This document shows, piece by piece, positions 1 through 27,112 of a stretch of 27,112 nt of DNA. Made by a program: the position numbers and the translations under genes. Origin of the DNA: a virus; IMG/VR virus record IMGVR_UViG_3300035703_000370, positions 1 to 27,112 of that record; one strand, given 5' to 3'. Position 1 is the stretch's first letter; the number at the start of each line of letters is the position of its first letter. The notes beneath the pieces were generated by a model that ran no database searches, had not been told where the DNA came from, and worked only from the letters and a program-made list of their open reading frames with translations.

Positions 1-131
1 TCCAGACCCCGCTGAGTGGCGAGGGTGTCGTCAGCACCGCCTTGGTAGATGAAGTTCTTGAAGTCAAACGGGGCAGGGGTGCCGCCTTGGTTACCCCCTT
101 CTTCCATCTGCTGTTCGGTCATCAAGGCCAT
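1..131 (-). CDS. Partial phage protein, 3' end cut by window edge
   Basis: The first 43 codons of a minus-strand gene are present; the remainder lies beyond the left edge. The ATG at 131 comes one base after the TGA of the upstream gene (TGA-T-ATG), the same tight coupling as elsewhere in this operon. A second ATG at 122 could also be the start, and neither has a strong Shine-Dalgarno site. The visible protein begins MALMTEQQMEEGG, is rich in Gly, Gln and Glu, and has no signal peptide or membrane segment. I do not recognise the family. Its position after the tail and lysis genes suggests a late-expressed protein. Confidence 0.65.
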   Translation of the reverse strand, partial: MALMTEQQMEEGGNQGGTPAPFDFKNFIYQGGADDTLATQRGL

Positions 132-132
132 A

Positions 133-762
133 TCAAACCGCCGATACAAAGGTTAGTGTCACCACCGCAGAGGGGCTGACGGGTCTTGGGTATGGAGTTG
201 TCTGCGCCGGGATCATGTCCAGAGAAACAGCCGTGCTGTCCACCGCCCACCACAACTCCACGTATTCCTGCGCCATCAACTGCATGTAGAAATTCACCGA
301 CCCAATCGAATACCCATCAATCGCGCCGTGCTTGGATGCCACTGTAAACGCACTGGCCGTACCCGGCGCATCTATCCCGTTCTTGCGAAGCCACACATAG
401 GCGTTATGCAGTTGGGAGTCCGTGTTGCGGAACTGAAGGCTGTACTGGAGGTTGTATAGGCCGGACTGCTCCACATGGATGCCGTCCCCCGGGATGTAGT
501 AAACGCCCGACTCAAAGTCAGTTGTGGTCAGGGGTATGACGCTCGGGGTGTTGATGGCCGCTTGGGTTACGTCCGAATCGTTCTGATACGCGCCATACGG
601 ATAGGACAGAAACTGCCCACCACGCACGCCAAATACGTTCTGCAACGCAGCGCTCAGACGATTGAAGTACAGACGGAAGACGTTGCTGTACTGGTCGTGA
701 AAACGCGAATCCCACTCGGTGGGAGCGAGTGGGATGTTCGGTGGGGTGGGGGAGTCAATCAC
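133..762 (-). CDS. C1q/TNF-like beta-sandwich virion protein
   Basis: 209 aa if the GTG at 762 is the start. I prefer it because GGGAGG lies about 8 bases upstream and this start barely overlaps the TAG of the preceding gene at 765-767. An in-frame ATG at 816 would add 18 residues inside that gene and has no good ribosome site. The N-terminus (PPNIPLAPTEWDSRFHDQY) resembles a short virion-attachment stretch. The second half has the alternating beta pattern of C1q/TNF-like folds (GIHVEQSGLYNLQYSLQF, AYVWLRKNG, YVELWWAVD, then a hydrophobic last strand). Such domains occur in trimeric phage fibre or decoration proteins. A structural role, perhaps surface binding, is inferred from fold and position; the exact location in the particle is unknown. 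Confidence 0.75.
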   Translation of the reverse strand: MIDSPTPPNIPLAPTEWDSRFHDQYSNVFRLYFNRLSAALQNVFGVRGGQFLSYPYGAYQNDSDVTQAAINTPSVIPLTTTDFESGVYYIPGDGIHVEQSGLYNLQYSLQFRNTDSQLHNAYVWLRKNGIDAPGTASAFTVASKHGAIDGYSIGSVNFYMQLMAQEYVELWWAVDSTAVSLDMIPAQTTPYPRPVSPSAVVTLTFVSAV

Positions 763-764
763 AT

Positions 765-2609
765 CTATTTCCTCCCGTCCACACGTACGTCTAAACGAGG
801 TGTCCCCATCTGCCACATGACCCCAAGATCGGTGGACTGCATCTTCAAGATCATCTGCCGTCCACGCACGCGGATATTGACTTGGTTGGTGAACTGCTCG
901 ATCGGCACCGTGGCCGTCCGGGTTATCGGCGCACTGCTCGTGCCCGCCACAGACTGGGGCGTGGTAAACCCTGAGCCAGACCCCTTCATGGGAATCAGCG
1001 TCATCGTCGCGGCGGGATGCTCAGACACTGAGCCATCAAAGGTCACATCCGGCAGAACGCGCCACACAAAGCCGAAGTTGTGCCCGTCCTCGATGTCAAA
1101 CTCAGACGACTCGATGTAGGCGTTGATCGCCACAGGCATTTCGTCTTGGAAGTCATCCACCCCGTTCTCATGCTCCACGAGGTTGTTGCTGTAGGTGGCC
1201 CCAATGGGAAAGTCCTTCAGGCCAGAGTCAAGCCATGCCGTGCGGCCCAAAGTGCCGTGGTACCAGACCTTCTCCAGATAGTTGTAAACGACATATCGGT
1301 CGTTCTGCATGGAGTTGGCGGACGGGTAGAACCACCAGACCTCGTTGAAGCCCTCATTGGTTCCCGCGTACACCTGCGCCAACTGGGTGGTGTTGATGTT
1401 CCCAAAGACATGCCGCCGCAGATCGCAGGGTAGCGTTTGCACGCGGCCATCGTAGGTGTAGAACTTGTCCACGCCCATCCAGAACACCACGCCAGAAGCA
1501 ATCGCCACCGCATTGGGGCTGATGATGGAGGTGTTGTCGCCCAAGAGTTGAGCGCCCCACACGATGGGCGCACCCTGATACTGGAGCGAGTAAACGGCGA
1601 AGTCCGTGAACACCACGACCTCCTGCCGGGTCTGAATAGCCGCCACAATCTCCGAGCCCCGCGACAGCCTCAGACTGCCCGCCTGATTGGTTGCTGCCGG
1701 AGTCCAGTTGACCGCGCTCTCTTGATCAGACCACCGGATCAGCATGGGGTCGCGCACCGTCGTGCCAAGGTCATTGGCTCCCATCGCAAACACGAAGCGG
1801 TTGATGTCCGAGATGAAGATGAAGTTCTGCGTCACCGGGACATCAGAGGCCATCGGCAAAGAAGACAGAAACACCCCACGGGTGTTCACGCCGTTGGTTG
1901 CGTCCCAGTAATAGATAGCGCCCCCGCGAGGGCCGAAGATCAGGTCTTCACCGAAGTTGCTCTGACTCCAGATACGGATGGCATCCGCGCTCGGATTGCC
2001 CAGACCCCACGCTCCAGACCCCCAAGCACCCGCGCCCCAACCCGTCAGGGGCACCACAACCTCCGGGCCGGTATTGACCTGATAGGCCGCAGACACCGTA
2101 GCACCACCGTAGTTGCCCGCAACAAGAGGAACGGGAACCGTGATCGTGTATTGGTTGGCGCTGAGAACGGCGATCTGAAACTCGCCCGTCAGGATGTTGG
2201 CGAACGTACCCGTGGCCCCCGAGAAGGTCACAAAGTCTCCATCGAACGCACCGTGCAGCGGGTCATTTACGGTCACGATGGTTGTGCCGTTGGCCGCAAA
2301 GGGGTTGTTACCCAGTATGCGCGTAGTCCGCACGGGGGTGATGTCGTTGTACCGCCCGCCGCGCTCGATATAGAACTTCAGGTTGGTGCCAACGGCGATC
2401 AGGTTCTGATTGTTCAGCGTCACCCAGTTCCACAAGGAGCGGCACACACCCAAGAAGGAGCGGTTTGAGATTCGCTTCCACCCGCCAACCTTTTCGGGCG
2501 TGCCCATGCGAAAGCGCACCTTGTCGCAATCAAACCAACCCTGCTCAGTGGTGTAGCGGGTGTTTTCTTTGCTTACCCCGGGACGGAGTTTGATGGCTTT
2601 CAACGGCAT
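765..2609 (-). CDS. Large phage structural protein (probable tail/tail-tip component)
   Basis: 614 aa, ATG at 2609 one base after the TGA of the Rz-like gene (TGA-C-ATG). No strong Shine-Dalgarno is visible, so translational coupling to Rz is likely. The N-terminus (MPLKAIKLRPGVSKENTRY, then EQGWFDCDKVRFRMG and VGGW) matches a family I recall as common in environmental podoviruses and annotated only as structural. The body is beta-rich with many short W/Y/G-bearing strands (LWNWVTLNN, VVFTDFAVYSLQYQG, EVWWFYP), which could be a propeller or beta-helix. A glycine-tryptophan stretch (GWGAGAWGSGAWGLG, residues about 190-204) probably forms a flexible or stacked loop. No enzymatic motif was seen. 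A tail-knob or host-recognition role is inferred from its place beside lysis and fibre genes. Confidence 0.75.
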   Translation of the reverse strand: MPLKAIKLRPGVSKENTRYTTEQGWFDCDKVRFRMGTPEKVGGWKRISNRSFLGVCRSLWNWVTLNNQNLIAVGTNLKFYIERGGRYNDITPVRTTRILGNNPFAANGTTIVTVNDPLHGAFDGDFVTFSGATGTFANILTGEFQIAVLSANQYTITVPVPLVAGNYGGATVSAAYQVNTGPEVVVPLTGWGAGAWGSGAWGLGNPSADAIRIWSQSNFGEDLIFGPRGGAIYYWDATNGVNTRGVFLSSLPMASDVPVTQNFIFISDINRFVFAMGANDLGTTVRDPMLIRWSDQESAVNWTPAATNQAGSLRLSRGSEIVAAIQTRQEVVVFTDFAVYSLQYQGAPIVWGAQLLGDNTSIISPNAVAIASGVVFWMGVDKFYTYDGRVQTLPCDLRRHVFGNINTTQLAQVYAGTNEGFNEVWWFYPSANSMQNDRYVVYNYLEKVWYHGTLGRTAWLDSGLKDFPIGATYSNNLVEHENGVDDFQDEMPVAINAYIESSEFDIEDGHNFGFVWRVLPDVTFDGSVSEHPAATMTLIPMKGSGSGFTTPQSVAGTSSAPITRTATVPIEQFTNQVNIRVRGRQMILKMQSTDLGVMWQMGTPRLDVRVDGRK

Positions 2610-2610
2610 G

Positions 2611-3060
2611 TCATTTACCCGGCCAACGCTCCAAGAGCGACCTTACTGATTCGACATGTCGATCAGCCGTTTCCGAAACTGCTCGACCTTCAGCTTCCAA
2701 TTCTCGGAGTATGTCTGAGATGGCAGCGGCTCGATCAGGGCAGGTGGCGGGGGAGGTTCGGGACATTTCAACGGCACGCCCGAGGTCGTGGCGCAGCCCG
2801 TCAGCAACAAGGCGGGCACGCTCAGTATCACGGCGAAGATTCTGCTGCCGCTGTGCGGATGCCTGCTCTGACTTCCTTGCCTGCTTCGCATATTCCTGCT
2901 CCCTTTGTCGGGCTGCATTTTCCGCTTCCGCCTGCATCTGAGCAATACGCTTGTCGTATTTATTGGCCTGCCACTGCCAAGCAAGTGCGCCACCTGAGCC
3001 AATTCCGGCAAGCGCTGCGATGACGGCCCCGACTACGGCAAGGTTCACTGCCCCAAACAT
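2611..3060 (-). CDS. Rz: Rz-like inner-membrane spanin (i-spanin)
   Basis: 149 aa from the ATG at 3060, which has GAGGA nine bases upstream and overlaps the endolysin end by 16 bases. An in-frame upstream ATG at 3147 lies well inside the endolysin gene and would destroy the N-terminal anchor arrangement. Residues about 5-28 form one hydrophobic segment (NLAVVGAVIAALAGIGSGGA). A long charged coiled coil follows (about 30-100, rich in Q, E, K, R and A) with a periplasmic C-terminal part. Known role of the family: the i-spanin pairs with an outer-membrane lipoprotein to fuse the two membranes in the last step of Gram-negative lysis. The lipoprotein partner is encoded inside this gene in another frame, which strongly supports the call. 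Confidence 0.85.
   Translation of the reverse strand: MFGAVNLAVVGAVIAALAGIGSGGALAWQWQANKYDKRIAQMQAEAENAARQREQEYAKQARKSEQASAQRQQNLRRDTERARLVADGLRHDLGRAVEMSRTSPATCPDRAAAISDILRELEAEGRAVSETADRHVESVRSLLERWPGK
2643..2891 (-). CDS. Rz1: Rz1-like outer-membrane lipoprotein spanin (o-spanin), nested in Rz
   Basis: 82 aa, wholly inside the Rz-like gene in a different frame on the same strand. I chose the ATG at 2891: GGGAG and AGGA lie just upstream, and it gives a normal lipoprotein signal, with a basic N-terminus (residues 1-17), a hydrophobic core (IFAVILSVPALLL) and a lipobox LLTGC with the lipidated Cys at residue 33. The mature part is short and proline-rich (CPEPPPPPALIEPLPSQ), typical of Rz1 proteins. 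In-frame ATGs at 2918 and 3011 would add a charged extension that disrupts the signal. Family role: it spans the periplasm with the i-spanin to disrupt the outer membrane. Both Rz and this frame must remain open, which constrains the DNA. Confidence 0.85.
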   Translation of the reverse strand: MRSRQGSQSRHPHSGSRIFAVILSVPALLLTGCATTSGVPLKCPEPPPPPALIEPLPSQTYSENWKLKVEQFRKRLIDMSNQ

Positions 3061-3527
3061 GTGGCGTATTCCTCTTGGCGGCGCTTGGTCAGCCCGGGCA
3101 GTACAACGCCTTGCTGTCGGTTCCAACGCAGGAGTTCGGAGCACCATTCACCCCCGGCGTTCAGTTTCTTGACCAGTGTGCTGCCGCAGGCGTTTCTCAG
3201 TCCCACGTTGTACGCCCAAGACACAAGCGCCGACCACTCATAGGGGTACAGCATGGCGTCCTCGTTGATGCACTTTCGAAGACCGTCCTCAAACTCACCC
3301 GCACGGGCAAGCAACTGCACCAAGGCTTTCTCAACCGTGGTCTTGTCGCCGGGTTTAACCCCGTCAGTCTCCCCAAACCCAATGGTGCTGATGCCGCGTG
3401 ACTTTTCGTTCGGTGTTGCGTAGTACGCATCACTGCGGTAGCCCTCATGGATCGCCATGCCAACCAAGGCGGACGCACTCAGCGTCAGGGCCGCGACCTT
3501 CACCCTGTACGAGTTCTTCTCAGACAT
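3045..3527 (-). CDS. SAR endolysin, GH24 lysozyme-type
   Basis: 160 aa from the ATG at 3527, which overlaps the holin stop by 8 bases. A longer frame opening at 3614 runs back into the holin gene. Residues about 9-25 (VKVAALTLSASALVGMA) are a weakly hydrophobic, Ala/Ser-rich segment, as in signal-anchor-release endolysins that are first tethered to the inner membrane and activated on release. The muramidase core follows: E28 in HEGY is the predicted catalytic glutamate and STIGFGET (47-54) is the typical GH24 strand carrying the conserved threonine. WAYNVG (104-109) and RWNRQQGVVLPGLTKRRQEE (134-153) match later conserved parts of the family. Cysteines occur at 86, 114, 129 and 157; disulphide exchange could control activation, but that is not established here. 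Role: cleaves peptidoglycan. Confidence 0.92.
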   Translation of the reverse strand: MSEKNSYRVKVAALTLSASALVGMAIHEGYRSDAYYATPNEKSRGISTIGFGETDGVKPGDKTTVEKALVQLLARAGEFEDGLRKCINEDAMLYPYEWSALVSWAYNVGLRNACGSTLVKKLNAGGEWCSELLRWNRQQGVVLPGLTKRRQEEYATCLGQ

Positions 3528-3735
3528 CTTTCTGCGCCACAAGGCGGGAGACGAACGCACCGGCAACCGCAAGGCCCGACAACACCGCGAAGGTGCGGGG
3601 CGGGAAAGACTCACTGAAGAACGGCAGCATTACCTCCACGCAGGTAAACGCGAAGGCCAGAGCCATCAGGCGAACCGACCACGCCTTGCGGACGATCTGT
3701 TTCCAGTTGGGGGAGAAGTCTATCTTGGGCTTCAC
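3520..3735 (-). CDS. Two-transmembrane holin
   Basis: 71 aa starting with GTG at 3735; the start overlaps the previous stop (GTGA). It has a short charged N-terminus with NWKQIVRKAWS, then two hydrophobic stretches: about 21-40 (VRLMALAFAFTCVEVMLPFF) and about 47-66 (RTFAVLSGLAVAGAFVSRLV), ending VAQKDV. This layout and sequence resemble small phage holins found before endolysins in proteobacterial phages (I recall the DUF7940-type family, not checked). Next to a SAR endolysin it may act as a pinholin that collapses the membrane potential and releases the endolysin, or as a classic large-hole holin; the sequence does not decide. Position at the head of holin-endolysin-spanin supports the call. 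Confidence 0.82.
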   Translation of the reverse strand: MKPKIDFSPNWKQIVRKAWSVRLMALAFAFTCVEVMLPFFSESFPPRTFAVLSGLAVAGAFVSRLVAQKDV

Positions 3736-4355
3736 GGTGCAGGCTCAGGAGCCGGAGGCGCGGGCTCAGGCGCGGGCTCAGGCGTTGGTTCGGGTGTTGG
3801 TTCGGGTGTTGGTTCGGGTGTTGGTTCGGGTGTTGGTTCAGGTGTTGGTTCAGGTGTTGGTTCAGGTGTTGGTTCGGGTGTTGGTTCGGGCTGAACCTCA
3901 TCAGCCCACAACAGCGCAGGCAGTTCCGCTTCGATGTCCGCATATCCGGCAGGCATCTCGCGCTCACCGGCAAGCACTTGACCCAAGATTGCGTAGAGCG
4001 CAGCCCATGTCAGGTCGCGCAACTCCACCGCACGCTGACCCTCTGCCCTGAACTTCTCAACCGTTGACGTTGCGTAGGTGGCAGCAGACAGGATGCCGTC
4101 GTAGTTGCGTGTCTGAGCGAACGCATCGAGTCGGGACTGCACCGCAGCGACGATTTCGGTTTGAATCTGCTCGGGCGTCTTGGTTGGAACAGGCTCGGTA
4201 AATGTGGGAGCCATCGGGAGATTGGGCGCATACACCCACTCCCCGAGGTTCCACACCCAATCCGAACTCGGCTCTGGCGGGGCGGCATCCGTGGAATTCG
4301 CCGTGGAGTCGGTTTCCCCGGCGTAGCGCCCATAAGCGTCAAATGCGTACATCAT
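3732..4355 (-). CDS. Tail-fibre-associated protein with PEPT-repeat tail
   Basis: 207 aa. The ATG at 4355 overlaps the preceding stop as ATGA and has GAGG a few bases upstream. The N-terminus (MMYAFDAYGRYAGETD, then WVWNLGEWVYAPNLP) resembles small proteins encoded right after tail-fibre genes, often called fibre assembly or attachment proteins. Residues about 60-145 are helical and include EQIQTEIVAAVQSRLDAFAQ, a pattern also found in such proteins. The last 50 or so residues are nine PEPT units followed by PEPA variants: an extended proline-rich, acidic rod. The matching DNA is a 12-base tandem repeat. Role as a fibre chaperone or accessory is inferred from position and the N-terminal pattern; the function of the rod is unknown. 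Confidence 0.7.
   Translation of the reverse strand: MMYAFDAYGRYAGETDSTANSTDAAPPEPSSDWVWNLGEWVYAPNLPMAPTFTEPVPTKTPEQIQTEIVAAVQSRLDAFAQTRNYDGILSAATYATSTVEKFRAEGQRAVELRDLTWAALYAILGQVLAGEREMPAGYADIEAELPALLWADEVQPEPTPEPTPEPTPEPTPEPTPEPTPEPTPEPTPEPTPEPAPEPAPPAPEPAP
3787..3890 (+). repeat. 12-base tandem repeat encoding PEPT units
   Basis: Eight full 12-base units plus a partial ninth. On the plus strand the unit is GGTTCGGGTGTT, with three consecutive copies (3835-3870) carrying GGTTCAGGTGTT instead. On the minus strand each unit encodes Pro-Glu-Pro-Thr, and the variant only changes CCC to CCT for proline. The unit is a multiple of three, so gain or loss of copies keeps the gene in frame. Near-identity between copies points to recent slippage or unequal recombination. 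Confidence 0.93.
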
Positions 4356-6037
4356 GCCAACCTCATGTATGCGGTTGTGCCACTGCGGATCGGGCTGATA
4401 GAACTTGCGGTCAACGCGTACGACTGCGGGCCAGTAAAGTTCGCCGGAACTAATTGATCGCTCAAACTTCCGTTAATACTATTTTGCGACATGGCAGTAA
4501 AATAAAAATATCCCGACCCAACATTTATACTTCGAATAAGCGCCGCCTGTTGCTGTGTTGCCCCCAATGACGCTACTACGTTTATATACTCCCAAGTCAC
4601 ACCATTATCGGTTGACACAATCGCACCACTGCTATTGCCACTGTTGAACACATTCGCGTTAACCACGATACGACCGTTCAAAACTGCGGCCCTGTTATAT
4701 AGTGCGTTAAATGTCTGATAATTTTTAATAGACCTGACTACGAACGTAACGCCGTCCGAAGTAATGGCGATTTGGCCTGATGTGTAGAAAATAAATAGCC
4801 TTGAATCAAGCGCCCAAGCAGAGCGTGGATTGCCGCTAACTCCAGTAATCGGCGGGAGCGGAGTTACTGTCGCAAAATCGTTCGTCGTTATGAATGCCGA
4901 CTGAGTACTAAGGTCTACTAGCGCTCCTATTGAACCAGTCCACGCGACAGAATCGTCGGCAGTAAAAGCAAATGCAACAGAGCGGGTTGTAAAGCTTTCT
5001 CCGAAGTTAGTTGTGACGTTGTATACCGAATTTCCGTTTATGTTAAGTACTAAAAACTTAGAGGGCACACTGGCGTTGTTTACATACCGCGCACCTCCAC
5101 CCGATGTCGGCGCACCGGCTGAATTCGTCCAAGTCAAGCCGCCGTCCGTGCTATACCGATTGACCCCGGCAATGCTGAAGTAGGCATTGCTGCCTTCGGA
5201 TTTCATCCAAGCATATCGTTGCGCGTCTGACCCTATGCTCACATTGAGATTGCCTAAAACAGCCGAGGTAGCGTTGTTGCCCACATCAGAGCCGAAGCCT
5301 GTTGTGCTTGAAGACGCCACCAATACGGTATTTCCAGCATTATTGCCAATAGTAATAACACGATTGGCGCATCTAAGTTGCCAAGTCGCATTAGCGCTGT
5401 TTCCGGCGTAAATCTCCCCGAGCGGACTTGCGAAGTAGTTAATTTGGTTTAGTGTACCTCGGCTAATGCCAAATTCGCCCAAACTATTCGCACTGAACAA
5501 CCCAAGCGATAGTGACCCTTCAACCCATGTGTTACCGCCATCTGTGGAAGTCGAATAGATCAGATTTCCATTGCTCACACCGCGCACCGCAACAAACTGC
5601 GATGGGTTTGAAGGGTTCACATATGCTTGGGCATAAATGTTTGTTGTACTAAGCCGCCGAGCCGCCACCCCCGACGGGGAAATTACCAACGCAGTAGCCC
5701 CATCAAGCATTACTAAAGCATTGCCTTGAGAGATCGGGATTGGATCGAAAATCGGTGCATAAGGTGTTGATACGGCAGCGGATGCGTTAAGGTTCCTTGT
5801 CAACGGCACATCCCCAATCGAGCGAAGAAAGCCCGTATTGCTTGTGTAGGAATCAAGAAATGACCCCACCGCCGAAGAAACTTCAGTCTTTGCAATCCAC
5901 GAATAGCCGTTATTGAGCGCTCCGTATGTGCGTCCGCTTACGGTCGTCAGGTTGCCCGAATTTGGGCGGTCTTCAATACTCCCGACCCCCAAATCCTCTG
6001 CGGTGCCGCTGCCCTGCTGTCCAACATAACTTGGCAT
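4352..6037 (-). CDS. BNR/Asp-box beta-propeller tail protein (putative receptor binding)
   Basis: 561 aa; ATG at 6037 with AAGGAG eight bases upstream. It carries several Asp-box (BNR) motifs of type S-x-D-x-G-x-T-W: STDGGNTW (about 164-171), STDGGLTW (about 296-303), STDNGVTW (about 475-482), and weaker ones near TNFGESF (344) and TSDGVTF (426). Spacing and Ser/Thr/Asn-rich strands fit a sialidase-like propeller fold. Catalytic sialidase residues cannot be assigned, so binding rather than cleavage is the safer call. The N-terminus (about 1-95) lacks these motifs and may be the virion anchor. The DNA is visibly more AT-rich than the flanks, with many codons ending in A or T, suggesting separate acquisition. 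Neighbours are another propeller protein upstream and the fibre-accessory gene downstream. Confidence 0.78.
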   Translation of the reverse strand: MPSYVGQQGSGTAEDLGVGSIEDRPNSGNLTTVSGRTYGALNNGYSWIAKTEVSSAVGSFLDSYTSNTGFLRSIGDVPLTRNLNASAAVSTPYAPIFDPIPISQGNALVMLDGATALVISPSGVAARRLSTTNIYAQAYVNPSNPSQFVAVRGVSNGNLIYSTSTDGGNTWVEGSLSLGLFSANSLGEFGISRGTLNQINYFASPLGEIYAGNSANATWQLRCANRVITIGNNAGNTVLVASSSTTGFGSDVGNNATSAVLGNLNVSIGSDAQRYAWMKSEGSNAYFSIAGVNRYSTDGGLTWTNSAGAPTSGGGARYVNNASVPSKFLVLNINGNSVYNVTTNFGESFTTRSVAFAFTADDSVAWTGSIGALVDLSTQSAFITTNDFATVTPLPPITGVSGNPRSAWALDSRLFIFYTSGQIAITSDGVTFVVRSIKNYQTFNALYNRAAVLNGRIVVNANVFNSGNSSGAIVSTDNGVTWEYINVVASLGATQQQAALIRSINVGSGYFYFTAMSQNSINGSLSDQLVPANFTGPQSYALTASSISPIRSGTTAYMRLA

Positions 6038-6049
6038 CTCAATATCTCC

Positions 6050-7837
6050 TTAAACCGTTTCTTCGAAACCGCGAACTTGGATGGTCACATCCCCTGCGTC
6101 GTCCGGCAGAGAAATGACAATGGTGTCACCCGCGTCCAGAACCAACCCCGTGCGCTCAAATGTCTGCGCCACCGCCAGAGCCAACTTGTCCAGAGTGCTG
6201 TCCGGCAGCAAAAGGAAGTCGTCAATCTGCGTGTTGATGGCAGTCTGTGTGGCAGGGGGCAGCGTTTGCTGCGTGAGTGCAGTCGCAGCAATGGTTGTGG
6301 TGGGCACCGTGATCGCCGTGGCTGTGCGGAACTGCACCGATCCGTTATTCGACAATGCGCCCGAATCATCAAGGTAAGCACCGATCAGCATATTTCGGTT
6401 GGGGGCGCTCACGCTTCGGGAGCCAGAACTTAGGGTCTGATTTACCGTGACCGAAACCCCACGGTAGGTGTACACAAACGGTCGCGGATTGCCCGTCACT
6501 GTGTAGTTCTGTGTGTACGTCGTGGCGCTGTTTGCGCCGCCAAGACTTATGGCAACTCCGAAGCCGAACTGATCACTTGATGCCGGAGCGGGGTTATCTA
6601 TTGTCTCAATCAAAGTCCAAGCCGTGCCGCTTCGGGTATACAAATACGCCCTTCCTTGGTCAACCACGGCATCGTTAAACAGATACGAACCCACCAACAG
6701 ATTACCTGCGGAGTCCATTGCAAGCCCGGTACCGAAATTGGAGTTGGTCTGCGCCGTTGGGTTCGCTATGTCTTGCAACACCGAAGTCGGTGTTGCTGTA
6801 GAGTATGTATATACGCGCCCCGTGTTGCTGTTCCCGTTAAACCCCTCAGCACCAATAGCGAAAAATGTTCCGGTCTTGTCGCATGCTACGGTGTATCCAA
6901 ACTTGTCTTGGTTATTGTTCGGGTTTGCAATGTTTGCCGTTAGAGTGTTTACGAATGCCCCGTAATAATATGCCCTGCCTGTATTACTGCCGCTAGGATT
7001 TGCGTATGCCCCAACAAGAACCCGCCCATCAGACCAACATGCCACTGAAAAACCGTACCTATCATTGTTACCACCGGTAGGGTTCGTAAAAGTTACTTGG
7101 AGCGTATTACCCGTAGATACCCTGTATCCGTAGGCGCGCCCTATTGCGCCACCGGCGCTAAACCCATCTGAGCCGATGACGATAAAGTCACCGGCGATTG
7201 CAACTGACCGACCAAAGGTGTCTGACGCACCCCCGTTCGGATTGGTGAATGTAGCGGCCAGACTCCAAGTGGTTCCGCTTCGCGTGTACCTGTACGCCCT
7301 ACCGTTATTAGTTGCCTGAGTGTCGTCGTCAAACGCGCCGACGATGATGTTATCCCCGCTGATGGCAACAGCGGAGCCGTAGGTGGAGTTTGGATTGTTT
7401 GCCGGGTCGGTAAGCGTTTGCTGAAGTGTCCACGCGGTACCGTCATAGAAGTAAATGAGTACCTTACCGAGAACGCCACCCACACCGTAGCCAAGAACTG
7501 CGTAATCCCCATCAAGCGCAACAGCGTAGCCCAGTTGGTTATTGGAGGCGTCCCCGTTGACCGTCAGTACACTAGCCGCTGCATTGAACCCGGTTGTCGT
7601 CGGCAACAGCGCGAGATTGCCTGCGTCCAGATTCTGAGTGTCGTTGATACCATCAAACGGCACTGCCGACAGGTTTACGTCGTCGTTCGCCAACTGATTC
7701 GATGGTAGTGCAGCCAGAGCCATCGTGGAAGCAGCGTTGGCATACGCCACAGAACTGACCGTAGCCCGCTTGCCCGCAGGAACGGTGTAAACCTTCTGGT
7801 AGCCGCGCCCGGTGATTTTGGTTTTTCCAAGTGCCAT
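6050..7837 (-). CDS. FG-GAP-type beta-propeller tail protein with split terminal domain
   Basis: 595 aa; ATG at 7837 with AAGGA six bases upstream. Residues about 95-500 contain around seven repeats of about 50 aa of FG-GAP/integrin-propeller type: starts such as LGYAVAL (102), YGSAVAI (153), FGRSVAI (208), YGFSVAC (261), FGYTVAC (313) and FGFGVAI (424), each followed by an IIVGA-like strand, an Asp/Asn-rich loop and GRAYxY. The ends look like two halves of one small phage beta domain: GYQKVYTVPAGKRATVSSVAYAN at the N-terminus and ERTGLVLDAGDTIVIS with VTIQVRGFEE at the C-terminus. A helical stretch (about 525-560) precedes the latter. Likely a virion surface protein for host or surface binding (inferred). 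Base composition in the propeller part is lower in GC than the flanks. Confidence 0.8.
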   Translation of the reverse strand: MALGKTKITGRGYQKVYTVPAGKRATVSSVAYANAASTMALAALPSNQLANDDVNLSAVPFDGINDTQNLDAGNLALLPTTTGFNAAASVLTVNGDASNNQLGYAVALDGDYAVLGYGVGGVLGKVLIYFYDGTAWTLQQTLTDPANNPNSTYGSAVAISGDNIIVGAFDDDTQATNNGRAYRYTRSGTTWSLAATFTNPNGGASDTFGRSVAIAGDFIVIGSDGFSAGGAIGRAYGYRVSTGNTLQVTFTNPTGGNNDRYGFSVACWSDGRVLVGAYANPSGSNTGRAYYYGAFVNTLTANIANPNNNQDKFGYTVACDKTGTFFAIGAEGFNGNSNTGRVYTYSTATPTSVLQDIANPTAQTNSNFGTGLAMDSAGNLLVGSYLFNDAVVDQGRAYLYTRSGTAWTLIETIDNPAPASSDQFGFGVAISLGGANSATTYTQNYTVTGNPRPFVYTYRGVSVTVNQTLSSGSRSVSAPNRNMLIGAYLDDSGALSNNGSVQFRTATAITVPTTTIAATALTQQTLPPATQTAINTQIDDFLLLPDSTLDKLALAVAQTFERTGLVLDAGDTIVISLPDDAGDVTIQVRGFEETV

Positions 7838-7846
7838 GATGAATCC

Positions 7847-8833
7847 TTAGAAACTGGAGAAGAAGAAAGCCTTGGCGTTGCTGACCTCGGGCTTGGGCAA
7901 GATCACATCGCCCGCGCCAAGCAGGCTCTGACCGTCGATGGTTTTGAGTGGTGACCAGAATGAGTTGGTGCCGTCGTTCGTCGGTACATACCCTGCCACC
8001 GTCCCGTCCACATCAGGCAGAGCAGCTTGGAAGGCCAAGCCCATTGCGAAGGCGGTTGTAGCGATCTTGGTGCTGTTGTCCGTCAAGGGCTGCGTGACGG
8101 CGAACTGGGCATTTACCGCATTGGTCGCGTTCTCTGTTGCTCCAGATGTAAGCGCGTAAGTGGCCGTTGCCGCGTTGCCGCCGATACTCAGAGCGTTGGC
8201 AGTCCCCGTCAGGCCCGTTCCCGCGCCACTGAAGGACAACCCCGAGACTGCACCCGAGAATGTGCCCGTGGTGCCGTTGACCGAGCCGCCGCTCAAGTTG
8301 GTCGCCGTTGTCGCGGTCGTCGCCATCGTCGCCGTATCAGCGGTCAGCGCCGTTGTCGCTGTCTGCGCGTTGCCCACCAGATTGCCGGTGAAGGTCGTCG
8401 CAGTGACGGATGTAAACGATACGCTGCCCCCGAGTTGGGCCACCTTGACGAAATCCGTGCTGACCCACGCCACCAACGCACGCTCACCTGCGGCCAGAGT
8501 CGCCCCGGTTGTTGGGCCTGTCCCGCGTACCGTCACCGTGAAAGTCGGAGAAGTGTTGATCACCACATAGGTCTTGCTCGTGGCAGGAACCGTGATCGTG
8601 ATGTTGGCCGTGTGACCCGAGGCGATCAGGATGGCGTACTGGGAAGACGTTGCCCCCAAGGGCATGTCCATCGTCGTATTGAGCGTGACACTGCCGCCCA
8701 CCACCAAGAACCCGGCGATGGACGCCTCGACATACTTGGTCAGGTTGTCGGAGAGTATGTCGCCCCAAGTCCCCGTTAGTTCACCAGTCGTCGGTATGAC
8801 AAGCCCAAGAAGCGGCGTGTAAGTAGAGGACAT
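7847..8833 (-). CDS. Tail fibre protein
   Basis: 328 aa; ATG at 8833 with GAGGT five bases upstream. The N-terminus (YTPLLGLVIPTTGELTGTWGD, then LSDNLTKYVEASIAG) is the widespread phage fibre start in which a Gly-Thr-Trp-Gly element precedes a short helix. The middle (about 135-225) is rich in Thr, Ala and Gly with repeated GNAATAT-like and VTATTFTGNLVGNAQTAT elements typical of fibrous trimeric shafts. The end (IDGQSLLGAGDVILP near 297-312) matches a common fibre tip. No enzymatic or chaperone domain is seen. It lies first in the host-contact module, upstream of the two propeller genes, so it may be the fibre to which they attach or an alternative receptor binder; that is inference. Confidence 0.85.
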   Translation of the reverse strand: MSSTYTPLLGLVIPTTGELTGTWGDILSDNLTKYVEASIAGFLVVGGSVTLNTTMDMPLGATSSQYAILIASGHTANITITVPATSKTYVVINTSPTFTVTVRGTGPTTGATLAAGERALVAWVSTDFVKVAQLGGSVSFTSVTATTFTGNLVGNAQTATTALTADTATMATTATTATNLSGGSVNGTTGTFSGAVSGLSFSGAGTGLTGTANALSIGGNAATATYALTSGATENATNAVNAQFAVTQPLTDNSTKIATTAFAMGLAFQAALPDVDGTVAGYVPTNDGTNSFWSPLKTIDGQSLLGAGDVILPKPEVSNAKAFFFSSF

Positions 8834-8841
8834 GGGTTACC

Positions 8842-9261
8842 TCAATTCGATGAGCGGATCAGCGCATTGACCGCATCGTTGGCGGGCATGGTGATCTTGA
8901 ACTGCGTTGTGGCGGACTTGTCTGAGCCGAAGTCCAAAACAGCAATGGCGCGATTGGCCTTGGAGGCGTTATAGATCAGCGCCGCTCGGGCGGTGAACAC
9001 AGCAGGGTTCCACACCACATCTGAGAAGTTCACGAAGGCGACGAAGCCCGACACTCCGATAGACACACCAGTGAGCACCTTGCCGCCCGCGCTGTACCCG
9101 ATGCCGGAGATTTCATTGGTTGGCGTATACGCCGTGGTGTTCTCATCGAGCGCAGCGCTGCCGTTGTACAGGGCGATCTTGAGGGTGTCCGTAGTCAGGT
9201 CGTGGATGGCCTGATACAACTCCCGCTTAAACGATGTGGTCTGGGTCTGAAGAATCGGCAT
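8842..9261 (-). CDS. Conserved phage virion protein
   Basis: 139 aa; ATG at 9261 directly after the HNH stop (TGA-T-ATG). Its ribosome site AGGGG lies inside the last codons of the HNH gene. The sequence pattern (TSFKRELYQAIHDLTTDTLKIALY, then LDENTTAYTPTNEISGIGYSAGG, ARAALIYNASKANRAIAVLDFGSDKSA) matches a small beta-rich family that I recall as frequent among tail genes of siphoviruses and podoviruses, annotated as structural. No membrane or catalytic motif. A role in the tail or at the fibre attachment site is inferred from its place just upstream of the fibre gene. Confidence 0.75.
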   Translation of the reverse strand: MPILQTQTTSFKRELYQAIHDLTTDTLKIALYNGSAALDENTTAYTPTNEISGIGYSAGGKVLTGVSIGVSGFVAFVNFSDVVWNPAVFTARAALIYNASKANRAIAVLDFGSDKSATTQFKITMPANDAVNALIRSSN

Positions 9262-9262
9262 A

Positions 9263-9877
9263 TCAGTTGGCCCCTTTGCGGATGTTTTCCTCGGCGGGGA
9301 TCACCTGTAGGTTTGTCGGAACATGCAGTCCCGAAACACGCTTGCCGCGCAACGGCAGAATATGGTCGACATGCCACGAGAACCCAAACAGCCGCGTCCT
9401 GATCGCCGCCAACTCGTAGGCTTGTCGAATCATCCACTTATCGTCGTCGCTCAACCAATCCGGTGTTCTGCGAAGTTTATCGCTTCTGCGCCGGGCTGTA
9501 TCCGCATTTTTAGCCCCGGGGTTGGTTTCCCTAAACACTTTTGAATACTCTCTTTGAATTCCGGGATGCCGCGCCCGCCAATCCTGACAAAACGAGAGTA
9601 TTTTTTGCTTGTTGCGCTCGTAGTAGCGCGACTGAGCAACCCGCTTGTTCTCTACAGCAACCGGATTAAGTTTTGATTTTGCATAATCTTTCTTTTTCTG
9701 AGCCTTGGTTCGCTCGGGGTTGGCTGCTCTGGATCGGCGCAGCGTCGCTTTAGCACACTCTACACACGCCCCAGAAACATACCGCAAGCCCTCAAGTTCC
9801 GGGTGTTTTGGGCACGCGCTTCCATAGCACCTCGAAAGCCCCTGCGCCTTAGCCTCTTGCCTAGAGATCTTATCCAT
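9263..9877 (-). CDS. HNH homing-type endonuclease
   Basis: 204 aa; the ATG at 9877 overlaps the adaptor stop by one base (TAATG). An N-terminal Cys/His cluster (C17, C22, H25, C38, C41) may bind zinc. A long basic stretch (about 45-140, many Lys/Arg) probably contacts DNA. The C-terminus has the HNH core WHVDHILPLRGKRVSGLHV with D171-H172, then N189 in TNLQVIP and N198 in EENIRKG. Free-standing HNH enzymes of this type cut DNA and spread by homing; a packaging role is less likely because this gene is far from the terminase. The body is more AT-rich than its neighbours, consistent with insertion. It sits neatly between two structural genes without disrupting either. Confidence 0.87.
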   Translation of the reverse strand: MDKISRQEAKAQGLSRCYGSACPKHPELEGLRYVSGACVECAKATLRRSRAANPERTKAQKKKDYAKSKLNPVAVENKRVAQSRYYERNKQKILSFCQDWRARHPGIQREYSKVFRETNPGAKNADTARRRSDKLRRTPDWLSDDDKWMIRQAYELAAIRTRLFGFSWHVDHILPLRGKRVSGLHVPTNLQVIPAEENIRKGAN

Positions 9878-10527
9878 TAGGCGACCTTCACCCGTGGTTC
9901 GCCGTTCCTGTAGGAATCGGACTTGTTCTTTCCGTCGCCCAACTGCTTGAGCAGGATGATGGACTGGCCGAACTGCGATTCGTAGTTCTGCACGATGTCT
10001 GCCTCCTCCTTCATGAACCGAGCCGCCTCAACCATCACGCCGTTGAACAGCGCGGAGTCGAAGTTGTCGCCAAGCCATGAAGTGCCCGCCGTCACGATGG
10101 ACTCAGGGTAGTAGAAGTAGTGCAGTTCGGCCTGATACGCCAAATTCGGTGTCGGCCCCAGAATGAACTGCAACTCATTGGGCTGCGCCGTGGGCGGGCC
10201 GAAGATGGCGTAATACTTGGGCAGACCAACACTGTTCTGCGACGGGTACGCTTCCCGAATGAAATTTGTGTCCTTGTCGATCAGGAAGTTGAAATCACCC
10301 GCAGGGGTGATGACCGCCAGAGAAAAGACCGACAGGAAATCATTGGGCGCGGAGACGAACTTATTACTGGCCGTAAGGGTCAGCGTAGCGTTCTTCCGCA
10401 GGGTCGGCAGTTGGACGGAGTTGTAGATTTTCTGCTCGGTCAATGCGGTCATGACCGCAAAGTCGTTATCGGAAAACGTGTTCTCCGTATAGTCCTGAAC
10501 AGCGGCTCTCAACTCAACGTAGTTCAC
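9877..10527 (-). CDS. Head-tail adaptor protein (SU10 adaptor type)
   Basis: 216 aa; GTG start at 10527 with GAGGG six bases upstream. The N-terminus (MNYVELRAAVQDYTENTFSDNDF, then EQKIYNSVQLPTLRKNATL) and later APNDFLSVFSLAV, GLPKYYAIFGPP, LGPTPNLAYQAELHYFYYPES and SALFNGVMVEAARFMKEE fit the adaptor family known from podoviruses such as SU10, in which twelve copies join the portal to the tail. The gene lies between connector-like genes and tail genes, as expected. The GTG start and overlap with the HNH gene suggest the latter entered at the 3' end without loss of adaptor sequence. Confidence 0.8.
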   Translation of the reverse strand: MNYVELRAAVQDYTENTFSDNDFAVMTALTEQKIYNSVQLPTLRKNATLTLTASNKFVSAPNDFLSVFSLAVITPAGDFNFLIDKDTNFIREAYPSQNSVGLPKYYAIFGPPTAQPNELQFILGPTPNLAYQAELHYFYYPESIVTAGTSWLGDNFDSALFNGVMVEAARFMKEEADIVQNYESQFGQSIILLKQLGDGKNKSDSYRNGEPRVKVA

Positions 10528-10536
10528 AACTCACCC

Positions 10537-10671
10537 TCAGGCCATCGGGCCGCGTGCCGTCTTGCCCTTGGTGGCGCAGCCGTTGCCGCGAGTAACCACC
10601 CCAGAGGTCTTGGCGTCGTCCTTGGGGAAGTTGGGGGGATTGGGCACCTTCTTGGGTTGCTTAGTGTTCAT
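10537..10671 (-). CDS. Very small protein with GCATKGKT C-terminal tag
   Basis: 44 aa: ATG at 10671, TGA at 10537-10539, AGGAG five bases before the start. The first part is lysine- and proline-rich (MNTKQPKKVPNPPNFPKDD); the last part is GVVTRGNGCATKGKTARG followed by PMA. This ending closely matches the C-termini of the two small proteins at 11750-11998 and 11995-12357, including 22 identical bases shared with the latter. It fills the gap between the adaptor and zinc-ribbon genes. No known domain and no function assigned. Related C-terminal motifs are frequent in small proteins of environmental podoviruses, in my recollection. Confidence 0.72.
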   Translation of the reverse strand: MNTKQPKKVPNPPNFPKDDAKTSGVVTRGNGCATKGKTARGPMA

Positions 10672-10679
10672 ACCGGCTC

Positions 10680-11060
10680 CTATGTTTCGATGGTGACGTT
10701 ACCCACCGCAGTTCTTGCCACAAGGTTATTCGGGGTTGGCGTATTTTGCCTTGATCCACCCACTGGTGACCACCCCCATTGCGTATCTCTTGATCCGCTC
10801 GTTGGAAAACCTGAGATATTCGGCCCGCCCGCGATGTAAGTCGTGTCCTTGCGCGGGTTTCTCAGCGCCTGCGGGTCTTCCACCGGGAACGACCCAAGCA
10901 TCAGTTGCGGGTGGTCTTGATCCAAACACTCCGAGCACACAAGCAAGCCCGTGGGCTTTTGCTTCAGCGGCTGATCCTTGAGTTCCTTCAGCTTCACGCC
11001 GCGACCGCACCTATCGCATTGACCCAGTGCCCGCTTACCAAGCGCAAACCTGTTTCCCAT
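10680..11060 (-). CDS. Small zinc-ribbon phage protein
   Basis: 126 aa; the ATG at 11060 overlaps the preceding TGA (TGATG). Residues 15-18 (CDRC) and 42-45 (CSEC) make a likely zinc ribbon. DHPQLMLGSFPVEDPQALRN follows, then RDTQWGWSPVGG near 91-102. This arrangement (MGNRFALGKRALGQCDRCG start, then zinc ribbon, then HPQL and WGW) matches a conserved phage family lying among connector genes in environmental podoviruses. Function is unknown. A virion or assembly role is inferred from position between two connector/adaptor-type genes. Confidence 0.72.
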   Translation of the reverse strand: MGNRFALGKRALGQCDRCGRGVKLKELKDQPLKQKPTGLLVCSECLDQDHPQLMLGSFPVEDPQALRNPRKDTTYIAGGPNISGFPTSGSRDTQWGWSPVGGSRQNTPTPNNLVARTAVGNVTIET

Positions 11061-11746
11061 CAGATCACCATCGGCCTTGGCACGAACCTGACCGCACTTC
11101 TATCGCGGTCTTCCTCGGAGGCAATTTGCCAATCTGCTTGATATTGGGCTTGTAACATCTGCATCCGCTCCATGCCGCCATCCACCTTCATGCTCAGGTA
11201 GTAAGCCAAGCCGGACACCATCGGCGGGATGAAACGGAACGGGACATCCATCGTGTTGTCGCCGTTGCCCGCATCTTGAATCCGGCGCAGTCTCCAGTAC
11301 ACGAAGGTGTAGGTCTGCGTGTTGTCCGGCACCGGCCACACCGTGAATGTGGGGGGTGTATGTCGCAGGATGCGAACTTGAATCGGACGCCCGGGGGTGA
11401 GTTTGTTGGGCAGGGAGGAGTAAGTGGAATTACTGATCCGCGTGATGGTCAGGTCTGCCTGCGTCGTGGCGCTGCCCGCGCCCGTGCGGATCACATGGTC
11501 AAGCAGGTCAACCGTGTCAGCCGGGAGGGTGTAGGTGTCAGTGCCGGGCGTCAGCACCTGACTGCCTTGCTCAAGAGTCCAGAGGTTAATCCCCCTGTTC
11601 GCCCAGTCTGCGAAGAGCAAGTTCAGGCTACGGCGGGCCGTGCGGAGGTCGTAGCCGGAGCGCATCTCCGAGCCGCAACGCTCGTAGGCTTCCTCGACAA
11701 GTTCAGTCAGATCGAGGTTAAACGCCGTTGTGCCTGAAGTTGCCAT
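11060..11746 (-). CDS. Probable head-tail connector / tail-tubular-like protein
   Basis: 228 aa; ATG at 11746 four bases after the preceding stop. N-terminal helices (FNLDLTELVEEAYERCGSEMRSGYDLRTARRSLNLLFADWANRG) are followed by beta strands with LTPGTDTYTLPADTVDLLDHVIR, then RPIQVRILRHTPPTFTVWPVPDN and YTFVYWRLRRIQD. C-terminal helices (IPPMVSGLAYYLSMKV, then MLQAQYQADWQIASEEDR) complete it. Helix-beta-helix organisation of about this length is typical of connector or tail-tube gatekeeper proteins; I recall this family as common in environmental podoviruses next to the adaptor. The exact ring it forms is uncertain. The next genes are the zinc-ribbon protein and the SU10-type adaptor. Confidence 0.7.
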   Translation of the reverse strand: MATSGTTAFNLDLTELVEEAYERCGSEMRSGYDLRTARRSLNLLFADWANRGINLWTLEQGSQVLTPGTDTYTLPADTVDLLDHVIRTGAGSATTQADLTITRISNSTYSSLPNKLTPGRPIQVRILRHTPPTFTVWPVPDNTQTYTFVYWRLRRIQDAGNGDNTMDVPFRFIPPMVSGLAYYLSMKVDGGMERMQMLQAQYQADWQIASEEDRDRSAVRFVPRPMVI

Positions 11747-11749
11747 CGC

Positions 11750-11998
11750 TTACACCATCTTCCCTTTTGTATGCCCCTTTGAGCAGCAGCCGTCGCCACG
11801 GACAACACCGCCCTTGGCGTACTTCTTCACCGGCTCCATCGGCATGCGCGACATCTTCTTGCGCTCTTCGGGCTTGACATCTGAAGCCTTACCGATTCGC
11901 ATGGGGGCCATGCGTTGCTTCTCGGTCAGCATGCCCGGTGCGCCCTCGTCAGGCATTGGGGGCTCGCCCATCTCGGCGCGATAAGGCTTGTCGTTCAT
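11750..11998 (-). CDS. Small basic protein with GCCSKGHTKGKMV C-terminal tag
   Basis: 82 aa; the ATG at 11998 overlaps the stop of the next gene upstream (ATGA). Met-, Pro- and Lys-rich (EEGAPGMLTEKQ-like start: MPDEGAPGMLTEKQRM, then KPEERKKMSRMPMEP). It ends YAKGGVVRGDGCCSKGHTKGKMV. That ending matches the C-terminus of the 120-aa protein encoded immediately upstream (YAKGGMVDGCATKGKTRGKMV), suggesting tandem duplication of at least the tail, or selection for a shared binding tag. No known domain, signal or membrane segment. Function unknown; placed among connector genes. Confidence 0.7.
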   Translation of the reverse strand: MNDKPYRAEMGEPPMPDEGAPGMLTEKQRMAPMRIGKASDVKPEERKKMSRMPMEPVKKYAKGGVVRGDGCCSKGHTKGKMV

Positions 11999-12357
11999 AC
12001 CATCTTCCCACGGGTCTTGCCCTTGGTGGCGCAGCCATCGACCATGCCACCCTTGGCGTACTTGGGCATGTTCTTCATACCGGACTTGCCGTGCACGCCC
12101 TCGCGCTTCTCGCCTTCCTTGTACATGGCAGGCGATGCCTTCTTGACCTTCATCTCCTTCTTCTCTTCAGAGGGAGTCTCTTTGCCCATAAACGGAGGGA
12201 GTTTCTTCATGGTTCCACCTTCTGCGAATTTGCGGCCCTTGTCTGCCGCGTTGAACTCCTTTGCCACGCCAACAGGAATCCCTGCTTTCTTCGCAAAGGT
12301 CGGATTGTGAGCCGCAGCCGCCATCAGACGGGCTTGCTTGGGTGAGGTTGAGGGCAT
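11995..12357 (-). CDS. Conserved small phage protein with GCATKGKTRGKMV C-terminal tag
   Basis: 120 aa; ATG at 12357, one base after the stop of the previous gene (12359). The N-terminus (MPSTSPKQARLMAAAAHNP, then FAKKAGIPVGVAKEFNAADKG) is a helical, DNA- or protein-binding-looking motif that I recall from many environmental phage genomes, always of unknown function. The centre is lysine-rich (GKETPSEEKKEMKVKKASPAMYKEGE) and probably disordered. The tail is YAKGGMVDGCATKGKTRGKMV. High Lys/Gly content and small size would fit an internal virion protein or packaging helper, but nothing in the sequence proves it. Confidence 0.72.
   Translation of the reverse strand: MPSTSPKQARLMAAAAHNPTFAKKAGIPVGVAKEFNAADKGRKFAEGGTMKKLPPFMGKETPSEEKKEMKVKKASPAMYKEGEKREGVHGKSGMKNMPKYAKGGMVDGCATKGKTRGKMV
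12015..12036. repeat. 22-base exact repeat shared with 10560-10581
   Basis: Bases 12015-12036 are identical to 10560-10581 in the same orientation. Both copies encode, on the minus strand, the GCATKGK part of the C-terminal tag of two different small proteins, about 1.45 kb apart. A third, diverged copy lies near 11761-11790. Exact identity at the DNA level, including third codon positions, suggests a recent duplication or gene conversion rather than only protein-level selection. Confidence 0.85.
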
Positions 12358-12358
12358 G

Positions 12359-12598
12359 TCAACAGTCCCACGCCCGTCGAGCCTTGCTCAGACGGCTTTC
12401 TGGATTCTTGGCGGCGTCGGGGAATTTCTTGGCCTGACCCGCAGATCGCGCACAGAAGGACTTTCGCCTTGCCGCGTCTTTCTCCGTCTTCGGATTCGGT
12501 GCGGGAGGTTTCAGATTCGCACCTTCCGTCTTCTTAAAATGTGCTCTGCCTGCGGCGTTGAGGCCACCTTTGGGATTCTGGTGCGCTTTTTTAACCAC
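12359..12598 (-). CDS. Small basic phage protein (KGGLNAAGRAHF type)
   Basis: 79 aa; GTG start at 12598 with GGAG seven bases upstream, overlapping the preceding frame's stop by 8 bases. Sequence: NPKGGLNAAGRAHFKKTEGANLKPPAPNP, then AARRKSFCARSAGQAKKF and an ending RRAWDC. This combination of GGL-x-AAGRxxF, LKPP and RRKSFCAR resembles a family of small DNA-associated-looking phage proteins (I recall DUF6321-like, not checked). Strongly basic. Function unknown; its place before the tagged small proteins suggests that it belongs to the same virion or packaging group. Confidence 0.68.
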   Translation of the reverse strand: MVKKAHQNPKGGLNAAGRAHFKKTEGANLKPPAPNPKTEKDAARRKSFCARSAGQAKKFPDAAKNPESRLSKARRAWDC

Positions 12599-12779
12599 GT
12601 TGTTTCTCCATTGCTGCGGCCAATTCTCGCAGCCATTGGGCCTTCTTGAGCATCATTTGTTGTCGGACGGCTCGGTCTTCACGGGTCTCCACGACTTGCC
12701 CTGCATCGAGCAACGTCTTCCGCCCGGACTCGCGTACCACCTCTGCGTCGATACGTCCCACCAGTCTTTCCATGTCCAT
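12591..12779 (-). CDS. Small helical protein, overlapping its neighbours
   Basis: 62 aa; ATG at 12779, TAA at 12591-12593. The protein is highly helical and charged (DAEVVRESGRKTLLDAGQVVETREDR, then QQMMLKKAQWLRELAAAMEKQRG), which would form a short coiled coil. Its first two-thirds overlap the Trp-rich frame 12653-12871 in a different frame on the same strand. The upstream sequence offers only a weak site (GGTGA). Its last 20 codons fill the gap up to the next gene, which supports it being translated. Either both frames are used or one is a shadow; I cannot decide from composition, as both have GC-rich third positions. Confidence 0.5.
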   Translation of the reverse strand: MDMERLVGRIDAEVVRESGRKTLLDAGQVVETREDRAVRQQMMLKKAQWLRELAAAMEKQRG

Positions 12780-12871
12780 ACGTCACCGTAATTTCGTTCG
12801 TACCACCCGGATTCAGTTGGAAGGATGGGTTTTGTGAACCACCCCTCCCTGACCTTGATGCTTCGCTTCAT
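12653..12871 (-). CDS. Small Trp-rich protein (ESGWYERN type)
   Basis: 72 aa; ATG at 12871. The protein has a run of aromatic residues (EGWFTKPILPTESGWYERN, VWTWKDWWDVSTQRWYASPGG) followed by QGKSWRPVKTEP. The P-x-x-SGWYE...W-W..WYAS pattern occurs in small phage proteins of unknown function, in which a Gly-Trp-Tyr element precedes a tryptophan-rich segment. It overlaps the 69-aa gene upstream by 59 bases and the helical frame downstream by 127 bases, both in other frames. No strong ribosome site is visible. The specific Trp pattern is unlikely for a random frame, so I judge it more likely real than not. Confidence 0.58.
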   Translation of the reverse strand: MKRSIKVREGWFTKPILPTESGWYERNYGDVWTWKDWWDVSTQRWYASPGGRRCSMQGKSWRPVKTEPSDNK

Positions 12872-13022
12872 CTACGAATTCTCGCAGGATGTTCCGCATA
12901 AGAACTCTCCTGATCTCATGGGAAACCCGAGTGCAGTGCTCTTTGAAGTTTGGGTCTTTTACTCCGAGGGTGTCAATCAACGCTAGAGCCTGATGCACGA
13001 TTGTTACTTCCTCGGGCGTCAT
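12813..13022 (-). CDS. Small helical protein of unknown function
   Basis: 69 aa; ATG at 13022, one base after the stop of the coiled-coil gene (TAG-T-ATG). Helical pattern with regular hydrophobic spacing: PEEVTIVHQALALIDTLGV, then EHCTRVSHEIRRVLMRNILREFVDE. The last 20 residues (AKHQGQGGVVHKTHPSN) are probably disordered and overlap the Trp-rich frame. No recognisable family or membrane segment. Tight spacing on its 5' side argues that it is real. Function unknown. Confidence 0.6.
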   Translation of the reverse strand: MTPEEVTIVHQALALIDTLGVKDPNFKEHCTRVSHEIRRVLMRNILREFVDEAKHQGQGGVVHKTHPSN

Positions 13023-13023
13023 A

Positions 13024-13470
13024 CTACTTGCCTCGTTGCTCCAACTGTTGAACGTGTATCTCCAACACCCTGACCTTTTCAGCCATCACCTTCGCATCAG
13101 TCAGGGCCACAAACAGATACGTGATACTGGCCGTGAACAAGCCGGACAGTACACCAAAGAACACACGCGCCAGTTTACTTGCGCCTTCCCACTGGTTCAA
13201 CTCGCGTTTTAGGTCGGCCAGTTCTTTCTCGCGCAGGGATTCCAAGTCCTCGCGCAGACCGTCAACACGCTTCCACATCGTCTCCTTCTCAGCCTTCCAG
13301 TTCTCGTAGTTCGAAGCCATGCGGGTAATCTCGTCCCGCATCTGAACCACGCTGTCCAACTGCTTGTGGATCGACTCAATGCTCGTGCTGATGCCCTTCA
13401 TCTCGGCCTTCATCTCGGCCTTGAGCACAGCAAGTTCTTGCGCTATCTCATGGTTGGTCTGCTGTTCCAT
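13024..13470 (-). CDS. Coiled-coil protein with one C-terminal transmembrane segment
   Basis: 148 aa; ATG at 13470 behind a G-rich ribosome site. Residues about 5-95 are a long coiled coil (ELAVLKAEMKAEMKGISTSI through EDLESLREKELADLKRELNQ). Residues about 101-124 (ARVFFGVLSGLFTASITYLFVALT) form one membrane segment, followed by a second short coiled coil (KVMAEKVRVLEIHVQQLEQ). This layout resembles haemolysin XhlA-like or DUF7201-like phage membrane proteins. Possible roles are an accessory lysis protein, a tail membrane-channel component, or superinfection exclusion. It lies 9 kb from the lysis cassette, so I do not call it a holin. Confidence 0.68.
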   Translation of the reverse strand: MEQQTNHEIAQELAVLKAEMKAEMKGISTSIESIHKQLDSVVQMRDEITRMASNYENWKAEKETMWKRVDGLREDLESLREKELADLKRELNQWEGASKLARVFFGVLSGLFTASITYLFVALTDAKVMAEKVRVLEIHVQQLEQRGK

Positions 13471-13486
13471 ACCGCCCCCCGGTACC

Positions 13487-13966
13487 TTAGAAGGTCACTT
13501 TTACGCGGCCCACCAAGTCGATGTCTTGGGTCTTGCCGATGCCCGCCGTGCCGCCGATGCGCTTGCGGGTAAACAGGCGCGTGCCATCATTGCTTGCCGG
13601 ATTCGTGCCGTTCAGAGCGCCGCTGCTGATACCGATCTCGTACAGCACCACCGTGCTTCCCGGTGTGGTTGAAATCTCAGTCGTGGCGAAGGTGGCTTCA
13701 AACTGGAAGAACGGATCAGATGCCGAGTCCGTGCCCGTGGTCTGAATGACGTTGGTTGACGTTTTCCAGTAAGAGTTCGTACTTGCCTGACCTGCCGCGT
13801 TGTTGGCCGTGCCGCCGCCCAACTTGTTGATCGGGAACGATGGGCCTGCGCCGTCAGCGGCATCGTTGGTGCCAAAACCAAGTGAGTCCACAATGAAGGC
13901 GGCTTTTGTGCCGCTACCAATGGTTCGATCACGAAGAATGGTGAGTCCGTTATCTACGACAGGCAT
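13487..13966 (-). CDS. Beta-rich virion structural protein
   Basis: 159 aa from the ATG at 13966, which has AAGGAG seven bases upstream; the longer open frame to 14110 runs back into the neighbouring gene. Start MPVVDNGLTILRDRTIGSGTK, with later SYWKTSTNVIQTTGTDSASDPFFQFEATF, VVLYEIGISSGAL and TRKRIGGTAGIGKTQDID. Alternating beta strands with Gly/Thr-rich turns suggest a jelly-roll or immunoglobulin-like fold. No catalytic motif. Placement among other beta-rich genes between capsid and connector suggests a head decoration or head-fibre protein (inferred). Confidence 0.68.
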   Translation of the reverse strand: MPVVDNGLTILRDRTIGSGTKAAFIVDSLGFGTNDAADGAGPSFPINKLGGGTANNAAGQASTNSYWKTSTNVIQTTGTDSASDPFFQFEATFATTEISTTPGSTVVLYEIGISSGALNGTNPASNDGTRLFTRKRIGGTAGIGKTQDIDLVGRVKVTF

Positions 13967-13967
13967 G

Positions 13968-14180
13968 TCAGTGCTCCTTGCAAAATGGGATGACCGGGCC
14001 GTAGGGCAGGCCGTCAGGGTCAAGTGCTTGCCGGAACGTGCCCGACACGATGCGCTCGACGGGAACCCCGTCTTGCTCGATGATGGATTCGGTGTAGACC
14101 TCTGCGCCACACTTGCGGCATACCGCTGCCGCGCTTGTTTCCATGCGCTGAGGTTGGGGGTACTTGAGAGATTCGCTCAT
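13968..14180 (-). CDS. Small zinc-finger-like protein
   Basis: 70 aa; the ATG at 14180 overlaps the preceding stop as ATGA, and its own stop lies inside the ribosome site of the next gene. Residues 21-24 are CRKC and the protein ends FCKEH with C67 and H70, so a zinc site of type C-x2-C...C-x2-H is plausible. Between them is EVYTESIIEQDGVPVERIVSGTFR. It resembles small zinc-bearing phage proteins of unknown function. It might be a virion zinc protein or a chaperone; nothing here decides. Confidence 0.65.
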   Translation of the reverse strand: MSESLKYPQPQRMETSAAAVCRKCGAEVYTESIIEQDGVPVERIVSGTFRQALDPDGLPYGPVIPFCKEH

Positions 14181-14338
14181 GGCTCGGTCAATTCTTGGCG
14201 CATCGTGGCCGTGAATGTTGTCGGGTTAAGTCCCCAATCGAGAATCTTGGCGCCGATTTCCTCTAGTTTCTTTTTGGCGGCTTCGGCCTCGGCTTTGGTG
14301 TCGCAGGTCACGCGGATGGTGATGTCGGCTTGAATCAT
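14177..14338 (-). CDS. Very small conserved-looking protein
   Basis: 53 aa from the ATG at 14338, which overlaps the TGA of the upstream gene (TGATG); an in-frame start at 14371 lies inside that gene. The protein reads as one beta strand, one helix and two strands (MIQADITIRVTCDTKAEAEA, then KKLEEIGAKILDWGLNPTTF, TATMRQELTEP), a compact ferredoxin-like or ACT-like alpha/beta shape. No family assigned. Coupled translation on both sides supports expression. Confidence 0.62.
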   Translation of the reverse strand: MIQADITIRVTCDTKAEAEAAKKKLEEIGAKILDWGLNPTTFTATMRQELTEP

Positions 14339-15369
14339 CAGTAAGTCCTCGCGGCGTTGACCACCATCCATGCACGGAAGAATGACGCAGTGTTGGTGGC
14401 GCCAAGGCCAGTGCCGCTTGTGACGCTGCCCGTTGCCCTGATCTGCAAGGCGCTCAACTTCGCTTGATCCTGCCCCACCAATGCCGTCACATCCACCGTC
14501 CTGATGCCCTTAGCAAGCGCGGGCGTGTTGTGGGTGAAGAAGGTGGTGAAGTTGGTGCCGTCCAAGCTGTATTGGTAGGCAATGTTGGTCGTTGGCTGCG
14601 CGATGGCAACACCGGCGGTTGCGCCCTGGTTTTCGACTTGCAGCGTGACGCTGCTGATGACCAAATCGCCCAAGTTCACATCGAGAAACCCAAGCGTCAG
14701 GGCACCTGTTGAGGTGTTGTTCGTCGTACCCGCCAAGCCGGATGAAGCCGCGCTCAAGGTTGCCGCAGTGCCTGTAGTGTTGCCCAATGCGTTGTTTGGG
14801 TTGGCCCATGTGGTGTTTGCCACCACAGCGTTCGCATACCCCGTGAGCGTGGCCGTGATCGGCTCCGTCACCACAGGAGCGTTCACAAAGTTGTCCTGCT
14901 CGATGATCGCCGCTGCGACGTTCTCTCGGATCAGCGGCACCGCTTCAAACACCATCACAGTCGGCGTGATGCGGATAGTCTCGGTCTGCTCAGGCACCGC
15001 CTCCTGCGTGACAAGCCTGATCTGATGCGCCTCGCTGATCGGGGGCAGGGTTTCGGATGCCCGCAGCGCAAGCATCTGCGTGTCGGTCTGCCCCGGCACC
15101 ACTTCCGAAATCATCGGACGCACCGTACTGCGGATCGTCTCTTCGGGTGTCGGGCTCGTTTCCTCCGCGCGGGCCAAGAGAGCCGCAATCACGAACTCTT
15201 GCTGTGCGGGGACGGACTCGGATGCCGCTGTCTTGAGCGCATCACGAACTGCCTGATTCGGCACCACCTCGGGGCGGTCGTAGGTTATCCGCTCGTTGAC
15301 CACCGTATCCCCGCTTGGCGGGATGATGACCGTAGTGCGTTTAACAACCGTCTGGAATATCTTAGGCAT
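14338..15369 (-). CDS. Virion protein with seven SE-x-VP-x-Q repeats and beta-sandwich C-terminus
   Basis: 343 aa from the ATG at 15369, which overlaps the previous stop by 8 bases and follows GGGGC; an in-frame GTG at 15387 is also possible. Residues about 31-155 are about seven degenerate repeats of 17-20 aa: RPEVVPNQAVRDALK, SESVPAQQEFVIAALLA, EETSPTPEETIRSTVR, SEVVPGQTDTQMLALR, SETLPPISEAHQIRLV, QEAVPEQTETIRITPT and FEAVPLIRENVAAAI. The consensus is roughly S-E-x-V-P-x-Q-x-E-x-I. Residues about 165-343 are beta-rich (TLTLGFLDVNLGDL-like strands, then VENQGATAGVAIA, YQYSLDGTNFTTFF, AKGIRTVDVTAL and FFRAWMVVNAART), resembling a carbohydrate-binding or fibre-tip sandwich. I do not recognise the repeat family. 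Likely head or tail appendage. Confidence 0.68.
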   Translation of the reverse strand: MPKIFQTVVKRTTVIIPPSGDTVVNERITYDRPEVVPNQAVRDALKTAASESVPAQQEFVIAALLARAEETSPTPEETIRSTVRPMISEVVPGQTDTQMLALRASETLPPISEAHQIRLVTQEAVPEQTETIRITPTVMVFEAVPLIRENVAAAIIEQDNFVNAPVVTEPITATLTGYANAVVANTTWANPNNALGNTTGTAATLSAASSGLAGTTNNTSTGALTLGFLDVNLGDLVISSVTLQVENQGATAGVAIAQPTTNIAYQYSLDGTNFTTFFTHNTPALAKGIRTVDVTALVGQDQAKLSALQIRATGSVTSGTGLGATNTASFFRAWMVVNAARTY

Positions 15370-15862
15370 AGCGATAGCCCCAGACACTCACCGTCACGCC
15401 AATCGGTGCAAACACACTCAGCGTCGAGGTCTGCACCGGAAATGCTTGCGGCACACCGTCATCCAAGGGGATACCCTGCGTGGCAGAAGCGGTACCGCCG
15501 AACGGGTCTACCCGCGCCGTACTCGTGCCAAGAGTGGTCTTGAAGAACGCATACGCCAACTGCACAGGCGCAGAGAAAGTGAATGTCAGCGCAGAACCGC
15601 CCGAAGTCTGGTCAGGTAATGTCTGCCCGCCAACATAGGTGTCTTCTGAGGAGACGGTGCCCGTGACGGGTTGCGTGGCGGGGAAGTTGGCTACATCAAC
15701 AACACCGCTCACCGCCTGCACCGCAGGGAAGTTCAGGACGTTTACATCCTGTGCCCCGCCGCCACCGCCCATAACGGTGACGGGAATAGGGGTCGAGTTT
15801 TTAACCTCAACCCCTACGTTTTCAACGAGGTGTACGGCGCTTACCCCGCCGACAACCGACAC
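15362..15862 (-). CDS. Structural protein with NFPATQPVTGTV repeats
   Basis: 166 aa; GTG start at 15862 directly after the previous TAA, with a very strong GGAGGT four bases upstream. The N-terminus has VHLVENVGVEVKNSTPIPVTV, then a poly-Gly linker (MGGGGGAQDV) and two beta-arch repeats, VNVLNFPAVQAVSGVV and VDVANFPATQPVTGTV. Such V-x-N-F-P-A-x-Q-x-V-x-G repeats occur in many phage fibre and surface proteins. The C-terminal 90 residues are a beta-sandwich (LTFTFSAPVQLAYAFFKTTLG, ending ITVSVWGYRYA-like strand). Likely part of a fibre or decoration, upstream of the SE-x-VP-x-Q protein with which it is translationally coupled. Confidence 0.68.
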   Translation of the reverse strand: MSVVGGVSAVHLVENVGVEVKNSTPIPVTVMGGGGGAQDVNVLNFPAVQAVSGVVDVANFPATQPVTGTVSSEDTYVGGQTLPDQTSGGSALTFTFSAPVQLAYAFFKTTLGTSTARVDPFGGTASATQGIPLDDGVPQAFPVQTSTLSVFAPIGVTVSVWGYRYA

Positions 15863-16384
15863 TTAGACCTCCAACTTGGCCCGCAGCGTGGCAAGCGATT
15901 TCTCAGCCTTGGCGTGACGCGCTTCCAAGTCCTCGATCTCGGACTCCAACTGCTTGACCTTGGCCGCATGTGCGGCGTCCAGTTCGGCAATCTTCTTGGT
16001 CGCTTCGTCTTCGGCTTCCTTGCGCTTTTGGTTGGCGGCAAACACCGCCGCCTGCGCCTTCACCGACTGGTCGTTGAGCACCGTCAACGCATCCTTGGCC
16101 TTGGCCTTCTCAGCAGCGATGCGCTCCTGCGACTCCTTGGCAAACTGGTTGGCGGACTCGATCAACTCATCAGCGCGAATCTGAGTGTTCTTGATGAACG
16201 TCTCGCCCTCGGCCTTGGCCTTTTCGATGTCTTGCATCACCTTCTGCAACTCTTGTTGCTTCATGGCGATGTGACGCTCCAGATCGTTGCTCTTGCTCAC
16301 GGCGTCAATCACCGCAGGGATGGCAGCGATAGCGGGGCCGAAGGTGTCAGCAAACTTGTTCAGCGCAGCAATATCCACCTTCAT
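15863..16384 (-). CDS. Long coiled-coil phage protein
   Basis: 173 aa; ATG at 16384. After a hydrophobic helix (IAALNKFADTFGPAIAAIPAVIDAV, residues about 5-29), nearly all the rest is coiled coil rich in Ala, Lys, Glu and Gln (MKQQELQKVMQDIEKAKAEGE, then ESQERIAAEKAKAKDALTVL, KRKEAEDEATKKIAELDAA, KQLESEIEDLEARHAKAEKS). No DNA-binding or enzyme motif. Possibly a rod in an appendage, or a scaffold-like helper for the beta-rich proteins on either side. It is distinct from the predicted capsid scaffold at 20161-21108. Confidence 0.68.
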   Translation of the reverse strand: MKVDIAALNKFADTFGPAIAAIPAVIDAVSKSNDLERHIAMKQQELQKVMQDIEKAKAEGETFIKNTQIRADELIESANQFAKESQERIAAEKAKAKDALTVLNDQSVKAQAAVFAANQKRKEAEDEATKKIAELDAAHAAKVKQLESEIEDLEARHAKAEKSLATLRAKLEV

Positions 16385-16385
16385 A

Positions 16386-16721
16386 TCACTCTCCTGACAT
16401 ACCGGCTTGGATGACCTTGAACGACGCCGTTCCAGATGTAAATGCTGTGACGTTGAGCCGCAGCGCCGTCACCGGGAAAGCGTAGTTGCCATCCTTGGAT
16501 GTGGTCTGCCCGGTCAGCGTGGTATTGGGGAACCACGTAGCCAGTGCGGGGTTAAACCCCGGGGCATACACATCATCGAAGGTGTGCTCAACCGTATAGG
16601 TCAAGGACGCTCCGGGCGACAGCACCACCGCAAGACCCACGTTAAACGGGTCGCGGTAGTGATCCATCGGGATCGGCGCAAGCGGGCCTGCCGCTGTTGC
16701 CGTCTGGTTAATGGGGCGCAT
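16386..16721 (-). CDS. Small beta-rich virion protein
   Basis: 111 aa; ATG at 16721. Sequence features: APIPMDHYRDPFNVGLAVVL, SPGASLTYTVEHTFDDVY, then FPVTALRLNVTAFTSGTASFKVIQAG. The DHYRDPFNVGLAVVLSPG stretch followed by YTVEHTFDDVY matches a small structural family I recall from many environmental podoviruses and siphoviruses. A single beta-sandwich fold is likely. Positioned among decoration-like genes downstream of the capsid gene; the exact place in the particle is unknown. Confidence 0.7.
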   Translation of the reverse strand: MRPINQTATAAGPLAPIPMDHYRDPFNVGLAVVLSPGASLTYTVEHTFDDVYAPGFNPALATWFPNTTLTGQTTSKDGNYAFPVTALRLNVTAFTSGTASFKVIQAGMSGE

Positions 16722-16733
16722 GGCTACCCCCTA

Positions 16734-17213
16734 TCAGGCGTTGAACGAGCCGGGAGCAGAAGAACCATCCGACTCACGCATCACGTACTCAATCAGCAGC
16801 GTCCCCGTACCCGTGGTAGAGGTGCCAAGCGAATACTGCACAAACACATCGGTCGGGCCGACATTGACCGCCAGAGCCGCAGCAGCGGCAGTCGCAGCCA
16901 GAGTCACCGAGGCAGAACCCGCAGTGGTGATGGTCGTGGCACCCGAGATGGCCGTTGTGGTCGTCCCGTTGTTCAGGCTGACCGTGATGGTCTGTGCGGC
17001 GCCAAAGGCGGTCGTCGTGACGAACTGCATCGACACAAGCATCGCGCCTGCGGGCAGAACAAATGCGACGGTGTTGGCCGCAGCGTTACCGGGAACAACT
17101 GCCGACTGAACGACAGTCGTGGCACCCGTGTTGCGGATATTGCCAAGCGTGGTGCCGGTGGTGTTCTTGACCGTACCGAGCAGCCAACTGCCCAAGTGGG
17201 TAGCGATTCCCAT
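16734..17213 (-). CDS. Beta-rich virion protein (MGIATHLGSWLLG type)
   Basis: 159 aa; ATG at 17213 with GAGGA six bases upstream. The start MGIATHLGSWLLGTVKNTTG is a pattern I recall from many phage structural proteins. The rest is Thr/Ala-rich beta strands (VAFVLPAGAMLVSMQFVTTTA, then ITVSLNNGTTTTA, VFVQYSLGTSTTGTGTLLIEYV). No catalytic motif. This is the first gene after the GIY-YIG insertion and before it presumably followed the capsid gene directly. Probably a head decoration or minor capsid protein; uncertain. Confidence 0.7.
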   Translation of the reverse strand: MGIATHLGSWLLGTVKNTTGTTLGNIRNTGATTVVQSAVVPGNAAANTVAFVLPAGAMLVSMQFVTTTAFGAAQTITVSLNNGTTTTAISGATTITTAGSASVTLAATAAAAALAVNVGPTDVFVQYSLGTSTTGTGTLLIEYVMRESDGSSAPGSFNA

Positions 17214-17231
17214 GATAAGTCCTCAATCTGC

Positions 17232-17273
17232 ACCCACTGTCTCTGAGGAAGCCCGCCAAGTCGGTCAGTGGGT
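17232..17273. repeat. 8-base inverted repeat between GIY-YIG gene and virion gene
   Basis: ACCCACTG (17232-17239) is repeated as its reverse complement CAGTGGGT (17266-17273), with 26 bases between. It lies in the 86-base gap between the GIY-YIG stop and the start of the next virion gene. No T-run follows, so it is not a plain intrinsic terminator. It could be a hairpin affecting mRNA stability, or an endonuclease recognition site. The rest of the gap shows only the ribosome site of the downstream gene. Confidence 0.55.
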
Positions 17274-17299
17274 TGGTGATGAAATCTTGGTAGTGGTGT

Positions 17300-18031
17300 T
17301 TATACCTCGGGGGTGGATTCCGCGCAAGCATATTTGAACGACCACCCCTTCATAGGCCCTCGCGTAATTGCCGCGCCAGATTGCAGGGCTCGATTAACTG
17401 TCGGGGGCTTCAGAGCGAGGGTTTCCCGAAGGGACTGGATACTGTCAAATACCTCTGTCCTGCCCTCGGGGTCGGTGACCACAACTGCCTTGCTGACCTT
17501 GGCCCCATGATCCGGGCGCTTCTTTCCGTACCAATAGTTGCCTTCACCGGACAGGGTGGCGCTGATCTTGGCACGGGTGGCGGAAGACACTGGACGCCCT
17601 CGAAGGGTGAGACTGCGCTTGGCTAGCGTCTCGGCAGAGGGTACGCGCCCTTTACCGGCTTCAGATATTCGCCGCTTCGCGTCTGCCGTATGCCTAAGCC
17701 CCCAAGTCGGGCTTGCCTCACCGCTCATACCGAGCATAGGGGCAACTGCATCTACGCCGATGTTGTAGCAATAGTCTTTACCGACATGCTCTTTGAGCCA
17801 CACATTCTCGGCGGCAAGCAAATCGGCGTCCTGCGGCAAGTCCTCAACCACGACAAAAATAAACGCCTGCTCCCCATACTTAACCCATGCCGCTTGCAGG
17901 TGGCGATTGTTGTGTTTGCCAGTACGCAGTTCAGAAAAGTGACGCGTCTTGCGGCGCTTTAAGTCAACGGCGCTGCCGATGTAGAACTTGTTGTTGACGA
18001 TGTTGATGATTTTGTAGATGCCGCGTGCCAT
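17300..18031 (-). CDS. GIY-YIG homing endonuclease with NUMOD domains
   Basis: 243 aa from the ATG at 18031, which has AAGGAG six bases upstream; an in-frame start 11 codons earlier lacks support. The GIY-YIG nuclease (residues 1-90) shows GIY (4-6), YIG (17-19), conserved arginines in DLKRRKTRHF (23-32) and the likely metal-binding glutamate E75 in AAENVWLKEH. NUMOD3-type DNA-binding repeats follow (HTADAKRRISEAGKGR at 114-129, ATRAKISATLSGEGNYWYGKKR at 151-172). An IENR1/NUMOD1-like segment ends the protein (VFDSIQSLRETLALKPPTVNRAL, 194-216). Order and length match free-standing phage homing enzymes of the Seg/I-TevI group. It sits just after the capsid terminator, so capsid expression is not disturbed. 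Confidence 0.92.
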   Translation of the reverse strand: MARGIYKIINIVNNKFYIGSAVDLKRRKTRHFSELRTGKHNNRHLQAAWVKYGEQAFIFVVVEDLPQDADLLAAENVWLKEHVGKDYCYNIGVDAVAPMLGMSGEASPTWGLRHTADAKRRISEAGKGRVPSAETLAKRSLTLRGRPVSSATRAKISATLSGEGNYWYGKKRPDHGAKVSKAVVVTDPEGRTEVFDSIQSLRETLALKPPTVNRALQSGAAITRGPMKGWSFKYACAESTPEV

Positions 18032-18080
18032 TGAGTGCTCCTTGGGGTTCGTCACAGGCAACAACGCCCGCGCTGAACAT

Positions 18081-18110
18081 AATGTACCACAAACTGAACA
18101 AGTAACACAA
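18081..18110 (-). promoter_or_regulatory. Weak candidate promoter for the GIY-YIG gene
   Basis: On the minus strand TTGTGT (18105-18110) and TACATT (18081-18086) are 18 bases apart, a modest match to sigma70 elements, in the only non-coding stretch between the capsid terminator and the GIY-YIG start. A promoter here would make sense because the terminator should stop upstream transcription, but the boxes match poorly. Read-through past the terminator is the alternative. Confidence 0.25.
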
Positions 18111-18112
18111 GA

Positions 18113-18140
18113 GCCAAAACAAAGGGGGCCGAAGCCCCCT
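18113..18140 (-). terminator. Intrinsic terminator with UUCG loop, after the major capsid gene
   Basis: Read on the minus strand: AGGGGGC, loop TTCG, GCCCCCT, then TTTGTTTTGG. The 7-bp GC-rich perfect stem, the very stable UUCG tetraloop and the U-rich tail make a textbook rho-independent terminator. It starts 33 bases after the capsid stop codon. It would separate a highly expressed packaging/capsid transcript from the downstream virion genes and protect the capsid mRNA 3' end. Confidence 0.92.
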
Positions 18141-18172
18141 CTGCAACCCGCATGAATGCTAGGTTTTAGGCG

Positions 18173-19081
18173 TCAAGCGCCCGGCGATGCCCACATCGAG
18201 AGCGGATCAGACCATCCAAAACTGTACCTTTCGCGCGCCTTATACCGTGCGTTTCCAGTATCAAAATCACCGTCCATGGAGGTGGACATACCAGCACGCA
18301 CGAAGTGCTTGAGACCGTTGGGAATGTCAGTGGTCAAGAACCATGCATTGGGGTCGGTCAGGTAGTGGTTCACAGCGTAACCACCGGGGATCGCGCCGTT
18401 GGTCTTCAGTGCGTTCAGGTCGTTGTCGGAGGTGCCGACACGGCCTTCGGTCTGAAGCAGACGGGTTGCCACGAACATCAGTTGCGGCGGCACGATCATC
18501 TTCTTGGGCTTGGCTGCGATCAGCAGGCCGCGCTCATCCGTCCACAGGCTGATCTGGATAACGGCGGCTTCCAGAGAAGTCTCGTTCAGATCGGCGCCCA
18601 CGGTCGGACGGTTGCTGTTGACGCCACCGCCAACCAAGGGGTGGTTGGTTGCAAACAGCGACACGCCATCACCGCCCGGGAAGGCGGGGTTGAAGCCGTT
18701 GTTCAGAACCGCAGCAGCCTTGACCTGCTTGGTGTGGGCCATTGCACGGGCCAGAGCCTTGGTGTACCGGGACGACAGGCTGTCGTACAGGTTGTCCTCA
18801 ACCGCCTCTTCGGTGATCGAGAAACCAAGGGCGATGGTTTCGTGCGTGTAGCGCGTCGTGAAGGCTTCCTGCGCGTTGTCATACGCGATGGCTTGACCTT
18901 CGTTCTTCACCGGAGCGGCGCCGAAGCCTGCGAGTTTGGTTTCCTCTTCGAACGAACGCTCGGAGGTCTCCGTCTCGTAGATTTCCTTGTGCTCTTCGGC
19001 GTAGCGCTTGTACTCCATGCCAAACAGGGCGTTCAGACCCGGCAGGAGTTCCTTCAGTAGTTGGGCACGAGAAATTGCCAT
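18173..19081 (-). CDS. Major capsid protein (Mu gpT-like, HK97 fold)
   Basis: 302 aa; ATG at 19081 with AAGGAG nine bases upstream. Pattern: EYKRYAEEHKEIYETETSERSFEEE (about 23-47), then ITEEAVEDNLYDSLSSRYTKALARAM, KAAAVLNNGFNPAFPGGDGVSLFATNHPLVGG, KKMIVPPQLMFVATRLL and WFLTTDIPNGLKHFVRA. This fits phage major head proteins of the Mu gpT-like family, which adopt the HK97 fold. The NHP motif with preceding GDG and the VPP-L strand are typical. Position after scaffold and a decoration-like gene, and a strong terminator right behind it, support the call. A short coding length without a long N-terminal delta domain agrees with a separate scaffold gene. Confidence 0.88.
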   Translation of the reverse strand: MAISRAQLLKELLPGLNALFGMEYKRYAEEHKEIYETETSERSFEEETKLAGFGAAPVKNEGQAIAYDNAQEAFTTRYTHETIALGFSITEEAVEDNLYDSLSSRYTKALARAMAHTKQVKAAAVLNNGFNPAFPGGDGVSLFATNHPLVGGGVNSNRPTVGADLNETSLEAAVIQISLWTDERGLLIAAKPKKMIVPPQLMFVATRLLQTEGRVGTSDNDLNALKTNGAIPGGYAVNHYLTDPNAWFLTTDIPNGLKHFVRAGMSTSMDGDFDTGNARYKARERYSFGWSDPLSMWASPGA

Positions 19082-19094
19082 TTTGAATTACTCC

Positions 19095-19700
19095 TTAGAC
19101 GCCTGCGGCATTCAGATACGAATGCTGACCGGGGTTGAACTTCACCAAAATGTCGGTGAAGGCATCACCAACCTGCGAGGTCGTGCTGTCCACGAAGCCG
19201 ACAACCCGGAAGGCGGCGGCAGTGGTTTGCGAGGTGGTAGACACCGCGACGTTGCTGTTGCCCGTGCGGGTGTTGCCCGTGCTCGTGCTCTGAGCGTTAG
19301 CCAGAAACACGTTCTCGCCCAGTTTGGCCTGAGCCATCGGGCCGTTGGCCTGCACTTGGAAGATCACGTTGGGGTCATCGACCACGTACACGTTCACATC
19401 GCCAGTGGTGTTGGCGGGGTAGAACTGCGAGTGGATCAGTTGGCCCTGAGCGTTGATGTACGAGCAGCCCACGAAGACGCCCACGGTACCGGCAGAGAAG
19501 GCATTGGTCGTGCCATCAGCGCCAGTGGCGGTCATCAGCGTGATATAGCCGTTGGCATCAAGCGCGACAACACTTCCGTTGAAGATGTTGTTGGCGTGAC
19601 CGGCAGGGTTGATTTTGAAGTTGCGGGTGCTACCGGCATACGGTAGCCCACCCACCAGATTAACGGCGCGAAGACCGTAGGGTGCGGCAGTAGAAGCCAT
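19095..19700 (-). CDS. Head-associated virion protein (probable decoration)
   Basis: 201 aa; ATG at 19700 with AGGAG six bases upstream. The start MASTAAPYGLRAVNLVGGLPYAG, then TRNFKINPAGHANNIFNGSVVAL, is a pattern seen beside capsid genes in environmental phages. The middle has VFVGCSYINAQGQLIHSQFYPAN and VNVYVVDDPNVIFQVQANG; the end is a beta strand with FTDILVKFNPGQHSY. Overall a beta-barrel-like decoration or minor capsid protein is likely. The gene ends 14 bases before the capsid start, so the two are probably expressed together. Family function is not established to my knowledge. Confidence 0.7.
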   Translation of the reverse strand: MASTAAPYGLRAVNLVGGLPYAGSTRNFKINPAGHANNIFNGSVVALDANGYITLMTATGADGTTNAFSAGTVGVFVGCSYINAQGQLIHSQFYPANTTGDVNVYVVDDPNVIFQVQANGPMAQAKLGENVFLANAQSTSTGNTRTGNSNVAVSTTSQTTAAAFRVVGFVDSTTSQVGDAFTDILVKFNPGQHSYLNAAGV

Positions 19701-19718
19701 TTTTCACTCCTGAATGGA

Positions 19719-20168
19719 TTAACCGCGTCCGAACTTCACCTCAGTGCGCCGTTCCTTGAACAGCGGCATCCGGGGGTCGTTCTCGCGCATGAAGTTGTTG
19801 TCCACCGACTGCATCTGCCCTTCCGTCTGACGGTTGTAGTGCGAGTTGCGTTGTTGGACAAACTCTTTCGGGGTTTTGCACAGGATCAGACCGCCGACTT
19901 CAATGCTGTCCGGGAAGCGAGACTTGTCCCCGGTTCCCATCAGTTGAATCTCGGGATGATCGGATGCCTTCACAGGTTCCCAACCTTCGCGGAGTTTGGA
20001 GGAGACATTCACCGGGTCAGAGTTGCCCAGTGTGCTGACGCGAATCCAACGAAACTCATAGCCTTCCTCCGGGTTCGGATTGGGCAGGAGTTCAGGGGGA
20101 AGCCATTGCGCGGGCCGTTCGGCCTTGGCTCGGGTTTCCAAATCACGGGATGCACGGTTCTCAGCCAT
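19719..20168 (-). CDS. Conserved head-module protein of unknown function
   Basis: 149 aa; ATG at 20168 with GAGGA six bases upstream, overlapping the scaffold stop by 8 bases. It begins with a charged helix (ENRASRDLETRAKAERPAQW), then YEFRWIRVSTLGNSDPVNVSSKLREGWEPVKASDHPEI, where RWIRVS and the WEPV segment form likely beta strands. The C-terminal half has ILCKTPKEFVQQRNSHYNRQ and a final basic strand KERRTEVKFGRG. I recall this pattern between scaffold and capsid genes in environmental podoviruses. Possibly a head assembly factor; no domain assigned. Confidence 0.68.
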   Translation of the reverse strand: MAENRASRDLETRAKAERPAQWLPPELLPNPNPEEGYEFRWIRVSTLGNSDPVNVSSKLREGWEPVKASDHPEIQLMGTGDKSRFPDSIEVGGLILCKTPKEFVQQRNSHYNRQTEGQMQSVDNNFMRENDPRMPLFKERRTEVKFGRG

Positions 20169-21108
20169 TTTGTTTCCTCATATCTTCCGCAACCTGACGA
20201 GCATAGGCTTCCAGAGGAACGCCCAGTCGCTTGGCGATGTTCACTTGTGATTGGGTCAGCACGATCTTTCGGGGCGCTGTGCTGCGTGTGGCCGCTGCCA
20301 CGACAGGTGACGACTTCCGCTTTTCTGGTTTCTCAGAGGTGAACGCACTCGGAAAAACCTCTCGCATCCGTCTGTTGATGCTGCGGTAGTAATCATCGCT
20401 GTTCGGGTCAACTCCACTTGCCACAAGTTTTCGGTGGACAGTCAACGCAACCGCCGTCATTTCCTCATCAGTCCCGAACCACGAATTTTCGTCTTGCCAC
20501 GCTGCGGCTTTGGGATCGACTTTGGTTTCTTGCGGAGAAGTAACTGCCTGCGGTGCGGGTTGTACCACAGGTTTTTCTTCTTGAACAGGGGCGGGCTTGA
20601 AGTTATTAACTCGATCGGCCCGAATCTTGGCCGCAGTTAATGCCTCCTGGGCCTCCAACAACTTGTCGCTGTCCCCCGCGTCGTAGGCTTCCTTGAGTTT
20701 GCGCTTGGCGTCCTCGACCTCGTTCTGGACGACTTTCTTGGCCTGCTCAAGCAAGACCTGTTGGCTCTGAGCCTGACTGCCTTGGAGTTTCTTGTTCTCC
20801 TCATACAGTTTCTGCGCGAGTTGAACTGCCGCCTCATGTTCCCGCAGTGCGGCTTCCTTGGCGCGGCGCTCCTCGTGGTATCCCTTGGCGAAGTGCTGAA
20901 TGCGCTTCTTCACGCTCTCGGAATACTGCGCAAGTTCGTCGTCCGTCACATCTGCCGGGGGATCGGTCATGGGCTTGCGATCCCTGTCCTCCGGGGGAGT
21001 GTCGTCTACAACCTCGACCTCGGGCTTTTCTTCGCCCTCGACCTCAATCTCGATCTTTTCTTCCTCGTTGCCTTCCGGCTCGGGGAGTTTGTACTCGTTC
21101 TTGTCCAT
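20161..21108 (-). CDS. Capsid scaffolding protein
   Basis: 315 aa; ATG at 21108 with AAGGAGG four bases upstream, the best ribosome site in the operon. The N-terminus is very acidic (EGNEEEKIEIEVEGEEKPEVEV), then long helices rich in Ala, Gln, Lys and Glu (about 58-165: RIQHFAKGYHEERRAKEAALR, then AQKLYEENKKLQGSQAQSQQ). A disordered Pro/Gln linker follows and a C-terminal basic helical part (LTQSQVNIAKRLGVPLEAYARQVAEDM). Length, acidity, coiled coil and basic C-terminus are typical of podovirus scaffolds, which guide capsid assembly and then leave. It lies between portal and capsid genes, the usual location. Confidence 0.87.
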   Translation of the reverse strand: MDKNEYKLPEPEGNEEEKIEIEVEGEEKPEVEVVDDTPPEDRDRKPMTDPPADVTDDELAQYSESVKKRIQHFAKGYHEERRAKEAALREHEAAVQLAQKLYEENKKLQGSQAQSQQVLLEQAKKVVQNEVEDAKRKLKEAYDAGDSDKLLEAQEALTAAKIRADRVNNFKPAPVQEEKPVVQPAPQAVTSPQETKVDPKAAAWQDENSWFGTDEEMTAVALTVHRKLVASGVDPNSDDYYRSINRRMREVFPSAFTSEKPEKRKSSPVVAAATRSTAPRKIVLTQSQVNIAKRLGVPLEAYARQVAEDMRKQNG

Positions 21109-21117
21109 GAGTCCTCC

Positions 21118-21519
21118 TTAAACGCGACCAATTCCGCGAGGGTCTTGAACGACAGCCTGCACCGAGTCATCGTTGATGATGCGCAGTTCACGCCCGTGAA
21201 TCTTGATGCGGGTGCCCGTGTTGGGGCGCACCAGAACAAAGTCGCCCACTCGACACGACGGGCCGTTGGGGAAGCGCGTCTTATCGGCGTATGCGTCCGG
21301 CCCCATCTTCATCACGAACAGCACGGGCGACATCACTTCTTCGAAGTGCATCGTCTGTCCGGCCTTCGCCAGACCGCTCTCGTACTTCTCGTCCACTTCC
21401 GGCAGAGCGCACAGGAGGTGGTAGGTGACCGGATCGGGTACCTGCTTGGCCTTGTCTTCCGCCGCAACAGGCAGTGTCGTGGCCGTATGGCCGTCTTCAC
21501 TCAGGAGGATTTCACTCAT
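21118..21519 (-). CDS. GroES-like phage co-chaperonin
   Basis: 133 aa from the ATG at 21519 (GGAG ten bases upstream; overlaps the preceding stop by 8 bases). The longer frame to 21570 runs into that gene. Residues about 34-126 follow the Cpn10 pattern: HLLCALPEVDEKYESGLAKA with a mobile-loop-like stretch (about 45-58), VMSPVLFVMKMGPDAY, CRVGDFVLVRPNTGTRIKIHGRELRIINDDSVQAVV. The VGDFVLV-GTRIKIHGRELRII-DD core is diagnostic. Known role: phage co-chaperonins such as T4 gp31 replace GroES so host GroEL folds the capsid protein. No GroEL gene is present here. Its place before scaffold and capsid supports a role in capsid folding. Confidence 0.85.
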   Translation of the reverse strand: MSEILLSEDGHTATTLPVAAEDKAKQVPDPVTYHLLCALPEVDEKYESGLAKAGQTMHFEEVMSPVLFVMKMGPDAYADKTRFPNGPSCRVGDFVLVRPNTGTRIKIHGRELRIINDDSVQAVVQDPRGIGRV

Positions 21520-21709
21520 CTTCGTCTTGCTCCATCTTTCGCACAAGGTCATTGATGTAAGAAATGGCACGCGAAAGACCTTGGATTTCGCCTGCCATCA
21601 TGCGGTACTCGGCGTAATCCCGAGCACCACCGTCAATGAGGGCGCGGGCGATGGACTCCCGCGACTCCTCGATGTTCTTCAAAACCACGTCGAACGCAGT
21701 GGTTGCCAT
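21512..21709 (-). CDS. Small conserved helical protein
   Basis: 65 aa; the ATG at 21709 lies just after the portal stop. It is two helices: FDVVLKNIEESRESIARALIDGG, then ARDYAEYRMMAGEIQGLSRA, with ISYINDLVRKMEQDEDE and an acidic end. The DYAEYR-x-M-x-G-x-I-x-GL pattern is common in short proteins lying right after portal genes in environmental phages. Function unknown; might bind the portal or the next gene's product (GroES-like). Its last codons overlap the GroES-like start. Confidence 0.7.
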   Translation of the reverse strand: MATTAFDVVLKNIEESRESIARALIDGGARDYAEYRMMAGEIQGLSRAISYINDLVRKMEQDEDE

Positions 21710-21712
21710 TTC

Positions 21713-24130
21713 TTACTGTTTCCTTGCAGGCGGAACCTGCGGTTTGGGTTGTTGTTTGGGCTTCAACACTGTCTTGAGCATGTCCGCCCGGATGCGCTTC
21801 TCGTTCTGTTGAGACTGATTGGCCTGCCGCAGTTGCTCCTTGCGCTCCTCCGCTGCGATGCGCTCGCGCTCAAGCCGGATTTTTTCCTGCGCGATCTGGA
21901 AGTCGCGCTGCGAATCCTGCTCCTTGCGCCTGAGTTCTTCAGCCTTTAGCTGCAACTCTTGCTGCATCATCTGCATCTGCGGGTTCTGGGCCATCTGCTG
22001 TGCCTGAGCCTGTTGGGCCTTCTGGGCATTGCTCTGGAGCAACTGCTGACCGGCCTGAGCCACCAAGCGAGACAGTTGAACCTCGGTCTGCTCGTCCAAC
22101 TCTGCATCTGGCGCAGTCATGGGCACGCCCAACTGATCCTCGATCTGCTGCCGGTAGGCGAACGCCATGTGCTCCGCGATGTGAGACATGATGGCCGCGC
22201 CCATCTGTTGAGCCATCGGAGACTGGCCGATCATCTGCCCGATCATGGGGTCTTGCATGAACGACATGTGGGCAGCGATGTGCGCCTGATGATCCTGATA
22301 AATGAACGCCTTGGCAGGCTTGCCAGTCAGGAAGCCCATGTTCTCCGAGACCGGATCACGCGGCTTGGCCTCTTCGGACAGCGGGATCAACTTCTCCGTG
22401 TTCTTCAGGCCCAACACCTCCAACATCTGGCGGTGCAACTGCGGCATGTCATAAATCTGCGGAGCACCCTGCGCCATCTGTAGCGCGGCTTGGTACTGCA
22501 TGATCCGCTGCGCCATCGTCGCGGCGTTGGGGTCACTTACCGGAATCACCTCCACGGTGTCGTAGTCAGCCTGCTTGGCCGACCGATCTCCACCCTCCGG
22601 GACGTAGGAATAGTCCTCGGGCATGTAGTCGCGGATGATCTGCTTGAGGAGTTTGAACTCCATCTTCAGGCTCGCATGCACGCGGGCCTGCACGGCAGAC
22701 ATCGTTTTAAGCTGTCGCTCCAAGAGAGCCAAGGTCGTGCCCACCGGGGCTTGGGCCGACATATCGGAGAGTTTCAAGTCTCCAATGGCGGCAAGGCGTC
22801 TGCCCTCGTCCGTGATCCGCTCAAGCAATCCTGCCAGAACCTGCGACGGCTCCTTGTACGGCAGGGCCATGATGTTGTCACGCACCGAGCCGGACGGGAT
22901 GTCCACATCGCGGAACTCTCCGGGGGCAATCGGTGTGTCATCACCCTTGATCCGCAGACCACGGGACTTCAAGCCGCCCGGGAGGTTGGACAGCGTACCC
23001 GCGTCCACGAGTTGGCGGATGATGGATGTGCCCGCGCGGGCGTAACCCCCGATCAGGTGGATGTAGCCCAACCCATAAGCGCCGAATCCGGGAATGTAGG
23101 TGTACTGAACGAAGTGCTGCCTCTTGCTCTTGCGCTCATCAAACTCATCCCAGTTGCGCCGCACAGACAGCACCTTCTGAGTCCCGCGCTCCAAGGTCAC
23201 GACGTAGGGCAGGGCCACACCATCCTCAGACTCATACCCGGGCAGGTCAAGGTCAACGTGAACCTCAAACAGTTGGTAGCGGTCGTCGTCGGTCAGGCTG
23301 TATCCCTGATCCTCTGCCTTCTTCTTCTCGATGTCCGAGTGCATCTGCACCGGATCGCCAAGTTCAATGTCTCGGTAGAAGCCCGCAGCCTGAAGTTTCT
23401 TGACCTCATTCTTGGTTTTACGCATCACATGCGTCACGCGCTCGGCGGTGTACACATTAGACGCGCCGTAGGGAATGATCAGGTCTTCTGCCGGGATGAA
23501 GGGGGCGGTCTGTCGCCCGATGCTCGGGTCGTAGTACACCTTCTTGAACGCCGCACCTGCAAGGCCGAGGGAGTACAGCAGCCTCTCATGCTCCGGGCGG
23601 TACTCCACCATCTCGTCGGTCAGGCGGTAGTTCATGTCGTCCTGAACCCGCTGCCCTGAGTCCTTCTTCTCGGGGGTCTCCTGCCCGATGATCTGCACCT
23701 TCACCGGCCCTTGGGCGGGGAATGTCTCCGTGATCATCTCCGACTGGAACCGAACAGCGGCTTCGGTTAGGAGGGGACTGTATACACCACATGCGCCACT
23801 CCAAGGCTCAGTCCTTTCTTCGTATTTCATCCCAAGGACTTCAAGCCCCTTCACATACATATCTGCCCAGTCCTTGCGAGACAGGATGTCCGCCTCCACC
23901 AACTCCGTGAGTTCGGTGGCAAGGGAGGCAAGGTCACCATCCTCCATGTACTCGGCAAGGTTGGCGTCGAACTCCTCCGCGATTTCCGGCTCGGGCTCCA
24001 GTTCAATCTCGATACCGTCGATCCCAATGGACATACTGTCGGGATTCTCGACCTCAATCTCAATGGCGGGCTCATCGGTGAGCAGCGCGGGGTCGAGCGG
24101 TACGAGCGCGGAGTCGATATTTGTAGCCAT
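21713..24130 (-). CDS. Portal protein (podovirus type, long)
   Basis: 805 aa; ATG at 24130 with AAGGA seven bases upstream. The N-terminus is acidic (about 20-65). The core has DWADMYVKGLEVLGMKYEERTEPWSGACGVYSP (about 88-120), AAVRFQSEMITETFP, YSLGLAGAAFKKVYYDPSIG, FIPAEDLIIPYGASNVYTAERVTH, FVQYTYIPGFGAYGLGYIHLIGGYARAGTSIIRQLVDAGTLSNLPGG and ISPGEFRDVDIPSGSV-like strand, typical of the dodecameric portal through which DNA is pumped. The last 190 residues are Gln/Met-rich helices (HQAHIAAHMSFMQDP, QQAQAQQMAQNPQMQMMQQ, then REQD/RLERERIAAEER), likely a barrel or coiled-coil extension into the head, as in long P22-like portals. Between terminase and scaffold, the usual order. Confidence 0.9.
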   Translation of the reverse strand: MATNIDSALVPLDPALLTDEPAIEIEVENPDSMSIGIDGIEIELEPEPEIAEEFDANLAEYMEDGDLASLATELTELVEADILSRKDWADMYVKGLEVLGMKYEERTEPWSGACGVYSPLLTEAAVRFQSEMITETFPAQGPVKVQIIGQETPEKKDSGQRVQDDMNYRLTDEMVEYRPEHERLLYSLGLAGAAFKKVYYDPSIGRQTAPFIPAEDLIIPYGASNVYTAERVTHVMRKTKNEVKKLQAAGFYRDIELGDPVQMHSDIEKKKAEDQGYSLTDDDRYQLFEVHVDLDLPGYESEDGVALPYVVTLERGTQKVLSVRRNWDEFDERKSKRQHFVQYTYIPGFGAYGLGYIHLIGGYARAGTSIIRQLVDAGTLSNLPGGLKSRGLRIKGDDTPIAPGEFRDVDIPSGSVRDNIMALPYKEPSQVLAGLLERITDEGRRLAAIGDLKLSDMSAQAPVGTTLALLERQLKTMSAVQARVHASLKMEFKLLKQIIRDYMPEDYSYVPEGGDRSAKQADYDTVEVIPVSDPNAATMAQRIMQYQAALQMAQGAPQIYDMPQLHRQMLEVLGLKNTEKLIPLSEEAKPRDPVSENMGFLTGKPAKAFIYQDHQAHIAAHMSFMQDPMIGQMIGQSPMAQQMGAAIMSHIAEHMAFAYRQQIEDQLGVPMTAPDAELDEQTEVQLSRLVAQAGQQLLQSNAQKAQQAQAQQMAQNPQMQMMQQELQLKAEELRRKEQDSQRDFQIAQEKIRLERERIAAEERKEQLRQANQSQQNEKRIRADMLKTVLKPKQQPKPQVPPARKQ

Positions 24131-24139
24131 CTGAAATCC

Positions 24140-25669
24140 TTAGTAATACGACGCCTGACGCGTGCGGAAAAACCGCTCGTCGTCAACCTTATCAGTCGTA
24201 AGGCGAATCATCCCACCTTTACGAATCCTCATCAACGCAAGCGTGCAGGTGTCGACGCAGTCGTCGTTCTCCCCGGCAGGAAAGGCCAGGATCTCTTCAA
24301 CTACCGTGGATGCCCAGGACGTCTCGGGGAACCACACCTGCCCCGCCGCGAACATATCCGCCACAGCGTTGAGTCGGGCGATCTTGTCCTGCCCTTTACC
24401 GGGGCTGAAATCCTGCACGAACAGGCCCGAGCGCCGCATCTCGTCGATCAACGGCTGACCTGACGCCTTGGCTTCCACAATCACCGAGTCCGGCTCCCAT
24501 TCCTCGGCTTGCTCCAAGGCCATGGTCTTGAGTTCGGGGAACTCATACTTGCCGCGCACGCAGTTGAGCAAAATGACGTTGTCCACACCCTTGCGGTCTT
24601 TCCAAACGCCCCAGGTCTGGCATACAGAGTAGTCCGATCGCTCCTTGGTGGTGAGCGCCGTGTCGTACGCCTGCACCACAAACTCGATTTCCTCGGGGGG
24701 TTTGTCGTCGGGCCACCACTTTATCCAGTCCCGCTTGATGATCGCGGCCTCGGATGCGGTCGGATTTTGCTGATACTGCGCGTACCACTGCCACATGATG
24801 TGGTGCATGGAGGCACGGGTCTTCTGGAGGGCTTCCAAAGCCCACTGTTCGGGCCAAATCGACTTCTCGTCAGGCGTTCCCTCGTTGAGAATGGCCGGAA
24901 ACTCGAAAATCTCGTACTTATCCCCGTCTTCGTTCAGGGCCGAGTCCTTGGTAAGCCGTCCGATGAGGTCTCGCAGGTGCCAACGCGTGTGAAGCACGCA
25001 AATCTTGCCCTCTGGCATCAAGCGGGTGCGCAAACCGGCAGTAAACCACTCGTAAGTGGCGTCCAGAGACGAAAAATTCGACGATTTCAGGTCTTGTTCC
25101 GAGTGCGGATCGTCAGCAATGATCAGATGTGCGCCCCGTCCGGCCAGTGCGCCGCCCACACCGATGGCGAAATACTCACCCCCGGCAGTCGTGTTCCACT
25201 GTCCTGCGGCCTTGGCATCAGACGCGATGGCCGTCTGGGGAAAAATCTTCTGGTACTCCGGCGTCTGCATGAGGTTTCGCACCTTGCGGGCCATCACAAC
25301 CGCCAAATCTGCCGTGTGGGACGCCACAATCACCTTGTGGTCGGGGTTTCGCCCCAAATACCACGCCGGGTAGTAAATGGAGATCATCTGGGATTTGCCC
25401 ATACGGGGTGCCATGGACACCGCCACCCGGTCTTTGTAGCCCTTCTCCACGTCCATGAGCAGCCCGCCCAGACGTTTGAGGTGTGCACCGAACTTATATT
25501 TGGGGTCCAACGCTCCGATGAAGGCCAGAAAGTCGTTCTGGCATAGGGAGATGCGCTTTCGCTCCTCCAACTCCTCAAACATCGCAAGCAGTTCAACCGC
25601 CTCCTCTGGCGGCAAGGTCTTGACAAAGCGGTCAAGCATGGGGGCCGTGATATTGGCGGGAAGTCTCAT
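24140..25669 (-). CDS. terL: Terminase large subunit
   Basis: 509 aa from the ATG at 25669, with GGTGA seven bases upstream; a GTG two codons earlier (25675) is the alternative. ATPase domain: Walker A in SMAPRMGKSQM (about 86-96), TADLAVVMARKVRNLMQTPEYQKIFP (119-144), Walker B LIIADDPHS (182-190) and the coupling-like LHTRWHLRDLIGRL (226-239). Nuclease domain (about 330-475): AYDTALTTKERSDYSVCQTWG with the first acidic residue, VIVEAKASGQPLIDEM with a glutamate, and ENDDCVDTCTLAL with the last aspartates. This is the motor that packages DNA and cuts concatemers. Lies between the small subunit and the portal, as in most tailed phages. Confidence 0.95.
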   Translation of the reverse strand: MRLPANITAPMLDRFVKTLPPEEAVELLAMFEELEERKRISLCQNDFLAFIGALDPKYKFGAHLKRLGGLLMDVEKGYKDRVAVSMAPRMGKSQMISIYYPAWYLGRNPDHKVIVASHTADLAVVMARKVRNLMQTPEYQKIFPQTAIASDAKAAGQWNTTAGGEYFAIGVGGALAGRGAHLIIADDPHSEQDLKSSNFSSLDATYEWFTAGLRTRLMPEGKICVLHTRWHLRDLIGRLTKDSALNEDGDKYEIFEFPAILNEGTPDEKSIWPEQWALEALQKTRASMHHIMWQWYAQYQQNPTASEAAIIKRDWIKWWPDDKPPEEIEFVVQAYDTALTTKERSDYSVCQTWGVWKDRKGVDNVILLNCVRGKYEFPELKTMALEQAEEWEPDSVIVEAKASGQPLIDEMRRSGLFVQDFSPGKGQDKIARLNAVADMFAAGQVWFPETSWASTVVEEILAFPAGENDDCVDTCTLALMRIRKGGMIRLTTDKVDDERFFRTRQASYY

Positions 25670-25676
25670 CCGCACG

Positions 25677-26228
25677 TCACCGCGAATCTACGTCCGTAAT
25701 CTCAGACAGATCAAGCCTTGCAGGGGCTTGTGGGGCGTCGTTCGCCTCAAAAACCTCCCCTTCGATCACCTTAGTCAGCCGCTCCCGCAGCATCTGCTCC
25801 AACTCTTCGGTGGGGCGGTGGCGCAGGGTGATTTCCGTCTTATCCGTGAACAGCCCCACGTCGGAGATCTTGCCCAGTAGCTCCAGGGACTTCAGGCGAA
25901 TGCGCGGATCCGGATTCTCGGTCTCCAGAATCAGTTTGTTCGTCACGTAAGTCCGCATCTGGGCAGCGGACTTCACAACTGTCTTGTCGTACTCATCGAG
26001 CATGGCCGCGATGTGCACGATTACCTCGGGTCTGGAGAGTTCTTCGTCAGACACCGGATTACCCATCAGGGCAGCACGTCCGATCTTCCTGTCTACCTCC
26101 GTTGGAGTCGGCAGGTGGTCGACCTCCAATAAAGATTGGAGGGCGGAAGTTACTCGGTCTTCAAGCGACTCAAACGTCGGCGTGAAGTCCGCAAGGGGTA
26201 TATCAGTTTCGATTGGCGGTGTGAACAT
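25677..26228 (-). CDS. terS: Terminase small subunit
   Basis: 183 aa from the ATG at 26228. The open frame continues upstream to 26534, but that part is low-complexity Pro/Arg/Thr sequence over the G-rich control region and is not credible protein. No clear ribosome site before 26228; the call of start rests on sequence sense. The N-terminal part (PTPTEVDRKIGRAALMGNPVSDE) and a middle helix (AAMLDEYDKTVVKSAAQMRTYVTNKL) precede RIRLKSLELLGKISDVGLFTDKTEI and RPTEELEQMLRERLTKVIEGE, the typical ending of podovirus small terminase subunits. Its role: recognises viral DNA and hands it to the large subunit encoded next. Confidence 0.82.
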   Translation of the reverse strand: MFTPPIETDIPLADFTPTFESLEDRVTSALQSLLEVDHLPTPTEVDRKIGRAALMGNPVSDEELSRPEVIVHIAAMLDEYDKTVVKSAAQMRTYVTNKLILETENPDPRIRLKSLELLGKISDVGLFTDKTEITLRHRPTEELEQMLRERLTKVIEGEVFEANDAPQAPARLDLSEITDVDSR

Positions 26229-26320
26229 GGCGAAAGCGCAGCCCTGGACGGCCCGAGTGTATTGTATTTTCGGCACGGGGAGGAGGTTTGGGACTCCTAC
26301 CGGGGGGTGCGCGCATATTC

Positions 26321-26341
26321 GGGGGTGGGTGGGGGTGGGGG
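26321..26341 (+). promoter_or_regulatory. Predicted G-quadruplex tract
   Basis: Plus-strand runs G5-T-G3-T-G5-T-G5: four G-runs of at least three, each separated by a single T. Single-T loops give some of the most stable parallel quadruplexes known. On the minus strand this lies in the 5' region of the terS operon as a C-rich tract; the G-rich strand is the template for that transcript. A structural block, nuclease or packaging signal, or transcription-linked element are possible roles. Confidence 0.8.
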
Positions 26342-26361
26342 TACTGGTTAAATATACAGTA
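26342..26361. promoter_or_regulatory. LexA-type (SOS box) operator candidate
   Basis: TACTG-N10-CAGTA, 20 bases, with an AT-rich centre (GTTAAATATA). The E. coli LexA consensus is TACTGT-(AT)4-ACAGTA, with the essential core CTG-N10-CAG, which is fully present; the only break in the CTGT-N8-ACAG core is G for T at one position. Read on the minus strand, TATATT (26351-26356) inside the box could be a -10 element for the terS operon, though no good -35 is seen at 17-18 bases. LexA binding would repress packaging genes until DNA damage (inferred). Confidence 0.55.
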
Positions 26362-26434
26362 TGACGTCGTGGGGAAGTGGTGGAGGATCTGACACTCAGC
26401 GTAAGCGGCGCGCGCGGAGTCCCAAGTACACAGC

Positions 26435-26456
26435 GGGGGGTCCGGTGGGGGTGGGG
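26435..26456 (+). promoter_or_regulatory. Second G-rich tract
   Basis: Runs G6-TCC-GG-T-G5-T-G4 on the plus strand. Only three runs reach three Gs unless the G6 run is split, so a three-layer quadruplex is borderline and a two-layer form possible. Together with 26321-26341 it shows that the G-bias extends across most of the control region. Confidence 0.5.
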
Positions 26457-26478
26457 TCGCGGCCCGCCCGGTCTAACC

Positions 26479-26488
26479 TTAGATCTAA
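26479..26488. promoter_or_regulatory. Palindrome upstream of the plus-strand promoter
   Basis: TTAGATCTAA is a perfect 10-base palindrome, nine bases before the -35 box at 26497; another TCTAA lies at 26472-26476. Such a position suits an activator or repressor site. It could be chance, since it is short. Confidence 0.35.
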
Positions 26489-26496
26489 ACAAACAC

Positions 26497-26525
26497 TTGA
26501 CGCCCTGGGCGGATTCCCCTATAGT
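26497..26525 (+). promoter_or_regulatory. Sigma70-type promoter for the plus-strand gene
   Basis: TTGACG (26497-26502), a 17-base spacer, TATAGT (26520-26525). Five of six bases match consensus in each box and the spacing is ideal, so this is the strongest promoter visible in the window. Expected start of transcription is near 26532, giving a leader of about 50 bases. It fits immediate-early expression by host RNA polymerase. Confidence 0.85.
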
Positions 26526-26568
26526 TCGATCCATCGCAGGTGTTGCGGTAATTCAATCAACCCTAGTC

Positions 26569-26574
26569 AAAGGA
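26569..26574 (+). promoter_or_regulatory. Ribosome binding site of the plus-strand gene
   Basis: AAAGGA, seven bases before the ATG at 26582. Together with the promoter it fixes the start of the plus-strand gene. Confidence 0.8.
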
Positions 26575-26581
26575 AATCACC

Positions 26582-27112
26582 ATGTCAGTCATTCAAGCAT
26601 CCAACAAGCCCGCCCCCGTCAAGGCCCCCGCGTTCGATGAGCAGGCCAAGTCCATCCTCCGCGCCACTAAGGCGTTCGATCTGGCCGGATCCAAGTGGTC
26701 CGCCACTATCGCCCAGTCCATGCAAATGTACGTGGACCTGTGCATGACGACGATTGGCCGAGATGAGGCCGCATGCAAGGCCGCACAGCGCGCCATCCGG
26801 GAATCTCAAGTAGTGGTCGACGCAGTCGCGGCGGGCGTGGTCGAGGCCAAAACCTTCACCGAGTATGCGCAGGGTGCCGCGCGGGCCATGTTCCACGGCG
26901 TGCCGTGGACCCCCACTCTCAAGAATGATCCCGAAAAGGGTTTGCCCTGGGGCAAAGCCGGTAAGGGTGGCGCCGCCACTGCCAAGGCGGGCGCCGTGAC
27001 GTCGACGTCACGCGAGGAGTTGGACAAAACCATCAGCAAAGCGATCGCCCAGGCGCGCATGCTCGGGTTGGCAGAGTTCGCAGCGTCCCTGGTGGACGTG
27101 GCCCTGGAATCC
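26582..27112 (+). CDS. Unrecognised early-type phage protein (3' end cut by window edge)
   Basis: 177 codons are visible without a stop. The ATG at 26582 has AAAGGA seven bases upstream and a consensus promoter about 60 bases upstream. The protein starts MSVIQASNKPAPVKAPAFDEQ, then an Ala-rich helical stretch (about 18-100: AKSILRATKAFDLAGSKWSATIAQSM, then GRDEAACKAAQRAIRESQVVVDAV), then YAQGAARAMFHGVPWTP, a Gly/Ala/Lys linker (KAGKGGAATAKAGAVTSTS) and a further helix (REELDKTISKAIAQARMLGLAEFA). No DNA-binding, nuclease or membrane motif is recognised. It is the only gene on this strand and points away from the late operon, so it probably opens the early or replication module. GC-rich third positions and good codon sense support it. 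Confidence 0.8.
   Translation, partial: MSVIQASNKPAPVKAPAFDEQAKSILRATKAFDLAGSKWSATIAQSMQMYVDLCMTTIGRDEAACKAAQRAIRESQVVVDAVAAGVVEAKTFTEYAQGAARAMFHGVPWTPTLKNDPEKGLPWGKAGKGGAATAKAGAVTSTSREELDKTISKAIAQARMLGLAEFAASLVDVALES

Follow-up and report, generated by a model that had tools for sequence, protein, structure and literature searches.

A seven-bladed FG-GAP propeller apparently nested in a loop of a small phage jelly roll

Do the two short ends of a 595-residue phage protein belong to a single domain, and what would the complete propeller between them be doing there? The gene lies in a virus record of 27,112 bases that may be a fragment and is here called the window; its terminase is nearest to those of the Pelagibacter phages HTVC027P and HTVC023P (43-44% identity). 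An earlier note on this DNA had proposed that the ends resemble the start and end of one compact domain, usually encoded contiguously, from which FG-GAP repeats are displayed. Our own reading, to which we give a probability of roughly 0.75, is of a virion protein of the tail-fibre module, with the jelly roll held in the particle and the propeller, set into its D-E loop, displayed as an adhesin. The gene, its parts and its neighbours are as follows:

6050..7837, minus strand: whole gene, a putative jelly roll split by a seven-bladed FG-GAP propeller (595 aa; reading frame uninterrupted)
7700..7837, minus strand: N-terminal part of the predicted jelly roll, aa 1-46, comprising strands A-C and the place of D; contains the YTVPAGK motif (profile match; model strands)
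7583..7699, minus strand: linker into the insert, aa 47-85 (low model confidence; L131 counterpart much shorter)
6293..7582, minus strand: seven-bladed FG-GAP_2 propeller, aa 86-515 (Pfam, structure match, FG motif spacing)
6194..6292, minus strand: linker back to the host domain, aa 516-548 (pLDDT mostly below 50)
6050..6193, minus strand: C-terminal part of the predicted jelly roll, aa 549-595, strands E-H, with ERTGLVLDAGD, VRGFEE and the stop codon (profile match)
7847..8833, minus strand: upstream gene, fibre-like, 328 aa, with the aromatic tail VSNAKAFFFSSF at its C-terminus (a tail typical of genes upstream of the small domain)
4352..6037, minus strand: downstream gene, 561 aa, weak BNR/Asp-box repeats, starting MPSY (other split FG-GAP loci start MPAY)

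Elsewhere in the window, reading of the sequence points to two probable homing endonuclease genes, both on the minus strand: one of GIY-YIG type at 17300-18064, beside the capsid gene, and one of HNH type at 9263-9877, inside the tail module. A probable Rz spanin gene, likewise recognized by reading, occupies 2611-3147 (minus strand), with a lipoprotein-like Rz1 frame embedded at 2643-3011.

The propeller is recognized by both sequence and structure. Pfam family FG-GAP_2 (PF14312) matches the protein with an E-value of 3.1e-40 and 136.6 bits, against a curated cut-off of 23, and five stretches each exceed that cut-off individually in the Pfam scan. FG motifs start at residues 102, 153, 208, 261, 313, 368 and 424, which confirms the earlier count of seven repeats. 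In an AlphaFold2 model of the full-length protein (mean pLDDT 60.4, pTM 0.60), residues 86-490 match the integrin alpha propeller 7usl_A with a Z of 30.4 (334 residues, 3.4 Å, 14% identity); confidence is about 75 over the propeller and low in blade 7. A strand-like stretch near residues 88-94 (ASVLTVNG) precedes the first FG motif, and because its spacing matches the fourth strand of each repeat, it probably closes blade 7, as in other closed propellers. The distance of about 430 residues originally placed between the two ends holds for the propeller itself, but the whole insert spans about 500 residues when the linkers are counted. A helical stretch had also been proposed ahead of the C-terminal half; the model, whose pLDDT is mostly below 50 in this region, shows a helix of just three residues and does not support this element.

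To ask what flanks the propeller, we seeded a search with a pattern joining YTVPAGK to ERTG at 39-49 codons. This produced two short contiguous proteins, which in turn led to at least 31 loci, of which about 20 code for 102-114-aa proteins; the collection scans were pattern-based, and all locus counts are samples and lower bounds. A profile built from 20 contiguous phage proteins (102-114 aa), with the window protein excluded, matches that protein at both ends. Residues 2-44 align with profile positions 5-46 (24.6 bits) and residues 549-594 with positions 61-104 (22.6 bits), for an E-value of 3e-13 with the window protein searched alone. The two halves are in order and complementary, and jointly cover nearly the full length of the profile. 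When the ends were shuffled 2000 times, the best score was 4.5 bits for the N-terminal half and 1.6 bits for the C-terminal half, so the likeness to the start and end of one compact, usually contiguous domain stands. Motifs from the window seeded the search, a bias favouring the N-terminal half: once YTVPAGK and VLERTG are masked out of the profile, the C-terminal half scores 14.0 bits and the N-terminal half 1.7 bits. Because masking lowers the N-terminal score this far, the assignment of that half rests largely on the YTVPAG motif, plus conservation in relatives.

Contiguous homologues of the terminal halves proved plentiful, with over 100 genes in other phage contigs encoding the small domain by itself (about 102-120 aa); this excludes one of the two outcomes that the earlier note had named as refuting its proposal. 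The YTVPAG...GFEE domain is contiguous in phrog_11338, phrog_1276 and stand-alone genes, and one contiguous protein has full-length tblastn matches in the named phages P-SSM2 and S-CAM1/3. Other searches were less productive. The separate window ends, too short and diverged, gave nothing useful by tblastn against named phages; a close-relative search with one contiguous protein returned only itself; an alignment search with the C-terminal half confirmed contiguous members only; and the 595-aa protein had no match among the PHROGs and FG-GAP_2 alone in Pfam. The small domain also occurs duplicated side by side, as adjacent genes in L140:1847-2499 (minus strand) and within one protein in L214:2-835 (minus strand).

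An intact relative, L013 (107 aa), is predicted to fold as a compact eight-stranded jelly roll (pLDDT 97, pTM 0.88) with strands A (3-10), B (16-21), C (26-36), D (42-49), E (60-67), F (72-81), G (86-91) and H (96-106). Where the halves of split proteins end sharply, their junctions correspond to L013 residues ~44-61. Because profile positions map one to one on L013 residues near the junction, the insertion is, on the predicted structure, in or next to the D-E loop. The full-length model of the window protein has strands at 6-8, 12-18 and 23-34 in the N-terminal half and at 552-554, 559-567, 572-577 and 584-594 in the C-terminal half, matching A-C and E-H. The model of the whole protein is weak: strands appear at the expected places in both halves and the ends were not seen as separate domains, the other refuting outcome named in the note, but strand D is not formed and the mean pLDDT is 60.4. 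From the profile matches and the predicted fold of the intact relative, both ends would probably fold as one jelly roll.

Solved structures among the best matches to L013 include the cement protein of the Helicobacter phage KHP40 (7dou_4; Z 9.0, 98 residues, 2.7 Å), the HFTV1 turret (Z 8.3) and C1q heads (Z about 8), all of jelly-roll type, at Z values only slightly above the level of unrelated models. Among predicted viral structures, counterparts of L013 include numerous phage proteins of ~108 aa as well as cyanophage tail-fibre-like proteins. Searching the domain profile against the sequences of solved structures gave one chance-level match, 8wab (E 0.31).

The nested arrangement recurs in other phages. 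Three diverged relatives split the domain around FG-GAP_2 repeats: L131 (518 aa), L186 (506 aa) and L285 (562 aa). The window protein is 62.8% identical to that of L131 over aa 1-43 and 67.4% at the C-terminal end, compared with 44.0% in the insert. Two contigs from one sample, L002 and L003, are closer, at 95-98% identity over parts of the protein. The bacterial and archaeal genomes searched held no relative with the nested layout. We also looked for the split domain in other phage FG-GAP proteins and rejected it there: the FG-GAP proteins of Vibrio phage nt-1, S-TIM5/66 and LR797314 share about 30% identity with the window protein over the propeller, but the propellers of nt-1, S-TIM66 and LR797314 are not flanked by halves of the small domain. 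Because these propellers are not nested in it, the propeller would not need this domain for its function, which counts against our reading. A further candidate, the Agrobacterium phage Atu_ph07, was considered as a phage keeping the two parts as neighbouring genes and set aside; the tested genes around its FG-GAP gene had no match to the domain.

The same loop is split by other inserts. In the cyanophage proteins of phrog_693 (Syn30, S-MbCM100, S-MS29, S-CREM1), the two halves sit at the ends and surround ~340-550 aa that have no Pfam match above the cut-off and no FG-GAP repeats. The annotation of this family seen here is tail fibre, without mention of a nested layout. In L119:6414-10007 (minus strand), a 1198-aa protein, the halves surround ~1085 aa; searches of Pfam, PHROG and named phages gave it no match. 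These unrelated inserts in one loop support the earlier suggestion that nesting is a simple way to swap modules.

Several further proteins begin with the small domain. L074:10010-11263 and L123:6476-7741 have a BNR/Sortilin-like region apparently inserted before the last strand, and L166:2605-4995 has an insert of another kind, apparently at the same point. We set all three aside: the insert seems to lie in a loop later than D-E, a position that the short ends cannot prove.

If the split protein does the contiguous protein's structural job, gene order is the best evidence for it. Among non-identical contiguous genes, 58 of 84 have an upstream neighbour with at least two aromatic residues among its final eight, a feature shared by 101 of 485 other genes. 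A start of the form M[GAPS]R occurs in the downstream neighbour of 64 of 86, versus 5 of 485; because many of these loci are related, the Fisher values make the association look stronger than it is. In the window, the upstream protein ends with the tail NAKAFFFSSF and the downstream protein begins MPSY. Similar tails lie upstream in L131, L186 and L285, with MPAY downstream; L119 has LFYGNL and MSRY, and the phrog_693 loci have FFYAGF or similar, but a downstream start of MSLT or MALT. The upstream pattern fits the window and all these split loci, and in L186 and L285 the upstream gene has matches to tail-fibre families. Display from a loop of an existing virion protein, as first proposed from the sequence, gains support from this position beside tail-fibre genes. 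The terminal motifs of flanking genes, among them the C-terminal tails AYFFSGF and LAFNYFLN upstream and the starts MGRY, MGRI and MARK downstream, are possibly docking peptides.

Close relatives reveal a mosaic. The window is 94.8% identical in DNA to L002 over 6820-7935, a stretch that stops shortly after entering the upstream fibre gene at its 3' end, and 94.6% identical to L003 over 5922-6739 (89.5% over 3820-4399). The FG-GAP gene is thus ~95% identical in DNA to both, whereas the flanking fibre and BNR genes are ~50% identical in protein; the BNR proteins of the window and L003 share 48% identity overall, with conserved ends. The other genes in the fetched stretches of L002 and L003 had no match in the window except for a weak one to a lysis gene. 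Such mosaic divergence fits an exchanged adhesion module, without proving exchange.

The BNR-like protein itself (4352-6037, minus strand) keeps its ends, MPSYVGQQ... and ...TAYMRLA, around a diverged middle, and may be a frame around an exchanged propeller. The gene at 3732-4355 (minus strand; 207 aa), with a long run of PTPE repeats, lies next to the BNR gene in L003 too, at 89.5% DNA identity.

Surface display of the propeller, with binding to a host or receptor, is our best reading of these data. The same nesting could instead serve a propeller that is no adhesin but a structural spacer or a decoration, or one whose binding partner comes from a phage or from the environment (polysaccharide or particles, for example). 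A decorating role is possible given that the intact domain finds its best solved match in a trimeric capsid cement protein. We nevertheless judge this alternative unlikely, as the gene adjoins fibre-like genes, upstream neighbours in the relatives match tail-fibre families, and the mosaic divergence of the neighbours resembles that of adhesion modules.

It is very improbable that the two ends are separate docking pieces that flank the propeller and resemble parts of the small domain by chance. The strand D missing from the full-length model and the weakness of the N-terminal half without its motif speak for such an arrangement, but complementary, ordered halves that cover nearly the whole profile speak against it, and the same layout appears in L131, L186, L285 and the phrog_693 proteins. 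Either half alone would also leave jelly-roll strands unpaired.

To place the insertions, we built a tree from contiguous domains and joined flanks; it has 106 columns, is unrooted and is poorly resolved in places. The four FG-GAP rows form one group (100/99) adjoining the contiguous L049 and L005, the phrog_693 proteins form a separate group (100/92) apart from it, and L119 is a long unresolved branch. Because the FG-GAP and phrog_693 groups fall apart on this tree of flanks, it suggests at least two independent insertions, with the contiguous form as background. The reverse history, in which the small contiguous protein is derived and most lineages lost large inserts carried by their ancestors, finds room in an unrooted tree of only 106 columns but has the slightest chance of being right, given that contiguous forms are far commoner and surround both split groups and that no Pfam or PHROG family is common to the inserts of different groups.

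We therefore return to the displayed adhesin and consider how it might be built. The small jelly roll (~105 aa, encoded alone in most phages having it) would be a structural piece anchored in the fibre assembly and carrying, in its D-E loop, an entire seven-bladed FG-GAP propeller. The two termini of a closed propeller lie almost side by side, which would let it sit in a loop while the surrounding jelly roll stays intact; from there it would project from the particle and serve as a surface-binding head. The neighbouring genes encode, upstream, a protein with an aromatic tail and, downstream, a protein with a short conserved N-terminal motif, and the jelly roll may therefore act in the fibre as a joint or connector between the two. 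A more elaborate version, which we put forward only tentatively, is a plug-in joint: the neighbours' aromatic tail and N-terminal motif would dock on the jelly roll, the D-E slot would have taken up unrelated modules several times, and adhesins would be exchanged either by swapping neighbours or by filling the loop.

The closest described precedent is the evolved Dit of siphophages of lactic acid bacteria, in which CBMs sit within loops of the Dit galectin domain (PMC7291167). Both follow one principle: a binding module is placed in a loop of a beta-sandwich virion protein that is otherwise conserved, and is displayed although the particle need not be rebuilt. Host domain and insert differ, however, the evolved Dit combining a distal-tail galectin domain with a CBM and the window protein a jelly roll encoded between fibre genes with a seven-bladed FG-GAP propeller. 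Nor is the window protein a Dit; Pfam and PHROG scans find no Dit core domain in it, and its insert is an FG-GAP_2 propeller rather than a CBM. Nearer in the host domain are the cyanophage phrog_693 tail fibres, which split the same small domain at the same loop around a different insert. The KHP40 trimeric cement protein (7dou) shares the jelly-roll fold of the intact domain but is a capsid protein, with no sequence similarity detectable in the solved-structure search. Text searches of the open-access literature found no description of the nested arrangement.

Little is known about the way in which phages of uncultured aquatic hosts trade the parts that recognize the host. The presence of different inserts in the same loop in other phages suggests a natural slot for such exchange. 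Annotation misses adhesins of this kind because ordinary domain searches need longer stretches than these halves, and the phrog_693 proteins are simply called tail fibres. The small domain is widespread, and its insertion loop is defined and seems to have been used independently at least twice; this would provide a testable rule for finding such adhesins, and the conserved motifs of the two neighbouring genes may offer a second handle on how fibre parts connect.
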